Source: Cloacibacillus sp.
GTDB lineage: Bacteria > Synergistota > Synergistia > Synergistales > Synergistaceae
Length of the DNA stretch: 57,011 nucleotides
Direction: 5' to 3'
Assembly (NCBI GenBank): GCA_036655895.1
Contig: JAVVPF010000020.1
Span: 1-57,011, forward strand
Shown here: positions 1-57,011 of the stretch, piece by piece
Layout: each line of letters starts with the position of its first letter
How positions within the stretch are numbered: position 1 is the first letter of the stretch
Translations under genes and position numbers: made by a program
The notes under the pieces: generated by a model
The model's input: the letters and a program-made list of their open reading frames with translations, nothing else
Told to the model about the DNA's origin: nothing
Database searches by the model: none

Positions 1-128
1 CCACCTATGGCGTAGTCTTCTTCATTTTGAACTTTTCTTCCTTGATATATTCCAAATCCGATGAAACAGGCAAAATATAAAACAAACACAGCCAAGTATT
101 GCAAATTATTACTAAAGCTCATATCCAT
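1..128 (-). CDS. Sodium:solute symporter (SSS family), N-terminal fragment
   Basis: This is the first 42 codons of a minus-strand gene cut off by the window edge. The peptide starts MDMSFSNNLQYL, has a hydrophobic helix around residues 9-25, and then reads YQGRKVQNEEDYAIGG. This resembles the start of SSS-family symporters (PutP/PanF type), where a first membrane helix is followed by a GR...EDY..GG segment. The start is the ATG at 126-128, preceded by GGGAGG about 8 nt upstream. The family is expected to couple substrate uptake to sodium; the substrate cannot be told from this fragment. It is transcribed divergently from the enoyl-CoA hydratase gene. Confidence 0.7.
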   Translation of the reverse strand, partial: MDMSFSNNLQYLAVFVLYFACFIGFGIYQGRKVQNEEDYAIG

Positions 129-452
129 CCTTAATGCCTCCCGTTCAAATTCTTTGATTCTCGGAAGCTTTCATCTGCTGCAGCCAAAAGAAAGAACGTT
201 CCAAGGAATGTTCTCACTATAAAAGAAAGGAGCACAAAAACCTATATCTATCCTTCTTTAAAATTTTGTACCTAATGGACAAATTATGAATGCAATAAAG
301 TTGGTAATAATTTACAGTAAAATATGACGAGAGGCGTCGTGATTAAGAATATTAAATTATTATGATGAAATTTAATCGCCATGGTCTCTAAAAGTCCCAG
401 TATAATATAAAGGCACATAGAAGCAGTTCAGAATGACGAAGGAGGGCTTTTT
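129..452. other. AT-rich divergent intergenic region
   Basis: About 320 bases separate two divergent genes. The region must hold promoters for both. A TATAAT at 401-406 is the best -10 match toward the hydratase gene, but I see no good -35 at the right distance. No RNA gene, repeat or further ORF was recognised. Confidence 0.4.
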
Positions 453-1238
453 ATGATGGAAGCGCCTGTTTTGTTTGAGAAAAAAGAGGCTGCGGCGTGG
501 GTTACTCTAAACCGCGCGGAGCGGATGAACACATTGACGCCGGAGCTGATCGCCACGCTTTTGGAGACGCTTGCGCGCTGTGAGGCCGATGATGAGGTGC
601 GCGTCGTGGTGCTATGCGGAAAGGGCCGCGCTTTTTGCGCCGGCGGCGACCTTCCCACAATCCGTGGCTTTGAGCGTGTGGAGGAGGCCGAGGCCTATGT
701 GCGCGGCGCGGGAAAGATAACGTCCGCCATTTTGTCCTCCAAAAAGCCCTATATAGCGATGGTGGGCGGCGCCGCGGCGGGAGCCGGCTTCAATATCGCG
801 CTTGCCTGCGATTTTATCTGTGCCGCGCGCGGCGCTAAATTCACTCAGGCCTTTGCTGCGATAGGGCTCATCTCCGACTGCGGCGGTAGCCTGCTTCTGC
901 CGAAGCTTGTCGGGCTTGCGGCGGCAAAGCGCCTTATGATGCTGCCTGATGTTTTGTCCGCCGAGGAGGCGGCGTCGCTCGGTATAGTGACAGAGGTGGC
1001 GGACGATGCGCGGCTTGCCGAATGTGTGGGAAAGCTGGTGAGTCGTTTTGGGGCGCAGTCTCCGCTTGCCTCTGCCGCCAGCAAGCGTATGCTGAACATG
1101 CGGCTTTGCGCGGAGCTGGACGGAGCTCTCCTTTTGGAGGAGGACGCCCAGTCGCAGCTTATCGTAGGCGCCGACTGTAAAGAGGGTATAGATGCGTTTT
1201 TTGCAAAGCGGGCGCCGGTATTTCACGGCAAAAGCTGA
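453..1238 (+). CDS. Enoyl-CoA hydratase/isomerase (crotonase superfamily, PaaG-like)
   Basis: The 261-residue product is a typical-length crotonase-fold enzyme acting on acyl-CoA thioesters in the cytoplasm. Visible family features are AFCAGGDL (about residues 60-67, CoA-binding and oxyanion region), GGAAAGAGF near 105 (second oxyanion loop) and QAFAAIGLISDCGG near 136-149. The last segment resembles PaaG-type isomerases, which carry an Asp where classical hydratases have a catalytic Glu. The ATG at 453 follows AAGGAGG at 439-445. The gene stands alone between a divergent symporter and a convergent dehydrogenase. The crotonase fold is secure; the substrate and whether it hydrates or isomerises are not. 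Confidence 0.85.
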   Translation: MMEAPVLFEKKEAAAWVTLNRAERMNTLTPELIATLLETLARCEADDEVRVVVLCGKGRAFCAGGDLPTIRGFERVEEAEAYVRGAGKITSAILSSKKPYIAMVGGAAAGAGFNIALACDFICAARGAKFTQAFAAIGLISDCGGSLLLPKLVGLAAAKRLMMLPDVLSAEEAASLGIVTEVADDARLAECVGKLVSRFGAQSPLASAASKRMLNMRLCAELDGALLLEEDAQSQLIVGADCKEGIDAFFAKRAPVFHGKS

Positions 1239-1273
1239 CGACGGCCACGCGGCGAAGAATGCGCATAACAGGT

Positions 1274-1326
1274 ATAACGACAGTAAGGGGCCGCGGCAAG
1301 CGGCCCCTTACTGTCGTTATTTTTTA
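1274..1326 (+). terminator. Rho-independent terminator with 21-bp perfect stem
   Basis: Positions 1274-1294 pair perfectly with 1300-1320 around a 5-nt loop (GGCAA) and are followed by a T tract. It lies 35 nt after the hydratase stop codon. The opposite strand has no clear T run, so it mainly serves the plus-strand gene. Confidence 0.9.
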
Positions 1327-1353
1327 TTTTTGCCGGATCGCCGTCTTAGTCCC

Positions 1354-2436
1354 TTAGACGCTTTTTATATATTCGTTCATCGGTTTTGACATATAGGCGT
1401 TGTCGGGGAATTTGTCTGTCGTCACATAGCCCGGAGCTGCGTCTATAAGCTGAGGGATGCGGTTGACTATCGTGGCGCATGTAAGTTCAACGGTGGCTGG
1501 GCGGTTCACTACGGCAGTCGTCTCCGGCTCGCCGAACAGCGTCCAGACGTTGGCGTCGTATTCATCAGGCGCGTAGACTTTGCCGATGCACTCCGTCTCA
1601 ATGACGACGCCCTCTTTCGTCTCTGTGGTGACGATGGCGCGCATTCCCGTCGCGTCGCCGGATTTTACCGTCATGCCGAGCGTGGACGATTTCAGATCGC
1701 CGTCGTGCGTCGTAGCGACGCACCTTTGAGTCTGCGACGTAGGCGTGAGGCCCAGCTTCGCGCAGAGCCAGCCGTTCTGGTTCCACATGTATGACGGGAT
1801 GTAGGCGCCGCTTTCCACCAGTTTCTTTATTTCGTCGGAGGAGAGTTTGTTGTAGGCGCCGATTTTTTCGTCAAATTCCTCTGGCGAAAGCCCCGCTCCG
1901 TGCCCTTCGGCAAGAGCTATGCCGTAGTCTTCAACGTTGTAGCTGCTTGCGCCGTATATTTTCGTTATAGCGGCGGACGATCCCGCGAGGTTTGAAACGA
2001 GCGTGCCCCAGAACAGGTCGGGGTAGCCGCTGCCGCATAGCGTGCACTGGTTTGCCTTGGCCAGCTCGTCAAGTTCCTGTGTGACGGCGGGTGAGGAGTT
2101 CCACGGAAAGAGCGCCTCTTCACATGTGGTTATCGCGTTGACGCCGTTCTTCGCGCATATCGAGAAGGGTTCTTTCAGCTCGTTCATAGTGCTTCTGGTG
2201 GCGATGACGCAGACGTCGGGGCGCGTTTCTTTCAGCACGCGGTCGGCGTCTTTCGCGTCGGAGATGATGACGCCTGTAGGCGCGCCGCCAGTTATCTCGC
2301 AGACGTCATGTCCGATGACCGCCGGGTTCATGTCAAAGGCGGCGACAAGCTGCCCGCCCTTTTCCTGTGCGTACCTCATCAGATATTTGCTCATCTTTCC
2401 GCATCCGTACTGAGCGATTCTTACCTTTCTGTCCAT
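1354..2436 (-). CDS. DapB-fold NAD(P)-dependent dehydrogenase, 2,4-diaminopentanoate dehydrogenase-like
   Basis: The 360-residue protein opens with RIAQYGCGKMSKYLM, a Rossmann nucleotide-binding turn as in dihydrodipicolinate reductase folds. It continues with conserved-looking blocks: CVIATRST near 78, TTCEEALFPW near 104, CGSGYPDLFWGT near 135, EGHGAGLSPEEFDEKI near 178, and a C-terminal RIPQLIDAAPGY. This order matches the family containing 2,4-diaminopentanoate dehydrogenase of clostridial ornithine fermentation, although the motifs diverge. The reaction is therefore a family inference. The ATG at 2436 is preceded by GGAGGTAT. None of the other genes of the oxidative ornithine pathway is nearby, so another amino-acid-derived substrate is possible. 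Confidence 0.6.
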   Translation of the reverse strand: MDRKVRIAQYGCGKMSKYLMRYAQEKGGQLVAAFDMNPAVIGHDVCEITGGAPTGVIISDAKDADRVLKETRPDVCVIATRSTMNELKEPFSICAKNGVNAITTCEEALFPWNSSPAVTQELDELAKANQCTLCGSGYPDLFWGTLVSNLAGSSAAITKIYGASSYNVEDYGIALAEGHGAGLSPEEFDEKIGAYNKLSSDEIKKLVESGAYIPSYMWNQNGWLCAKLGLTPTSQTQRCVATTHDGDLKSSTLGMTVKSGDATGMRAIVTTETKEGVVIETECIGKVYAPDEYDANVWTLFGEPETTAVVNRPATVELTCATIVNRIPQLIDAAPGYVTTDKFPDNAYMSKPMNEYIKSV

Positions 2437-2536
2437 TGCGATACCTCCGTCATGGTAGATTTGCGTAAATTGCGTAAGATAATGTTAGCCTATTTTCCAT
2501 AAAAGATAAAGGCGAAAAAATGCGGAGTTTGCGGAT

Positions 2537-2572
2537 AAAAAAAAGCGAAGGCCCGTGGTGAGGGGCCTTCGC
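2537..2572 (-). terminator. Rho-independent terminator of the 36-residue membrane protein gene
   Basis: On the minus strand, 2563-2572 pairs with 2545-2554 (10 bp), followed by eight T's (2537-2544). It starts 18 nt after the small gene's stop, which supports that gene being a real transcription unit. Confidence 0.9.
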
Positions 2573-2589
2573 GCTGCATTGTCTGGCAT

Positions 2590-2700
2590 TTAGTTGTTGT
2601 TGTTAAAGTAGACCGCTTTTGACATATATAGGGAAAAAATCAGGCAAATTCCCGCCACCGCGGACATTCCCACTGTAAGCACAAATCTTCCGACGTCCAT
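2590..2700 (-). CDS. Small single-pass membrane protein, 36 residues
   Basis: I do not recognise this gene. It encodes MDVGRFVLTVGMSAVAGICL... and ends in YFNNNN. There is one hydrophobic helix (about residues 6-26), a short cytosolic head and a polar poly-Asn tail. The ATG at 2698-2700 is preceded by GAGGAGGGG at ideal spacing, and a strong terminator follows. Good translation signals plus a dedicated terminator argue that it is expressed. Small proteins like this often act as accessory subunits of transporters or as stress peptides, but nothing here identifies a partner. Confidence 0.65.
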   Translation of the reverse strand: MDVGRFVLTVGMSAVAGICLIFSLYMSKAVYFNNNN

Positions 2701-3034
2701 AGAGAACCCCTCCTCATACTGGATTATGATTCCACTAATGCCGCCCGTCCGAAAGTTTGTCAGGAAAGGAAGTGTGCGCGCTCAAGCCCCTCTCATCCAC
2801 AGTGGTTTTATTTTGCTCTATGAGCATAACCTATATTGGAAGATTAGTAAAAGGTATTTTTTTAAATAATGGCGGCAATATCGGAGGCGTCGAATATTTT
2901 TCCTCTAAATGCAGCGCGACGCAGCACAAACGAAAACAGAAATTATGAAAAAGAAAAACAGGGGCGGTCGTCAAAGGATATTTTGATTTTTCTGCACCCT
3001 ATATGCGCCCCCAGAGAAAGGCAGTTGTGATAAT
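2701..3034. other. Intergenic stretch without recognised gene
   Basis: This holds the presumed promoter of the small membrane protein gene and the tail beyond the tRNA terminator. The 63-codon plus-strand frame at 2757-2948 has no ribosome binding site or recognisable protein character. I see no RNA element. Confidence 0.4.
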
Positions 3035-3077
3035 AAAAAACAGCAAGGCCCGCGAATTGCTGCGAAGCCTTGCTGTT
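3035..3077 (-). terminator. Terminator of tRNA-Arg
   Basis: On the minus strand 3067-3077 pairs with 3039-3049 (11 bp) and is followed by a T run (3035-3040). It begins about 14 nt beyond the tRNA 3' end. Confidence 0.85.
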
Positions 3078-3090
3078 GCTTGTTTTTTTA

Positions 3091-3167
<77 letters not shown>

Positions 3168-3182
3168 GCTTGCACGCAGATT

Positions 3183-3212
3183 AGTCTAGCACGAAGTGCC
3201 GCCCTTTCGCAA
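3183..3212 (-). promoter_or_regulatory. Promoter of tRNA-Arg
   Basis: On the minus strand TTGCGA (3207-3212) and TAGACT (3183-3188) are separated by 18 bp. The -10 ends 15 nt before the mature tRNA 5' end. Both boxes match sigma-70 consensus moderately. Confidence 0.55.
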
Positions 3213-3231
3213 TATCTTTTTGAGCATTTTG

Positions 3232-4194
3232 CTAAAGTTTGATGTTGGCGGTCTTCTGCTTTCCGTTGTCGGAGAAGGTCACGGCGACTATCGCGTTTGC
3301 GGCGGCGCGGTTTTGCAGATAGGCGTTGAGCTGCGCTACATTCACCTGGGCTGTGCTGTTGCCGTCAACTTTATAGAGGACGGCGTCGTTTTTCACTCCG
3401 GCGTAGGCCGCGGCTGTGGCTGGAACGAGCGACTGCACTATGAGAAAGCCTTCGGGGCTGCGCGCGTCGTCTGTCAGTGTGAAGCCTAAGAGCTTCGAGG
3501 TCTCTTTGGGTAGCACTGGTGCGGGCGGCGTGTATTGGGCTGTGCTCGTCTGCGTGATGTTGTACTGCGGCGATAGGACGCTCACTGTGACGTTGTTCGT
3601 CGTTCTGTCAACGGTGTAGACGAGCGTCAAGTCCTGCTGAAAACCGGCCACTTTCAGTACGCTGACGGGCGTGCGGGCGTCGAGGAATGTCGCCTGTCCC
3701 TGCGAGTGCCAGTAGTTGTTGAGGTCGGCCAGCGCCTGGTCGGGCCCCGCCTGCGAGATTATCTGCATGACGTGCGCGCTCTGTTGGGAGGCTATGTTTG
3801 TGGCGGCGGAGCTTACCTGCGACATTTTCAGCGCGTAGGCCTGTTCTCTGGCCTGAGCGTCGGCCTGCGCCTGCATCTGCGCCTGATTGTTGAGCATTGC
3901 GCTTACGAGGATGCCAAGGCCAAGGCCGCCGGCGAACCAGCCGTCGTCATAGCCGTACCATCTGTCGTAGTGGCGGCCGCCGTAGTAGTAATGCCGCGGC
4001 GGGGGCGTCCAGCGCGGAGCGGGCCTCGGACCGTGGTACATTCTTGGAGGAGGCGGTGGAGGCCCCCATCCCGGCACGTGGCCCGGATTTGGCCCGTGTC
4101 CAGGGCCGTGTCCGTAACCGGGGGGAGGCGGGGCGGCCGCGGCGGCTGTGGCCAGCGTCAGCGCCAAAATAAGCGCCAGTAGTTTTATCTTCAA
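3232..4194 (-). CDS. Secreted Gly/Pro/His-rich protein with C-terminal PDZ-like domain
   Basis: The product has 320 residues. It starts with a cleavable-looking signal peptide (KIKLLALILALTLATAAAAA) and continues with a Pro/Gly/His/Tyr-rich stretch (about 22-80), a short hydrophobic glycine segment (GGLGLGILVSAML) and a Gln/Ala-rich coil (about 108-145). A middle domain shared with the next gene upstream follows, and the C-terminal 90 residues (from LGFTLTD) resemble a PDZ ligand-binding domain. The start is a TTG at 4192-4194 with GAGGAGA upstream; no ATG fits. It is probably exported and may be surface- or periplasm-located. It is the downstream member of a minus-strand cluster of exported proteins. 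Function unknown. Confidence 0.65.
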   Translation of the reverse strand: MKIKLLALILALTLATAAAAAPPPPGYGHGPGHGPNPGHVPGWGPPPPPPRMYHGPRPAPRWTPPPRHYYYGGRHYDRWYGYDDGWFAGGLGLGILVSAMLNNQAQMQAQADAQAREQAYALKMSQVSSAATNIASQQSAHVMQIISQAGPDQALADLNNYWHSQGQATFLDARTPVSVLKVAGFQQDLTLVYTVDRTTNNVTVSVLSPQYNITQTSTAQYTPPAPVLPKETSKLLGFTLTDDARSPEGFLIVQSLVPATAAAYAGVKNDAVLYKVDGNSTAQVNVAQLNAYLQNRAAANAIVAVTFSDNGKQKTANIKL

Positions 4195-4261
4195 ATTTAT
4201 CTGTCTCCTCTCTCGATCATCTTGATTTCAAGTATCTCGTAAGAGAAGTATACACTATTTT

Positions 4262-4828
4262 TTAGCGGGCGGCCTGCGTCAAATCATGGGAGAACGGGTC
4301 GTATCCGAAGGGCAGCGCGTAGGTTCCTGTGCTTTCAGCGGATTGTTGAAGCGACGGGTTTGAGATGACAACTGTGACGCCGTCTGTCGCCTCGTTTATC
4401 GTATATCGTATGGCAAGCTGCGGCTGCTGCGGAAAGCCGGTTACACTCAGTATGGAGATGGGGCGTCCCTCGGTGAGCAGGGCGCTCTGCCCTGCTCCGC
4501 GCCAATAATTTACAAGCGTCTGCATCGCATGAGCCGGCCCCTGGCGCGAGATGAGCCGCGCAATATTGCTCTGCTGGTTGTCGGCCTCCGTCTGCATTGC
4601 GTTCTGAGACTGGCGCATCATGGCGCTGTTTCCCTGCGCGCTTGAACTGTTTGCGATGGCGCGAAGCAGCAGGCCTATGCCGGCGCCTATCGCGGCCGAT
4701 TTCCAACCGTCGCCTCCGTCATCGCGGTTGTGATGGTAATAGTAGTCGTAGACGGGCGCGGCGCAGGCGGCTGATGCGGGCGCAAAAAGCAGACATAGCG
4801 CCGCCGCCGTGGAAATTATTTTTTTCAT
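4262..4828 (-). CDS. Secreted protein, short paralogue of the PDZ-containing neighbour
   Basis: The 188-residue product has a signal peptide (MKKIISTAAALCLLFAPASA), a His/Tyr patch (YDYYYHHNRDDGG), a glycine-rich hydrophobic segment (AAIGAGIGLLLRAIA) and a middle domain that aligns by eye with the downstream gene. Examples are RQGPAHAMQTLVNYWRGAGQ against QAGPDQALADLNNYWHSQGQ. It lacks the PDZ-like tail. The start has GGAG 10 nt upstream. The two genes look like a tandem duplication in which one copy gained or lost the PDZ part. I do not recognise a named family. Confidence 0.6.
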   Translation of the reverse strand: MKKIISTAAALCLLFAPASAACAAPVYDYYYHHNRDDGGDGWKSAAIGAGIGLLLRAIANSSSAQGNSAMMRQSQNAMQTEADNQQSNIARLISRQGPAHAMQTLVNYWRGAGQSALLTEGRPISILSVTGFPQQPQLAIRYTINEATDGVTVVISNPSLQQSAESTGTYALPFGYDPFSHDLTQAAR

Positions 4829-4876
4829 TGTATATCACTCCGTTCATGTTTAGTGGCTTTGAGTGATATTTTGTGC

Positions 4877-5845
4877 TTAATCCTCTTTATAGGAGGCGGT
4901 AAGTTTGTGGAAAATTTCCAGATTTTTTGCGGTATTTTGCCTTGCGATGCCTACTAGCATGATTACGCTTGAATTTTTAAATAGCGCCGCCTGATAGACG
5001 AGGGACTGCGGCGCGCCGTTTGTGTAGGCGACTGTGACTACCGCGGGAAGTCCGGCTATCGTCTCCGCGGACTGGGATATTATTTCCAGTTTCGCGTCGC
5101 GCTCGACTTCGGTGATGTTTTTCTTCGCAAATTCAGCGCGCATTTCAGCCGTGGCGCAGCTTCGCTGAAGGCTGGAGATGACAAAGAGCGCCTGATCCGC
5201 CTCTTTTGTCGGTATGGAGCCGTCTTTTGTGTAGATTAGCGCGCCCTGACGGAAGCCGGCTATTTTAAACGGCGTGCGCGCTGTGGAGACGCTTCCAAGA
5301 AGAGGAGGCGAGAGCGTTTCCGCCTCGCTGCCCGTCCACCACGCGCTTTTTATCATGGCAAGCACCGTTTCGCCCGTCTTTTGGTCGGCGGCGTCGTATA
5401 GCCCGCTTATCATCCAGCAGAGGTTTTCACCGCGGTCTACGACGAGCACCCATTTTCCTATGGTGAGCTTGCCGCTTGTCTGGAATATCTTCAGAAGCTC
5501 CGCCCTGTCGCCGTTCCAGATAAACGAGGAGCGCGATTTGACGGACATTTTCTGTTTGTTGAGGCAGCCGGCGGATATTTCCGCAAGCAGTTTGTCGAAG
5601 GGCATACTGATGGCCGCGGCTTCAAGCGAAACTTTTTTTGCGGCGTCGGCCACGCCGCCCTCCGTCTTTGCGAAGGCGTATCCAGCCTTTGGCGCGACGG
5701 ATACCGGGATGGCGAAGTAGTCTTTGTGGAGCTGCCCTTTTGCGGTGTTTATGGTTTTTGGCGCGGCGGCGTAGGCCGCGGCCGACAATATCAAGGTCAC
5801 AAGGAGCGCAAGCGCCGCCGATGCCGCAGTGTGTTTTATCTTCAT
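4877..5845 (-). CDS. Secreted protein of unknown function, 322 residues
   Basis: The protein starts MKIKHTAASAALALLVTLILSAAAYAAA, a clear signal peptide. The start chosen is the second ATG (5843-5845), because AAGGGAG abuts the first ATG and sits 6 nt before the second. The mature part is mixed alpha/beta with no catalytic motif I can name. Phrases such as IGKWVLVVDRGENLCWMISG and AGLPAVVTVAY suggest two similar beta domains, loosely like DcrB/PsbP-type folds, but this is only an impression. It probably belongs to the same envelope-related operon as its neighbours. Confidence 0.55.
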   Translation of the reverse strand: MKIKHTAASAALALLVTLILSAAAYAAAPKTINTAKGQLHKDYFAIPVSVAPKAGYAFAKTEGGVADAAKKVSLEAAAISMPFDKLLAEISAGCLNKQKMSVKSRSSFIWNGDRAELLKIFQTSGKLTIGKWVLVVDRGENLCWMISGLYDAADQKTGETVLAMIKSAWWTGSEAETLSPPLLGSVSTARTPFKIAGFRQGALIYTKDGSIPTKEADQALFVISSLQRSCATAEMRAEFAKKNITEVERDAKLEIISQSAETIAGLPAVVTVAYTNGAPQSLVYQAALFKNSSVIMLVGIARQNTAKNLEIFHKLTASYKED

Positions 5846-5891
5846 TCGCATCTCCCTTTGTCGTAGCTCAGACAGTTATGTGCGCGCCGCG

Positions 5892-6455
5892 TCAGTTGCC
5901 CCCGGAGCCGCCTTCTTTTTCTTCTTCCGGCATGATGTTGCCGAGCACGTCGGGCACGCCGGGCAGTATCTTCTTGAAGAGTTCATTGAAGAAGCCCTTC
6001 ACAGCGCCGGTCTGCATTGATTCTTTAAGCTCCTGCGCGTATCCGCGCGCCTCTTCGGTGTCGAGCGCCAGAAGCGCCTTTATCTCGCTTTTTGCGGCCT
6101 CGTTGTTTTTGTCCGCGATATAGAGTTTGCCAAGGCGGTAGCGCGCTTCGGCGTTTTTCGGCTCTATTGAGACTACCTTTTCAAAGTTGTCGCGCGCCTC
6201 AGCTTTGTCTCCAAGGTGGAGCCGCGCCGTGCCGAGCGCGAAAAGTATCGCAGCGTCTGGGCGAAGCGACCAGCGGTTTGCCTTTTCCAGACAAACGGCC
6301 GCCCTCGTGTAGTCTCCGCGTTCAAGCAGCGCTATGCCGTCTTGCGCGTTTTTGTTTTTCACGGCTCCCATTGCGAAATATCCCGTTCCCGCAAGCAGCG
6401 CCACGACTATTATTATAACCAGCAGCGTTATTATGCCGCCGCGTTTTTTGCTCAT
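5892..6455 (-). CDS. Membrane-anchored TPR protein
   Basis: The 187-residue protein has a short basic head (MSKKRGG), one membrane helix (IITLLVIIIVVALLAGTGYFA) and then three tetratricopeptide-like helical hairpins (about 35-135). Typical TPR spacing is seen in ALLERGDYTRAAVCLEKA, ALGTARLHLGDKAEARDNF and ARYRLGKLYIADKNNEAA. The C-terminus is acidic and glycine-rich. It should be an inner-membrane scaffold with its repeats outside or inside depending on topology. SD AGAGGGG precedes the ATG. It is cotranscribed with the secreted-protein genes downstream, with only 46 nt between. Confidence 0.75.
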   Translation of the reverse strand: MSKKRGGIITLLVIIIVVALLAGTGYFAMGAVKNKNAQDGIALLERGDYTRAAVCLEKANRWSLRPDAAILFALGTARLHLGDKAEARDNFEKVVSIEPKNAEARYRLGKLYIADKNNEAAKSEIKALLALDTEEARGYAQELKESMQTGAVKGFFNELFKKILPGVPDVLGNIMPEEEKEGGSGGN

Positions 6456-6479
6456 TTCGATCCCCTCTTCGCGGTCGAT

Positions 6480-7108
6480 TTAATGTGTTGTATCAAGCGC
6501 GGGCGTCCAGTTGTACTTTAGCAGGCGCAGCCGGCCGCAGCGCTCTTCGAGCATGTGGATGCCGCAGTAATCCTGCGTGAAAAAGAACATGTCGTTCAAA
6601 TCAAGCCGCAGATAGTGCGCCATGAGGCTCCAGATGGCAGCGCCGTGCGCGACTATCATGAGGTTCTCGCCGGGAAATGCGGCGCGCAGCTCTTCAAAGG
6701 CCGGAACGGTGCGCTGCTGCAGCTGGATGAAGTTTTCTCCGCCGGGCGGTGCCACGCTTGCGAATTTCGCGCCGCGCGCTTCGTATATCTCTTTGAACTC
6801 TGTGCGCACCTCGTCGTAGCCGCGTCCCTCCCATTCGCCTAAGTTTATCTCACGAAAGGCAGGCACCTCCGTCGCGGCAAAACCTGGCAGCGCAAGCGCG
6901 GCAGTCTCTTTGGCGCGCAACATGCCGCTTGTGTAGACGCGCGAAAAAGAAATCCCGCCGCCTCAGCAAGCGCCGAACCGAGCGCTGCCGCCGCGGTTTT
7001 GCCGTCCGCGGAGAGAGGGTAGTCCGTCTGTCCGTAGTAGACGCGGCCGCCAAAGGGCAGCTCCGGTCGCGCGTGTCTCATTAAATATATTTGTCTGTTT
7101 TCACTCAA
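6480..7108 (-). pseudogene. Histidine phosphatase family (phosphoglycerate mutase-like), frameshifted
   Basis: Two overlapping reading frames together make one histidine phosphatase. The first part (from 7108) contains IYLMRHARPELP, the RHG-like phosphate-accepting motif, and ends near GSALAEAAG. The second part (to 6480) resumes with SRVYTSGMLRAKETA, GEWEGRGYDEV and VAHGAAIWSLMAHY (second catalytic His). The frame changes near 6950-6957. One missing G (a C in the CCC run at 6954-6956 on the plus strand) would restore a full protein. The start is probably the TTG at 7106-7108, with AAGGAG 9 nt upstream. Family members dephosphorylate small phosphorylated metabolites, including cobalamin-pathway intermediates. 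This is either a genuine mutation or a sequence error. Confidence 0.8.
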
Positions 7109-7250
7109 TTTTATGTGCTCCTTTAAGCCTGTCACGCTGCGTTCAATGTGCCTATTTTATCATTCTTTGCGCTTTTGGGCCGCAGCATTTAGAACGGAGA
7201 AAGGCGAACGGTTCAGCGTAACGTGAAGGAGCGGTTTTAAGGTGTGGGCG

Positions 7251-7955
7251 TCAGTTCCTGCGGCCCTGATTGTTATATTCGGTGTCCAGCGTGTGGCGGA
7301 AGACGAGAAGAGAATTTTTGACGGCTTCGTCAAGCCCTTCCGTGTTGCCGGTGCAGAAGATCTCCAGCAGTTTTTCGTGATTTTCCAGCACGACGGCGTC
7401 GGCTATCGTGTTGCTTTTTTCAACGTAGGGGCGGCAGAGGTCCATTATCAGCTCGCCCATTTTTATGATGAACTGATTGTGCGTCGCGCAAAGCATTGCC
7501 GCGTGAAATTCCTGGTCGCAGGCGTCCGCTTCGTCCTGACCGTTTTCCTGACGTTCCTTATATTTCAAAAAGGCCGCGCGAGCCGCCTCTTTTTCCTGCG
7601 GCTGTGCCTTTTGTGCGGCAAGGCGCATATAGGCGGTGTCGAACATCAGGCGGAACTCGTACAGCTCCTCCGCAGTCGAACGCTGGAGCATCATGTCAAG
7701 CAGCACGGGGCGCATTATCTCGGAGCCGAGCGACTCTCTTAAATAAGTTCCCTTTCCCTGCGCGGACTCGACGGCGCCAAGCACCTGAAGCATCTTGATA
7801 GCCTCGCGGATGCTGGATTTTCCGACGCCGTACATTTCCGACATCTCGCGTTCCGACGGAAGAAGCTGTCCCGGCTTGAACTCGCCGTCCCTCACCGATT
7901 TCTGTATGCTGTCAAGAACAAGCTGCGAAAGCGTCCGTTCTCTTTTTAATTCCAT
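7251..7955 (-). CDS. GntR-family regulator with FCD ligand domain (FadR/LldR type)
   Basis: The 234-residue protein has an N-terminal winged helix (about 8-75) with the GntR signature LLPSEREMSEMYGVGKSSIR and GTYLRES. A helical FCD domain follows (about 85-225). FCD residues likely to bind a metal and an organic acid are visible as EFRLMFD, ACDQEFHAAM and NHEKLLEIF. The start chosen is the ATG at 7953-7955, since GAGGTG lies 6 nt upstream; the GTG three codons earlier overlaps that ribosome site. It is divergent from the ornithine-cyclodeaminase-family/serine-dehydratase operon and probably controls it from the shared 275-bp region. Confidence 0.88.
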   Translation of the reverse strand: MELKRERTLSQLVLDSIQKSVRDGEFKPGQLLPSEREMSEMYGVGKSSIREAIKMLQVLGAVESAQGKGTYLRESLGSEIMRPVLLDMMLQRSTAEELYEFRLMFDTAYMRLAAQKAQPQEKEAARAAFLKYKERQENGQDEADACDQEFHAAMLCATHNQFIIKMGELIMDLCRPYVEKSNTIADAVVLENHEKLLEIFCTGNTEGLDEAVKNSLLVFRHTLDTEYNNQGRRN

Positions 7956-8053
7956 ACGATTCACCTCAAAAATTATTTCTCTGCATCATTATAATAGCAA
8001 CTGCGCTGTGCGTGACGCCACCAATAATAAAAATATAGCCGCTTCAAAAGGGC

Positions 8054-8081
8054 TTGACAAAATCCGCCGTCAATTTACAAT
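8054..8081 (+). promoter_or_regulatory. Promoter of the 8231 operon
   Basis: TTGACA (8054-8059) and TACAAT (8076-8081) are separated by 16 bp, a strong sigma-70 match. It directs transcription toward the ornithine-cyclodeaminase-family gene with a leader of about 140 nt. Confidence 0.75.
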
Positions 8082-8085
8082 ACAA

Positions 8086-8114
8086 CTTATCAGATAACTG
8101 ATGTCTGTTAAGTA
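8086..8114. promoter_or_regulatory. Candidate GntR operator
   Basis: Around the start of transcription lies ATCAG-ATAA-CTGAT (8089-8102), an inverted repeat, with ACTTA/TAAGT arms further out. Its core CAGATAACTG (8091-8100) recurs in reverse orientation at 26663-26672, upstream of the other GntR gene. Its position just downstream of the -10 suits repression by the divergent regulator. Confidence 0.45.
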
Positions 8115-8230
8115 TAAGGGACAAAAGATATTTTGAAAAGAGAAATTACAGAACGAACACGCGGTTTGCGTGAAATATATTCGCCGCAGCCACGACAGAA
8201 AAAACGAAAATAATATGATGGAGGAATTTT

Positions 8231-9211
8231 ATGCTTTATTTAACTTCGGACGACATCAAAAAAGTATGCACAATGCGCGACGCCATCGAAAGCGACAGAG
8301 AGGCCTTCCTGATACAGAACGAAGGCGGAGCGGAGCTTCCCACAAGGACGAACTTTCATGTGACGGCAAATTCCATCACATCGTTTATGCCCGCCTTCCT
8401 TAAAGGGCCGCGTCAGGCCGGCATCAAGATAGTTTCGACATACCCGGACAATATGAAGCTCAACAAGCCTTCCATATCGGCCACCGTCATTCTTACCTCT
8501 CCCGAAAGCGGCGAGGTCTGCGCAATAATGGACGGGACGGAGCTTACGAGGATGCGCACGGGCGGCGTATCGGGCCTTGCCTCTGAACTGCTCTCAAACC
8601 CCGACGCAAAGATTGCCGCGCTTTTTGGCACGGGCGGCCAGTCTCTTTCGCAGATGGAGGCGGTGCTTTCCGTAAGGAAAATAGAAGAATACCGCATCTA
8701 CGACCAGAGCGCGGAGCGCATGAGCGACTTTATCGAAAGAGCGTCCGCGCTTGCGGAACGCTACGGCGTAAAATTGATTGCGGCGAAATCCTCCGAGGCG
8801 GCGGCCTCCGGCGCGGACATAATAACAACTGTGACGACAAGCGCGGTTCCCGTTTTTGATGGAAACTGCGTCAAAGACGGCGTACACATAAACGCGGTCG
8901 GAGTCTTTTTGCCTGAAAAGCGCGAACTTGACGAGGTGGTGCTGCACCGCGCAAGCCGGATATTTGTGGACAACAAAGAGGCCGTACTCGCCGAGGCTGG
9001 CGACTTCCTCATCCCGCACAAGGCTGGTAGGTTCTCGCTGAGCTCTATAGACGGCGAGCTCGGCGCGCTTGCAAACGGCGACCTCAAAGGCCGCGCCTCG
9101 GCGTCTGAGATAACGATCATGAAAACGGTCGGCTTTGCGACGCTCGACATAGTATTCGCCTCAAAGATATACGAGAAGGCGGCGGCTGCGGGCATCGGAC
9201 TGGAACTGTAG
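8231..9211 (+). CDS. Ornithine cyclodeaminase/mu-crystallin family protein
   Basis: The 326-residue protein matches the family's usual length. It has an N-terminal dimerisation/substrate part with YPDNMKLNKPSISATV and TRMRTGGVSGLAS, and a Rossmann domain with ALFGTGGQSLSQ (about 137-148). IITTVTTSAVPVFDG and FVDNKEAVLAEAGDF are further family blocks. Members convert ornithine to proline, or act as alanine dehydrogenases or imine reductases, using NAD(P)H. Which applies here cannot be read from sequence. GGAGG precedes the ATG. It forms a two-gene unit with the serine dehydratase gene. A paralogue sits at 43976. Confidence 0.85.
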   Translation: MLYLTSDDIKKVCTMRDAIESDREAFLIQNEGGAELPTRTNFHVTANSITSFMPAFLKGPRQAGIKIVSTYPDNMKLNKPSISATVILTSPESGEVCAIMDGTELTRMRTGGVSGLASELLSNPDAKIAALFGTGGQSLSQMEAVLSVRKIEEYRIYDQSAERMSDFIERASALAERYGVKLIAAKSSEAAASGADIITTVTTSAVPVFDGNCVKDGVHINAVGVFLPEKRELDEVVLHRASRIFVDNKEAVLAEAGDFLIPHKAGRFSLSSIDGELGALANGDLKGRASASEITIMKTVGFATLDIVFASKIYEKAAAAGIGLEL

Positions 9212-9254
9212 CACCGGAAAATATAGCCTGACAGGCTGGGAGTGAGAGTGGATA

Positions 9255-10829
9255 ATGCAAAAAGTTCCTGCAAGTATTTTTAACGACGTGATAGGCCCCG
9301 TGATGCGCGGGCCGTCGAGTTCGCATGTGGCCGGAGCCGCGAGGATCGGCGCTATCGTAAAGGACGCGCTTGGCGAAAAGCCTGTAAAGATTTCCGTGGA
9401 CTTTGACGTCAACGGCTCGCTTGCCGCGTCGCACGACGGGCACGGCACTGACATGGGCTTCATCTGCGGCATTTTGGGCAAGCCCATCACCGACGCGGAC
9501 GTGCATCACTACGCGCGCCTCGCGGAAGAGGCTGGCGTCGAGGTGCTGTTCAACGTTCTTGATTACGGCGCGGAGCACCCGAACAATTACCGCATGGAGC
9601 TGACCGGCGCCTCGGGCAGGCGGCAGCTTTGGGAGGGCGTCTCTGTCGGCGGCGGGATGATAGAGATGCAGAGATACAACGGCTTTTCTCTTGCCATTGC
9701 GGGCGACTACTATGAGGTGCTGGCCGAGGCCGGCGCGTCGGCGCGCGCAATGATGGACGAGGCGATAGCCGCGCTTGCTGTCAGCCCCGACCAGATAGAC
9801 ATCAGCGAAAAAGACGACAAAATTCTATACGACCTGAAATACGCGGCGGCTCCCGACCGCAGCTGCCTGCGCGAAAAGCTTGGTGCGGCTGGAGCGGAAG
9901 AGCCGCTCTTTATAGCGCCCGTGCTTCCGGTTTTGTCATACGGCGGTTGTTCCGTGCCCTTCACAAAAGCGGCGCAGATGCTGAAGCAGAACGACGCGGC
10001 GCTGCGCATGTGGGAGCTTGCCGCCTCCTATGAGGCTGCGCGCGGAAACATCAGCACAGAGACGGTGCTTGCGAAGATGGAAGAGATAGTCGGGATAATG
10101 GAGGGCGCGCTGAACAACGGGCTGAAAGGCACTTCGTTTGAGGACAGGATACTCGGCCCGCAGGCCTTTTTGATAGACAAGGCAAAAGACAGCGGCAGCC
10201 TCATTCCCTGCGACCTGCTCAACTGCGCGATAAAATCGGTCACTGCGATCATGGAGACGAAGAGCTCAATGGGCGTCATCGTAGCGGCGCCTACGGCGGG
10301 TTCTTGCGGCTGTCTGCCCGGAACGCTGCTCGGCGTGGGGCTTGCTCTTGGCAAGACGAGAGAAGAGATCACGAAAGCTATGCTTGCGGCCGGCCTTATC
10401 GGCATATTCATAGCAAACAGCGCCACCTTCGCGGCGGAGGTCGGCGGCTGCCAGGTGGAATGCGGAGCTGGCTCCGGCATGGCGGCGGCCGGCCTTGTCG
10501 AACTGATGGGCGGAAACGCCGCCCAGTGTGTCGACGCGGCCTCGATGGCGCTGCAAAACATAACCGGTCTTGCCTGCGACCCCGTCGCAAACCGCGTTGA
10601 AGTGCCGTGCCTTGGCAAAAACGTCATGGGCGCCTCAAACGCTATAGCCTCCGCGAATATGGCACTTGCCGGATACGACAAGGTGATCCCTCTGGACGAG
10701 ACGATAGCCGCGATGTACCAGATAGGCCTCCAACTCCCGCTCGACCTCAGATGCACCTTCGGCGGCCTCGGAAAGACGCCGACCGCGCGCCGCATCTATA
10801 AAGAGTTCAAGGCAAAAGAAACTCACTAA
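9255..10829 (+). CDS. L-serine dehydratase, iron-sulfur-dependent, fused beta-alpha form
   Basis: The 524-residue protein is a fusion of the two chains that are separate in many Gram-positives. The beta part (about 1-215) carries GPSSSHVAGAARIG, the serine-binding loop. The alpha part (about 235-520) carries SSMGVIVAAPTAGSCGCLPG, GGCQVECGAGSGMAAAGL and PVANRVEVPCLGKN, whose cysteines would hold the oxygen-sensitive [4Fe-4S] cluster. The reaction is serine to pyruvate and ammonia, or the same on a serine-like substrate. The gene follows the ornithine-cyclodeaminase-family gene by 43 nt and should be cotranscribed, under control of the divergent GntR regulator. Confidence 0.88.
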   Translation: MQKVPASIFNDVIGPVMRGPSSSHVAGAARIGAIVKDALGEKPVKISVDFDVNGSLAASHDGHGTDMGFICGILGKPITDADVHHYARLAEEAGVEVLFNVLDYGAEHPNNYRMELTGASGRRQLWEGVSVGGGMIEMQRYNGFSLAIAGDYYEVLAEAGASARAMMDEAIAALAVSPDQIDISEKDDKILYDLKYAAAPDRSCLREKLGAAGAEEPLFIAPVLPVLSYGGCSVPFTKAAQMLKQNDAALRMWELAASYEAARGNISTETVLAKMEEIVGIMEGALNNGLKGTSFEDRILGPQAFLIDKAKDSGSLIPCDLLNCAIKSVTAIMETKSSMGVIVAAPTAGSCGCLPGTLLGVGLALGKTREEITKAMLAAGLIGIFIANSATFAAEVGGCQVECGAGSGMAAAGLVELMGGNAAQCVDAASMALQNITGLACDPVANRVEVPCLGKNVMGASNAIASANMALAGYDKVIPLDETIAAMYQIGLQLPLDLRCTFGGLGKTPTARRIYKEFKAKETH

Positions 10830-10884
10830 GCTCTGCATATAAGAGATAGAACAGCCGCCGCCAGCAGCACAGGCGCGGCCCATA

Positions 10885-10920
10885 AAAAAACCGCCTTCCA
10901 CTGCACCGGAAGGCGGTTTT
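10885..10920. terminator. Bidirectional terminator between convergent genes
   Basis: Positions 10887-10899 pair with 10908-10920 (13 bp, loop of 8), with an A run on the left and a T run on the right. It can end both the serine dehydratase transcript and the UvrA-like transcript. Confidence 0.9.
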
Positions 10921-10966
10921 GTAAATTGTCGAATAAAGATGGCGGGACGCTGTTTTCGCCGTGGCG

Positions 10967-13222
10967 CTACAGAGGCAGGCTCTCGCGTAAATATTGTGCG
11001 GTGACAGAGGCTTCGCATTCAAGCATACCCCGCGGTGTTCCTGCGTAGAGTATACAGCCGCCAGCGCCTCCTCCTCCGGGGCCAAGCTCCAGAATCCAGT
11101 CGGCCTCCTTCATCACATCGACGCTGTGCTCGACGAGAAAGAGCGTGTTGCCGGCGTCGGTCATTTCGTTGAAGAGCCTCATCAGAGTTTTTATGTCGTC
11201 CAGATGCAGGCCGTCCGTCGGTTCGTCGAGGACGAAGATAGTGCCGCGTCGGTTTAAGTTTGACGCCAGCTTAACGCGCTGCAGCTCGCCGCCGGAAAGC
11301 GTCGTCATAGACTGGTTCAAATGCAGATACCCGAGGCCCACGCGCCGCAGCGAAGAGAGTTTTTCGCAAAGCGGCAGTCCCTTGAAAAATTCCCACGCGT
11401 CATCCACCGTCATGTCCATCACCTGAGCGATGTTTTTGCCGTTGTATGAGAAGGCAAGCGCCTCCTGTGAATAACGCTTGCCGCGGCAGAGATCGCAGAC
11501 GGTCTCTATGGCGTCCATAAAGGCCATGCCGGAGACTATCATCCCGGAACCGCCGCAGGCGGGGCAGGCTCCCTTGGAGTTGAAGCTGAACCACGACGCC
11601 GACGTTTTGTTTGCCGAGGCAAAGAGCGCGCGAATGTCGTCCGCAATGTCAAGATAGGTGGCCGGAGTTGAACGCAGGTTGATGCCGATGTTCCGCTGGC
11701 CTATGAAAATCACTTCCTCCCGGCACTGTCTCTGGAACGATTCCATAAGAGAACTTTTGCCGGAGCCTGCGACGCCAGCTATAACCGTCATGACGCCCAT
11801 CGGCAGCTGCGTGCTTACATTCTTTAAGTTGTGCCGCGAGGTCGGGCCGACCTGAGTCCAGCCCGCAGGCGTTCGCAGCTCGTCTTTGAACGGACTTTTT
11901 TTCTTCAGCATCCGCCCCGTTACGCTCTCTGAGGCAAGCAGCCCGTCGTAATTGCCCTCGTAGACTATCATGCCACCCGCGCTCCCCGCGCCCGGCCCCA
12001 TGTCTACTACGTGGTCCGCCAGCTTTATCACCTCGCGGTGGTGCTCCACGATGAGCACGGTGTTGCCGTGGTCGCGCAGCGAGCAGAGCGAATTTTTGAG
12101 CAGGCTGATGTCCTTCGGGTGAAGCCCGACGCTTGGCTCGTCCAGCACGTAGGCCATGTCCGTAAGCGCAGAATTTATATATTTAGCTATCTTGATGCGC
12201 TGCGCCTCGCCGCCGGAGAGCGTGCTCGTGCCTCGCGCAAGCGAGAGATAGCCGAGCCCTATCTGCACGAGGGCGCCCAGCCGCCGGGAAAGCTCGCGCT
12301 TTATGTCTGCTGCGAGCGGGTCGGTTATCGAATTTACAAATGAAAGCGCCTCCGGTATAGGCATCGCAGTAACGTCCGCAATATTTTTGCCGTTGATGAG
12401 GCAGTTGCGCACCTTTTCGTTGACGCGCGAGCCGCCGCACTCCGGGCAGGGGAAGCTATCCACCATCTTGTCCAGAACGTGCGAGAAGCGCTTGCCCTCC
12501 TTAGTCGTGATGATGCTGCGGTACATGCGCGGAAAGATGCCCTCGAACTTCGCCGTCTTCGGCCAGTTTGAGGGAGGGTTTTTCAGCTTTATCTGCGGAG
12601 AGTGCAGAAAAAGTTCAAGCTCCTCCGGCGAGTAGTCACGTATCTTTTTATCAAGGTCGAAGAGTCCACTGTAGGCGTAGCGCTTCCAGCGCCACAGCCC
12701 GTAGCCGAAGGTGGGAAAATGTATGGTGTCTTCGTCGTTCAGGCTCTTGTTGAAATCCACCAGCTTGTGGATGTCGAGGTCGTTTACGACGCCTATTCCG
12801 TCGCAGCGCGGGCATTTTCCCGCCGGATGGTTGAACGAGAAAGAGTCGGAATAGCCGATGAAGGGACGCCCTACGCGTGAGAAGAGCAGGCGCAGAATGG
12901 AATAGATGTCCGTATAGGTGCCGACGGTGGAGCGAGTGTTGAGCGCCGGTTTCTTCTGGTCGATGACGATGGTCACCGGCAGGTTGAAGATGCCCTCGGC
13001 GTTGGGACGTCCGTATTTGGGCAGATACTGCTGCACAAAGCTGGGGAAGGTCTCGTTCAGCTCGCGCCGCGACTCCGCGGCGATGGTGTCCAGACAGAGC
13101 GACGATTTTCCAGAGCCAGAGACCCCGGTAAATACAGTTATGCACTTTTTAGGAATGGAAAGCGAGACGTTGCGAAGGTTGTTCTCAAAGGCGTTCTTTA
13201 TCTCTATATTGTCATAAGGCAT
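10967..13222 (-). CDS. UvrA-like ABC ATPase, short form lacking the UvrB-binding insertion
   Basis: The product has 751 residues, against about 940 for housekeeping UvrA. It carries two ABC ATPase modules: GVSGSGKSSL near residue 33 and GVAGSGKSSL near 490 (Walker A), and two signatures TLSGGEAQRIKIA and TLSGGELQRVKLA, each followed by LDEP. Zinc-binding CxxC pairs are seen (CPRCDGIG, CPECGGSR, CPACGGSG). The shorter length fits the UvrA2/DrrC-type paralogues, in which the UvrB-binding domain is missing; some are tied to drug or DNA-damage tolerance. The start is set at the ATG at 13220-13222 (MPYDNIEIKNAFENN), because the 19 codons upstream lack family similarity. It has no partner gene nearby. 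Confidence 0.88.
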   Translation of the reverse strand: MPYDNIEIKNAFENNLRNVSLSIPKKCITVFTGVSGSGKSSLCLDTIAAESRRELNETFPSFVQQYLPKYGRPNAEGIFNLPVTIVIDQKKPALNTRSTVGTYTDIYSILRLLFSRVGRPFIGYSDSFSFNHPAGKCPRCDGIGVVNDLDIHKLVDFNKSLNDEDTIHFPTFGYGLWRWKRYAYSGLFDLDKKIRDYSPEELELFLHSPQIKLKNPPSNWPKTAKFEGIFPRMYRSIITTKEGKRFSHVLDKMVDSFPCPECGGSRVNEKVRNCLINGKNIADVTAMPIPEALSFVNSITDPLAADIKRELSRRLGALVQIGLGYLSLARGTSTLSGGEAQRIKIAKYINSALTDMAYVLDEPSVGLHPKDISLLKNSLCSLRDHGNTVLIVEHHREVIKLADHVVDMGPGAGSAGGMIVYEGNYDGLLASESVTGRMLKKKSPFKDELRTPAGWTQVGPTSRHNLKNVSTQLPMGVMTVIAGVAGSGKSSLMESFQRQCREEVIFIGQRNIGINLRSTPATYLDIADDIRALFASANKTSASWFSFNSKGACPACGGSGMIVSGMAFMDAIETVCDLCRGKRYSQEALAFSYNGKNIAQVMDMTVDDAWEFFKGLPLCEKLSSLRRVGLGYLHLNQSMTTLSGGELQRVKLASNLNRRGTIFVLDEPTDGLHLDDIKTLMRLFNEMTDAGNTLFLVEHSVDVMKEADWILELGPGGGGAGGCILYAGTPRGMLECEASVTAQYLRESLPL

Positions 13223-13434
13223 AGTTTTATCCCCACTTAAGAAATTAGGTCCAGCGCCGTTTATTATAGCATGACGCACAAGAGCCGGCCGGGGCGTCTG
13301 CGACCAGAAGAGAACAAAAGGGCGTGGAACAACGGTTCGCCGCGCCGCAATGAATGGGCGGCATGAGAACGTTACGCAGCATCATACGTGTCAACGCGGC
13401 AGAGAGTAGTAGCGGAAGATAAGTACTGCGTTTG

Positions 13435-13462
13435 TTGACAGCGGCTTCCATTAACGTATAAT
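13435..13462 (+). promoter_or_regulatory. Strong promoter ahead of tandem repeats
   Basis: TTGACA (13435-13440) and TATAAT (13457-13462) both match consensus exactly with a 16-bp spacer. Transcription would start near 13469, just before the 35-bp repeats. Confidence 0.85.
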
Positions 13463-13473
13463 ATTAATCAGAG

Positions 13474-13579
13474 TTAAAAAAGTTGGAGGACCCTGCCGTA
13501 AGTGGGAGCTTAAAAAGTTGGAGGACCCTGCCGCAAGTGGGAGCTTAAAAAGTTGGAGGACCCTGCCGCAAGTGGGAGC
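13474..13579 (+). repeat. Three tandem 35-bp repeats
   Basis: Copies lie at 13474-13509 (36 bp, one extra A and one C-to-T change), 13510-13544 and 13545-13579, with a partial fourth copy running to about 13590. The last two are identical. The period is not a multiple of three and there are no spacers, so it is neither coding nor CRISPR. Confidence 0.95.
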
Positions 13580-13589
13580 TTAAAAAGTT

Positions 13590-13620
13590 GAGAGGGGGCT
13601 TTTGCGCCCCTTCTCTTTTA
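13590..13620 (+). terminator. Terminator closing the repeat unit
   Basis: Positions 13590-13599 pair with 13606-13615 (10 bp with one G-U) and are followed by TTTTA. It lies directly after the partial fourth repeat and before the MATE gene. Confidence 0.75.
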
Positions 13621-13715
13621 GTAAGCGCGGAAGAATTTAAAATTTCCGTGCGCGTCGTCTCCTTCTTTGATTTTTTGCAAAAGCAGAGGGCGCTGTGCGA
13701 GTTGGGGGCGTGGAA

Positions 13716-15065
13716 ATGGCGGCTAAAGAGATAAACATGACCGAAGGAAGGCCGCTTGCGCGCATTGCGGCCTTTGCCGCGCCGATAATCGCGGCGGGCG
13801 TCGTCCAGCAGTTCTATCAGCTTGGGGATACGCTCATCGCAGGGCGTTTTCTTGGCAGCGGCGCACTTGCCGCAGTCTCCAATTCTTCTATGTGCGTCTT
13901 CTTTATAATGGTGCTTTTTGCTGGCATCGGAAACGGAGCCTCTATCGTGCTTTCGCAGCTCTTTGGTGCTGGCTGCGATGAACAGGTTCGTTCCGCGGTC
14001 GACACCTCGTTCGTTTTTTTCTGCCTCGGCGGCCTCGTCTGTACGGCGAGCGGACTTGCTGCAAGCGCTCCGCTGCTTCGGCTTCTTGCTACGCCCGCTG
14101 AGATATACGGCGACACGCTCGTTTATCTTCGCATCCTTTGCGCGGGGATGGCGCCGATTTTTGGTTATTCAGTCATAATGGGGCTTCTGAACGCGGTTGG
14201 CGATTCCAGAACGCCGCTTGAAATGCTCATTTGCTCCACTATCTTAAACCTGGGGCTCGACCTGCTTTTTGTGACGCGGTTTGACGCTGGCGTGGCGGGC
14301 CTTGCGGTGGCAACCGTCATTTCGCAGAGCGCGGCGCTTGCCGGCTGCGTGATATATATGAACAGACGAAAGAGCGTCATTCGGCTTCGTCTGCACGGGC
14401 TTTCCTTCAGCTTTCGGATGCTGCGGCGCATCGTGGGCATGGGGCTGCCGACGGGGCTTCAGGACGCGCTTATGATAATTTCCGTCATGGTGCTGCAAAA
14501 CAGGATAAACGGATTCGGCGTGGCGGTAATTGCCGGCCGGAGCATCGTCGGGCGCATAGAGGGCTTTCTGCTGCTGCCGATACACGGCTTCGGGGCTGCC
14601 GTTATGACCTTTATCGCGCAAAATTACGGCGCGGGAAAGAAGGACCGCGTCATGTCCGGGCTTAGGCTGGGGCTCGTTATGATGACGGTGCTTTCCGTCG
14701 GGCTTGCGGCCGCCTTGCTGCTTTCATCGGGCGCGCTGCTTGCGCTCTTTACGACAAACGAGGCGACGGTTGCCGCCGCCCGCAGATGTATAAATATAAC
14801 GGTCCCATGCTACATCTTTTACGCGCTGGCCGTCGTCTGGCAGAGCTTTTTTCGCGGCTGCGGCGATACGCTCTTTCCTCTGGTTGTCTCGCTGCTGACA
14901 CAATTTGCCTTCCGCATCGCCACTATCGACCTTTTTCTTTTCTATATCCCGGACCCTACGGGCGTCTGGTACGCCTACGCCGCAAGCTGGCTGCTGATGC
15001 TCGCGTTTGACGTTGTTTATTATAAGACGGGGCTGTGGCGTCGGTTTGGCGGCGTGAAGCTCTAA
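13716..15065 (+). CDS. MATE-family multidrug efflux transporter
   Basis: The 449-residue integral membrane protein has about twelve hydrophobic helices and the MATE opening ITEGRPL-type head: NMTEGRPLARIAAFAAPIIAAGVVQ, split by family-typical LGDTLIAGRFLG. The second half repeats the pattern (PTGLQDALMIISVMVLQNRING, FIAQNYGAGKKDRV). The family exports organic cations or flavin-like compounds using Na+ or H+ gradients. The ATG at 13716 has GGGGG about 7 nt upstream. In-frame GTGs at 13695 and 13710 are alternatives. Expression may depend on readthrough of the repeat-unit terminator upstream. Confidence 0.9.
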   Translation: MAAKEINMTEGRPLARIAAFAAPIIAAGVVQQFYQLGDTLIAGRFLGSGALAAVSNSSMCVFFIMVLFAGIGNGASIVLSQLFGAGCDEQVRSAVDTSFVFFCLGGLVCTASGLAASAPLLRLLATPAEIYGDTLVYLRILCAGMAPIFGYSVIMGLLNAVGDSRTPLEMLICSTILNLGLDLLFVTRFDAGVAGLAVATVISQSAALAGCVIYMNRRKSVIRLRLHGLSFSFRMLRRIVGMGLPTGLQDALMIISVMVLQNRINGFGVAVIAGRSIVGRIEGFLLLPIHGFGAAVMTFIAQNYGAGKKDRVMSGLRLGLVMMTVLSVGLAAALLLSSGALLALFTTNEATVAAARRCINITVPCYIFYALAVVWQSFFRGCGDTLFPLVVSLLTQFAFRIATIDLFLFYIPDPTGVWYAYAASWLLMLAFDVVYYKTGLWRRFGGVKL

Positions 15066-15077
15066 CGGCGCCTACAG

Positions 15078-15890
15078 CTAAAGGCGCTCCGGGATTTCAA
15101 ATTCTCCTATGACCGCTGTGTGGTCCGACGGTTTTTCCATCATGCGAAGCGACCTTTTTATCCAAACGCCGCGGCAGCGCGAAGCAAGGGGCGCCGTTGC
15201 GTTCATTCTGTCTATCAGCCAGCCGATGTTGCGCTTTGCGGCGTTTGGTACGCGGTAGTCCCAGAAGCTGTAGCTGCCTGGTTCTTTGTGAAAGCGCCGG
15301 AAAAGATCTGTGAAGCCCCAATTCATTACATCGCCGTAGGCGGCGCGCACTTCGGTGTTGGTCATCACGTCGTCAAGGAGGCCGTACTCAGGCGCAACGT
15401 CTATATCAAGCGGCGCGACGTTCATATCGCCCACCCACAGTACAAGTTCGTCCGGCCTGTAGCACCGGGAAACGAGCCGCGCAAGCCTTTCAAAAAACCG
15501 CAGCTTCGCTTCGTAGGCGGGGCTTTCCACGCTCTGGCCCTGCGGCACGTAGCTGTTGATGATGTTTATGCCGCCTATTTTTACGCGCATGAGGCGCGCC
15601 TCTTCTTCGGCACGCGCCGTCTCTAGCCCGTCCTCAAAGCCAAATCTAACCTCCTCCGGCGCGCCGATTTTTGACAGCACCGCCACGCCGTTGTACTGCC
15701 TCATGCCGCCTGCGGCGCATTTATAACCCAGCGCTTCAAAGGCCGCCGCGGGAAAGTCCGCGGTCGTGCATTTTGTCTCCTGCAATGCAAGTATCTCCGG
15801 CGCGCCGCTTGCTGCAAGCCACGCCTCCAGAATTGGCAGGCGGCTCTTGACAGAGTTGATGTTAAATGTTCCAATATTCACTAAGGGCAT
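15078..15890 (-). CDS. xth: Exodeoxyribonuclease III (AP endonuclease, xth type)
   Basis: The 270-residue enzyme shows the standard ExoIII/EEP motifs: FNINSVKSRL at the start, ALQETK (metal-binding Glu, about residue 38), YNGVAVLSK, WVGDMNVAPLDIDV (Asp/Asn pair) and a C-terminal PSDHTAVIGEF (catalytic Asp-His). It repairs abasic and blocked 3' ends in DNA. GGAGG precedes the ATG at 15888-15890. The gene converges on the MATE gene with a 12-bp gap and diverges from the FMN reductase gene. Confidence 0.92.
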   Translation of the reverse strand: MPLVNIGTFNINSVKSRLPILEAWLAASGAPEILALQETKCTTADFPAAAFEALGYKCAAGGMRQYNGVAVLSKIGAPEEVRFGFEDGLETARAEEEARLMRVKIGGINIINSYVPQGQSVESPAYEAKLRFFERLARLVSRCYRPDELVLWVGDMNVAPLDIDVAPEYGLLDDVMTNTEVRAAYGDVMNWGFTDLFRRFHKEPGSYSFWDYRVPNAAKRNIGWLIDRMNATAPLASRCRGVWIKRSLRMMEKPSDHTAVIGEFEIPERL

Positions 15891-15955
15891 GAGAGTGCCT
15901 CCTAAACGTTAAAGAATGTGCGTTAAACATAACTCCTAGGGGGGAATTTTTCAAT

Positions 15956-16531
15956 ATGAAAATACTTGCAATACAGGGAAGCCCGCGTCTGCGCGGAAAT
16001 ACGGCCATCCTTCTCTCTCAGTTCGCAACGGGGGCGGCAGCCGCCGGAGCGGAGGTAGAGGTGGTCCATCTCCAGGAGGAGAATATCCATCCCTGTGACG
16101 CCTGCGATATGTGCGAATGCGGCGAAAAGCAGTTCTGCGTCTATAATGATTCGATGCGTTCCGTCATGAACAAGATAAAAGAGGCCGACGCGCTTGTGCT
16201 AGCCACCCCGGTTTGGTGGACGGGCGCCTCTTCGCTTACAAAAATATTCCTCGACCGGCTCTACGGCTACAAGACGCGCGAATATTTTGAAGGCAAGGGC
16301 ATCTATCTGATCACCACGTACTTTGACAACCACCACCATGACCTGCCGCTTCCGGGCGCGGATATCGTAGGTTACGTCATCCAGTCCGTAGCGGACTTTA
16401 CCGGCATGGAGTTTATCGGGCATCTGCGCTCCGCGGTCGCTGGAACCGTGCTTGAGGATACCAAGATCATGGACCGCTCGTATAAAGAGGGAAAGAATTA
16501 CGCGAAGGTGCTGCTCGGCGCAGCCCGCTAG
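15956..16531 (+). CDS. NADPH-dependent FMN reductase / iron-sulfur-flavoprotein-like
   Basis: The 191-residue flavodoxin-fold protein begins with ILAIQGSPRLRGNTAIL, the FMN phosphate-binding loop of this family. It then has HPCDACDMCECGEKQFC, a cysteine cluster typical of iron-sulfur flavoprotein relatives, and ATPVWWTGASSLTKIFLDR, the flavin-contacting loop. It should reduce small electron acceptors or quinones in the cytoplasm. AGGGGGG lies upstream of the ATG. Whether the cysteines hold a cluster cannot be decided by eye. Confidence 0.82.
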   Translation: MKILAIQGSPRLRGNTAILLSQFATGAAAAGAEVEVVHLQEENIHPCDACDMCECGEKQFCVYNDSMRSVMNKIKEADALVLATPVWWTGASSLTKIFLDRLYGYKTREYFEGKGIYLITTYFDNHHHDLPLPGADIVGYVIQSVADFTGMEFIGHLRSAVAGTVLEDTKIMDRSYKEGKNYAKVLLGAAR

Positions 16532-16553
16532 CGTAAAATAAAAATAAAACGGG

Positions 16554-16591
16554 GCGGCGGGGATCGGGAAAAATTTTCCGGTTCCCGCCGC
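16554..16591. other. Intercistronic hairpin between two flavoenzyme genes
   Basis: GCGGCGGG (16554-16561) pairs with CCCGCCGC (16584-16591), with a further partly paired inner stem. On the plus strand no T run follows, so it is more likely an mRNA-stability or processing element. On the minus strand a T-rich stretch follows, but no minus gene ends here. Confidence 0.45.
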
Positions 16592-16614
16592 TGAACATAG
16601 GGAGGCCGTGCTGC

Positions 16615-17610
16615 ATGCACCTTTTAAAAGAACCGATAAAAATCAAAAACGTGACGCTCAAAAACAGGCTCGTCATGCCGCCGATGGCTACGGCAAACGC
16701 GGAGGCTGGCGCCGTTACGCGTGAGCTGGAAGATTATTACGATGAGAAGTCAAAGGGCGGCCACATCGGCCTCATAATCCTCGAGCACAGCTATATCAGC
16801 CGCGAGGGAATGGCGGGGCCGCGTCAGATATCCATTTCACGGGAAAGCGACGTGGCGGGGCTTACGCGCATAGCGGAGGTCATCCATAAAAACGGTACAA
16901 AGGCGATAGCGCAGATAAACCACGCAGGAAGCGCGGCGGACCCATCCGTCACAGGACTTCCCGCGGTGGGGCCAAGCGCCGTAGCGAATATGAGCCAGGC
17001 TGGGATACCGGGCGTAGTTCCGCGGGAAATGACGGCGGCCGAGATAGAGGACGTCGTTGAAAAGTTCGCAGCGGCTGCTGCGAGAACGAAAGAGGCCGGC
17101 TTTGACGGCGTTGAGATACATTCCGCGCATTTTTATCTTTTGAACCAGTTCTATTCACCTCTTTCAAACAGGCGCGCGGACGCCTACGGAGGCTCCGTCA
17201 AGGGGAGGATAAAGATACATCTTGAAGTTATCCGCGCAGTTCGCAAGGCCGTCGGGGACGACTATCTGATAGCTCTGCGGCTTGGCGCCTGCGATTACGC
17301 ACCGGGCGGCAGCACGATAGAAGACGCCGTATACGCGGCCCGCTCCTTTGACGCGGCGGGGGTAGACCTGCTTGACATATCGGGCGGCCTCTGCCGCTAC
17401 ACGCGGCCGCAAGACACCGCGCCGGGATATTTCGGCGACGCAAGCGAAGCTGTAAAGAATGCGGTGCGGACGCCGGTCATATTGACGGGCGGCGTCACGG
17501 ATGCGGCCTCCTGCGAAAAACTGCTTGAAGAAAAAAAGGCGGACCTGATAGGAGTAGGCAGGGCCATCTTGAAGGATTCCGGCTGGGCGGCGCGCCAGTT
17601 GGATAATTAG
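16615..17610 (+). CDS. NADH:flavin oxidoreductase, Old Yellow Enzyme family
   Basis: The 331-residue TIM-barrel flavoprotein starts LLKEPIKIKNVTLKNRLVMPPM, as in OYE-family reductases. It shows QINHAGSAA (FMN/substrate histidine region), GFDGVEIHSAHFYLLNQFYSP (barrel and substrate loop), NRRADAYGGS and LTGGV..IGVGRAI (phosphate binding). It ends after the barrel, lacking the Fe-S and FAD domains of the 2-enoyl reductase subgroup. It would reduce an activated C=C bond. GGGAGG precedes the ATG. The histidine kinase gene starts 23 nt downstream. Confidence 0.88.
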   Translation: MHLLKEPIKIKNVTLKNRLVMPPMATANAEAGAVTRELEDYYDEKSKGGHIGLIILEHSYISREGMAGPRQISISRESDVAGLTRIAEVIHKNGTKAIAQINHAGSAADPSVTGLPAVGPSAVANMSQAGIPGVVPREMTAAEIEDVVEKFAAAAARTKEAGFDGVEIHSAHFYLLNQFYSPLSNRRADAYGGSVKGRIKIHLEVIRAVRKAVGDDYLIALRLGACDYAPGGSTIEDAVYAARSFDAAGVDLLDISGGLCRYTRPQDTAPGYFGDASEAVKNAVRTPVILTGGVTDAASCEKLLEEKKADLIGVGRAILKDSGWAARQLDN

Positions 17611-17633
17611 CGCGCGAAAATGTGTGATTTGAC

Positions 17634-18980
17634 ATGCTGAGGCAGGGTTGGAAGAAGTGCGCGGCCGGGGCTGCCATGATCGCGCTCTGGACGGGCAGCC
17701 TCACCATCCAGGCCACCTTTACGCCGGTTTATTCAAACCTCGCCTCTGCGGTGGCTCTTGACGAAGGCGCCTATCTGCTGCTTGCCGCGATGTGGCTGGT
17801 TGTCAACAACGCCGTGCGCGCTATATTTTTGTACAGCGGATGGTTTCTCTTCTCAGACGGCATTGCGGAGGCGACCGGCTCAAAGCGTGTCGCGTGGCTT
17901 TTGCCTCTCGCCGCCATCCCCATAAGCTACCTCTGCATACCGTTTCTGCACTTTCCGTCCGTCCCGCACTTTGGCGTGCCCGCCATCATAACGCTGACAA
18001 GCGTCTGGATACTTCAGTACATCTCTCGCGACGTAAGCCGCGCCGGATATAAATTCTCGGTGCAGGCTGTGTTGGTCTTTTCAATACAATGGCTGGACCT
18101 CATCCCGGTGCTTACGCCCTACGGCTTCGGCTGGGGAGAGCTGAGCGCCGCGATAAAGGAAACGGCGCAGCTAATGGAAAAGGACCATCTTCTGAACGGC
18201 GTATGCAGCCTCATCTTCGTCCTGAATACGGCGGCGGCGCTGCTGCTTGCGCGGCTCTTCGTCAGCTACGAGAAGCAGATAAAACAGCTGCGTCTCTTGC
18301 GCCAGCGCGAACGTGAGCTTACCGCGATGCGCACCCAGCAGACGCGTATGCGCCTCTACCAGGAGATGCATTATCTTGTGCACGACTTAAAACGGCCGCT
18401 TACCACGGTGCTCGGCCTTGCGGATCTGCTTTCGCTGTCGCGCGACGAAAACACGGCGAGCCACGCGCGCGCGATAGTGTCCGCGGCGGACAAGATGGAT
18501 AAAATGATAGGCGAGATAAAGAACCCCGACTCGATGCGCGAGACGACGGTAGCGGAGCTTGTCAACTACACGATGGCGCAGGTGCGGGTGCTGCCCTGGG
18601 GCGCGCTCGTTTCGGTGGAGATACCGCCGCCGCTTTCTCAAATGAAGCTCACGCTGAACGTCATCCGCATCTCGCGCGTTCTCGTCAACATTCTGGACAA
18701 CGCACGCCGCGCGGCAAGCTCCGCAAATGAGCCCTTCGTATCGCTTGGCGCAAAAGCCTCCGGCTCTACGCTCTCGTTTATAATAGAGGACAACGGGCCG
18801 GGCTTTGTCTGGCCGGAAAAAGGCGCCGTCTCAAGCTGGGGTTCCACCGGCCTTGGGCTTGCCTTCGCGAAAAAAGCCGTGGAAGGTGCAAACGGGAGCA
18901 TAAAGCACGAAAAAAGAGAGGGCGGGGGCGTGCGCTGTTCCGTAACGCTGCCGCTTGCTGAGAAAGAGGCTCAACAATGA
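17634..18980 (+). CDS. Membrane sensor histidine kinase
   Basis: The 448-residue protein has about six or seven membrane helices in the first 220 residues, with no recognisable extracytoplasmic PAS domain. A coiled linker follows (KQIKQLRLLRQRERELTAMR). The phosphoacceptor segment reads HDLKRPLTTVLGLADL with the His near residue 249. The ATP-binding domain has NILDNARRA (N box), EDNGPGF (G1) and STGLGLAFAKKAV (G2). It phosphorylates the response regulator encoded by the overlapping next gene. The ribosome site is weak, which suggests translation coupled to the upstream flavoenzyme gene. The signal is unknown; the membrane-embedded sensor suggests a lipophilic cue or transporter state. Confidence 0.9.
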   Translation: MLRQGWKKCAAGAAMIALWTGSLTIQATFTPVYSNLASAVALDEGAYLLLAAMWLVVNNAVRAIFLYSGWFLFSDGIAEATGSKRVAWLLPLAAIPISYLCIPFLHFPSVPHFGVPAIITLTSVWILQYISRDVSRAGYKFSVQAVLVFSIQWLDLIPVLTPYGFGWGELSAAIKETAQLMEKDHLLNGVCSLIFVLNTAAALLLARLFVSYEKQIKQLRLLRQRERELTAMRTQQTRMRLYQEMHYLVHDLKRPLTTVLGLADLLSLSRDENTASHARAIVSAADKMDKMIGEIKNPDSMRETTVAELVNYTMAQVRVLPWGALVSVEIPPPLSQMKLTLNVIRISRVLVNILDNARRAASSANEPFVSLGAKASGSTLSFIIEDNGPGFVWPEKGAVSSWGSTGLGLAFAKKAVEGANGSIKHEKREGGGVRCSVTLPLAEKEAQQ

Positions 18981-19609
18981 CGATAACGCTTGGAATAGTC
19001 GACGACGACGAAAATATCCTGTACACGGTGAAGGCGATGGCGGAAACGCTGGGGCATTCGATAGTGACGACGGAGCATCCGCGCGAGGCGCTTGAATGGA
19101 CGCGCAAGCGCGAGGTGGACATCCTGCTTGTAGATTACCACATGCCTAAGATGAGCGGCATAGACGTCGTGCGCGAAGCGCGCCAGCTCTCGCAGGAGGT
19201 CGTCCTCATCGCGCTTACTGTGGAGGAAAGTCCAGAGGTCGCGGCAAACCTCCGGCTTGCTGGAGCGGATGATTTTATAACAAAACCGGTGCGCCTTGCG
19301 GATTTTTCCTCGCGTATATCGCTGCACGCTGAGCTGCTGAAATACCGTGCGGACGCCAACTGGCAGGAGCGCACGAAGGGCCTTTCCGAAGAGACGGCGC
19401 GCCGCGTGCTTCGCCTCTTTGACGAAAAAAGCGGCCTCTCCGCAGCCGAAGCCGCCGAACGCGCAGGCCTTTCATACCCCGCCGCCCACAGATACCTCGA
19501 ACATCTTGTCAAGAAAAATCTTCTGACGCGCACGGCAGAATACGAGGACGGCAAAAGCGGACGCCCGAAGAATATTTATACAAGGCAGGACAATCAAACC
19601 ATTCGTTAA
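18977..19609 (+). CDS. Response regulator with C-terminal winged-helix domain
   Basis: The gene overlaps the kinase gene by ATGA. The 210-residue product has a receiver domain (1-120) with the acidic pair DDDE at the start, phosphoacceptor Asp near 53 in VDYHMPKMSG, and Lys in FITKPVRL. The C-terminal part (about 135-205) has DEKSGLSAAEAAERAGLSYP and HRYLEHLVKKNLL, followed by a wing with KSGRPKNIY. This resembles the DNA-binding part of CitB/DcuR-type regulators, which control acid uptake genes. The divergence-free gap to the next gene contains a long inverted repeat, a natural target. Confidence 0.88.
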   Translation: MTITLGIVDDDENILYTVKAMAETLGHSIVTTEHPREALEWTRKREVDILLVDYHMPKMSGIDVVREARQLSQEVVLIALTVEESPEVAANLRLAGADDFITKPVRLADFSSRISLHAELLKYRADANWQERTKGLSEETARRVLRLFDEKSGLSAAEAAERAGLSYPAAHRYLEHLVKKNLLTRTAEYEDGKSGRPKNIYTRQDNQTIR

Positions 19610-19662
19610 ATATTTCATTTAAAAGATAAAAAAGAGAATAAATCTGGACGCCATCCGCCATA

Positions 19663-19716
19663 ATGCCTACACTTAAATTAATCTAAATATTCTATATATA
19701 TTTAAGTGGGAGGCAT
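19663..19716 (+). promoter_or_regulatory. Long inverted repeat covering the ribosome binding site
   Basis: ATGCCT (19663-19668) and CACTTAAAT (19670-19678) pair with ATTTAAGTG (19700-19708) and AGGCAT (19711-19716). In RNA this 15-bp interrupted stem would bury the GGGAGG ribosome site of the next gene. As DNA it could be a response-regulator operator. Confidence 0.55.
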
Positions 19717-19721
19717 TCTTT

Positions 19722-20273
19722 ATGAAAAAGTTACAGATACTACTAGCCGCGCTGCTTGTCACAGCGCTCGCCGCGTTCTCCGCAGAGGCCGCGGAGGTTG
19801 CGCTCACCTCCGTCGGGCAAAGCTCCGACGCGATGATGATACGCGTCATCCTCAAATCGCTGAAGATAGCGCCAGATTATGACGCCGTGATGAAGCCCGA
19901 GGCTCTCACAAACCAGAAGGTGCTGATAGCCGTCGTGGGCGGCAGCTCCAAGGGCCTTGGCGCCGCCGGCATCAACAAAGAGGACGAAGTCAAGCGCGCC
20001 GACGCGCTGATCAAGGCCGCGAAAAGCAAAAAAATGAAAATAGTGATGATGCACATAGGCGGCGAGGGCCGTCGCGGCACGCTTTCAGATTTCTTCATCA
20101 CCTCAGCCGTTCCGAACGGCGACGTACTCATCCTAGTTGACGGCGCAAACAAAGACGGCCTCTTCGACAAACTGACAAAGGCAAAAAAGATCCCCGTCAA
20201 GTCCGCGGCAAACGTAAACGGCGCAAAGGCCCCTCTTAAAGAGGTCTTGGACGGTTACGGAGTGACGAAGTAG
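19722..20273 (+). CDS. Secreted DUF6305-like protein
   Basis: The 183-residue product has a signal peptide (KLQILLAALLVTALAAFSAEA) and a compact Rossmann-like domain with SVGQSSDAMMIRVILK, VLIAVVGGSSKGLGAAGI and MHIGGEGRRGTLSD. I associate this pattern with the DUF6305 family that accompanies DctM-like permeases in anaerobes. It is probably an exported substrate-binding or accessory component of the permease encoded 6 nt downstream. The name rests on recalled family resemblance and should be confirmed. Confidence 0.65.
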   Translation: MKKLQILLAALLVTALAAFSAEAAEVALTSVGQSSDAMMIRVILKSLKIAPDYDAVMKPEALTNQKVLIAVVGGSSKGLGAAGINKEDEVKRADALIKAAKSKKMKIVMMHIGGEGRRGTLSDFFITSAVPNGDVLILVDGANKDGLFDKLTKAKKIPVKSAANVNGAKAPLKEVLDGYGVTK

Positions 20274-20278
20274 AAGTC

Positions 20279-21565
20279 ATGGAATGGTTCTGGCCGGAGG
20301 GTTTCTACACCCTCCTTATGATAGGCGTCTTCGCTTTCGGCGCCTTCGCGTGGAAGCTGCCGATCGCGGTCGCAATGGCGGCGGCCGCGATCGTGGGCGC
20401 GCTTGCCGCGGGAGAGGGCATACCGCTGCGCCATCTTGTTGAGGGCGAGTTCGGCTATGTGAACACCATCCTCGTCATAGCGACGGCGATGATGTTCATG
20501 AAGGTGGTGCTTGCCACCGGCCTGCTGGATTCGCTATCCGCCTGGATGATCCGCCGCTTCAGACGGTTCCCCGCGCTGCTTGCCTTCGGCATCATGTTCA
20601 TAATCATGATACCGGGCATGATAACCGGTTCGTCCACGGCGGCGGTGCTCACTACGGGCGCGCTCGTTTCGCCGATACTGATGACGCTCGGCATGTCGAA
20701 AGTGCGCACGGCCGCCGCGGTCTCAATAGGCGCGCTGCTTGGCATGATAGCGCCGCCGGTCAGCATCCCCGCGATGATAATCTGCGCGGGCGTCGACATT
20801 CCCTATGTCGGCTTTGCCGTGCCGCTTATGATATGCACCTTCCCGCTCGCCGCGCTCTTTGCGCTTTTTATGATCTACCCCGCGATACGCAAATTTTCGG
20901 ACGAAGCGGCGCTTGAGGCGCAGCTCAAAAAGATGCAGACACACCCTCTGAACCTGAGGCTCATACTTCCCGTCGTCGTGCTCGTCGTGCTATTTGCGGC
21001 AGACCAGTACCTCGCAGGCAGGCTCCCCGGCATGGGGATGCCGCTCATCTTCCTGCTCTCCGCGCTTTCAGGGCTGCTTTCGGGAGTTAAATTCAACATT
21101 TACGAGACGGCGACAGAGGCCGTGGACGACGCGCTTCCCGTCATGGGCATATTGATGGGCGTCGGCATGTTCATCCAGGTGATGACGCTCATAGGCGTGC
21201 AGGGATTCATAGTCGTATCCGCGCTGAGCCTGCCCTCGTGGCTGCTCTACGCAGGCATAGGCGTCTCAATGCCGCTCTTTGGCGCCGTATCCTCGTTCGG
21301 CTCCGCCTCCGTGCTAGGCGTTCCGTTCCTGCTTGCGCTCTTGCAATACAACTCCATAATCGTAGCCTCCGCGCTGAGCCTCATAGCGTCGCTTGGAGAC
21401 CTAATGCCTCCGACGGCGCTTGCCGGCATCTTTGCGGCGCAGGTGGTCGGCGAGGAGAACTATTTTAAAGTGCTAAAAGTCTGCCTCATTCCGGGAATAG
21501 TCATTGCTCTCTGGGGCATAGTCGTAATACTGATGAGCGGCCCCATCGCCGCGTTGATTTTCTAA
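20279..21565 (+). CDS. DctM-like (IT superfamily) membrane transporter
   Basis: The 428-residue protein has about eleven to twelve membrane helices. Family-typical segments are GMITGSSTAAVLTTGALVSP, IGALLGMIAPPVSIPAMI and the second-half counterpart FGAVSSFGSASVLGVP and LIASLGDLMPPTALAG. Such inverted-repeat hairpins are the transport core of TRAP large subunits and related ion-coupled carriers. No classical DctP or DctQ gene lies nearby. Instead it is flanked by the DUF6305-like exported protein and a 47-residue membrane protein, which may replace them. Substrate is probably an organic or amino acid. Confidence 0.82.
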   Translation: MEWFWPEGFYTLLMIGVFAFGAFAWKLPIAVAMAAAAIVGALAAGEGIPLRHLVEGEFGYVNTILVIATAMMFMKVVLATGLLDSLSAWMIRRFRRFPALLAFGIMFIIMIPGMITGSSTAAVLTTGALVSPILMTLGMSKVRTAAAVSIGALLGMIAPPVSIPAMIICAGVDIPYVGFAVPLMICTFPLAALFALFMIYPAIRKFSDEAALEAQLKKMQTHPLNLRLILPVVVLVVLFAADQYLAGRLPGMGMPLIFLLSALSGLLSGVKFNIYETATEAVDDALPVMGILMGVGMFIQVMTLIGVQGFIVVSALSLPSWLLYAGIGVSMPLFGAVSSFGSASVLGVPFLLALLQYNSIIVASALSLIASLGDLMPPTALAGIFAAQVVGEENYFKVLKVCLIPGIVIALWGIVVILMSGPIAALIF

Positions 21566-21580
21566 AGGGGAGGAACTGAC

Positions 21581-21724
21581 ATGACATTGATATATCGTTT
21601 GATACTGCTGTTGGTCCTCATTCTTGTGCTGCGCTGCATGTTCCGTGAGCGTTCTTTCTGGAAACAGGTCACGGCGGCGATGGTCGTAATACCGCTCGTG
21701 CTGCGCCTGCTGATGCTTAAGTAG
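21581..21724 (+). CDS. Small membrane protein, 47 residues, in transporter operon
   Basis: This gene encodes MTLIYRLILLLVLILVLRC..., with two hydrophobic helices (about 3-18 and 31-45) joined by a charged hairpin (RERSFWKQ). AAGGGGAGG sits 6 nt before the ATG. The gene starts 15 nt after the permease stop, and the next gene begins 9 nt after its stop, so it is a tightly packed operon member. Its size and location suggest a small subunit of the transporter, comparable in place but not in sequence to DctQ. Confidence 0.75.
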   Translation: MTLIYRLILLLVLILVLRCMFRERSFWKQVTAAMVVIPLVLRLLMLK

Positions 21725-21733
21725 GAGGAGCGG

Positions 21734-22876
21734 ATGATGGAATATAAAGTAAAAGGTACAAAAACAACCGCGCTCGTGCTCTGCGCCCTCTGCGCCGCCG
21801 TCTGTTGGTACAGCGCCGCGCAGTTCCTGCAAATGCGCAAACCTGATCTTCTAATACCGGCCGCGGGCTTTGTGGAACATAAGCTCTCCGAATGGGAGCC
21901 GGCGCTCAAAGGCACCAATATGGACACGCCCGTCTTCATCCAGCAGGGAGAAGAACCGGGAGGCACAGTCTACGTCGAAGGTGGGATACACGCCAACGAG
22001 CCGGCCGGCTTCATGGCCGCGGTGCTGCTTCTTGAACGCGCGCAGGTCAAAAAAGGAAAGCTTATAATCGTCCCATTTGTCAGCAACTCGGCGCGCACGC
22101 ATAATTCCCCGCAGGACGCGGCTCCGCAGTCGTTCAAGATAGAACAGCCCGGAGGAAAATTCCGCACCTTCAAATTCGGCTCACGCGCCACCAACCCGGT
22201 TGATCAGTGGCCCGACCCAGATATCTACATACACAACCCATCCGGCCAGAAACTTGACGGCTCGTCGCGCAGCAACATGAACCGCGCCTATCCCGGGGAC
22301 GGAAACGACGGCGTCACGCAGCTTGCGGCGCTTGCCGTGACGAACCTTTTGAAAAAGGAAAAGGTGAAGCTTGCCTTCGACCTTCACGAGGCATCGCCGG
22401 AATATCCAGTAGTCAACGCAATGGTGGCGCATGAAAATTCTATGGAGCTTGCCGCGATGGTCTGCATGGAGCTTGAAAACAACGGCATCCCGATGCGCCT
22501 TGAACCGTCGCCCGTCAACCTGCGCGGTCTGAGCCACCGCGAATGGGGCGACAGCGTGCCCGGACTTATGCCGCTTCTTATGGAGTCCGGCAACCCGTCC
22601 CAGGGCCGTCTGCGCGGCCGCACCGATGAGGCGCTTGTGCTCACGGGCCGCGACAAAGCCTACGTCAAAGCCGCTAAAATGGGCCTTTTGTTCATTCCAT
22701 ACGAAGGCGACCAGCCGATAGCGCTGCGCACCGCGCGACACGTAACAGGCGTCCGCACCGCGATGGAAATGTTAAAAGACGTATCGCCCGAAGACGCCGT
22801 AATCGTAGAAAATATCCCGTCCTACACAGAGATAAAAGACGGCGGAATAGGCAAGTGGCTCAACACGGAAAAGTAA
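21734..22876 (+). CDS. Membrane-anchored M14-like zinc carboxypeptidase / succinylglutamate desuccinylase family protein
   Basis: The 380-residue protein has one N-terminal membrane anchor (TTALVLCALCAAVCWYSAA) and a catalytic domain. Likely zinc ligands are His and Glu in GGIHANEPAG (about 86-95) and His in FDLHEAS. NMNRAYPG holds the substrate-binding Asn-Arg typical of the family. The enzyme would hydrolyse an amide bond releasing an acidic or amino acid product outside the cytoplasmic membrane. ATGs at 21734 and 21737 are both possible; GGAGG lies just upstream. It closes the DUF6305/permease operon, suggesting that it prepares the substrate for uptake. Confidence 0.75.
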   Translation: MMEYKVKGTKTTALVLCALCAAVCWYSAAQFLQMRKPDLLIPAAGFVEHKLSEWEPALKGTNMDTPVFIQQGEEPGGTVYVEGGIHANEPAGFMAAVLLLERAQVKKGKLIIVPFVSNSARTHNSPQDAAPQSFKIEQPGGKFRTFKFGSRATNPVDQWPDPDIYIHNPSGQKLDGSSRSNMNRAYPGDGNDGVTQLAALAVTNLLKKEKVKLAFDLHEASPEYPVVNAMVAHENSMELAAMVCMELENNGIPMRLEPSPVNLRGLSHREWGDSVPGLMPLLMESGNPSQGRLRGRTDEALVLTGRDKAYVKAAKMGLLFIPYEGDQPIALRTARHVTGVRTAMEMLKDVSPEDAVIVENIPSYTEIKDGGIGKWLNTEK

Positions 22877-22948
22877 ACGGTTTGCAGTAAAGCCAAAATA
22901 TGCGTTTTTATGTATCACAAATATAAAGGAAGTATGGGAGGAGTTTTT

Positions 22949-24706
22949 ATGTTGAACAAAATCAAGAAACAGCTTTTTATGTTCCTGATTGCGCTGATAT
23001 TCGCGCTGTCCGCGTGGAGCGGCGCAAACGCGGCTGCTGTGCCCACGGTGCCGAACAAGGCGCACGACGTATACGCCAAGAACGGAATGGTGTCGGCGGC
23101 GCACGAACTGGCTTCAAAGGCGGGCCTTGAGATAATGAAAAAAGGCGGAAACGCCATCGACGCGGCCGTTGCAACGGCGCTCGCCCTCAATGTGGTAGAA
23201 CCGTACAACATAGGCATGGGCGGCGGCGGCTTTGCGACAGTTCGTTTTGCCAAGACCGGAGAGGTCGTATTCATCGACTTCCGCGAAGTGGCGCCCGCTT
23301 CGGCGCGCAAAGATATGTACGCCTCAGAGCAGGCTAAAAAAGAGAGCTGGTCGGCGCGCGGCGGCAGAGCTGCCGGCGTGCCTGGATTCCTCGCTGGATG
23401 GTTCTTCATCCTTGAAAAATACGGAACGATGTCCTTCGGAGAGGTCGCGGCACCCGCGATAAAGCTCGCGGAAGAGGGCTACGTATGGACAGAGGGACAG
23501 ACGGGCACTCTACAGGGTTCCTACTATGAAGATATCTACAACTTCAACAACGAAGGCAAAAACGTACCTTACTTTGTTGACGGACTGCCCCGCGAAGCTG
23601 GCACCGTCATCAAGCACCCCGGACTGGCCAAAGCTTTCCGCCTCCTCGCGAAAGACGGCAAAAAAGCTTTCTACGACGGACCTATCGGCGAAGCCCTTGT
23701 AAAGGCAGTCAACGATTCCGGCGGAAATATGACCATGAAAGACCTCGCAAACTACAAAGTCCTAGTCAGAAAACCTGTAGAGGGAACATACCGCGGCTAT
23801 AAGATATACTCCTCCGCTCCTCCGTCGAGCGGCGGCGCGCACGTCATCCAGCTGCTCAACTTCATGGAGAATTATGACATCAGCAAAAAGAAAGCGGGTT
23901 CCCCAGAACTTATGGATATGTGGGGCAAGGCGGAGAGAATGGTCTTTGCCGACAGAGACAAGTATATGGCGGACACGGACTTCGTAAGCGTTCCCCTCGA
24001 AGGCATCACCTCAAAAGAATATGCGAAAACGATGGTCAAGCAGTACGACCCCAACTCAAACCTCCCTGCACAGGGAAAGCCCGGAGATCCGTGGGCCTTT
24101 GACAAGACAAATAAAAAAGTCTCCCATATAGGCGACACTGGCCCCGAGCATTTCTCAACGACGCACTTCTCGACAGTAGACAAAGACGGCAACATCGTAG
24201 CCGCCACAAACACCATCAACTATTGGTTCGGCTGCAAAGTCATGCTCCCCGACTATCAGATTTTTGTAAACAACCAGATGGACGACTTCTCATCGAACCC
24301 CAAAAGCGTAAACGCGCCGGAACCCGGCAAACGTCCGCTCTCTTCCATGAGCCCGACAGTCATGCTGGACCCTCAGGGCCGTTCGTTCATGACCCTAGGT
24401 GCCTCCGGCTCCAGAATGATACTGACCGTAGTCGCACAGGTCATCTCCAATGTCATAGACCACAAAATGACAATGTCCGAAGCAATCGAAGCCCCCAGAA
24501 TCTGGAACGACATGGACGGCGAAACGATACTTGAAGCGACGGCTGGAAAATCCGTAATCGACGCTCTTACGAAGAAGGGATACAAACTCAATCTCGGAGA
24601 GACCTACCACGGAGTCTGCCAGGGAATCATCTTCGACCATCAAAAAGGCATGATGGACGCGGCGGCTGACCAGCGCACCGGAACAGGAATGCCGGCGGGG
24701 TTCTAA
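22949..24706 (+). CDS. ggt: Gamma-glutamyltransferase, first copy
   Basis: The 585-residue exported proenzyme (signal peptide LFMFLIALIFALSAWSGANA) matches the family length. The large-subunit start NGMVSAAHELASKAGLEI and the active-site region STTHFSTVDKDGN are clear. The Thr near residue 404 becomes the N-terminal nucleophile after self-cleavage. NNQMDDFS and KRPLSSMSPT bind the gamma-glutamyl group. It cleaves glutathione and other gamma-glutamyl compounds outside the cytoplasm. The start is the ATG at 22949, as GGGAGGAG lies 5 nt upstream. The upstream in-frame ATG at 22910 would disrupt the signal peptide. Confidence 0.93.
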   Translation: MLNKIKKQLFMFLIALIFALSAWSGANAAAVPTVPNKAHDVYAKNGMVSAAHELASKAGLEIMKKGGNAIDAAVATALALNVVEPYNIGMGGGGFATVRFAKTGEVVFIDFREVAPASARKDMYASEQAKKESWSARGGRAAGVPGFLAGWFFILEKYGTMSFGEVAAPAIKLAEEGYVWTEGQTGTLQGSYYEDIYNFNNEGKNVPYFVDGLPREAGTVIKHPGLAKAFRLLAKDGKKAFYDGPIGEALVKAVNDSGGNMTMKDLANYKVLVRKPVEGTYRGYKIYSSAPPSSGGAHVIQLLNFMENYDISKKKAGSPELMDMWGKAERMVFADRDKYMADTDFVSVPLEGITSKEYAKTMVKQYDPNSNLPAQGKPGDPWAFDKTNKKVSHIGDTGPEHFSTTHFSTVDKDGNIVAATNTINYWFGCKVMLPDYQIFVNNQMDDFSSNPKSVNAPEPGKRPLSSMSPTVMLDPQGRSFMTLGASGSRMILTVVAQVISNVIDHKMTMSEAIEAPRIWNDMDGETILEATAGKSVIDALTKKGYKLNLGETYHGVCQGIIFDHQKGMMDAAADQRTGTGMPAGF

Positions 24707-24740
24707 CGTCACAGAAAAAATTTTCAGGCAATAACACTGC

Positions 24741-24773
24741 AAAGGCACAGCCGTTTTCACGGCTGCGCCTTTT
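24741..24773 (+). terminator. Terminator between the two ggt genes
   Basis: Positions 24741-24753 pair with 24760-24772 (13 bp with one mismatch) and are followed by TT. The second ggt therefore probably has its own promoter or depends on readthrough. Confidence 0.75.
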
Positions 24774-24849
24774 GTGGTAACGTTGCATAGAATAACAGCG
24801 GCGCATTTGCGGATGATTTGCAGTAACTATAAAACGAGGAGGTAACAAA

Positions 24850-26559
24850 ATGGAAAAAGCAGCACGGTTATTTTTAGCGCTTATTTTTATCGCGGCCACG
24901 GCCGTAGCTTCAATGGCGGCGACGGCGAACGAAGTCTACGCCAAACACGGAATGGTATCCGCGGCAAACGAGCTCGCGTCGAAGGCCGGCGTTGAAATAA
25001 TGCAGAAAGGCGGCAACGCCATCGACGCCGCGGTCGCAACGGCGCTTGCGCTCAACGTAGTTGAGTTCAACGCCTCCGGCATCGGCGGCGGCGGTTTTAT
25101 GACCATCCGCGATGCTAAGACAGGTAAGACTATTTGTCTTGACTATCGTGAGACGGCGCCTCAGTCCGCCACAAAAGAGATGTACGCGAGCGACGCGTCA
25201 AAAAAAGCCAAGGAATCTATCTACGGCGGCAAATCAGTGGGCGTCCCAGGATGGCTCAAGGGCATGACCTACGCGCTCGACAAATACGGCACGATGAAAT
25301 TCAAAGATGTCGCAGCTCCCGCAATCAGGCTCGCGGAAGAGGGGTTTGTCGTGGCTCCGATGCAGAACGAAATAATCGCCGATAACTATGAGACGCTTGC
25401 CAAATTCAGCGGAACGAACCTACCTTATTTCGAGGACGACCTTCCTATAGCGGCGGGCAAAGTATTAAAACAGCCAGCGCTCGGAAAACTTTTTAGGCTC
25501 ATCGGCGAAAAAGGCCCCGACGTTTTCTATAAGGGCGAAGTAGCCGACGCCGTAGTACGCGCCGTCGAACGCACGGGAGGCAAACTGACGAAAGAAGACC
25601 TTGCGGGATATAAGATGTTTGAGCGCACGCCGATAACCGGCAGCTACAGAGGCTATCAGATATACTCCATGCCCCCCTCTTCAAGCGGCGGAACGCATAT
25701 CGTGCAGCTTCTCAACATCATGGAAAATTTCGACGTCAAAGCCATGAAGCCCGGTTCTGCAAAATTCGCGCACGTATGGGCCGAAGCAACGAAACTGGCC
25801 TTCGCGGACCGCGGTAAATATATGGCAGACACAGCCTTTGTAAAAGTTCCGCTAAACGGACTCCAGTCAAAGGCGTACGCAAAGACTCAGGCCGCGAAGA
25901 TCGACATGAAAAAGGTGAACGCAAACGCCGAAGCAGGCGACCCATGGAAATACGACAAGGGCACCGCAAGCGCCTATATCGCGGGGCTTGGCTCAGAACG
26001 CCAGTCGACGAGCAGCTTCTCCGTAGTCGACCAAAACGGCAACATCGTCACATCGACAAACACAATCAACTACTTCTGCGGCTCGTCGGTATATGTGCCG
26101 GAATACGGTTTTCTCCTCAACGACGAAATGGACGACTTCTCACAGGATCCAAAGAGCGTAAACGCGCCGGAACCTGGCAAACGTCCGCTCTCCTCAATGA
26201 GCCCGACGATAGTGCTCGACCCGAGCGGCAGAGCCTTCATGAGCATTGGCGCGGCGGGCGCTACGCGCATCATCACTGCCGTCTCCCAGATAATCATGAA
26301 TGTTATAGATTTCGGCATGGAGATGGACGAAGCGATAGAGCAGACCCGTTTCCACAACCAGAGCGGAACGCTCCTTCGCGTAGACCAGGGCCGCACGCAG
26401 GATACGACCATGGCGCTGCTTGGCATGGAAGGCTATAAAATAGAAGAGGTCGGCCCCGGTACGCTTGGGACAGCGCAGGGCATCCTTTTCGATCATGCAA
26501 AAGGCCGTATGAACGGCGGCGCGGACAGCCGCAGGCTCGGAGTGCCGGTAGGCTTCTAA
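24850..26559 (+). CDS. ggt: Gamma-glutamyltransferase, second copy
   Basis: The 569-residue paralogue is closely related to the first copy over the whole length. It has a signal peptide (LFLALIFIAATAVASMAA), an intact predicted nucleophile Thr near residue 387 (RQSTSSFSVVDQNGN), and NDEMDDFSQ and KRPLSSMSPT. The His after the catalytic Thr in the first copy is Ser here, and FVNNQMDD has become LLNDEMDD, so substrate preference may differ. GAGGAGG precedes the ATG. The 10-mer TTTGCAGTAA occurs upstream of both copies (22881 and 24817), probably a relic of duplication. Confidence 0.92.
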   Translation: MEKAARLFLALIFIAATAVASMAATANEVYAKHGMVSAANELASKAGVEIMQKGGNAIDAAVATALALNVVEFNASGIGGGGFMTIRDAKTGKTICLDYRETAPQSATKEMYASDASKKAKESIYGGKSVGVPGWLKGMTYALDKYGTMKFKDVAAPAIRLAEEGFVVAPMQNEIIADNYETLAKFSGTNLPYFEDDLPIAAGKVLKQPALGKLFRLIGEKGPDVFYKGEVADAVVRAVERTGGKLTKEDLAGYKMFERTPITGSYRGYQIYSMPPSSSGGTHIVQLLNIMENFDVKAMKPGSAKFAHVWAEATKLAFADRGKYMADTAFVKVPLNGLQSKAYAKTQAAKIDMKKVNANAEAGDPWKYDKGTASAYIAGLGSERQSTSSFSVVDQNGNIVTSTNTINYFCGSSVYVPEYGFLLNDEMDDFSQDPKSVNAPEPGKRPLSSMSPTIVLDPSGRAFMSIGAAGATRIITAVSQIIMNVIDFGMEMDEAIEQTRFHNQSGTLLRVDQGRTQDTTMALLGMEGYKIEEVGPGTLGTAQGILFDHAKGRMNGGADSRRLGVPVGF

Positions 26560-26592
26560 GTTCGGAGATCAGAGTCCAAACGATCAACGCAA

Positions 26593-26622
26593 CGGAGCGC
26601 GGCCGAAATCGGCCGCGCTCCG
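26593..26622 (+). terminator. GC-rich hairpin after second ggt
   Basis: A near-perfect 13-14-bp stem (26593-26606 with 26609-26622) follows the stop codon by about 35 nt. No T tract follows, so termination is likely but less certain. Confidence 0.55.
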
Positions 26623-26648
26623 TGTGATGATCGCGGGGATGTATCTCT

Positions 26649-26686
26649 ACTTGATTAATTTACAGTTATCTGTTTATATATCAAGT
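26649..26686. promoter_or_regulatory. Candidate operator upstream of the second GntR gene
   Basis: ACTTGAT (26649-26655) and ATCAAGT (26680-26686) are inverted arms enclosing CAGTTATCTG (26663-26672), the reverse complement of the core upstream of the first GntR operon (8091-8100). It suggests autoregulation by an FCD-type GntR protein. Confidence 0.4.
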
Positions 26687-26732
26687 ATAAATGATTATGT
26701 ATTACAAGATGTGCAAAATAGAGGCGATAGGT

Positions 26733-27455
26733 ATGAATAGTAATAGTCCATTTAGTTCATTAAGCCAATACGCGCCAAGCGCTGCATTTAATACCAGCGT
26801 AGAGACTCTGGTAGTACAAACGTTGCGTTCAGCGATAACCCAGGGGGCCTTTTATCCAGGACAGGAGATAGACGAAGCGGCAATCGCCGAAGGCCTCCAA
26901 ATTAGTAAAATGCCGGTAAGGCAGGCGATAGCAGCTTTAGAAGTTGAGGGGTTGGTGACCAAAGTACCGAGAAAAAAAGTATATGTTACCAGTTTGGATA
27001 AACACGATATTGAAGAAATCTATACGACACGCATTGCCCTTGAGGAGGTTGCTATAAGAACAGCCATTAAGAAAGCCACGGAAAAAGACTATCAACTGTT
27101 GGAAGAAAATCTTGCGATACCACTCTCTCAGATGGGAGGTTACGTCGGGTTTCTTGAGGTGGATAAAGAGTTCCATTCGTTGCTTTATTCTCCATCAGGG
27201 TGGCATCGTGTAATAAAATATTTACAACAGCTACGAAACAACACGGCAATGTATAGAATATTGAGGGAACCGCTACCGTCGGAAAAACTTCTACTTTCAT
27301 TAGAAGAACATCACGCTATTTATATAGCCTATTTAAAGAAAGATGAAGAAATGACTGCAAAGCTGTTAAGGGAGCATACTTTACGCACGATACCAAGTCT
27401 TAATGACATAACTAGAGCGAATGACACGGTATCTCTGCTCCAGAAACTCAAATAA
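26733..27455 (+). CDS. GntR-family regulator with FCD domain
   Basis: The 240-residue protein has a winged helix (about 25-90) with QEIDEAAIAEGLQISKMPVRQAIAAL, shown here only in part as ISKMPVRQAI, and a helical FCD domain (about 100-230) with YTTRIALEE, EVDKEFHSLLY and LEEHHAIYIAYL. The His/Asp residues in these blocks are the usual metal and ligand contacts. The start at 26733 has GAGG upstream; the longer frame from 26691 adds an unlikely leader. It is the first gene of the AT-rich block and probably regulates the tctBAC-dehydratase genes in response to their substrate. Confidence 0.87.
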   Translation: MNSNSPFSSLSQYAPSAAFNTSVETLVVQTLRSAITQGAFYPGQEIDEAAIAEGLQISKMPVRQAIAALEVEGLVTKVPRKKVYVTSLDKHDIEEIYTTRIALEEVAIRTAIKKATEKDYQLLEENLAIPLSQMGGYVGFLEVDKEFHSLLYSPSGWHRVIKYLQQLRNNTAMYRILREPLPSEKLLLSLEEHHAIYIAYLKKDEEMTAKLLREHTLRTIPSLNDITRANDTVSLLQKLK

Positions 27456-27474
27456 CCGCATTATTTTTAATATA

Positions 27475-27518
27475 ACAGGGAGGACTTTTATATATTGATA
27501 AAAGTCCTCCCTGTTTAT
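27475..27518 (+). terminator. Terminator after the GntR gene
   Basis: Positions 27475-27490 pair perfectly with 27499-27514 (16 bp, loop of 8), followed by a T-rich stretch. It separates the regulator from the transporter genes. Confidence 0.9.
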
Positions 27519-27539
27519 TTGTCCAAGCTAAATTATAAC

Positions 27540-27573
27540 TTGACATTAGAACATATTATGATATAAATAATAT
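27540..27573 (+). promoter_or_regulatory. Promoter with overlapping inverted repeat, tct operon
   Basis: TTGACA (27540-27545) and TATAAA (27562-27567) are 16 bp apart. ATATTAT (27553-27559) and ATAATAT (27567-27573) form an inverted repeat over the -10, a plausible repressor site. In such AT-rich DNA the repeat may be fortuitous. Confidence 0.5.
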
Positions 27574-27680
27574 AAGATAAAAAATCATAAATACAATTTA
27601 TATACAATCTGCTGTGGAGAAGAGAAAGGGGGAAGAAATAGTACATTCATCTGTAGCGCGATTGTCAAAGGGGTGGAAAT

Positions 27681-28166
27681 ATGAGTGATGTGCAGAATTG
27701 TAAATATGATTTCATAGCTGGCACGATATCCTTTATCGCCGGTGTGGGGTTATATATCAATGTTCAAATGCAAGATATGATGAAATTCGATCTGTTAGGC
27801 TCTAAGTTTTTTCCCAAGGTTGCGTGTGTTGGTATGATGTTACTAGGAGGTATCTTAGTACTCCAGTCTATCGCAAAGTTAAAGTATCTAAAAGCTGAAG
27901 GAAACGATGAGGCCGAAACGAAAGAAAGTTTCTTTAATAGAAAAAAGGCTTTGTTTGTAGTTTACTCAGTAACATATTTTACGGCACTTGAATTTTCTGC
28001 AGGTTTCCTGCTCATGACTCCTATCTACATGTTTTTAAATATTCTTTTGTTGAAGCATGGAAAACCTTCGATAGCAGAGACACTGACATACGTTATTTTC
28101 TCAATTGTAGTGTCTACTGTCACCCATCAGTTCTTTAGTAAAATTCTTTACCTACTTCTTCCGTAA
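27681..28166 (+). CDS. tctB: Tripartite tricarboxylate transporter small membrane subunit TctB
   Basis: The 161-residue protein has four predicted membrane helices (about 8-25, 38-62, 85-105, 120-158), the usual TctB size and layout. An early FDLLGSKFFPKVACVGM stretch fits the family. It partners TctA encoded 16 nt downstream. GGGGTGG precedes the ATG. Sequence conservation is low in TctB, so the assignment relies partly on position. Confidence 0.82.
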   Translation: MSDVQNCKYDFIAGTISFIAGVGLYINVQMQDMMKFDLLGSKFFPKVACVGMMLLGGILVLQSIAKLKYLKAEGNDEAETKESFFNRKKALFVVYSVTYFTALEFSAGFLLMTPIYMFLNILLLKHGKPSIAETLTYVIFSIVVSTVTHQFFSKILYLLLP

Positions 28167-28182
28167 TAAAGAGGTGTAAAAA

Positions 28183-29673
28183 GTGAATCCAGATATTATT
28201 CAGGGTATCAGTAGTATCTTTGCTCCGTTTCCATTTATGCTTATGTTGCTTGGTACTTTTGTAGGTATTGTTTTTGGCGCGATTCCAGGGTTGACGGCAA
28301 CGATGGGTATTGTACTTTTTCTTCCACTTACTTTTAAGATAGACCCTGTTTCTTCTATATGTCTCCTGCTTGGTATCTATACAGGAGGTATATCCGGAGG
28401 GCTTGTCTCAGCGGCTCTACTTAGAATGCCAGGTACGCCGTCTTCAGTAGCTACGACTTTTGATGCATACCCGATGTCTCAAAAGGGTGAGCCCGGTAGA
28501 GCACTTGGGATAGGAATTTTTGCTTCGTTTATAGGTGGGCTTTTCAGTTCAATAGCCCTAATATTTGTGGCGCCGCAGGTTGCAAAAATTGCACTTACCT
28601 TTGGAAATTTTGAATATTTTTCAGTGTCGCTCCTTGCATTGAGCATTGTCATAGTGCTTTCAAAAAAATCCATGATAAAAGGATTGTTGGCTACATTTAT
28701 AGGACTTTTCTTCGCAACCGTTGGTAGTTCTGAAATAGACATGGTTCCACGCTTTACATTTGGATTTGAAGAGCTTGAGGCTGGATTTAATATAATGCCT
28801 TTTCTAATAGGGTTATATGCTATATCACAGATAATTTCCGATATGGGATCGAATAACGATGTGCTTGTTCCAGATGTACCGATTACAAATGTATGGATAG
28901 GATTCAGAAATTTCTTTAAAGGAGATTTCTCGAATGTGATGCAGAGTACCCTTATCGGTTTTTTTATAGGACTTCTTCCCGGTATCGGAGGTGCCACTGC
29001 TAATGTAGTCTCTTACGGAAACGCGAAATCTCATTCAAAACATCCAGAACTTTTTGGTACTGGATATAAAAGTGGGATAATAGCATCAGAAACTTCTAAT
29101 AATGCGGTGATAGCAGGAGCACTTGTACCTATGCTCACTATGGGCATTCCAGGGGATGCTACCACCGCAGTATTAGTTGGAGCACTGATGATACATGGTC
29201 TGCAGCCCGGTCCGATGCTTTTTAACACTAACGCTGCTTTTGTCTATAGTACTTTCTCAGCGGTATTTTTTTCAAATTTGGCCATGTTTATAATGATGCT
29301 TGTGGCTATACGGATTTTTATCAAGGCTCTCAGCATACCTAAGACATATCTATTACCCTTCATTATTGTGATGTGCGTTGTGGGTGCCTATGCACTTAAT
29401 AATCGAATCTTTGACGCTTGGCTTTTGCTTTTCTTTGGGCTTGTAGGGTACTGTCTAGAAAAATTAGAATTTCCAATGACGCCTGCTATTTTAGGTTTTG
29501 TTCTCGCTCCTTTGATAGAGAACAATTTGAGGCAAGGGCTGATGTCTAGTAACGGAAGCTATCTGCCTTTATTGGAAGGGAAAATATCTCTTATTTGCCT
29601 CGCTTTGGCAGTCATTTCGCTCACATGGCCTTTTGTCAGCGGAGTAATTAAGAGGGTTAAAAATGTAATTTGA
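28183..29673 (+). CDS. tctA: Tripartite tricarboxylate transporter large membrane subunit TctA
   Basis: The 496-residue protein has about twelve membrane helices and strong TctA motifs: GIVFGAIPGLTATMGIVL near 30, GGISGGLVSAALLRMPGTPSSVATTFDGYPM-like segment near 70-100 (with DAYPM here), FIGLLPGIGGATANVVSYG near 260 and VPMLTMGIPGDATTAVL near 310. It is the sodium- or proton-coupled channel part of the importer. Translation starts at a GTG (28183) with GAGGTG upstream. The target is a carboxylic acid delivered by the downstream TctC-type protein. Confidence 0.93.
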   Translation: MNPDIIQGISSIFAPFPFMLMLLGTFVGIVFGAIPGLTATMGIVLFLPLTFKIDPVSSICLLLGIYTGGISGGLVSAALLRMPGTPSSVATTFDAYPMSQKGEPGRALGIGIFASFIGGLFSSIALIFVAPQVAKIALTFGNFEYFSVSLLALSIVIVLSKKSMIKGLLATFIGLFFATVGSSEIDMVPRFTFGFEELEAGFNIMPFLIGLYAISQIISDMGSNNDVLVPDVPITNVWIGFRNFFKGDFSNVMQSTLIGFFIGLLPGIGGATANVVSYGNAKSHSKHPELFGTGYKSGIIASETSNNAVIAGALVPMLTMGIPGDATTAVLVGALMIHGLQPGPMLFNTNAAFVYSTFSAVFFSNLAMFIMMLVAIRIFIKALSIPKTYLLPFIIVMCVVGAYALNNRIFDAWLLLFFGLVGYCLEKLEFPMTPAILGFVLAPLIENNLRQGLMSSNGSYLPLLEGKISLICLALAVISLTWPFVSGVIKRVKNVI

Positions 29674-29718
29674 TTTAACTGTAATGATAAATAAAAAACT
29701 CAAGGAGGTTGTATTCTT

Positions 29719-30687
29719 ATGTTCAAAAAATATGTGGCAGTGTTGATGTGTGTGTTGTCTTTAGTAGCATGTTCGTGTGTAGCCGCTATAGCGGCTGATA
29801 CATATCCTTCAAAACCAATCAAAATGGTAGTTGGGTATGCTCCGGGCGGTGGAGTGGACACTACTGCAAGAATCTTTGCAAAATATGCGGAAGAGTTCCT
29901 TGGCCAGCCAATCATCATAACGAATATTACTGGTGGAGGTGGAAGTATTGGTGCAAGAGAGGTGTTAAAGGCGAAACCAGACGGATACACGTTGCTATGG
30001 ATGCATGAAGCTATACTCTCGGGGTATATAACGGGAGTTGCTAAGTTCAGTTGGGAGGAATTTACACCACTTGGCAAGGCTGTTGCCACATGTGATGCCA
30101 TCGTTGTCAAGGCTGATGCTCCGTGGAAAACCATAGACGAATTTATGGTTTATCTCAATAAAAATCCGGGCAAGGTTAAAATGCCAGTAGAGATAGGCTC
30201 AATGAGTCAGTTAGAGCTTGCCGCAATTGACAATGCTGCAGGTGGCAAAAAAATCGTCGCTGTGAGTGGCGGTGGTGGAGCTACGCGAATCCCTAAACTA
30301 CTCGGAGGCTTTCTTGATGCTGCTTCTCTGAATGCTCCGTCAATCCCGCAATATGTTAAAGATGGTTCCCTTCGTCCTTTGGCGGTTTGCACTCCCGAAC
30401 GTAGTCCGTTTTTTCCGGGGCTTCCTACATTGAAGGAACGTGGTTACGATGTAAATAAACCATTTAATATGTACGTTTTTGGGCCAAAGGAGCTTCCGAA
30501 AGCAGTTGTGATAAAGATTAACGGTGCGCTTAAGCAAATGACCGCGGATCCTAGAGTAAAGAAAGATCTTGCCGCCATATTAGCAAGTCCAAGCTTTATG
30601 ACACCCGAAGAACAGGTAAAGTACCTTGCCAATCTTACAAAATATCTTCAGGGTGTTGCTAAAAAAGCTGGAATTAATCAGAAATAA
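29719..30687 (+). CDS. tctC: Tripartite tricarboxylate transporter substrate-binding protein (TctC/Bug family)
   Basis: The 322-residue exported protein has a signal peptide, possibly a lipoprotein type because SLVACSC is at the cleavage region. The Bug-family start YPSKPIKMVVGYAPGGGVDTTAR is clear, as are QPIIITNITGGGGSIGAREV and FPGLPTLKERGYDV. The protein captures a carboxylic acid, usually through water-bridged contacts to the carboxylate. AAGGAGG precedes the ATG. The following dehydratase suggests a hydroxylated sugar-type or dihydroxy acid ligand. Confidence 0.92.
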   Translation: MFKKYVAVLMCVLSLVACSCVAAIAADTYPSKPIKMVVGYAPGGGVDTTARIFAKYAEEFLGQPIIITNITGGGGSIGAREVLKAKPDGYTLLWMHEAILSGYITGVAKFSWEEFTPLGKAVATCDAIVVKADAPWKTIDEFMVYLNKNPGKVKMPVEIGSMSQLELAAIDNAAGGKKIVAVSGGGGATRIPKLLGGFLDAASLNAPSIPQYVKDGSLRPLAVCTPERSPFFPGLPTLKERGYDVNKPFNMYVFGPKELPKAVVIKINGALKQMTADPRVKKDLAAILASPSFMTPEEQVKYLANLTKYLQGVAKKAGINQK

Positions 30688-30764
30688 CGGACCAACAAAT
30701 CTAATGGCCGGAGAGAGTTTGTTCTCTTCGGCTGTATATCTCTAATTTTTCAAGGAGTTCACTC

Positions 30765-32471
30765 ATGGATAACTCAAGAAACATAATTCTAACTACTAAA
30801 AGATTACCGAGTGATGAAATAGTTAATGGCGCTGACCGTGCAGGGCATAGGGCGTTGCTATATTCTCTTGGGATAGAAAAAGACGAAATGACACGTCCGT
30901 TTATAGCTGTGGTGAATAGTTGGAATGAAATCGTCCCCGGCTGTGCACCGCTGAAAGAAATTGCTTCGTTTGTAAAAAGGGGAATTTCTGAGGCTGGCGG
31001 CCTCCCGTTTGAATTCTGTACTATCGGGGTTTGCGACGGACTGGCTCAGGGACATCGCGGCATGTCATATTCTCTTCCCAGCAGAGAAGTTATTGCTGAT
31101 TCTATTGAAATAATGCTTAAGGCTCACTGTTTTGACGGAGCTGTCTTTTTAGGAAGCTGCGATAAGATTATTCCAGGAATGCTGATGGCGGCCCTTCGCG
31201 TGAATATTCCCTCGATTTTTGTGCAAAGCGGGCCAATGCAGAACGGTTGCTACAAAGGGCAAAAACTCTCTCTGCCGTCGTTGCGTGAATATACTGGCAA
31301 ATTTTTTGAATCTCATATCACCGCTGAAGAACTTGAGAAAATAGAAAAAAGTACGATGCCAACTCTAGGAAGCTGTGCAATGCTGGGAACTGCTAATTCT
31401 ATGAGTTGTGTCGTAGAAACCCTTGGTCTCGGGCTGCCGATGACCGCCACGACCCCTCCGTTCACATCCCAGAAAAAACAAGAAGCGGTACGTGCTGGAA
31501 GGATAGTCGTTGATTTGGTCTACAAAGGGCGTAGGCCAAAAGATTATGTCACCAAAAATTCTATAGAAAATGCCCTGAGGGTCGGATTTGCGATAGGTTC
31601 TTCGACCAATCTTGTTCTTCATATCAGTGAGATTGCAAAAGAGGCCGGAATAGACATCTCATTGACGGAAATGGATGAAATAAGCGAATCGACACCGTAC
31701 ATCTCCAAACTTCATCCCTCTGGCACGGTCCCATTCAACGACCTCAATGCTGCTGGCGGAGTTCCTGCCATTTTACGGTCGCTTGGTCCTCTGCTACACC
31801 TTAGCGAGCGGTGCGTATGCGGGCAGAGCATAGAAGAAATAGCAGAAACAGCCGACTGGGTCGATAGGGAAATAATACGCCCCAAAGAAAAGCCGTTCCA
31901 TACCAAAGGTTCTCTGAAGGTATTGTGGGGGTCTCTCGCACCGGATGGTGCCGTTGTAAAACAATCCGGTGTAGCGGATAAAATGCGTATCCACACCGGT
32001 CCAGCCGTGGTCTTCGAGAATATGGAGGCTGCAATCATTGCTGTGGAAGAGGGCCGGATAACGAAAGGTTCCGTAGTCGTTATTCGCAACGAAGGTCCTG
32101 TTGGTGGCCCAGGCATGAGAGAGATGCAGCTTGTTACGACTCTTATGGTTGGAACTGGCCTATCAGACACGACAGCTCTGGTCACGGACGGACGTTTTTC
32201 CGGCGCGACACGCGGCCCTTGCATCGGTCATGTCTCCCCCGAAGCAGCTCTTGGTGGTCCGATCGCTTATGTTCGCAATGGTGACGCAATCTCTATAAAC
32301 TTGGAAGAAGGGCGGCTTGATCTTGAAATAACGGCCGAAGAAATGCAAAAGCGCATTGAAAGTGATCCGCTAAGCGACATACAAAGCCAAGAAGGCGTAC
32401 TGGGAAGTTTTATTGAGCATTACATACAAAAACATAAAAAAGAGCGAAAAAATAGACGCTCCGTGGCGTGA
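30765..32471 (+). CDS. IlvD/Edd family dehydratase (dihydroxy-acid or sugar-acid dehydratase)
   Basis: The 568-residue enzyme carries the three cluster cysteines expected for IlvD-type [2Fe-2S] dehydratases: VPGCAPL near 60, [16 protein letters not shown] near 130 and [14 protein letters not shown] near 203. [11 protein letters not shown] near 480 has the catalytic serine. It removes water from a 2,3-dihydroxy carboxylic acid to give a 2-keto acid. Being next to a carboxylate importer and far from other branched-chain genes, it more likely acts on an imported aldonic or dihydroxy acid than in valine synthesis. AAGGAG precedes the ATG. Confidence 0.88.
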
Positions 32472-32524
32472 ACAATGCCATCAAAGCCTAGCGCTGGTGC
32501 CGTGAAATAACAAGTGCGCGCCCA

Positions 32525-33115
32525 TTACCGCGTCACCAGCATCCAGTAATTTTCCGCCAGCTTTTTTATCTCAAAGGGGCCGTGCAGCGCGCAGATCGAA
32601 AGCAGGTCTTTGTTTGTGAAGTCCGCGGCTATTATCTCTTTTTCTTGGAGCAGCGCAAGGTTGAAGCGGGCCATCGCCATTAGTACGGAGGGGCTTCTGC
32701 GCGCGCGCTGCGCTATGCCGAAGCCCATTATATAGGTGACGCGCCGTCCTTGCGCAAGCAGCGCGTCAAGCGCCGTTTGCAATTCATAAAAGGCGGGGAC
32801 GCCGGCCGCGGCGTCGAAGATATGCGCGTAAAGTTTCGGGGCGTTGCTTTTCAGCGTTCCGTAGTCCGCCATATATTCATAAGCGTCAAGCTCGCCCGCC
32901 GCGTTTCGCAGGCCGAAGGCGCCCCCTGTCTCTATACAATACCTCAGCGTAGGACGCAGCCGCGCACAAACGGACGCGGTTTTTTCCGCGGCGGTGGCCG
33001 ATGGGTATATACCGGCGTAATAGTCGCTCTGCGCCATGCAGTCGGAGGCAAGCTTCGTCGCCTCTTCGATATCATCTGCGCAAAGTGCCTTGACGCGTAA
33101 CGTTGTGGCTCTCAT
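32525..33115 (-). CDS. GNAT-like protein of unknown substrate
   Basis: The 196-residue protein begins MRATTLRVKALCADDIEEATKLASDC, which resembles the opening strand and helix of GNAT acyltransferases. The rest (YIMGFGIAQRARRSP, ALLQEKEIIAADFTN, FEIKKLAENYWMLV) does not show a clear acetyl-CoA loop. The family call is therefore tentative. The start is the ATG at 33113-33115, with GGGGGA 7 nt upstream; earlier in-frame ATGs lack a ribosome site. It converges with the IlvD/Edd gene and diverges from the cysE leader. Confidence 0.5.
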   Translation of the reverse strand: MRATTLRVKALCADDIEEATKLASDCMAQSDYYAGIYPSATAAEKTASVCARLRPTLRYCIETGGAFGLRNAAGELDAYEYMADYGTLKSNAPKLYAHIFDAAAGVPAFYELQTALDALLAQGRRVTYIMGFGIAQRARRSPSVLMAMARFNLALLQEKEIIAADFTNKDLLSICALHGPFEIKKLAENYWMLVTR

Positions 33116-33170
33116 CTGCATCTCCCCCGATTCATGGAAACATTTTAACATTATCCAATAAAATGCCAAC

Positions 33171-33199
33171 TTGCCAATCCGGCAAAGAACCTATAGAAT
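33171..33199 (+). promoter_or_regulatory. Promoter of the cysE leader
   Basis: TTGCCA (33171-33176) and TAGAAT (33194-33199) are 17 bp apart. Start of transcription would be at about 33206-33207, the leader ATG itself. TTGCC-AATCC-GGCAA (33171-33185) is an inverted repeat over the -35 and may bind a regulator. Confidence 0.6.
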
Positions 33200-33206
33200 G
33201 TAAGCC

Positions 33207-33332
33207 ATGAAAAATACGACGATCTTCCCAACCGACAATAAATCATCCTGTTGTTGCGGCGCCGCTGCGATCTCAATGGCGCGCCTCATGCCGCGCGCGT
33301 ATACTACACGTTCGGGGGGCTGCATCGCATAG
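33207..33332 (+). CDS. Cysteine-codon leader peptide upstream of cysE
   Basis: This 41-codon ORF reads MKNTTIFPTDNKSSCCCGAA..., with three consecutive Cys codons (TGT TGT TGC at 33249-33257) and a fourth at codon 39. No Shine-Dalgarno site precedes the ATG, but the ATG coincides with the predicted transcription start, so it may be translated leaderlessly. A rho-independent terminator lies 28 nt after its stop and cysE begins 99 nt after. The peptide is probably not functional as a protein. Ribosome stalling at the Cys codons would report low Cys-tRNA. The ORF is not recognised from any database by me. Confidence 0.65.
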   Translation: MKNTTIFPTDNKSSCCCGAAAISMARLMPRAYTTRSGGCIA

Positions 33333-33360
33333 GCGCGGAGCAGACGATATACTAAAAAGC

Positions 33361-33393
33361 AAAAGGCCCGCCCTGAAAAGGCGGGCCTTTTTT
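33361..33393 (+). terminator. Attenuator terminator upstream of cysE
   Basis: AAAAGGCCCGCC (33361-33372) pairs with GGCGGGCCTTTT (33380-33391) around a 7-nt loop, followed by more T's. It stands before cysE with only the short leader ORF upstream, so it acts within the cysE leader. Confidence 0.9.
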
Positions 33394-33431
33394 AATAAAG
33401 TTAAAAAATCATATTCTCAGGGGGAAACGCA

Positions 33432-34187
33432 ATGAATTTTTTTAGATATGTGGCAAGTGATTATAAGGCGGCGCGCCGCAACGACCCGGCCATTCCCGAC
33501 GGCCTTCGCGGATTTCTAGAAGTCATACTCTGCACGCCGGGGTTTCTTGCCATCACCTTTCACAGGATATTCCATGTCATGCACGTAAAACTCCACATCC
33601 CGGTGCTTCCGCGTTTTCTTTCCCTATTCGTGCGCTGGTGGACGGGCATCGAGATACACCCCGCGGCCTCCATAAGTGAAGGCTTCTTCATCGACCACGG
33701 CGCCGGCGTAGTAATCGGAGAGACGGCGGAGGTTGGCAAAAACGTCACGCTCTATCAGGGCGTCACGCTCGGCGGCACCGGCAACGAAAAAAGCCACAAG
33801 CGTCATCCAACGCTGGGAGACAATGTTTTTGTCGGAAGCGGCGCTAAGATACTCGGCCCCATCACGATAGGTTCAAATTCACGCATAGGCGCAAACAGCG
33901 TCGTCCTTAAAAACGTCCCGGAAAACGCGACGGTGACGGGAATGAGGGCGAGGATAATAAAAGTGGACGGGCGTCCTGTAGCCGCCGCCTCGTCGGGGCA
34001 CAGCCAGGAGGAACTTTTGATGCGAATGCTGCGCCTGGAAGAGGAGCTTTATTACCTTAAAAACGAATTTAAACGCTGCCGCGGCGACATTGTCATTGAA
34101 ACGCGCGCAGCCGCCGACAACGTCGAAGTTGAAATAGAACATCGCCATTCCGCGCGAGCTTCGGAGGAAAGTTCTGATATATCTTAA
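33432..34187 (+). CDS. cysE: Serine O-acetyltransferase
   Basis: The 251-residue protein is an EpsC/CysE-type enzyme: an N-terminal helical part (RYVASDYKAARRNDPA), then a left-handed beta-helix of hexapeptide repeats with GIEIHPAA, FFIDHGAGVVIGETAEVG (catalytic His-Asp region), TLGGTG, KRHPTLGDNVFVGSGAKILG and ANSVVLKNVP. It makes O-acetylserine from serine and acetyl-CoA, the first step of cysteine synthesis. A charged helical tail of about 60 residues (EELLMRMLRLEEELYYL) extends beyond the core and may form a coiled coil. GGGGGA lies upstream of the ATG. No cysK follows. Expression is probably set by the upstream attenuator. Confidence 0.94.
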   Translation: MNFFRYVASDYKAARRNDPAIPDGLRGFLEVILCTPGFLAITFHRIFHVMHVKLHIPVLPRFLSLFVRWWTGIEIHPAASISEGFFIDHGAGVVIGETAEVGKNVTLYQGVTLGGTGNEKSHKRHPTLGDNVFVGSGAKILGPITIGSNSRIGANSVVLKNVPENATVTGMRARIIKVDGRPVAAASSGHSQEELLMRMLRLEEELYYLKNEFKRCRGDIVIETRAAADNVEVEIEHRHSARASEESSDIS

Positions 34188-34438
34188 TGATAGATATATT
34201 CTTTAACTGATATATATCAATAAGATTAGTCTAATAAACGAATATTCTCTTTTTTAAACAATTACAGCGTTGATATACGCGGAAAGCCTAAGCTCGCGCC
34301 TTCCGCGTATAAACTTGCGCGCCGACGGGCCGTTTTGCGTAAAATGCGCCAAGAGCGGATGTTTTCCGGCGTCGCGCGAAGTTCGGCCTCTGTGCTGCAA
34401 GGCTGCGCTTACGGTCGCCTACAGCTGTGCAAATTATA

Positions 34439-34467
34439 TTGATTACACCTTAACTGAAAATTAAAAT
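34439..34467 (+). promoter_or_regulatory. Candidate upstream promoter of the TRAP binding protein gene
   Basis: TTGATT (34439-34444) and TAAAAT (34462-34467) are 17 bp apart. It lies about 195 nt before the ATG. Confidence 0.45.
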
Positions 34468-34518
34468 AATGTAAAATTTGTGTGTGATATTTTAGAAAAG
34501 CCCTGAAATATTCTAACG

Positions 34519-34547
34519 TTGACACTATCCCTCTTCTGATATATCTT
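34519..34547 (+). promoter_or_regulatory. Candidate proximal promoter of the TRAP binding protein gene
   Basis: TTGACA (34519-34524) and TATCTT (34542-34547) are 17 bp apart. A long leader of about 110 nt would follow, containing a small hairpin near 34606-34624. Confidence 0.5.
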
Positions 34548-34662
34548 GTACTACAGTGAATGTATAAATAGCGCTTGACAATAATGTAGTTTCAATTTGG
34601 CTTTTCGGTCCTGAAGAAGGGCCGTCCTAATAAAAGCAGAATTTGAAGGGAGAGGTATCTTT

Positions 34663-35670
34663 ATGCAAATCACCAAAAAGCTTGCCGCACTTATGGCAAC
34701 CGTTTTCGTACTCGCGCTTATGGCAACAGCAGCTTCAGCGGCTCCTGTGGTTCTCCGTTTCGCAGGGCAGCAGCCCCCCGAGCATCAGTGCACCAAGATG
34801 ATGAACGACTTCGCGAAGGAAATCAACAAGAAGACCAACGGACGCATCCAGGTCAAAGTATTCCCCGCCAGCCAGCTCGGCAACTACTCGCTCGTTATGG
34901 AAGAGCTCGTCCGCGGAACAATAGACATGTCAGTAACATCATTCGCCAGCGAATTTGACCCCCGCTTCGAAGTCATCTACGTCAACGGCTACGTCAGCGG
35001 CTACGATTCAGCGAAGAAGGTTTTCGCCCCCGGCGCATGGCTCCCCAACAAACTTGACGAACTCGGCAAGCCCCTCGGCGTTCGCGTTCTCGGTTCCTAT
35101 GTTGAAGGCATGATCGGTATCTCTTCAGTGAAGCCCCTCAAAGACCCGCTGAACCCGAAGGTAGACAAGGGCGTTCTTACCCGCGTTCCCAACATGGACG
35201 TTTACACGCTCGGCGCAAAGGCCATGGGCTTCCGCACCATCACCATTCCCTGGTCAGACGTTTACCAGTCACTCCAGACCGGCGTCTGCGACGCAGTTGA
35301 CGGAATGGCGACACCTGCCGCTTACACCATCCTGGGCGACGCGATCAAGCATTGGTATGCGACAAACTACTCAATGGAATATCTCCCCCTCATGGTGAGC
35401 TCGAAGACATGGGCGAAGCTTTCACCGGCCGACCAGAAGATTTTCCAGGAAGCCGCAAAGAACTTCACCATCAAGTCAATCAACACCGCAAAGGCTGAAG
35501 ATACAAAGTACATGGCTCTCATGGAGAAGAAGGGCATCAAAGTTCACAGATACACAGAAAAAGAACTTGCCCCCATCAAGAAGGCCTGCGTATCAACATG
35601 GAAAGAACTCGGCAAGCGCGGCATGACCCCCGAGCTCATGGCTGAATTCGAAAAGAACCTCGCGAAATAA
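34663..35670 (+). CDS. TRAP transporter substrate-binding protein, DctP family
   Basis: The 335-residue periplasmic protein has a signal peptide (LAALMATVFVLALMATAASA) and DctP features: VVLRFAGQQPPEHQCTKM, FAKEINKKTNGRIQVKVFPASQLGN, RVPNMDVYTLGAKAMGF (the carboxylate-binding Arg region) and DAVDGMATPA. It hands an organic acid to a TRAP permease. No DctQ or DctM gene is adjacent, so it is an orphan. Codon use is noticeably restricted (AAG, CTC, CCC, TTC preferred), as in highly expressed genes. GGGAGAGG precedes the ATG. Confidence 0.93.
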   Translation: MQITKKLAALMATVFVLALMATAASAAPVVLRFAGQQPPEHQCTKMMNDFAKEINKKTNGRIQVKVFPASQLGNYSLVMEELVRGTIDMSVTSFASEFDPRFEVIYVNGYVSGYDSAKKVFAPGAWLPNKLDELGKPLGVRVLGSYVEGMIGISSVKPLKDPLNPKVDKGVLTRVPNMDVYTLGAKAMGFRTITIPWSDVYQSLQTGVCDAVDGMATPAAYTILGDAIKHWYATNYSMEYLPLMVSSKTWAKLSPADQKIFQEAAKNFTIKSINTAKAEDTKYMALMEKKGIKVHRYTEKELAPIKKACVSTWKELGKRGMTPELMAEFEKNLAK

Positions 35671-35692
35671 GCTGCACCACTAACATAAACAA

Positions 35693-35735
35693 AAATAAGA
35701 CGAGACCTCCTGCATGGGAGGCCTCGTCTTTATTT
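35693..35735. terminator. Bidirectional terminator
   Basis: AAGACGAGACCTCC (35697-35710) pairs with GGAGGCCTCGTCTT (35717-35730), with A-rich and T-rich flanks on either side. It ends both the TRAP gene and, from the other side, the cupin gene. Confidence 0.88.
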
Positions 35736-35756
35736 TATGCGCCGTCTTTTACGGCG

Positions 35757-36089
35757 TTAGTCTACGATGAACAGCTTTGCGCCGGATTCGGTGTATGAAC
35801 GGTGCGGGTTGTCTTCGTCATTTGAAGCGACATATCCCATCCCTGGCGTCAGCAGGCGTTTACTTCCGTCTTTGAGCTCCGAAACGAGAGAACCTTCAAG
35901 GACGAAAAGCACATGCCCTCTTGCACACCAGTGGTTTGCCAAATATCCCGGAGAATATTCCACGATCCTCGCGCGGACGTTTCCCTGCTCAAATCTCTTC
36001 CATTTGGCGACGCCGCGTTCGCCTTCGTGAACCTCTTCCGGTATGGCGTTCCAGTCAACGTTGAGGTACGGTATTCCTTCGATATCCAT
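35757..36089 (-). CDS. DHCW-type cupin-fold protein
   Basis: The 110-residue protein is a small single-domain cupin. The family's signature Asp-His-Trp-Cys is seen as ANHWCARGHVLFVLEGSL (about 52-69), with Asn replacing the first Asp. GMGYVASNDEDNPHRS provides the second cupin motif. The biochemical role of the family is not established. The start is the ATG at 36087-36089 with GGAGG about 11 nt upstream; the longer frame would run through the tRNA-Ala terminator. It lies downstream of tRNA-Ala on the same strand. Confidence 0.72.
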   Translation of the reverse strand: MDIEGIPYLNVDWNAIPEEVHEGERGVAKWKRFEQGNVRARIVEYSPGYLANHWCARGHVLFVLEGSLVSELKDGSKRLLTPGMGYVASNDEDNPHRSYTESGAKLFIVD

Positions 36090-36174
36090 AGTTGTCTTTT
36101 CCTCCGCAGCTTCGTGATGGTTGATAACAAAATGATACACGAAAAAACGCAGAAAAAAAGAGGCAGCACAAAAC

Positions 36175-36209
36175 AAAAAGTCCTGAATCCGAAAACCGGA
36201 TCAGGACTG
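36175..36209 (-). terminator. Terminator of tRNA-Ala
   Basis: On the minus strand an 11-12 bp stem with one bulged base (36197-36208 with 36179-36191) is followed by TTTTTG. It begins about 10 nt after the tRNA end. Confidence 0.85.
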
Positions 36210-36218
36210 AAAATTCAA

Positions 36219-36294
<76 letters not shown>

Positions 36295-36308
36295 GTCGAA
36301 CGAGGGTA

Positions 36309-36337
36309 ATTATACTTTTTTACGCGGCGGCTGTCAA
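36309..36337 (-). promoter_or_regulatory. Consensus promoter of tRNA-Ala
   Basis: On the minus strand TTGACA (36332-36337) and TATAAT (36309-36314) match consensus exactly with a 17-bp spacer. It sits just after the acyl-CoA synthetase stop codon and gives the tRNA independent expression. Confidence 0.92.
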
Positions 36338-36340
36338 GAC

Positions 36341-37975
36341 TTAGCTGTTCGTTTGCTGGGCTACGAGATTTTCCGCTCTGTAGAGCTGACGCAGCTTCGG
36401 CTTTTCTATCTTGCCGGTGGGGTTGCGCGGAATGTCGGCGAAGATTATCTGGCGCGGGCGCTTGTAGCGCGGAAGTTCCGCGCAGAATTTTTCTATGTCT
36501 GCCTCGGTGCATAGAACATTTGGCTTCAGCTCTATTATGGCGGCCGCTATCTCGCCCAAACGATGGTCGGGCAGTCCGATGACGGCCGCGTCCTTCACGT
36601 TGGGGTTCGCGCGCAGGAAATCTTCCACCTGCACTGGGTAGATGTTTTCGCCGCCGCTTATGATGACGTCCTTTTTGCGGTCAACGAGGTAGATGAAGCC
36701 CTCTTCGTCCTGACGCGCCATGTCGCCGGTGGAGAGCCAGCCGTTGTGGAGTATCTCGTCCGTCGCTTCCGGATTTTTATAATAGCAGGTCATGACGCCG
36801 GGGCCTTTGACCGCCAGTTCACCCACCATGCCGCGCGGGACGACGGAGCCGTCCTCTTCAAGTATCTTCACGCGCCAGCCGAAGCCGGGCACGCCTATTG
36901 CGCCGACCTTTTCGATGTTGCCGACGCCGAGGTGCACGCAGCCTGGGCCGGTCGATTCTGAGAGGCCGTAGTTCGTGTCGTATTTATGCTTAGGGAATAT
37001 CTTGCGCCATCTGTTGATGAGGCTGGGCGGCACGGGCTGCGCGCCTATGTGCATCAGCCGCCAGCGCGACAGGTCGTAGCCGGCTATGTTGATGCGGCCG
37101 TCGTCTATCGCGTCTAGGATGTCCTGCACCCACGGCACGAGCAGCCAGACGATGGTGCATTTTTCCTCCGCCGCGGTTTTTATTATTGCGGCCGGGTCGG
37201 TGCCTTTGAGCAGGATGCCCTTGCTGCCCGAGATGAGGCTGCCGAACCAGTGCATTTTTGCGCCTGTGTGGTAGAGCGGCGGGATGCAGAGGAAAACGTC
37301 GTCGTGCTTTTGCCCGTGGTGGGCCTGTTCCGTCTTCGCCGCGTGCATGAGGCTCTCGTGGTTGTGCAGTATCGCTTTGGGAAAGCCTGTGGTGCCTGAG
37401 GAAAAATATATCGCGGCGTCGTCGCTGTCCGAAAGCAGTATGCGCGGCGCGAAACTCGAGAGATTGGCCGTCAGGTGCAGATAGTTTTCGGCAAAGCGCG
37501 GGCAGCCGTCGCCTATGTAGAAAATGAGTTTGACGCGCGGGATGTCGCCGTAAATGTCCTCCACGCGTCCGATGAACTCTGGGCCGAAGAATAGCGCGTC
37601 CACGTCCGCCAGCTCAAGGCAGTATTTTATTTCGTCGGCGGTGTAGCGGAAGTTGAGCGGCACTGCGAGCGCCCCGGTCTTGAGTATCCCGAAGTAGAGC
37701 GGCAGCCATTCGAGGCTGTTCATCATGAGGATGGCCACCTTGTCGCCCTTTTGGATGCCGCGCGAAAGCAGCAGGTTGGCGCAGCGGTTCGCCTTTTCGT
37801 CAAAGACGCTCCACGTTATCTCGCGCCTGTAGCTCTCCGTGGGGCTTGACTCGATAAGTTCGTATTCCTTCCACGTGACGCGGCGAAGCTCCTTCACCTC
37901 TGGATTGATCTCGACAAGGGCCGTCTCATGGCAGAATTCGTGCGCGTTTCTTTCAAGCAGTTCAGTGATTGGCAT
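36341..37975 (-). CDS. AMP-forming acyl-CoA synthetase, T-box controlled
   Basis: The 544-residue adenylate-forming enzyme has the phosphate loop YFSSGTTGFPKAILHNH (about 191-207), the adenine motif YGLSESTGPG near 328, GWLSTGDMARQDEEG near 415 and the hinge DRKKDVIISGGENIYPVQVE near 432-451. The C-terminal lysine region is PRNPTGKIEKPKLR. It activates a carboxylic acid to its CoA thioester with ATP. The family includes fatty-acid, 4-coumarate and aryl-acid ligases. The upstream tyrosine-type T-box suggests an aromatic acid such as 4-hydroxyphenylacetate as substrate; this is inference. AGGAGG precedes the ATG. Confidence 0.9.
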   Translation of the reverse strand: MPITELLERNAHEFCHETALVEINPEVKELRRVTWKEYELIESSPTESYRREITWSVFDEKANRCANLLLSRGIQKGDKVAILMMNSLEWLPLYFGILKTGALAVPLNFRYTADEIKYCLELADVDALFFGPEFIGRVEDIYGDIPRVKLIFYIGDGCPRFAENYLHLTANLSSFAPRILLSDSDDAAIYFSSGTTGFPKAILHNHESLMHAAKTEQAHHGQKHDDVFLCIPPLYHTGAKMHWFGSLISGSKGILLKGTDPAAIIKTAAEEKCTIVWLLVPWVQDILDAIDDGRINIAGYDLSRWRLMHIGAQPVPPSLINRWRKIFPKHKYDTNYGLSESTGPGCVHLGVGNIEKVGAIGVPGFGWRVKILEEDGSVVPRGMVGELAVKGPGVMTCYYKNPEATDEILHNGWLSTGDMARQDEEGFIYLVDRKKDVIISGGENIYPVQVEDFLRANPNVKDAAVIGLPDHRLGEIAAAIIELKPNVLCTEADIEKFCAELPRYKRPRQIIFADIPRNPTGKIEKPKLRQLYRAENLVAQQTNS

Positions 37976-38018
37976 TGCAAAATTTCCTCCTCGCGTTTTT
38001 ATTTCGGCGGGGAGATAT

Positions 38019-38054
38019 AAAAATCCCCGCCCTCCTGATTAACAGAGGACGGGG
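38019..38054 (-). terminator. T-box terminator
   Basis: On the minus strand CCCCGTCCTC (38045-38054) pairs with GAGGGCGGGG (about 38025-38034, one mismatch), followed by ATTTTTATAT. It competes with the T-box antiterminator. Confidence 0.88.
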
Positions 38055-38400
38055 AATATTGACCCGTGGTACCACCTCAGTTTGGCGTCTCCTCGCGGAG
38101 CGCGCCCTCGTCGGGTACGCGGCGAAAGAATGCCATATACCCTGTCCGATATAACGGTCGAACCCGTCGCAGCCTACTTAGGAAGCCGTTTATCATATAT
38201 GCCCTCCACAAAGCCTGTACTTGCCCCTGCTGGACGACCTCTTATGATCAATGACCCAATATCCCTTTTGGTGCGCCGCTCCTGGAATGTATTTCGGTTC
38301 GTTCGTCCGCCGCCTCGCACCATCCGCCGGCTCTCTGAAGGACTGAAAACGCGCCTACTTCTTTCCCGTCATTGCGTTTGCCTCTCTATGTGAGACATTA
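38019..38400 (-). promoter_or_regulatory. T-box riboswitch leader with UAC (Tyr) specifier
   Basis: On the minus strand the leader shows all expected parts: AAAGAAGTAG near the base of stem I, CAGAGAGCCGG and GGTGCGAG (38316-38337, AG bulge and distal loop), the specifier TAC at 38289-38291 in the context CGAAA-TAC-ATTC, then GGAGC, and the antiterminator T-box AGGTGGTACCACGGG at 38063-38077. Its UGGU can pair with the ACCA end of uncharged tRNA-Tyr. A terminator follows. It reads tRNA-Tyr charging and turns on the downstream acyl-CoA synthetase when uncharged tRNA-Tyr accumulates. Confidence 0.92.
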
Positions 38401-38406
38401 TGAGAT

Positions 38407-38435
38407 ATTTTTACGCATCAAAGCGGATATGTCAA
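38407..38435 (-). promoter_or_regulatory. Promoter of the T-box leader
   Basis: On the minus strand TTGACA (38430-38435) is followed after 16 bp by TAAAAA. Transcription would start near 38400, just before stem I. Confidence 0.6.
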
Positions 38436-38551
38436 GGCCGCGAAAAAATTTTGCCGGCGCATTTAGCGGCGGAAAGCGGCGCGTTCATTGCCTGCTTGGC
38501 GCAATTATAGTAAACTTGCTATAGATGTATAAAAATATGGAGTTGGTATAG

Positions 38552-39646
38552 ATGCTGCATTGCGGAATAGTCGGGCTGCCATTAAGCGGTAAGTCTACAG
38601 TTTTTAACGTTATAACGCGCGCCGGAGCGGAAGTAAAGCCATACGCCGGAGGCAAGACGGACCCAAACAAGGCCGTCGTCTCCGTGCCGGACAAACGTTT
38701 TGACAAGCTTGTCGAGATACACAAACCGAAAAAAGAGACGCCGGCGCAGGTCGAGTTCGTAGACCTCGCGGGGCTTTCGCGCGGGGCGGGAAAGGGCGAA
38801 GGGCTTGGCAACGCCTTCCTGAATTTTGTGGCCGACGCGGACGCGCTCATTCAGGTGATACGCTGCTTTGACAACGCCGCCGTCGAGCACCCGGAGGGAA
38901 GCGTAGACCCGCTGCGCGATTGGGACATTTTAGACAACGAGCTTATCTTCCGCGACCTTGCCGTAATCGACAACAGGCTCGGCAAGCTGCGAGCGAAGAA
39001 GCGCCTGCTGCCGGAAGAGGAGAAGGAAAAGGCGCTGCTTGAAAAGTGCTACGACTGCCTCATGGACGAAAAGCCGCTTTCCTGCATCGAGCTGAAGCCG
39101 GAAGAGTGGCGTCAGCTGCGCGGTTTTTCCTTTGTCACGTCAAAGCCTCAGATAATCCTGCTGAACCTTGACGACAGCCAGAGCGAAAATTCAAAGATAC
39201 CGAAATGGGACGAGCTGAAAAAGCGCGCGGACGCAAGCGGAGCCATGCTCTGCACCCTCTACGGCAGCCTTGAAATGGACGTCATGGACCTCTCGCCGGA
39301 GGAGGCCGCCGAATTTACCGAGGGGCTTAACATCACGGAGCCGGGGCGCGAACGCCTTATCGAAGAGGCCTACAGAGTGCTTGGGCTCATCAGCTTTTTC
39401 ACCAGCGGCCCCGACGAGGTGCGCGCCTGGACGCTGCATGACGGAGAAACGGCCGTAGATGCCGCAGGCACGATACATTCCGACCTTGCGAGAGGCTTTA
39501 TCCGCGCGCAGGTCGTATCCTACGAGGACTACATAAAATACGCGGCCTCCCTGGACGAATGCCGCAAAGCCGGGGTGCTGCGCCTAGAGGGCAAAGAATA
39601 TCCCGTAAAAGACGGAGATATGATAGAAATAAGGTTCAACGTCTAA
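38552..39646 (+). CDS. ychF: Redox-regulated ATPase YchF (Obg family)
   Basis: The 364-residue protein matches YchF in length. It has GIVGLPLSGKSTVFNVIT (P-loop, residues 5-22), the switch region VEFVDLAGLSRGAGKGEGLGN (residue span about 67-87, here cited as key residues DLAGL and GEGLG), and a C-terminal TGS-type domain ending EYPVKDGDMIEIRFNV. YchF binds ribosomes and hydrolyses ATP rather than GTP. The family's usual NKxE base motif is replaced here by LLNLDD-type sequence. A short ribosome site GGAG lies upstream. It is a standalone housekeeping gene. Confidence 0.93.
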   Translation: MLHCGIVGLPLSGKSTVFNVITRAGAEVKPYAGGKTDPNKAVVSVPDKRFDKLVEIHKPKKETPAQVEFVDLAGLSRGAGKGEGLGNAFLNFVADADALIQVIRCFDNAAVEHPEGSVDPLRDWDILDNELIFRDLAVIDNRLGKLRAKKRLLPEEEKEKALLEKCYDCLMDEKPLSCIELKPEEWRQLRGFSFVTSKPQIILLNLDDSQSENSKIPKWDELKKRADASGAMLCTLYGSLEMDVMDLSPEEAAEFTEGLNITEPGRERLIEEAYRVLGLISFFTSGPDEVRAWTLHDGETAVDAAGTIHSDLARGFIRAQVVSYEDYIKYAASLDECRKAGVLRLEGKEYPVKDGDMIEIRFNV

Positions 39647-39682
39647 TACGCGCGAATAAATATTTATATCATCACTAATTTA

Positions 39683-39711
39683 GCGGCGCGGGGGAGCTAT
39701 CCGCGCGCCGC
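39683..39711 (+). other. GC-rich hairpin upstream of the M55 gene
   Basis: GCGGCGCG (39683-39690) pairs with CGCGCCGC (39704-39711). No T tract follows. It may weakly end ychF transcription or shape the 5' end of the operon mRNA. Confidence 0.4.
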
Positions 39712-39733
39712 GTAAGAAACGGCGGGGTGTTTT

Positions 39734-40561
39734 ATGAAAATATACATCAGTTCGGACATGGAAGGCTCAACCGGCGTCGTCAGCCGCGAACAGGTGGACA
39801 GCGCCGCGCCTGAATACGCGCTGGGCCGCGCCATGCAGCGGGCCGACATCAGGACGGTGATAAGAGCCATCCTTGACGAGCCCGACGCAGATCAGGTAAT
39901 CCTCAACGACGCGCATTGCCACATGACGAATATCGACATAGCCGATTTAGGCGCGGAGGTGTGCCTCATCAGCGGTACGCCGAAGCTGCTTGGAATGGTG
40001 GAGGGGGCGCAGGACTGCGACGCCGCCTTTTTCATCGGCTACCACGCGATGGCCGGCACAGAAAAAGCCGTGCTCGACCACACCTTTGACCCAGAGACGA
40101 TATACGATCTTAGGATAAACGGGCGCCGGATGGGTGAAACGGGCGTCAACGCGCTGCTTTGCGGGGCGCTTGGCGTTCCAGTCGCCATGGTGAGCGGAGA
40201 CGAGGCGCTTCGCATGGAGGCGCAGAGCCTTCTTGGCCCAGAGGTGGCAGCGGTCGCCGTGAAAGAGGGCCTTGGACGGTGCGCCGCAAGCTGCGCTACG
40301 CCGGAAAATTCAAGCGGCCTGCTCTACGAAGGCGTCAAAAAAGCGATGAAAAACCTGCGCAGCGGCCTCATCAAGCCCCTTGTGCCGGAGCTTCCGTGCG
40401 TCATGGAAGTAACGCTGCTTGATACGCTGCAAACGGACGCGGCCTCCCTTGTACCTGGCGCCGTCCGCATAGCGGCGCGCACGCTGCGCTTTGAGACGCA
40501 GGAGGCGCTTGAACTGAGGCGTTTCCTCTACTCGGTCATGGAATGCGCGGGAAGAGTGTAA
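39734..40561 (+). CDS. dppA: M55 family D-aminopeptidase (DppA type)
   Basis: The 275-residue enzyme has the M55 zinc and active-site blocks: SSDMEGSTGV at the start (Asp and Glu ligands), LNDAHCHMTN near 57 (His), FFIGYHAMAGTEKAVLDHTF near 98-117 (His pair) and GETGVNALLCGALG near 138. Members form decameric rings and release D-amino acids, chiefly D-Ala, from peptides. It starts a five-gene operon with a ROK kinase, two GltS symporters and an ornithine-cyclodeaminase-family enzyme, suggesting recovery of D-amino acid or glutamate-containing peptides, perhaps from peptidoglycan. Confidence 0.9.
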   Translation: MKIYISSDMEGSTGVVSREQVDSAAPEYALGRAMQRADIRTVIRAILDEPDADQVILNDAHCHMTNIDIADLGAEVCLISGTPKLLGMVEGAQDCDAAFFIGYHAMAGTEKAVLDHTFDPETIYDLRINGRRMGETGVNALLCGALGVPVAMVSGDEALRMEAQSLLGPEVAAVAVKEGLGRCAASCATPENSSGLLYEGVKKAMKNLRSGLIKPLVPELPCVMEVTLLDTLQTDAASLVPGAVRIAARTLRFETQEALELRRFLYSVMECAGRV

Positions 40562-40562
40562 G

Positions 40563-41516
40563 GTGACGGAGAGGCGGCCGCCGCAGCCAGTGGTCTGCGG
40601 GTTCGACATAGGCGGACACACCATCTCCGCGGGGACTGTGACCTTTGAAGACGGCGCGCCGCGCGTCGTCTCGCGCGTCACAGTGCCCACGCCCGCCGAG
40701 CGCGACATCGTGGCGCTGCTTGAGCGGCTTGCCGAAATCGTGCTGCTGCGCGCCTCGCCTGAGGTCCCATGCTTTGCGGGGCTTGCTGTTCCAGGCTTCA
40801 TCGATACGGAGCGAAAAAATATAGTGCGGCTGACGAACTTCGTAGGCTGCGACGGCGCGGCTCTTGGCGCCATGCTTGCCGCCAATCTCAGCGTCAAAAA
40901 AATACGGCTCTCGGCGCTCATGGAAAACGACGCAAACTGCGCGGCCCTTGGCGAGGGCGCAGCGGGCGCGGCGGCCGGCCTCACGGATTACGCCGTGGTC
41001 ACTCTCGGCACAGGGATAGGCTGCGGCATCGTTACGGGCGGACGGCTTCTTCGCGGCGCGCATGGGATGGCCGGCGAATTTGGACACGTCACCTCCGCCG
41101 CGTCAGAGCTGCCGTGTAAATGCGGCGGCCAATGTCACTTGGAGACCGCGGCTTCGGCGGACGGAACGGAGGCTGCGGCGCGCGCCGCAGGACTGCCTTC
41201 CGACTTCAAAACGTTATGGCTGCGAAGAAACGAACCGGCCGTCGCAAAAATAATATCACCAGCGCTTGAGGCTCTAGCCTCCGCGCTTGCGTCGCTTACC
41301 GCACTCCTTGACCCACAGTGCATAGTCCTAAGCGGCGGCATGAGCCGCGCGGAAGGGCTCGCGCCGGAGCTTGCGTCGCGAATGCAGAAATACCTTTCGT
41401 CGCCCTTTAGAGAATACTGCCGCCTGAAAACCTCATCACTGGGAGCGGACGCCCCCATAATCGGGGCCGCGTCGCTCTTTTTCAGAGATCGGCTTTATGG
41501 AGATGATCCCAAATGA
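40563..41516 (+). CDS. ROK family sugar kinase-like protein
   Basis: The 317-residue protein has the actin-fold phosphate loop GFDIGGHTISAGTV near 13, PGFIDTERKNI, ENDANCAALGEG near 121, TLGTGIGCGIV near 145 and the ROK zinc motif with GEFGHVT and PCKCGGQCHLE. It lacks a DNA-binding head, so it is a kinase rather than a NagC-type repressor. Likely substrates are amino sugars or glucose. The start is a GTG one base after the M55 stop codon, implying translational coupling. In this operon a sugar from peptidoglycan would be a natural substrate; this is inference. Confidence 0.85.
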   Translation: MTERRPPQPVVCGFDIGGHTISAGTVTFEDGAPRVVSRVTVPTPAERDIVALLERLAEIVLLRASPEVPCFAGLAVPGFIDTERKNIVRLTNFVGCDGAALGAMLAANLSVKKIRLSALMENDANCAALGEGAAGAAAGLTDYAVVTLGTGIGCGIVTGGRLLRGAHGMAGEFGHVTSAASELPCKCGGQCHLETAASADGTEAAARAAGLPSDFKTLWLRRNEPAVAKIISPALEALASALASLTALLDPQCIVLSGGMSRAEGLAPELASRMQKYLSSPFREYCRLKTSSLGADAPIIGAASLFFRDRLYGDDPK

Positions 41517-42715
41517 TAGAACTGAACCTGAATCTTGCCGAAACGTGCGCCTTTGCCGCGGCCATACTGTGGCTCGGCATGTTTCTCCGCACCAGGGTGA
41601 AAATACTTTCCACCTACAACATCCCCGCGCCCGTCATAGGCGGCGTCATATTTGCGCTGGCCAGTTGGGGGGCGAAGGACCTCTGCTCTTTTAATTTTGA
41701 CATGACGGTGAAAGACCCGCTCATGATAACATTCTTCACAAGCATCGGCCTTGCCGCCAGCTTTAAAATGCTGAAACGAGGCGGCCCGCAGGTCTTCATC
41801 TTTTTGGGCGTAGCCTCAGTGCTCGTGGTGCTCCAGGACGTCATAGCCATCGCCCTCTCCTATGTCACCGGCATCAACCCGCTGCTTGGGATGTTGGCAG
41901 GTTCTATAACGATGTCAGGCGGGCACGGCACCGGCGCGGTCTATGCTACGCTCTTTGAAAAAAGCTACGGAGTGGGCGGCGGCATGGAACTTGCGATGGC
42001 GGCGGCCACCTTCGGTCTCGTCATGGGCTCCGTGCTTGGCGGCCCGGTTGCGCGCCGTCTCATCGAAGGCCGCCATCTTGCAAAAAGACATTCCGACGAC
42101 AAGCTCACCTACGAGACAGTAGACGAAAGCCTCGACATAGAGGCCGACGGGCCCGTATCCGCCTCAGTTTTGATGATAACGCTGATGCAGATAACTATCG
42201 CTATGAGCGTCGGCAAATTTATAGACGAAATGCTCATAGGCGTCGGTATACAGCTTCCGACCTACCTATGCGCGCTCTTTGTCGGCATATTCATACGCAA
42301 CGCAAGCGACATGACGGGGCTTTACAAAGTACATCTCAGACTCGCCGACACGATTGGCTCTGTCGCCCTCTCGCTCTTTCTCGCGCTCTCGCTCATGTCG
42401 CTGAAACTGTGGCAGCTTGCGGACCTTGCCGGCCCAATGGCCGTCATACTGCTTGCCGAGACGCTGCTGATGGGCGTATACGCCTACTACGTCACCTTCA
42501 GGATAATGGGCCGTGACTATACCGCCGCGGTAATAACCGGAGGTCACTGCGGTTTTGGGATGGGAGCTACGCCGAACGCGATAGCGAACATGGACGCCAT
42601 CACCAGCAACTACGGGCCCGCTCCGCGCGCCTTCTTCGTCGTCTCGATAGTCGGAGCCTTTTTCATCGACATCGTGAACGCAATAGTGATCCAGGGCTTC
42701 ATAGCTCTTCTATAG
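41513..42715 (+). CDS. gltS: Sodium:glutamate symporter GltS, first copy
   Basis: The 400-residue membrane protein has about ten helices in two inverted halves. GltS motifs are YNIPAPVIGGVIFAL near 35, GSITMSGGHGTGAVYA near 133-148 (re-entrant loop) and its second-half counterpart TGGHCGFGMGATPNAIANM near 342-360. It imports glutamate with sodium. The ATG overlaps the ROK stop by four bases. The tandem copy downstream shares the same motifs. Confidence 0.92.
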   Translation: MIELNLNLAETCAFAAAILWLGMFLRTRVKILSTYNIPAPVIGGVIFALASWGAKDLCSFNFDMTVKDPLMITFFTSIGLAASFKMLKRGGPQVFIFLGVASVLVVLQDVIAIALSYVTGINPLLGMLAGSITMSGGHGTGAVYATLFEKSYGVGGGMELAMAAATFGLVMGSVLGGPVARRLIEGRHLAKRHSDDKLTYETVDESLDIEADGPVSASVLMITLMQITIAMSVGKFIDEMLIGVGIQLPTYLCALFVGIFIRNASDMTGLYKVHLRLADTIGSVALSLFLALSLMSLKLWQLADLAGPMAVILLAETLLMGVYAYYVTFRIMGRDYTAAVITGGHCGFGMGATPNAIANMDAITSNYGPAPRAFFVVSIVGAFFIDIVNAIVIQGFIALL

Positions 42716-42725
42716 GAGGTTCAGT

Positions 42726-43946
42726 ATGGCTGATATATTTATGATAAAAATGGATTTCATACAGACGATGGCCTTCGCCGCCATACTATACTGGCTCGGC
42801 GTGGAGCTTTGCCGCCGCCTTTCGTTTCTTCGCCGCTACAACATACCTCCGGCGGTGGCGGGGGGGCTGCTCTTTGCGCTACTGCGCGCCGCCGCCTCGT
42901 CTAAAGTAGGCTTTCAGTTTGAGATGACCCTTATGGAACCGTTCATGATCGCTTTCTTTACCGCCATAGGCCTCGGCGCGAGCCTCGCCTTTCTGAAAAA
43001 GGGCGGCGCTGCGGCCTTCAAGCTTCTTGCCGCCGCCTGCCTGCTGCTTGCGCTGCAAAACGCCGCGGCCCTCTTCATCGGGCGCGCCGCGGGGCTTTCG
43101 CCGATGCTCTCCATACTTGCCGGCTCCGCCACGATGACCGGCGGCCACGGCACCGGCATCGTCTTTGCAAATGAAATGGAACGCTATTTCGGCGTGCAGG
43201 GTGCGGGCGCCGTGGCCGTAGCATGCGCCACATTCGGCGTAATAGCCGGCTCGCTGCTTGGCGGCCCCGTCGCCGAACGCCTCATCAAAATAAATTCCCT
43301 CGCCCACGACAGCAGCGATGAGAAAACCGGCGCAAGAGACATCATAGCGGAGGTATTCAGCTTTGGCGACGCAAAAGAGCCCATCTCCGCGCACATGATA
43401 CTGATGACGATATTTCAGATAACGCTCGCGGTCAGCGTAGGCATCCGCGTAAGTGAGTGGTGCGGGCTGCACGGCATCCTGCTGCCATCATACGCGGCGG
43501 CCCTTGCCGCTGGTATGATCATGCGCAACATAGGCGACCGCGTGCCTCTTTTTAGAGTACACCCGCGCGTCGTAAACTACATAGGCGGCGCGTGCCTGTC
43601 ATTTTTTCTCGCCTTCGCGCTCATGTCCGTCGACCTGGGGAGTCTTGCCGTCCTTGCCGGGCCGCTGCTTCTCATACTGTGCGCTCAGACCGTCATAACC
43701 GCATTCTTCGCCGCGTGGGGCACCTTTCGCATCACCGGCTCCGACTACCAGGCGGCAGTTATCACGGCGGGGCACGTAGGCTTCGGGCTGGGCGCCACGC
43801 CAAACGCTATGGCCAATATGGAGGCCGTCTGCTCAAAATACCGGCAAGCCCCCGGCGCCTTCTTCGCGGTGGCCGCCGTCGGCGCTTTCTTTATCGACAT
43901 AGTCAATGTCATAGTAATAAATATTCTGATACGGATATGCGCGTAA
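42726..43946 (+). CDS. gltS: Sodium:glutamate symporter GltS-like, second copy
   Basis: The 406-residue paralogue repeats the plan of the first copy: YNIPPAVAGGLLFAL near 40, GSATMTGGHGTGIVFAN near 137 and TAGHVGFGLGATPNAMANM near 350. AGGAGG lies upstream of the ATG and the gap to the first copy is 10 nt. Differences in the re-entrant loops (Ser to Thr, Cys to Val) may alter substrate choice, or the two might form a heteromeric pair. Two GltS genes in one operon is unusual. Confidence 0.9.
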   Translation: MADIFMIKMDFIQTMAFAAILYWLGVELCRRLSFLRRYNIPPAVAGGLLFALLRAAASSKVGFQFEMTLMEPFMIAFFTAIGLGASLAFLKKGGAAAFKLLAAACLLLALQNAAALFIGRAAGLSPMLSILAGSATMTGGHGTGIVFANEMERYFGVQGAGAVAVACATFGVIAGSLLGGPVAERLIKINSLAHDSSDEKTGARDIIAEVFSFGDAKEPISAHMILMTIFQITLAVSVGIRVSEWCGLHGILLPSYAAALAAGMIMRNIGDRVPLFRVHPRVVNYIGGACLSFFLAFALMSVDLGSLAVLAGPLLLILCAQTVITAFFAAWGTFRITGSDYQAAVITAGHVGFGLGATPNAMANMEAVCSKYRQAPGAFFAVAAVGAFFIDIVNVIVINILIRICA

Positions 43947-43975
43947 ACGACACGCAAACGAGAGGGAGGAACATC

Positions 43976-44968
43976 ATGCTTATTTTGACAAGAGAGGACA
44001 TCCTCAAAGTTTTTACAATGAAAGACGCCATAGAGGCGGACAAAAAAGCCTTCATCCTGCACAGCGAGGGCAAGGCCGTCGTTCCGCTTCGCATAAACAT
44101 CGACAACGAAAGCCGCACGGGGCAGCTCATGTTCATGCCGGCCTACGTAGGCGGCGACCTCAACATGGGCGGCGTAAAAATAGTCTCCTGTTTTCCCGCC
44201 AACGCGGAAAAAGGACTGCCCGTCATCCCGGCCACAATGCCCGTCATAGACGGCGAGACCGGCTGCGTCACCGCCATCCTCGACGGAACGACGCTGACGC
44301 AGATCCGCACCGCGGCTATCTCCGGCGCGGCCATAGAACTGCTCGCAAACGAAGACGCAAAAATCGGCGCGCTCTTTGGCACGGGCGGTCAGGCAGCCGC
44401 GCAGCTAGAGGCGCTGATGACGGCGCGCGCGCTCAGCGAGGTGCGCATCTTTGACGCCTGCTCCGGCAGAGCGGAAGCCTTTGCTGCGGCAAACGCAAAA
44501 CTTGCTTCAAAATTCGGCGTGAAGCTCCTCCCCGTCCAAAGCCCGAAAGAGGCCGTCACGGACGCGGACATAATAACAACCGTCACCACCGCGCGCGAAC
44601 CTGTCTTTGACGCAGCGGACGTCAAACCGGGCTGCCATATCACCGGAGTCGGCTCCTACACTCCTGCGATGCGCGAACTGCCGGAAGAGCTGCTTGCGCG
44701 CGCCGCGCGCATCTTCGTAGACAATCGTGAAGCGGTGCTGGCGGAGGCCGGAGATTTTACCATCCCGATGAGCCGCGGCGCCTTCTCAAAAGAACGTATC
44801 GACGGCGAGCTTGGCGAACTGCTGCTTGGGCGCGTCGGCGGACGCGCCGCGCACGATGAAATCACGGTAATGAAGACGGTAGGCTTTGCGACGCTCGACG
44901 TCGTAAGCGCCGCTGAAATAGTAAAAAAGGCAAGAGCGGAGAAGGCCGGCACGGAAATCGCCTTTTAA
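43976..44968 (+). CDS. Ornithine cyclodeaminase/mu-crystallin family protein, second paralogue
   Basis: The 330-residue protein resembles the one at 8231 along its length. Compare LTREDILKVFTMKDAIEADKK with LTSDDIKKVCTMRDAIESDRE, shared as key residues DxxKVxTMxDAIExD. It has TQIRTAAISGAA, ALFGTGGQAAAQLEAL (nucleotide binding), IITTVTTAREPVFDA and FVDNREAVLAEAGDF. The start is the ATG at 43976 with GAGGGAGG upstream; a longer frame opening at 43592 lies inside gltS and is rejected. In this operon, candidate reactions include reductive or lyase steps on amino acids freed from peptides. Confidence 0.86.
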   Translation: MLILTREDILKVFTMKDAIEADKKAFILHSEGKAVVPLRINIDNESRTGQLMFMPAYVGGDLNMGGVKIVSCFPANAEKGLPVIPATMPVIDGETGCVTAILDGTTLTQIRTAAISGAAIELLANEDAKIGALFGTGGQAAAQLEALMTARALSEVRIFDACSGRAEAFAAANAKLASKFGVKLLPVQSPKEAVTDADIITTVTTAREPVFDAADVKPGCHITGVGSYTPAMRELPEELLARAARIFVDNREAVLAEAGDFTIPMSRGAFSKERIDGELGELLLGRVGGRAAHDEITVMKTVGFATLDVVSAAEIVKKARAEKAGTEIAF

Positions 44969-45010
44969 CGGCCTGCGCCGTGCAATATTTACCCGAGATA
45001 TCCGGCGGCG

Positions 45011-45304
45011 CTACCTGCCGAATATCTCGGAGTGTGACCCTGTGCGGGTCAGCGTGAGAACGAGGGTCTCATTTTCAATCATATAAACGAGAAGCCAGTC
45101 GGGCTGAATGTGACATTCTCTGCACCCGGCGAAGCTGCCTGCAAGGGCGTGGTCGTTGTATTGAAAATCCAACGCGACGCCGTTTGCGAGCTTTTCAATG
45201 ACGTCATACAGACGAGAGATCCTCTTGCCCTGTTTGATAGCTGTTTTGTGATCTCTTTTGAATTGTGAGGTCCAAACGACCTGATATTTATTAGTCATCA
45301 GCAT
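45011..45304 (-). CDS. YafQ/RelE-family type II toxin
   Basis: The 97-residue protein has the YafQ plan: QVVWTSQFKRDHKTA at the start, KLANGVALDFQYNDHALAG near 40-58, CRECHIQPDWLLVYMIE near 63-79 and LTRTGSHSEIF at the end. The His and Asp residues in these blocks correspond to those used for ribosome-dependent mRNA cleavage. The gene overlaps the antitoxin gene by 14 bp; ATGs at 45304 and 45298 are both possible. It is the downstream member of the pair. Confidence 0.9.
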   Translation of the reverse strand: MLMTNKYQVVWTSQFKRDHKTAIKQGKRISRLYDVIEKLANGVALDFQYNDHALAGSFAGCRECHIQPDWLLVYMIENETLVLTLTRTGSHSEIFGR

Positions 45305-45569
45305 TCAACCCAGCTATGATTTCTTCCATAGTATTATATCGTTTTACGTTCGGGTCGCGGGCTATGCGTTTGGCCTCCTTTATCGCTTCTATCGTCTCTC
45401 TGTTATATTCTTTGCGCACATCGAAAGGAAACCCGCCCGTGTAAATGGCCTTGTGCAAAAAAATGTTGACGGCGTCCGCTGTAGTGATGCCGAGGTCGCG
45501 AAAGGTCTCTTCCGCCTGCAATTTGATTTCGGGCTCTACCCTTATGTGAAGCGTCTCTGTCTTAGCCAT
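45291..45569 (-). CDS. RelB/DinJ-family antitoxin
   Basis: The 92-residue protein begins MAKTETLHIRVEPEIKLQAE, a ribbon-helix-helix DNA-binding head, and continues with ITTADAVNIFLHKAIYTGGFPF, typical of DinJ. The C-terminal part wraps the toxin. The ATG at 45567-45569 is chosen because GGAGG is 7 nt upstream; an earlier ATG directly abuts that site. It should repress its own promoter, where an inverted repeat is visible. Confidence 0.9.
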   Translation of the reverse strand: MAKTETLHIRVEPEIKLQAEETFRDLGITTADAVNIFLHKAIYTGGFPFDVRKEYNRETIEAIKEAKRIARDPNVKRYNTMEEIIAGLNADD

Positions 45570-45611
45570 CGTCATACCTCCGCTGTATGAATGTGTTTTG
45601 TTTGCATAATT

Positions 45612-45639
45612 ATTGTATCATTTTTTGATACGTTCGCAA
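45612..45639 (-). promoter_or_regulatory. Autoregulated promoter of the toxin-antitoxin pair
   Basis: On the minus strand TTGCGA (45634-45639) and TACAAT (45612-45617) are 16 bp apart. GTATCA/TGATAC arms (45615-45620 and 45626-45631) overlap the -10, a fitting operator for the ribbon-helix-helix antitoxin. Confidence 0.7.
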
Positions 45640-45743
45640 TGCGAACTCGATGCAGCTTTTGCCGCCCTGTCTTCATCCGCCGTTATTTTTTCGCGCGCCG
45701 CTGCTTAGTTTGCCTATTAGTTTTGTAAAATTTTCTAAAAAGC

Positions 45744-45773
45744 TGGACAAATTTAGCGTGTAAATGGTATTAT
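45744..45773 (+). promoter_or_regulatory. Candidate promoter of typA
   Basis: TGGACA (45744-45749) and TATTAT (45768-45773) are 18 bp apart. A separate TATAAT at 45788-45793 lacks a good -35. Confidence 0.45.
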
Positions 45774-45852
45774 GATTCGTTGGCTTGTATAATTACCAGC
45801 CTATAAATTTCTAATGGCGTATAGATACTAAATGTGAGAGGAACTTCATAAA

Positions 45853-47745
45853 ATGCAGGACTCGTCAAAAATCAGAAACATCGCAATAATCGCCCATATC
45901 GACCACGGAAAGACGACGCTCATAGACGGCATATTCAAGGCCGCGCACCTTTTCCGCGACAACCAGGTGATGGAAGAGCGCGTAATGGACGCCGGCAACA
46001 TCGAGCGTGAGCGCGGCATCACCATCAAAGCAAAACACTGCACAGTCGAATGGGAAGGCTATAAGATAAATATAGTTGACACGCCCGGACACGCCGACTT
46101 CTCCGGCGAAGTGGAGCGCGTCCTTTCAATGGTCGACTCCGTTCTTCTGCTCGTCGACGCGAACGAAGGCCCCATGCCGCAGACGCGTTACGTTCTCATG
46201 CGCGCGCTGAAGCTCGGACTGAAACCGATAGTCATAGTCAACAAGGTAGACCGCCCGAACGCGGAGCCGGATCAGGCGCTCGACAAAACCTTCGACCTCT
46301 TCATCGAGCTTGGCGCCACGGAGGAACAGTGCGACTTTATGACGCTCTACGGCTCTGGGCTGCAAGGCTGGATAGTCGACGACCTCAATAAATACCCCGA
46401 CAACACAAAGGCGGGCATGACCGACCTCTTCAAAGCGATAATCGAACGCGTCCCCGCCCCGCAGGCGGAGATGAACAAGCCCTTCCTCATGCAGGTCTGC
46501 GCTCTCTCGTGGAGTGAATACCTCGGGCGCATCGGCTGCGGCCGCATCCTTCAGGGAACGCTCAGAAAATCCGACAGATTCGTCCGCACCCATACGCGTT
46601 GGAAGGACTACGAACAGACTGATTGGGAAGTGGTATCCAGCGACACCTCCAACTGCTCGCACCTATACGTCACCAACGGCCTCGCGCGCACCGAAGTAGA
46701 GGCGGTCGGCGCGGGAGACATCGTCTGGTTCACCGGGCCCGCCAATATAGACCTTGGCGACACGATGAGCGCGCCGGAGCTTGAAGAGCCGGCGCTCGCC
46801 CCGCTTGACATAGAAGAGCCGACAGTCTCCATGCTCATCCTCGTCAACACCAGCCCCTTCGCCAATCAGGACGGAAACGCCATCACGCTGCGCCAGCTAA
46901 AAGCGCGCATCGAACGCGAAACGAAGACCGACCCGGCGCTCCGCATGGAAGACCTGGGCCGCCCGGACGGCATCAAAGTCTCAGGGCGCGGCGAGCTGCA
47001 CCTGGGCATCCTCATTGAGGAAATAAGACGCGAAGGCTCCGAGATCTGCGTCTCACGCCCAGAAGTCATCATCCAGCACGACGCAAAAGGCCGTTCGCTC
47101 GAACCAATGGAAGACCTTATCATCGACGTGCCCGAAGAATATCAGGGCATCGTCATCCAGAAGCTCGCGCAGCGCAAAGGCGAGCTGAAAAATATGGAAA
47201 ACGGCGGCACCGGCGTCCTTCGCCTCGAGTTCCGCATCCCGACGCGCGGCCTCATCGGCTACCGCGGCGAATTTCTCACAGACACGCGCGGCCTTGGCAT
47301 CTTGGCCTCGCGCTTCGTCGGCTACGGCCTCTGGGTGGGCGAAATAAACGCGCGTTCGCGCGGCTCGCTCGTCTCCATGGACACAGGCACCGCCACCGGA
47401 TACGCGCTTGAAAACCTTCAGGAGCGCGGCCTTCTCTTCGTGAAGCCCGGCGACGACATCTACAACGGACAGGTGGTAGGCGAGTCCTCGCGCAACAAAG
47501 ACATGCCCTGCAACCCCAGCAAGCGCAAACAGCAGAACAACATGCGCTCAGCCACCAAAGACATGAAAATAACGCTCGACGTGCCGCGCATCATGACGGT
47601 AGACACCGCTATGGAGTGGATAAGCGACGACGAACTTGTCGAAGTGACGCCCCACAACGTCCGCATACGCAAAATGATACTTGACGCCGACCAGCGCAAA
47701 AAAGCCCGTATGCAGGCCGGAATAAAGGACGAAGACGAAGATTAA
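45853..47745 (+). CDS. typA: Translational GTPase TypA/BipA
   Basis: The 630-residue protein shows the translational GTPase motifs [15 protein letters not shown] (G1), [10 protein letters not shown] (G2 region), [17 protein letters not shown] (G3) and [10 protein letters not shown] (G4). EF-G-like domains follow, with [18 protein letters not shown] near 380 and [20 protein letters not shown]-type sequence near 465 (key residues [10 protein letters not shown]). The C-terminal TypA-specific domain is complete. It assists ribosome assembly and stress adaptation. AGAGGAA precedes the ATG. The DUF815 ATPase gene starts 3 nt after its stop. Confidence 0.96.
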
Positions 47746-47748
47746 ACC

Positions 47749-49041
47749 ATGATCCGCGAGCTTATCGTCTACAGAGATTTCGAGCGCGACGAGGTATTCG
47801 CCTGCGTCACAGGGCTTATAAAAAGCCTTGGGCAGATAGACGGCGCTTCGCTTGCGGAAAGCGCCTCATGGTACTGCGACTGCGTATCAAAAATGTGCGC
47901 CGCCGCGGAGAAGGCCGGCATAGCCGGCAACGTTTGGCGGAGCTGGATCGCGATGCTCCTTGCGGAAAACGAAAACGCCTTCTCCATCGCGCAGGAGCGC
48001 CGCGCGCCGCTTGACGGCACCGCCGCCGCGCTTGCCATGCAGGACTTTGAAACGCTCCTCGAATACCTCCGCTTTGATTTCGGCCAGCTTGAGGCGGAAC
48101 TTGGCGTAGACGTCATGCGCAGGGCGGGCGACTTTCAGCCCACGCCCGCCGGCCCCGTCTCCTTTGGCCGAATACCGGGCGCAGTCATAGGCGAGCTTGC
48201 TCTTTGTTTGTCCAAAGCCTCATCCGCGCAAGAGATATACGACGCGGCGCTTGCCTTCTATCAGCGGCGCGGCGTCGGCAAATTCGCGCTCTACCCCGGC
48301 TTTCGCTGGGACGGAGCGTCGCGCGCCATAGCGCCCGCCGTCCCCCTGGAGGCGATAACGCTCCCTGACATAATAGGCTACGAAGAACAAAAAGCGCTCG
48401 TCGTTGAAAACACCGCAGCCTTTCTTGATGGACGCCCCGCGAACAACGTGCTGCTCTACGGCGAGGGCGGCACAGGCAAATCCTCCACAATAAAGGCGCT
48501 GCTCAACGAATACGCGCCGCGCGGCCTGCGCATGATAGAAATATACAAGCACCAGATAGCGGATCTGGAGACGCTGCTTGAGGCCATAAAAGAGCGCAAC
48601 TATAAATTCATACTCTTCATGGACGACCTCTCGTTTGAACAGTTTGAAGTGGAATATAAATTCCTCAAAGCCTTCATCGAGGGAGGCCTTGCAAAACGTC
48701 CCGACAACGTCCTCATCTACGCCACCTCAAACCGCCGCCATCTCATGAAAGAGAGCTGGGCCGACCGCGCCGACCGTGCCGAAGACATGCACGAATCAGA
48801 GACGCAGCAGGAAAAAATGTCACTTGTAGACCGCTTCGGCCTCATGATACGCTACATCTCGCCAGAGCAGAAAGAATACCTGAACATCGTAAACAGGCTC
48901 GCATGCGAATATAAAATAAAAAAGCCGCAGGAAAAACTCGAAAACGGCGCCGTTCGATGGGCGATGAAGCACGGAGGGTTCTCCGGCAGAAGCGCCCGTC
49001 AGTACATCGAATTTATGGCTGGCAAAGAAAATAAAGATTAA
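47749..49041 (+). CDS. AAA+ family ATPase, DUF815 type
   Basis: The 430-residue protein has the DUF815 core: PDIIGYEEQKALVVENT near 208, Walker A LLYGEGGTGKSSTIKA near 235-250, Walker B KFILFMDDLSFE near 287, ATSNRRHL (sensor 1) near 328 and SLVDRFGL (arginine finger region) near 362. The N-terminal 190 residues are helical and family-specific. Function is poorly known; it is probably a cytoplasmic AAA+ remodeller. It is translationally coupled to typA and ends at a strong terminator. Confidence 0.88.
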   Translation: MIRELIVYRDFERDEVFACVTGLIKSLGQIDGASLAESASWYCDCVSKMCAAAEKAGIAGNVWRSWIAMLLAENENAFSIAQERRAPLDGTAAALAMQDFETLLEYLRFDFGQLEAELGVDVMRRAGDFQPTPAGPVSFGRIPGAVIGELALCLSKASSAQEIYDAALAFYQRRGVGKFALYPGFRWDGASRAIAPAVPLEAITLPDIIGYEEQKALVVENTAAFLDGRPANNVLLYGEGGTGKSSTIKALLNEYAPRGLRMIEIYKHQIADLETLLEAIKERNYKFILFMDDLSFEQFEVEYKFLKAFIEGGLAKRPDNVLIYATSNRRHLMKESWADRADRAEDMHESETQQEKMSLVDRFGLMIRYISPEQKEYLNIVNRLACEYKIKKPQEKLENGAVRWAMKHGGFSGRSARQYIEFMAGKENKD

Positions 49042-49047
49042 AACTTT

Positions 49048-49073
49048 GGGCGGCCGCTTCTGGCCGCCCTTTT
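49048..49073 (+). terminator. Terminator of the typA operon
   Basis: GGGCGGCC (49048-49055) pairs with GGCCGCCC (49062-49069) and is followed by TTTT. Confidence 0.9.
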
Positions 49074-49107
49074 CGCGCGCAAAACAGCGCGCCTGGGAGG
49101 GACTTAA

Positions 49108-49905
49108 ATGAACGCTGAAAAAAACAGACGAAACATGCTCGTAGATTACTACGTATTCTCCGGCACGGGAAACACGCTCAAAATAGCGGGCCATATCGCC
49201 GAACGCCTAAAAGAGCTTGGCGCCGAAGTGCGCCTGCGCAAAATGGAAGACGGCTTTTCGCCGCGCGAAAAAGGATGCGTAGCCGGCATAGCCTTTCCCG
49301 TCGCCTTCTTCTCGACCTATCCGCTCGTGCTCGACTTCATAGACTCGCTGCCGCGCGGAGACGGCGCGGGCATCTTTCTCACCTGCACCATGGCCGGCGC
49401 GACATTCGGCCTCGAAGGCCGCTTCCGCGAAAAATTCATCGCAAAAGGCTGGCGTCCGCTCGGCGCCGCCGCCTTTAAAATGCCCGGCAATTACAATGAC
49501 GACATAACTCCTGCGGCAAAATACGAAAAACTCGTCAAAGACTCGCTTGCGCAGGCGCGGAGATTCGCCGACGCGCTGCATCAGGGTCAGGCCTCGTGGG
49601 GCCGCGGCCTCCCGCTCATCCCCGCGCTGTGCGAGAGCTTCGTCCGCGGCGGAAGAGCCATGAAATTCTTCAACAAACATTTCCCGCTCTCCGTCGACGA
49701 ATCAGTCTGCATAAACTGCGGCAGATGCCTCGGCCTCTGCCCCGTGGGAGCCGTCACCCAGACCGGCCGCCACCCGCGCATAGACCTCTTGAAATGCCAA
49801 TGCTGCCAGCGCTGCGCCGGCTTCTGCCCCGTACACGCCATCTACGTTCAGGGCAAACACAAAGCGCAGTACCGCGCAATGGACTTTGAAGACTTCACCA
49901 ACTGA
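49108..49905 (+). CDS. EFR1-type flavodoxin-ferredoxin fusion
   Basis: The 265-residue protein has an N-terminal flavodoxin-like domain (YYVFSGTGNTLKIAGHIAE binds FMN phosphate) and a C-terminal ferredoxin domain. The latter has two cysteine clusters, CINCGRCLGLCPVGAV (about 200-215) and CQCCQRCAGFCPVHAI (about 231-246), for two [4Fe-4S] centres. This matches the EFR1 family of anaerobes, internal electron carriers of unknown partner. GGGAGGG precedes the ATG. Confidence 0.88.
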   Translation: MNAEKNRRNMLVDYYVFSGTGNTLKIAGHIAERLKELGAEVRLRKMEDGFSPREKGCVAGIAFPVAFFSTYPLVLDFIDSLPRGDGAGIFLTCTMAGATFGLEGRFREKFIAKGWRPLGAAAFKMPGNYNDDITPAAKYEKLVKDSLAQARRFADALHQGQASWGRGLPLIPALCESFVRGGRAMKFFNKHFPLSVDESVCINCGRCLGLCPVGAVTQTGRHPRIDLLKCQCCQRCAGFCPVHAIYVQGKHKAQYRAMDFEDFTN

Positions 49906-49955
49906 AACGACCCTTCATAAACGCCGTGCAGTCGGCGCGCAAAACGAAAATCCGT

Positions 49956-50005
49956 CCCCCGTCCCAAGGGCCAAGATGTGATAATATATCTCTAACGGAC
50001 GGGGG
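49956..50005. promoter_or_regulatory. Inverted repeat upstream of the LuxR-type gene
   Basis: CCCCCGTCC (49956-49964) and GGACGGGGG (49997-50005) are perfect 9-bp arms around 32 nt that contain GATAAT (49979-49984), preceded by TG in extended -10 spacing. It may be an operator or an mRNA hairpin for the downstream gene. Confidence 0.45.
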
Positions 50006-50041
50006 TTTACGCCGTACCTATTGCGGTTAGGGGCTGGAACG

Positions 50042-52510
50042 GTGAAAAAATATATCCAAAAGGCCGGCAGGCTTTATTTGAAAGACGATTTGCAGCACGC
50101 CATGCAGGACATCCTGAAATATCCACTCACCTTTATAGAGGCAGGGCCCGGCTTCGGAAAAACGACGGCCGTCAACGAATATCTGGAAAATAACGCGCCG
50201 GACCACGAAACGTACTGGCACACCTTCCTCGGCGAGCCGACCGACAAAGCATGGAAAGCCCTCTGCGCGCTCATAAGCCGCGCCGCTCCCGCCACCGGCA
50301 AATACCTGCAAAAACTGGCCGCCCCCAGCCTCGACACACTTTACGAAATAACCTCCATGATGCACACCCTAAAATGCGCCAAAAACACCGTCATCGTCGC
50401 AGACAACTATCAGCTCGCCGCCTTTGCCATACCTATCCGGCTGCTCTACGCGCTCTCGCTGCACGGCTGCGAAAAACTGCACATCGTCGTCATCTCCCAT
50501 CCAATAAGCGAAGAAAACCTGACCTTCGCGGCAAACCCGCACATGCTGCACATCCAGCAGGAACGCTTTGTCTTTAGCGAACAGGACGTAATAAAGTGGT
50601 TCGCCTACTGCGGCGCGCAGCTCAGCGAGGAAGAGGCGGGCCTCCTCATGCGTACCACCGACGGATGGGCCGCCGCGCTCCGCCTCCAAATGGAAAGCCG
50701 CCTCGCCACAGGCTGCATAAAAGACGCCCACGGCATCTTCGGCCTTCTCGAATCGGCTATATGGGACAAACTTACAGCAAAAAGAAAAAAAGAACTGCTC
50801 TGCCTCTGCCTGCCGGAGAGCTTCACCGCAGCGCAGGCCGCGGTAATGACAGGCAAAGCGCGCCTCACCGAAGAAGACCGGCGCTGGCTCTCGCACCTGC
50901 TCTTCTGCCGTTATGACGGACAAAATAAAACCTACCTCCTGCACTCCCTGCTTAGGGAATATCTACAGGAAAAATTCTCCGCCGAAAGCGCCTCATTCTG
51001 CGCCGAAGCGAAACGCCGCGCCGCTGACGGGTGCGCGGCGGCCGGAGATATACTCTCCGCCTCGCGCTTCTACAGCGAAATAAAAGAATACGCCTCACTG
51101 CTCTCAGTGATAGAAAAATGCCTCAACGTCTCCGAAATTATATGGTACGCGGGAGCGGAACTCTTCGACGACATACGCGACAACTGCCCCGCGGAAATAC
51201 TCGACGCCCACCCGGAACTGATGGTAAAAATCTGCATGGGCGCCTTCACTTCGGGCCGCTATGAACTCTCCGCCAGCTACTATAAGCTCATGGGCGAAAT
51301 AATAGCGCGCATCACAGCACGCGACGCGCAGTACGGCCGCGCCCTGAGCGGCGAGCTTGAACTCTTCAAATTCCTCATGGCCTTCAACGACATCCCCAAA
51401 ATGTGCGAAGCGCACGAATGCGCATGGGAGATACTCAGAGGCCCAGCAAAATTCCTCTCATTCAAAACCACATGGACCTTCGGCGTTTCCTCAGTCGCCT
51501 GCATGTTTTGGCGCGAAAGCGGAAAACTCGACCAGGAAACGCACGAGGTGCGCGCCGGAATGCCCCGCTACTACAGCCTCACAAAAGGCCACGGCATGGG
51601 AGCCGCGGACGCCATGGAAGCCGACGCAGCACTGCTTCGCGGAGAAGACCAGCTTGCAGAAGAACGCGCCATAAGGACCCTATACCTCGCGGAGCAAAAC
51701 GCGCAGGACAGCATCTCCTTCTGCGCCGAACTCACGCTTGTGCGCGTCGCGATACTGCGCGGCGACGCCGCCAAATACGCAGACTTCACAGGCAGGATAA
51801 ACAGGCGCGCCTTCGAAAGCGCCGACCACTACAGCATGAAAACAGCGGAACTTTGCATCGGCTTCATAGCGGCGGAACTTCGGACAGAAAGCCTCTGCCC
51901 CGAAAGCATAAGAAACCCGCTCTCCATCATCAGCTCCATCGCCGCCCCAGCGCTGCCCTTTGCGCACATAGCCGTAGCAAAATATCTGCTCGACACAGAC
52001 CTCGCCCATTTCCGGGCGTTAATAGGCTCCTTCACCGCAACGACGGAACGCTTCCACATGCTCCTCCCGAAAGTATACTTCCTCATATACACCGCCATAG
52101 AAAGAGAAGCCTCCTCCGACGCCGCCGCGGCAAAAAAAGCGCTGAACGAAGCGCTCGACATAGCGCTGCCAGACCGCGTATACATGCCATTTGCCGAAAA
52201 CTACCCGGCCATCCAAAAAATATTGACAGAAGCTCTCCGTGAACGCGGCGAAGAAGAGGCAAAAAAAATTCTGCGCCTCGGCGAAAGGCTTGCCGCGGGG
52301 ATAAAAAAAATCAAAAGCAGCGACAGAGAAAACAGCGACCTCACCACAAGAGAGCTGCAGGTAGCGCTGCTCCTAAAAGACGGCATGACCACAAAAGCAG
52401 CAGCCGCCGCCCTCTGCATGAGCGACTCAAACGTCCGTTCCGTCAAAAAAAGGATATACTCAAAACTCGGCATCCACTCAAAAATAGAGCTGCTCAAAAA
52501 AGATATATAA
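50042..52510 (+). CDS. Large LuxR-family (LAL/MalT-like) transcriptional regulator
   Basis: The 822-residue protein has an NTP-binding STAND-type module with Walker A EAGPGFGKTTAVNEYL near 40 and VIVADNYQLA as a Walker-B-like block. A long helical-repeat middle follows (about 300-740). The C-terminal LuxR helix-turn-helix reads LTTRELQVALLLKDGM and CMSDSNVRSVKKRIYSKLGI. This is the MalT/LAL plan, where inducer and ATP drive oligomerisation and activation. The start chosen is the GTG at 50042 with AGGGG about 10 nt upstream; TTG at 50021 is possible. The regulated genes are unknown; the surface protein gene lies next downstream. Confidence 0.85.
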   Translation: MKKYIQKAGRLYLKDDLQHAMQDILKYPLTFIEAGPGFGKTTAVNEYLENNAPDHETYWHTFLGEPTDKAWKALCALISRAAPATGKYLQKLAAPSLDTLYEITSMMHTLKCAKNTVIVADNYQLAAFAIPIRLLYALSLHGCEKLHIVVISHPISEENLTFAANPHMLHIQQERFVFSEQDVIKWFAYCGAQLSEEEAGLLMRTTDGWAAALRLQMESRLATGCIKDAHGIFGLLESAIWDKLTAKRKKELLCLCLPESFTAAQAAVMTGKARLTEEDRRWLSHLLFCRYDGQNKTYLLHSLLREYLQEKFSAESASFCAEAKRRAADGCAAAGDILSASRFYSEIKEYASLLSVIEKCLNVSEIIWYAGAELFDDIRDNCPAEILDAHPELMVKICMGAFTSGRYELSASYYKLMGEIIARITARDAQYGRALSGELELFKFLMAFNDIPKMCEAHECAWEILRGPAKFLSFKTTWTFGVSSVACMFWRESGKLDQETHEVRAGMPRYYSLTKGHGMGAADAMEADAALLRGEDQLAEERAIRTLYLAEQNAQDSISFCAELTLVRVAILRGDAAKYADFTGRINRRAFESADHYSMKTAELCIGFIAAELRTESLCPESIRNPLSIISSIAAPALPFAHIAVAKYLLDTDLAHFRALIGSFTATTERFHMLLPKVYFLIYTAIEREASSDAAAAKKALNEALDIALPDRVYMPFAENYPAIQKILTEALRERGEEEAKKILRLGERLAAGIKKIKSSDRENSDLTTRELQVALLLKDGMTTKAAAAALCMSDSNVRSVKKRIYSKLGIHSKIELLKKDI

Positions 52511-52798
52511 AAACAAAGCTCCGCAGCGGCGGCCGTTCAATAAAAAAATCCGGCAAACTTTATTTTTTTGTTCGTGCTGCCGCACGCCTGGAAAAATCCG
52601 CGCGCATCAACGCCTCGCGGCGCACGCCGTTACATTTCAAACATCCACCTCTATCAAAATTACCTTCGCCGCCCCCCCAAATGGGGGGTTCGTTATTTTT
52701 GCTTAGATGTTATAAACACAGAAATGTATCAAAGTTGAAAAGGCGCGGACCACTTCTGCGCTTTAAAAATTATAAAAATTTTTGCGGGGGGTATTTTT
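52511..52798. other. Intergenic region with homopolymer tracts
   Basis: The region contains C7 (52672-52678) and G6 (52683-52688) facing each other across AAAT, then a T-rich stretch; together they could form a weak terminator for the regulator gene. A second G6 tract (about 52786-52791) serves as the ribosome site region of the surface protein gene. No clear promoter was found. Confidence 0.5.
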
Positions 52799-55700
52799 AT
52801 GGAGGTTCTGAAAAGCGAAAGCGGCGTACACAAATCGAACAAGCGCGAAGATATGGCGCACGCCGGAGCGGGGAAACCGTCAAGCATTTGGCTGATTGCC
52901 GTGCTGGTAGGCTTCCTCTCCTTTGCCTCGTTCTTAATGCTGCGCTCACAGGCGGTGGATACCGACACCATATACGTAAGCAGCCGCGCCGAGCTTGAGG
53001 AAATTGCTGCGAATGTAAACGCCGAATCCGATGACTACGCCGGCAAGACCGTAATTCTAAGCTGCGACTTACACCTGAGCGGTGCGGAGTGGACGCCTAT
53101 AGGGGGCGGCGGCAACAACAGCATTAAATTCCAAGGTATATTTGACGGCGGAGGCCATACTATATACGGCCTCTCAATAGACCGGACCGATAACCCAGCA
53201 GGAAATAATGTCGGTCTCTTCGGTCTCATCGGCGCGACCGCTGTCGTCCGTGATCTGAATGTCTCCGGGGACGTCAAAGGGAATGACACTGTTGGTATCA
53301 TTGTAGGGAAGAGCGCAGGAGGCAGGGTCGAAAGCTGTGCCGCCACCGGCCGTGTAAATGCGGCTGTAGTTACGGCTGGAGGCGTCGTCGGTTATAGCAA
53401 TGGCGGCGTTATCATTAACTCCTCCGCGGTAAATTGTAATATAAGCGCTTTGTATAGTAAGGCCGGCGGAATAGCCGGCGCTTTGGAGAGCGGCGCCTTA
53501 TTGGCAAATTGTGTCGTTCAAAGCTGCGATATATCACAAACATCCGAAGTAGATCCAAGAGATAACATGGTTGGCGGCGTCGCAGGCTTCGTAGAAGGCT
53601 CCACGGTGAAAAACAGCGTGGCGGATTGTTTGGTGACCTCAAAAGGCAGCGCCGGCGGCATCGTAGGACTGGCGGCGTACTATTCTTCGATATTGAACTG
53701 TTATTCGTCAGGTACGCTCGTGGCCGCGCAAACGACCGCCCGCCTTGGCGGGATAGCAGGAAAGGGTTTGGATGTCACAATCGAAAACTGCATCTCTTCC
53801 GCGGTGCTCAGCGGAGATGCCGCTGTGAAGGGCGGCATCATCGGAGATAGCAGCAGTACAACAAGTCTCAAAAACTGCGGATGGCTCTCTGGAACAGCGG
53901 GCAAAGCTTGCGGGAGCGGCACTCCGGGCACAGTGGTGAGCGTCGGCCCTCTTGCTCAGGTCGATAATTGTGTTACCTCCTTCACAGGCGTATCACCGTT
54001 TATCAGCGCCGACAGGAACACAGAGGGCGCCTCACAAATATTCCGCACGTGGCCAGGCTCAAGGCAAGATGCCGTATCGAGCATGGATTACACGGTAACG
54101 TCTAATGATACTGTGGTAACGTCTAATGATACAAACGGCTTTTTCGCGGGATTTACTCTTCCAGGCGCGTACACCGTATCAGCCTCGGGCAGCTTTGTAA
54201 GTTTTGTGCTAACACAGAAGAATGTGACGTTCAGCGGCTTAACTGTCTCGGATGGCGTCGTGCCGCCGCTTGCCGTCGTAATGAATATCACCTCAGATGA
54301 TGTATCGCCGCAGAGCGCGGAGATAAAGACGGCAGCCGGAGGCACGGCGGCGACGACCTCACTTGACTACTGGAGCGCCGCGAGTTTCGACACCGTGCAG
54401 CTCAGCTTCGACCATTATCCTTCCTTTACGGTAATAAGCGGCGACCCAGTGTGGAGCGTGAGCGGAGATGCCATCTCCATAGATAACAATCTTCGGGTCT
54501 CCGCAATGGGGACGGGCGGCGCGCAAATCGCCTCCGCCTCGGTCACCCTCTCCCTCACGGGGCTGAACGGAAAAATTGTCAGCAAAGATATGAGCTTCAC
54601 AGTCCGCCAGCGCGTGGCGGGCATAAGCTGCGACCTCGGCGAGCCGCGAAGCATGGACAGAAGCGCCGGTCAAACGCTCAAGCTGAACGCCGCCGTCCTT
54701 CCAGCCTATGCCTGCGACGCCGAAATAACATGGAGCAGCAGCAGCGCCGACATCGCCTCGGTAGACCAGTCCGGCGATGTGACGCTCTATAAGGCGGGCG
54801 CCGTGGATATAGCCGCTAAGACGAGGGACGGAGATTTCACTAAAACGCAGCGGCTCGATATATATATAACGCCGACATCGGTAGATATAAGCCCCGGGGC
54901 GCTTTCGCTAAAAAGAGGAGCGACGGAGACTCTTACAGCCGAGGTGCTGCCCGCTGATGCTTCCGTCTCAAACGATGTGACATGGAGCGTCGTCGGTGCC
55001 AGCGGCGTTGTCTCAATAGCCGCAACCGGCGGCTCTTGCGTCGTCTCCGCGCTCAAAGCTGGAACTTCGACCGTAAAGGCCGTCACGGGCAACGGCAAAT
55101 ATAAGGAGATAGCGGTCACTGTCACAAATGTGGAGGGTGAGGCCAAAGTCACCGCGGCCACAAAAACAGACGACGATAATTCCGGCGTTATAACGATTGC
55201 CCCCAACACAGCGGAGGATGTCGCCATATACGATGCTTTCGCCGGCCTGAGCGCAAATGGCTTTCTTCCCGCCAACATAACGCTGGGCGAAATAAAGGCC
55301 GTCCAGGCATCCAGCGCCGATATTGTCACGAGCGAGGACCTCTTCACCAAAGAGGCGATAACGGAAGCCGTCGCGAAATACTGGAATGTTGGAAGCGCGT
55401 CGCAGGATAAGATATACATAGTCAATGTCCAAAACACCGTGGCGTCTAAACAGCACGAGGGGGAGACGCTCTTTGCCAAATTCTGGCGCCTTCTCGTCTC
55501 TTTCTTCACGGCCGTCGAAAAACACGACAACGACTATCTGCCCATCCAGGCCGTATTCAGCATAACGTCACAAGACATAGCGGCGCTCCCAAAAGACATA
55601 CGCGACGGCCTCACCGCGGACAAATTCCTAAACGAGATATCTCTCTTTGCGGTAGTGCGAAGCGGCGACGTTCTGGCGCGCAGCCTCTGCGACGTCACAT

Positions 55701-57011
55701 CGGGCGACACCGGCAAATATATCGCAGTGACCAACTCGCCGGACGGCGGCTATACCATAACGACCCGCCTCCTGCTCTTCAACATGGAAGGCAAGGTGAC
55801 GCAGGGCGCCGGAGCCGCCTTCGTCCAGGCGGTCAATGTCACAAGCGGCGACAAAACGCGCGATGACAACTATTACCTGGTACAGGACGGTGCAAAGAAC
55901 GATACTTACGACCTTTGCCTCGCCTTCGCCGCAAAAACATCCCGCATGGCGAAACTGAACGTCGTTGTAAGCGGAGATAAGACAGACGCGCAGTGGGTCG
56001 TCTCCGGCGACATTATCAAAGAACAGTTCAGCGGAAGCGGCAGCAGGGAGATCGCAGAGGGCAGATATTCCGTGGCTTTCGCGGACTATGCCGGTTATAC
56101 CAAAGCAGTCTCCGGCTCCCTTGATGCGGCAATATCAGCCTTTGACCTCTGGGAGATAGAGGCAGTCTACAAAGCGGTCAAAGCGGCGGGCATAAGCCTT
56201 GACAAAAGCTCGCTGGTCATTGCCGAGGGCAAGAACGCGGCGCTCACTGCGACGCTCAGCCCCGACAACGCTTTGGCGGCCGGCATTGAGTGGACCAGCA
56301 GCGCTCCGTCTGTAGCGACGGTGGACGCCCTTGGCGTCGTAGCCGCGCGCAAAGCCGGAAGCGCCGTAATAACGGCGAAGACGGCAGACGGCACGGCATT
56401 AACCGCCCAGTGCTCCATAACCGTCTACGGCGACGCAAAAGATGCCCCTGGATATATGGAGCGGATACGTCCCGATATCGTCTCTTTGCAGCTTCCGCAA
56501 GGAACGCCGGCGGGCGTTGTAAGCGGCGCGGCGGAGTACATCCCCATTGACAAAGCCGGCGAGTTGACAGCCGCCTCCGCTCTTTTGCCAGAACATATAA
56601 CGGCGGGAGCGGGCGGCGTGGTCGCGGCCCATCCCTCTATCGTCTCAAAAGCCGTGGACTTTGTGCTTTCGGAGGATAAGAGCATTTCCATGGACAAGGT
56701 GATAACGCTCCCCGTAATATCCATAAGCGCGCAGGAGCATGGCAAGATCCTTGCGGCCGGCTTCAAAGTGAGCGGCGATATATTCGGAGCTGCCAAAGAG
56801 GTGTCGGAGATAAAGGTGATAAAAATATTCCCCGATGGGACGGGCGTCCTCTTTAAAAATATCTCAACGGTGCAGGAAATATCGGACAGGTGCGTCATGC
56901 TGCTGGATGCGGACAATGTGCCGGCGACCGGCCCCATAGATAAAACTGCGAGCTATGTCATGACCGTATTTATAGAAGACGGAGGCAGTTTCGACCTCTC
57001 GAAGCCGAACG
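52799..57011 (+). CDS. Large surface protein with GLUG and Ig-like repeats, 3' end missing
   Basis: The open frame runs 1,404 codons to the window end. The N-terminus has a 30-residue charged head and one membrane helix or signal (SIWLIAVLVGFLSFASFLML). Residues about 60-400 hold GLUG-like repeats (GGIVGLAA, GGVAGFVE, GGIAGALE, each followed by a Cys-Tyr/Ser-Gly type strand), typical of parallel beta-helix surface proteins. Big_2-type Ig-like domains follow near 610-690, 690-780 and 1130-1215 (ITWSSSSADIASVD, VTWSVVG, IEWTSSAPSVATVD). It is probably an adhesin or cell-surface fibre. A GGGGGG tract precedes the ATG. In this kind of organism a C-terminal sorting signal would be expected outside the window. 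Confidence 0.8.
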   Translation, partial: MEVLKSESGVHKSNKREDMAHAGAGKPSSIWLIAVLVGFLSFASFLMLRSQAVDTDTIYVSSRAELEEIAANVNAESDDYAGKTVILSCDLHLSGAEWTPIGGGGNNSIKFQGIFDGGGHTIYGLSIDRTDNPAGNNVGLFGLIGATAVVRDLNVSGDVKGNDTVGIIVGKSAGGRVESCAATGRVNAAVVTAGGVVGYSNGGVIINSSAVNCNISALYSKAGGIAGALESGALLANCVVQSCDISQTSEVDPRDNMVGGVAGFVEGSTVKNSVADCLVTSKGSAGGIVGLAAYYSSILNCYSSGTLVAAQTTARLGGIAGKGLDVTIENCISSAVLSGDAAVKGGIIGDSSSTTSLKNCGWLSGTAGKACGSGTPGTVVSVGPLAQVDNCVTSFTGVSPFISADRNTEGASQIFRTWPGSRQDAVSSMDYTVTSNDTVVTSNDTNGFFAGFTLPGAYTVSASGSFVSFVLTQKNVTFSGLTVSDGVVPPLAVVMNITSDDVSPQSAEIKTAAGGTAATTSLDYWSAASFDTVQLSFDHYPSFTVISGDPVWSVSGDAISIDNNLRVSAMGTGGAQIASASVTLSLTGLNGKIVSKDMSFTVRQRVAGISCDLGEPRSMDRSAGQTLKLNAAVLPAYACDAEITWSSSSADIASVDQSGDVTLYKAGAVDIAAKTRDGDFTKTQRLDIYITPTSVDISPGALSLKRGATETLTAEVLPADASVSNDVTWSVVGASGVVSIAATGGSCVVSALKAGTSTVKAVTGNGKYKEIAVTVTNVEGEAKVTAATKTDDDNSGVITIAPNTAEDVAIYDAFAGLSANGFLPANITLGEIKAVQASSADIVTSEDLFTKEAITEAVAKYWNVGSASQDKIYIVNVQNTVASKQHEGETLFAKFWRLLVSFFTAVEKHDNDYLPIQAVFSITSQDIAALPKDIRDGLTADKFLNEISLFAVVRSGDVLARSLCDVTSGDTGKYIAVTNSPDGGYTITTRLLLFNMEGKVTQGAGAAFVQAVNVTSGDKTRDDNYYLVQDGAKNDTYDLCLAFAAKTSRMAKLNVVVSGDKTDAQWVVSGDIIKEQFSGSGSREIAEGRYSVAFADYAGYTKAVSGSLDAAISAFDLWEIEAVYKAVKAAGISLDKSSLVIAEGKNAALTATLSPDNALAAGIEWTSSAPSVATVDALGVVAARKAGSAVITAKTADGTALTAQCSITVYGDAKDAPGYMERIRPDIVSLQLPQGTPAGVVSGAAEYIPIDKAGELTAASALLPEHITAGAGGVVAAHPSIVSKAVDFVLSEDKSISMDKVITLPVISISAQEHGKILAAGFKVSGDIFGAAKEVSEIKVIKIFPDGTGVLFKNISTVQEISDRCVMLLDADNVPATGPIDKTASYVMTVFIEDGGSFDLSKPN

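What the first reader, a model, noticed from the sequence alone, without database searches (positions are those of the whole stretch)
13435..13620. Consensus promoter, three 35-bp repeats and a terminator: new small RNA or leader
Seen: TTGACA-16-TATAAT, three near-identical contiguous repeats each with GGAGGA and GGGAG, then an intrinsic terminator. The unit has no plausible ORF and the repeat length is not divisible by three. It sits 95 nt before a MATE efflux gene. Inferred options: an abundant small RNA that titrates a GGA-binding protein such as CsrA; a decoy resembling ribosome binding sites; or a leader that controls MATE by attenuation.
Basis: partly seen in the sequence, partly recalled or inferred. 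Interest (0 to 1): 0.72.

Follow-up and report, generated by a model that had tools for sequence, protein, structure and literature searches.

The report
Toxin-free RNA antitoxin (orphan ToxI)
This stretch encodes a small RNA that is the antidote half of a known bacterial poison-and-antidote system, but the poison gene is missing, which suggests that some bacteria keep the antidote on its own, perhaps to disarm invading DNA that carries the poison.

Summary
In detail: a perfect -35/-10 pair, three contiguous 35-nt repeats (3.4 copies) and an intrinsic terminator. The repeats are not a CsrA sponge or a MATE leader. They are the antitoxin array of a type III (ToxIN/AbiQ) toxin-antitoxin system. 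A same-family genome carries a 90%-identical array directly upstream of a ToxN gene. A covariance model trained only on ToxN-linked arrays finds this array, and nothing else in the window, at E 6.5e-19. Here the toxin is missing: a MATE gene follows, and ToxN (PF13958) is not found anywhere in the 99%-complete genome. So it is an orphan type III antitoxin. It is not alone: 8 of 21 genomes with such arrays lack any detectable ToxN, and one Clostridia MAG carries five consecutive toxin-free cassettes. Orphan arrays mostly keep promoter and terminator, and a covarying pseudoknot stem (98% paired). Best explanation: a stand-alone neutraliser of ToxN-type RNases arriving on plasmids or prophages. 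Main rival: a relic of a decayed ToxIN locus. Identity is well supported; function is inferred.

The parts
13435..13462 (+). sigma-70 promoter, TTGACA-16-TATAAT
   Evidence: 12 of 12 matches; 0 of 100 shuffles of the upstream stretch as good
13477..13511 (+). antitoxin repeat 1 (AAAAAGTTGGAGGACCCTGCCGTAAGTGGGAGCTT); S1 arms GG 13485-13486 and CC 13496-13497; S2 arms CCC 13491-13493 and GGG 13504-13506
   Evidence: pairing scheme tested on homologues
13512..13546 (+). antitoxin repeat 2
13547..13581 (+). antitoxin repeat 3
13582..13588 (+). partial fourth repeat (5' part of the unit)
13590..13619 (+). intrinsic terminator (stem-loop 13590-13615 plus T run)
13620..13694 (+). spacer where a ToxN gene would be expected to begin; no toxin gene and no significant toxin remnant
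   Evidence: no ToxN found in genome; remnant tests
13695..15065 (+). MATE-family transporter gene (neighbour, probably unrelated)

Best explanation
Shown by sequence: the locus is an orphan type III (ToxI-type) antitoxin cassette, with a strong promoter, three and a bit 35-nt repeats that each can form an H-type pseudoknot, and a terminator, but no ToxN gene behind it or elsewhere in the assembled genome. Inferred: it is transcribed into an RNA of about 150 nt whose pseudoknots bind and inactivate ToxN-family endoribonucleases, which would cut the precursor at the A-rich linkers. With no resident ToxN, its use would be to neutralise ToxN carried in by plasmids, prophages or neighbouring strains. 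That would let the cell shed an addictive element (anti-addiction), or an element overcome host abortive infection, as phage pseudo-ToxI does. My weights: ToxI homologue 0.95, truly orphan 0.92, kept for such a neutralising role rather than a passing relic about 0.55.
For: Homology: blastn of the region to a Fusobacterium plasmid hits the array just upstream of a ToxN/AbiQ gene (E 2e-3). Genome G134 of the same family has a 90%-identical 3-copy array (E 1.5e-41), then a terminator and ToxN (PF13958 E 7.3e-40), and that protein matches solved ToxN chains (7d8o E 1e-16, 2xd0, 4ato) and AbiQ 4glk. Model R2, trained only on 13 ToxN-linked tandem pairs without the window, gives the window 77 bits, E 6.5e-19, its only match in 57 kb. 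Stems S1 and S2 are supported across 22 tandem pairs: 89.4% of cells paired against 40-52% when slid, 6 of 12 pairs with changes on both sides. Orphan state: PF13958 not found in G000 (found in 10 of 185 genomes of the phylum in the same search); tblastn with the G134 toxin finds nothing. Recurrence: 8 of 21 genomes with real arrays have no ToxN found. Maintenance: S2 in 19 orphan matches is 98.2% paired with 20 doubly changed cells, like ToxN-bearing loci (99.0%). 9 of 16 orphan cassettes tested have a 12-of-12 promoter. Precedent: excess pseudo-ToxI RNA blocks ToxIN abortive infection (PMC3475682, abstract and passages read).
Against: No expression or neutralisation data. The compensatory changes may predate loss of the toxin. 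The third S1 pair is A.G instead of U-A in every copy, though the same GGA..GCC core occurs in ToxN-linked units of L046, L047 and L051. In E. coli, 52 genomes carry a ToxI array and 52 carry toxN (lists not compared), so orphans are not general. No phage carrying an orphan array of this type was found. No mobile-element gene was recognised next to the window cassette (neighbours read only).
Confidence: 0.6

Rival explanations
1. Relic: a former ToxIN locus lost its toxin gene by deletion, and the antitoxin is a harmless remnant that has not yet decayed. Toxins are lost first because an antitoxin without a toxin is harmless, whereas the reverse is lethal.
For: Same cassette order as in intact loci. 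G390 has an array beside a broken ToxN (two fragments, one with a stop inside), as a half-way stage would look. Loss of the toxin alone is the safe direction.
Against: Promoter, three near-identical copies, S2 stem and terminator are all intact. Eight genomes show the state, and G185 has five successive toxin-free cassettes, which is hard to get by passive decay. No significant toxN remnant between terminator and MATE (51 of 500 and 808 of 2000 shuffles score as high).
Confidence: 0.33
2. The antitoxin acts on a ToxN encoded elsewhere: in an unassembled part of this genome, on a plasmid, or on a divergent toxin that the profile misses.
For: The assembly is 160 contigs, 99.28% complete. G185 has toxin-free cassettes on one contig and a ToxN on another.
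Against: PF13958 and tblastn find nothing in G000. Type III toxins are encoded next to their antitoxins in the reviewed systems (PMC5086642, section 4).
Confidence: 0.1
3. Cis-acting leader that controls the MATE gene by attenuation at the terminator.
For: Same strand, about 96 nt from terminator tail to the ATG; no promoter-like site was listed between 13620 and 13716.
Against: Four MATE relatives in the family lack it. Homologous arrays precede ToxN or unrelated genes, and no second MATE gene was recognised behind an array in the loci read. The repeats are explained by type III homology.
Confidence: 0.05
4. A sponge for CsrA or another GGA-binding protein, or a Shine-Dalgarno decoy.
For: GGA motifs in each unit.
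Against: No CsrA found in the genome, with controls positive. The first GGA lies in the pseudoknot stem region and varies as GGU/ACC, GGC/GCC and GGA/GCC among homologues.
Confidence: 0.02

Closest known systems
Type III toxin-antitoxin systems of the ToxIN/AbiQ family, antitoxin part (ToxI, antiQ)
   Same: Single promoter, tandem repeats of 34-37 nt, intrinsic terminator, pseudoknot with two short stems. antiQ is 35 nt x 2.8 (PMC5086642, section 5), here 35 nt x 3.4. Sequence homology to ToxN-linked arrays.
   Different: No toxin gene downstream or found in the genome.
Pseudo-ToxI of phage PhiTE
   Same: Toxin-free repeats resembling ToxI that can suppress ToxN in vivo (PMC3475682, abstract and passages read).
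   Different: PhiTE is a lytic phage with 1.5 repeats in wild type, expanded by selection; here it is a bacterial contig with a complete three-copy cassette and its own terminator.
Orphan antitoxins of type II systems and chromosomal CcdA anti-addiction
   Same: Proposed logic: a chromosomal antitoxin that disarms incoming addiction modules (PMC7354431, passages read).
   Different: Those are proteins; this is RNA.

Membership tests
Type III (ToxIN) antitoxin, RNA part | Tandem array of about 34-37-nt repeats behind a promoter | tested here: met
Type III (ToxIN) antitoxin, RNA part | Rho-independent terminator directly after the array | tested here: met
Type III (ToxIN) antitoxin, RNA part | Sequence and structure homology to ToxN-linked repeats | tested here: met
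   90% identity to G134 array; E 6.5e-19 with a model that excludes the window
Type III (ToxIN) antitoxin, RNA part | H-type pseudoknot in each unit | tested here: inconclusive
   S2 CCC/GGG intact; S1 has two G-C pairs, and its third pair is A.G as in some ToxN-linked units; support is from covariation across homologues, not from probing
Type III (ToxIN) antitoxin, RNA part | Neutralises a ToxN toxin in the cell | not testable with these tools
   needs an assay
Complete type III toxin-antitoxin system | ToxN-family endoribonuclease gene downstream of the terminator | tested here: not met
   MATE follows; PF13958 not found in genome, tblastn empty
CsrA-titrating small RNA | CsrA encoded in the genome | tested here: not met
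   controls positive in 3 of 14 genomes
Cis-regulatory leader of MATE genes | Conserved in front of MATE genes of relatives | tested here: not met
   none in front of the four closest MATE relatives

The most novel reading that the evidence does not exclude
Toxin-free type III antitoxin cassettes form a recurrent kind of element: single cassettes, or banks of up to five with different repeats, kept by bacteria and their mobile elements as RNA immunity against ToxN-type abortive-infection and addiction toxins. The window cassette is one member; the five-cassette bank in a Clostridia MAG, next to a zeta-toxin-family gene and a tyrosine-recombinase-like gene, is the clearest case.
Probability: 0.4. 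Interest if true: 0.8.

Novelty: new variant of a known kind. Interest (0 to 1): 0.62.

Why it matters
Surveys of type III systems, as described in the review read here, start from the toxin gene and then look for repeats upstream (PMC5086642, section 17), so antitoxins without toxins would be invisible to them. If such orphans are common and active, RNA anti-addiction joins the protein kind, and the long-argued use of orphan antitoxins becomes directly testable: the RNA is short, and a matching ToxN from a same-family genome (G134) is at hand. In the held papers I found no description of an orphan type III antitoxin in a bacterial genome (search listings; the term ToxIN also matched the plain word toxin, which makes uninformative). 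The 2012 paper in Nucleic Acids Research that I recall as the main classification is not held, so this is not proof of absence.

Tried and rejected
CsrA sponge: rejected, no csrA found. MATE leader: rejected as main reading. Known Rfam family: no useful match to the window array; but none of the five ToxN-linked loci among the eight given to one search matched an antitoxin family either, so Rfam is uninformative here. Toxin remnant between terminator and MATE: I noticed KNLKF and KISV stretches that looked like ToxN pieces; (ungapped) gave 67 of 200 shuffles as high for the toxin starts and 2 of 60 for full-length toxins; (gapped, dinucleotide shuffles) gave 808 of 2000 and 51 of 500, so I rejected it. 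An earlier remnant test returned no scores and is void. Array hits in G110 and G112 match only the terminator. Model R1 hits in G021, G022, G175 and G550 are coding-like repeats or single weak matches (read by eye) and were dropped before the count of 21. Viral collections: my first two patterns found nothing; the second also missed the window itself and was corrected; no viral orphan was found; one viral contig with an intact ToxIN was found.

Full report
WHAT IS THERE. Window 13435-13619 holds a 12-of-12 sigma-70 promoter, three 35-nt repeats plus part of a fourth, and an intrinsic terminator. The unit is AAAAAGTTGGAGGACCCTGCCGYAAGTGGGAGCTT. It occurs three times in the 2.9-Mb genome, all in this array. 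The next gene on the same strand is a MATE transporter (PF01554, E 6.9e-50); upstream, on the other strand, lies a UvrA-like ATPase gene (10967-13279; ABC_tran match, UvrA by my reading).

HOW IT WAS IDENTIFIED. A blastn search of plasmids gave one meaningful match, to a Fusobacterium polymorphum plasmid (E 2e-3, 75% identity). There the matching tandem array ends in a hairpin with a T run just before a gene annotated as type III ToxN/AbiQ toxin (PF13958 E 3.9e-47). In 185 genomes of the window's phylum, the array itself was found at 90% identity in G134, a member of the same family (E 1.5e-41). In G134 the ToxN gene follows at once: array, terminator, ATG. That protein matches the crystallised ToxN proteins 7d8o, 2xd0 and 4ato and AbiQ 4glk by sequence. 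Two further hits (G110, G112) match only the terminator.

MEMBERSHIP TEST THAT LEAVES THE WINDOW OUT. I aligned 13 tandem pairs from ToxN-linked arrays only (G134, Fusobacterium, a Clostridioides phage, Clostridia MAGs, G060) and built model R2. In the window it finds one place, 13475-13546, at 77 bits, E 6.5e-19. G134's array, 90% identical, is among the 13, so the test is not independent of it. The pseudoknot scheme (S1: GGU with ACC; S2: CCC with GGG, its 5' arm one base before the 3' arm of S1) was counted on 22 tandem pairs: 89.4% of cells paired, 6 of 12 pairs with changes on both sides, against 40-52% paired when the partner is slid. In the window the third S1 pair is A.G in all copies; the same GGA..GCC core is found in ToxN-linked units of L046, L047 and L051, so this is a natural variant rather than a sign of decay.

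THE TOXIN IS MISSING. PF13958 is found in 10 of 185 genomes of the phylum but not in the window's genome, which is 99.28% complete. tblastn with the G134 toxin finds nothing at E 10. The spacer before MATE holds no significant ToxN remnant.

ORPHANS ELSEWHERE. Model R1 (22 tandem pairs, including the window and L044) matched 8 of 185 genomes of the phylum and 17 of 394 genomes of the order of the Clostridia MAG G185. After dropping G021, G022, G175 and G550 as false, read by eye, 21 genomes remain. ToxN lies within 1.5 kb of an array in 13 of them. The other 8 (G000, G124, G194, G218, G336, G418, G467, G492) have no PF13958 match anywhere in the genome. For G467 the contig ends 566 bases beyond the array, so the missing neighbour is less certain there. 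Reading frames downstream of 11 toxin-free loci showed no shared family (all-against-all blastp printed no pair), so no common replacement toxin is seen. G124 belongs to the same family as the window's genome. G185 carries five consecutive promoter-array-terminator cassettes with no toxin between them on contig C2, and on C42 two more toxin-free cassettes in front of an intact one with ToxN.

ARE ORPHANS INTACT? With R2, 19 tandem matches in 11 orphan loci give S2 98.2% paired, all 6 pairs with changes on both sides and 20 doubly changed cells, 0 of 500 shuffles as high for cells paired. 17 matches in 14 ToxN-bearing loci give 99.0%; two of these 17 are toxin-free cassettes of G185 C42 inside L063. 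These alignments were fitted to the model's S2, so they lean towards it. Of 16 orphan cassettes scanned (L085 and one L065 cassette were not in the list), 10 by my first reading and 9 on recount of the table have a 12-of-12 promoter (five of G185, three of G336, G218 and the window make ten when the window is included; see the table for each row), and most have a terminator-like hairpin; of 13 ToxN-linked cassettes 6 have a 12-of-12 promoter and 13 a hairpin. For L077 and L082 the promoter was no better than shuffles (63 and 68 of 100), and for L058 and L072 my strict scan found no terminator, though by eye both have a hairpin with T run. Compensatory changes could date from before the toxin was lost.

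COUNTER-CHECK. In complete E. coli genomes a ToxI array is found in 52 of 5426 and toxN in 52 of 5426 (the two lists were not compared record by record), so toxin-free arrays are not a universal feature of type III loci.

FUNCTION. From established knowledge (PMC5086642, sections 4, 5, 9 and 17 read; PMC8860590 and PMC3475682, passages read), ToxN cuts its antitoxin precursor into monomers, each folding into a pseudoknot that locks ToxN away; about 2 or more repeats suffice. The window array has three. Pseudo-ToxI RNA made in excess blocks ToxIN-mediated abortive infection (PMC3475682). A toxin-free cassette would therefore protect against any ToxN that it fits. Whether it protects the cell from plasmid addiction, or a mobile element from host defence, is open. 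The tyrosine-recombinase-like gene beside the G185 bank and the integrase-like gene near the G194 orphan are by-eye readings. Alternatively it is a relic, since toxin loss is the safe direction; G390, with an array beside a broken ToxN, looks like that path, although an assembly error is possible.

WHAT I COULD NOT SETTLE. Expression, neutralisation, how old the orphan state is, and the organism's name (the phylum was not named by the tools; I suspect Synergistota from recall only). The novelty claim rests on held papers only (one search was uninformative).

Noticed in passing
L044 1010-2390 minus (G185:C2, CALZUA010000002.1): Five consecutive promoter-array-terminator cassettes with different ToxI-like repeats and no toxin gene between them, beside a Zeta_toxin-family gene (PF06414, E 8e-39) and a tyrosine-recombinase-like gene (by eye). 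The fifth cassette's repeats match the array of a ToxN-linked system in L046.
   Followed up: partly
L051 / L063 (G185:C42): A gene resembling the zeta-toxin gene (by eye), then two toxin-free antitoxin cassettes, then an intact cassette with ToxN: orphan and complete units side by side.
   Followed up: partly
L065 1-330 minus (G467:C25): Next to orphan ToxI cassettes, a different tandem array of about 55-nt units (core GCTTCGCTACCGTCTGACCACCATATCAGGAGAATGCGAC) before a terminator-like hairpin, with no gene: perhaps another RNA antitoxin type.
   Followed up: no
L074 (G390:C140): Array beside a ToxN gene broken into two fragments, one with an internal stop: possible half-way stage of toxin loss or an assembly error.
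   Followed up: no
L072 (G194:C1): Orphan array followed by genes that look like HicA and HicB and then a phage-type integrase (by eye), as if another toxin-antitoxin pair had taken ToxN's place in a prophage.
   Followed up: no
L096 12340-13012: Viral contig with an intact ToxIN placed between a repressor-like gene and an integrase-like gene (by eye); its repeats have different S2 stems.
   Followed up: partly
window 38042-38381 minus: T-box leader (RF00230, 95.8 bits).
   Followed up: no

Follow-up and report, generated by a model that had tools for sequence, protein, structure and literature searches.

In the window, as we refer to the whole 57,011-nucleotide stretch of Cloacibacillus sp. 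DNA that was analyzed, cysE is preceded by a short open reading frame (ORF) with a run of cysteine codons and by an intrinsic terminator. Serine acetyltransferase carries out the first step of cysteine synthesis, and the question raised by this locus is whether translation of the short ORF could report on cysteine supply and control transcription of the gene. A previous reading, made from the sequence alone, had proposed a cysteine-sensing attenuator for cysE, and the conserved Cys run, the terminator, and the competing helices described below support that proposal. Our analysis indicates that the element is very probably a ribosome-mediated transcription attenuator, through which charged tRNA-Cys would be sensed and serine acetyltransferase controlled, and that its leader is probably leaderless.

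The cysE leader of the window and its predicted switch

The leader ORF encodes MKNTTIFPTDNKSSCCCGAAAISMARLMPRAYTTRSGGCIA, with cysteines at codons 15-17, and is followed by the terminator and then by cysE (Table 1), all of them where the sequence-only reading had placed them. As in attenuators of the trp/his type, a run of codons for the end product thus lies directly upstream of a gene of the same pathway, with an intrinsic terminator in between. Across approximately 437 kb of the host genome and three extra loci, no other short ORF beginning with ATG and containing CCC was followed by a terminator. The terminator hairpin (33361-33391) has a folding energy of -21.7 kcal/mol and is followed by a T run; one prediction placed the hairpin on the other strand. 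The transcription start of the leader was predicted on or beside the A of the ATG at 33207. The encoded CysE scored above the cut-off of the EpsC equivalog (209.9 bits; cut-off 150) and just below that of TIGR01172 cysE (205.9; cut-off 210.65). It is the sole clear CysE of the host genome (G000, 2.9 Mb in 160 contigs), and its closest relatives, found in Synergistes and Synergistaceae records, share at most 77% identity with it.

Table 1. Positions of the promoter, leader, RNA segments, terminator, and target gene in the window
Feature	Position	Strand	Details
Sigma-70-type promoter	33171..33199	+	TTGCCA 33171-33176, 17-nt spacer, TAGAAT 33194-33199
Leader ORF	33207..33332	+	41 codons; predicted leaderless; 7 nt from the end of the -10 box to the ATG; no Shine-Dalgarno (SD) site
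Three consecutive Cys codons	33249..33257	+	TGT TGT TGC; proposed sensor; run conserved in Synergistota
Segment A	33258..33263	+	GGCGCC, with the Cys codons; predicted to pair with D if no ribosome covers A (fold of 33249-33360)
Segment B	33266..33293	+	Contains 33278-33286 (GGCGCGCCT)
Segment C	33313..33329	+	Pairs with B; B:C covariation in relatives
Leader stop codon	33330..33332	+	TAG, within conserved CATA(G/A) loop between segments C and D
Segment D	33332..33342	+	GGCGCGGAGCA; antiterminator strand at the conserved position; predicted to pair with E (-15.0 kcal/mol)
Intrinsic terminator	33361..33393	+	E 33361-33374, F 33380-33391, T run
cysE	33432..34187	+	Serine O-acetyltransferase (CysE/EpsC type), from profile scores; proposed regulated gene

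In the mechanism that we propose, transcription would start at or beside the leader ATG and translation would proceed without an SD site, as suggested by the spacing from the promoter. With enough Cys-tRNA, the ribosome would reach the stop codon and cover segment D, and if the leader were left untranslated D would pair with A. Whether D was covered or paired with A, E would remain free, the E:F terminator would form, and cysE would not be transcribed. Under a shortage of Cys-tRNA, stalling would occur at the Cys codons; since A begins at or just after these codons, a ribosome stalled there would cover it. Segment D (or, in the host genome, 33278-33286) would then pair with E before F is made, so that the terminator would fail and cysE would be transcribed. 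The scheme thus predicts a stalled ribosome, an effect of cysteine supply, and the position of the transcript 5' end. Because the window stop codon adjoins D, termination would leave the ribosome sitting directly on D, as happens in trp. The leaders of its seven closest relatives (L086-L092) likewise stop in the CATA(G/A) loop adjoining D, and in most other families the stop codon is placed in the A:B loop.

The window copy of the element has a longer leader ORF and approximately 40 extra nucleotides. It was recognized neither by covariance model R1, built on the element of the wider phylum, nor by R2, built on that of Synergistaceae. Because the extra nucleotides break the match to the models, the window copy was judged by folding and shuffles, and its helices rest on single-sequence folding. 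In the free state, the predicted fold has A:D pairing around a B:C helix. In the stalled state, E is predicted to pair either with 33278-33286 (-14.3 kcal/mol) or with 33332-33342 at the energy given in Table 1, and the choice between them hinges on 1-2 nt of the ribosome edge. The sequence-only reading had noted that 33278-33286 is complementary to the left terminator arm at 8 of 9 bases, and we confirmed this complementarity. As an antiterminator, that segment is one of two candidate strands, but the position conserved in relatives is 33332-33342. Sequestering of the E arm in the window amounted to 5.4-8.0 kcal/mol with the ribosome stalled at Cys, 1.0 with the ribosome at the stop codon, and 1.4 in the free RNA. 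Stall-dependent sequestering exceeded that of shuffled sequences with p values of 0.074, 0.02, and 0.013 for the three Cys codons (800 shuffles).

Conservation and start of the leader in Synergistota

Genome searches identified CysE in 131 of 188 Synergistota genomes, and the sequences divided into an orthologous group and a distant one (approximately 45% identity). A short sense ORF with CCC was found upstream of cysE at 46 of 56 Synergistota loci, spanning nine families. No such ORF was seen on the antisense strand (0/56), in cysE upstream regions of other phyla (0/68), or upstream of the distant CysE-like paralogues (0/11). The nominal Fisher p value for this association is 1e-24, which is indicative only because the sequences are related. 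Almost without exception, upstream regions of the orthologues carry short sense ORFs with 2-5 consecutive Cys codons, and most loci without CCC have CC, C-x-CC, or CIC instead. Specifically, the frame at two loci of family f9, L132 and L136, is CICRWI(L/I)S, with CIC in place of CCC and an uncertain start codon; the element in this family may be in decay or start in an unusual way. The leader was absent from three loci that do have a clear orthologue of cysE, namely L107 (genome of 1.5 Mb) and two loci from outside the order, L131 and L134. In L120, L125, and L137 (families f10 and f6/g30), a further small Cys-rich ORF (e.g., VESGCGCCSFKSSEKLEIKLSKEEKN), preceded by a good SD, occupies the interval from the attenuator to cysE. 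At L212 (G061:C4:169640-169715), an additional and strong copy of the attenuator precedes a cysE that is cut off near residue 80 and followed by transposase-like sequence.

The leaders fall into two groups by their apparent mode of initiation. The leaderless-type group comprises 27 leaders, 25 of them from Synergistaceae (the window included) and two from family f6. In all 27, a -10 box (TANAAT or TATCAT) ends 6-9 nt before the ATG, mostly 6-7 nt and 9 nt in L110, and TTGC(CA) or a near match stands at -35, with a spacer of 16-17 nt where measured. Leaders of other families have an SD, and their start typically lies 27-56 nt from the -10 box; no promoter was found for two f9 leaders and for some f7 leaders. 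Among 369 ORFs of at least 100 codons in approximately 437 kb of the host genome, none had a promoter at 5-8 nt under the strict criterion and one did under the medium criterion, with no peak at that spacing. These observations suggest that the leader ORF of the window and of other Synergistaceae is probably translated leaderless, with transcription starting at its ATG.

The attenuator could also be real while its transcript starts further upstream, in which case the promoter spacing would be a coincidence. Several relatives carry in-frame upstream start codons, and the 5' end is a predicted one. However, we consider a longer transcript unlikely, since the arrangement TTGC, 16/17 nt, TANAAT, 6-9 nt, ATG is kept in every leader of the group, the interval between promoter and ATG contains no SD-like sequence in any of the 27, and ordinary host genes show no comparable spacing.

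On a CysE tree, the leaderless state, which we take as the probable one for this group, maps to a single well-supported clade; the SD-led family f2 falls within it, so that two changes are needed. Since homologous copies use either a leaderless or an SD start, they provide a natural experiment on how the start of a leader bears on the coupling of translation and transcription. Of all parts of the system, the one most worth testing is this change among lineages between a leaderless and an SD-led start within a single homologous attenuator. The number of codons ahead of the Cys run also differs, with 11-16 in leaderless leaders (e.g., L001 and L086-L092) versus 7-12 in the SD-led leaders of other families. 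The longer stretch in the former perhaps reflects when the ribosome loads with respect to RNA polymerase.

Alternating helices in relatives

Sequences of relatives were aligned without structure and all column pairs were scanned blind. In 31 sequences, mostly from families other than Synergistaceae, the top three helices were B:C, A:B, and C:D, each of which excludes the next in turn. Their scores were 4.18, 3.52, and 3.23, against a maximum of 2.46 in 60 column permutations. In alignment A2, 88% of the A:B and C:D positions and 95% of those of B:C were paired, compared with approximately 30-59% when the partners were slid, and both sides had changed in 15 (A:B and C:D) and 22 (B:C) cells. Covariation in this alignment exceeded that of 500 of 500 shuffles, a control (a) that overstates significance for related sequences. 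Among 20 Synergistaceae sequences, B:C was recovered with a score barely over the permutation maximum (3.14 versus 3.01). The top helix of that scan (columns 20:78), stronger than B:C, falls in a gapped and probably misaligned zone and was set aside.

The pairing of D with the terminator arm was analyzed across species: D segments paired more strongly with E of their own leader than with terminator arms swapped between species (p 0.0006 and 0/5000). With A masked as by a stalled ribosome, sequestering of E rose by a mean of 2.1 kcal/mol, compared with 0.3 for shuffles. A three-state comparison (ribosome at the Cys codons, ribosome at the stop codon, no ribosome) gave 1.4 versus -0.7 for shuffles, with the states in the predicted order on average. 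Switch scores of single sequences were scattered, with 20 of 52 in the top 10% of shuffles and the wrong sign in some (e.g., L102, L129, and L139). The mutually exclusive, covarying helices that characterize trp/his-type attenuators are therefore found in the relatives, and in the window copy they are given by folding. The competing helices of the switch model in the sequence-only reading held up, but in relatives they form a multi-helix cascade of the trp/his type. A comparison of relatives, suggested together with that reading, finds the Cys codons, the terminator, and the competing helices all conserved upstream of cysE, as are the D:E pairing and the promoter-ATG spacing at the sequence level.

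Control could instead be exerted on translation or mRNA decay, with stalling exposing the ribosome site of cysE and the hairpin playing no part in the switch. Such a mode of action has been proposed for the leaderless polycysteine ORFs of mycobacteria, which are described as cysteine-responsive attenuators (cited in PMC9031893) without conserved terminators (PMC1262725). At the locus studied here, however, a strong intrinsic terminator with its T run stands between the ORF and cysE, and the cysE SD of the window (GGGGG at 33420-33424, approximately 7 nt 5' of the ATG) falls outside the alternative helices. Moreover, the D:E complementarity uses the terminator arm itself and is conserved. This makes control at the level of translation or decay improbable relative to transcription attenuation.

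It is more improbable still that the ORF encodes a small Cys-rich protein, for metal or thiol binding, with a terminator of its own and no relation to cysE control. Runs of CCCC and CCCCC in some relatives and the additional Cys-rich ORFs near cysE in L120, L125, and L137 would fit such a protein. On the other hand, outside the Cys run the peptide is variable in length (15-44 aa) and sequence, conservation past the run tracks the RNA helices, the ORF is always directly upstream of cysE, and the alternative helices covary. Finally, a single window might by luck combine a Cys triplet with an unrelated intergenic terminator, but conservation across nine families and covariation contradict chance, which we regard as a negligible explanation.

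Poly-Trp leaders and known attenuators

The attenuator of cysE is accompanied in this phylum by leaders of another codon identity. A search of the 188 genomes with R1 recovered the cysE copies of families outside Synergistaceae and also matched, weakly (E approximately 0.003), trpB leaders in two f7 genomes, whose ORFs end in CWWWT or WWWWT. The scaffold of these trpB leaders resembles that of the cysE element closely enough for the covariance model of the latter to match, and one of the two elements may be derived from the other. Weak R1 matches with E values of 0.005-0.05 within coding regions (e.g., L215, L216, L218, and L219) were read as chance. Leaders with WW or WWW were found upstream of trpB in about a dozen Synergistaceae loci, the host genome included. 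Across Synergistota, the loci with poly-Trp leaders ahead of trpB are L220, from the host, L213, L214, and L237-L250. As poly-Trp precedes trpB and poly-Cys precedes cysE, codon identity follows the product of the gene, as a sensing model requires. No poly-Cys leader was seen before cysS or cysK of the host genome, where cysK, in an awkward orientation, was inspected by eye only.

The host trpB leader, MRKLDYVTTSNRFGWWRSL, is preceded by TTGACA-16-TATTCT-7-ATG, a leaderless-type spacing (L220, G000:C3:39229-40374), unlike most trpB leaders of its relatives, in which an SD is present. A scan of approximately 437 kb for a promoter, 6-7 nt, an ATG, a short ORF, and a terminator returned the cysE leader and one other match, this trpB leader, which came from a locus fetched on purpose. 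It is possible, if doubtful, that leaderless initiation in Synergistaceae is largely reserved for amino-acid-sensing leaders, the start being part of the sensor rather than an accident. This reading draws on the predicted first-base starts of the cysE and host trpB leaders, which ordinary genes do not share, and on the SD-led starts of the homologous attenuator in other families. If it were correct, ribosome loading might be tied, for example, to the 5' end leaving RNA polymerase or to the availability of 70S ribosomes.

The trp and his leaders of gammaproteobacteria (RF00513 Trp_leader and RF00514 His_leader) likewise combine a peptide rich in the end product, alternating helices, and a terminator. 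The cysE element differs from them in its Cys codons, its target, its phylum, its predicted leaderless start, and the absence of an Rfam match. Specifically, none of the Rfam 15 families at the locus (Trp_leader, Thr_leader, T-box, and others) was above gathering, and the best sub-threshold matches corresponded to the terminator hairpin. The uORFC-8-2 motif upstream of cysS in Rhodobacterales is a predicted leader with Cys codons (codons 14-15) and ribosome-mediated attenuation (PMC8632094). Compared by description only, it resembles the cysE leader in its Cys codons and terminator, but it controls cysteinyl-tRNA synthetase in an alphaproteobacterial order and has two Cys codons and a two-stem model; the window element lies upstream of cysE instead.

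Leaderless polycysteine ORFs of mycobacteria have been shown to act as cysteine-responsive attenuators (Canestrari et al. 2020, as cited in PMC9031893 and PMC9094748). As described there, they share with the cysE leader contiguous Cys codons, a leaderless start (a predicted one for cysE), and an association with sulfur or cysteine operons. They differ in having no conserved terminator (PMC1262725) or competing helices, whereas the cysE leader belongs to Synergistota, has a terminator, and is predicted to switch transcription. Leaderless leader peptides that feed an intrinsic terminator are also known for trpL of Sinorhizobium meliloti (PMC7298713) and for leuL2, trpL1, and ilvL of Streptomyces lividans (PMC8079986), which differ from the cysE leader in amino acids and phyla. 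The leaderless start envisaged by the sequence-only reading thus agrees with the spacing kept in relatives and lacking from ordinary genes, but it is not unique to this group, given the examples from Sinorhizobium, Streptomyces, and mycobacteria.

We found no earlier report of a cysE attenuator of Synergistota in the open-access literature, and neither cysteine nor cysE comes up in the main text of an RNA-motif study of a Synergistetes genome (PMC6429828). Since Cys attenuators and leaderless leader peptides are known elsewhere, the kind of element is a known one and the Synergistota cysE element is an uncatalogued example. As a phylum-wide RNA family, it offers an account of how cysteine synthesis is probably controlled in Synergistota, and with it cysE joins the few genes for which Cys-codon attenuation is predicted. 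Elsewhere in the window, a T-box leader (38042-38381, reverse strand; RF00230, 95.8 bits) precedes a gene resembling those for acyl-CoA synthetases (36341-37975), which is unusual as a T-box target.
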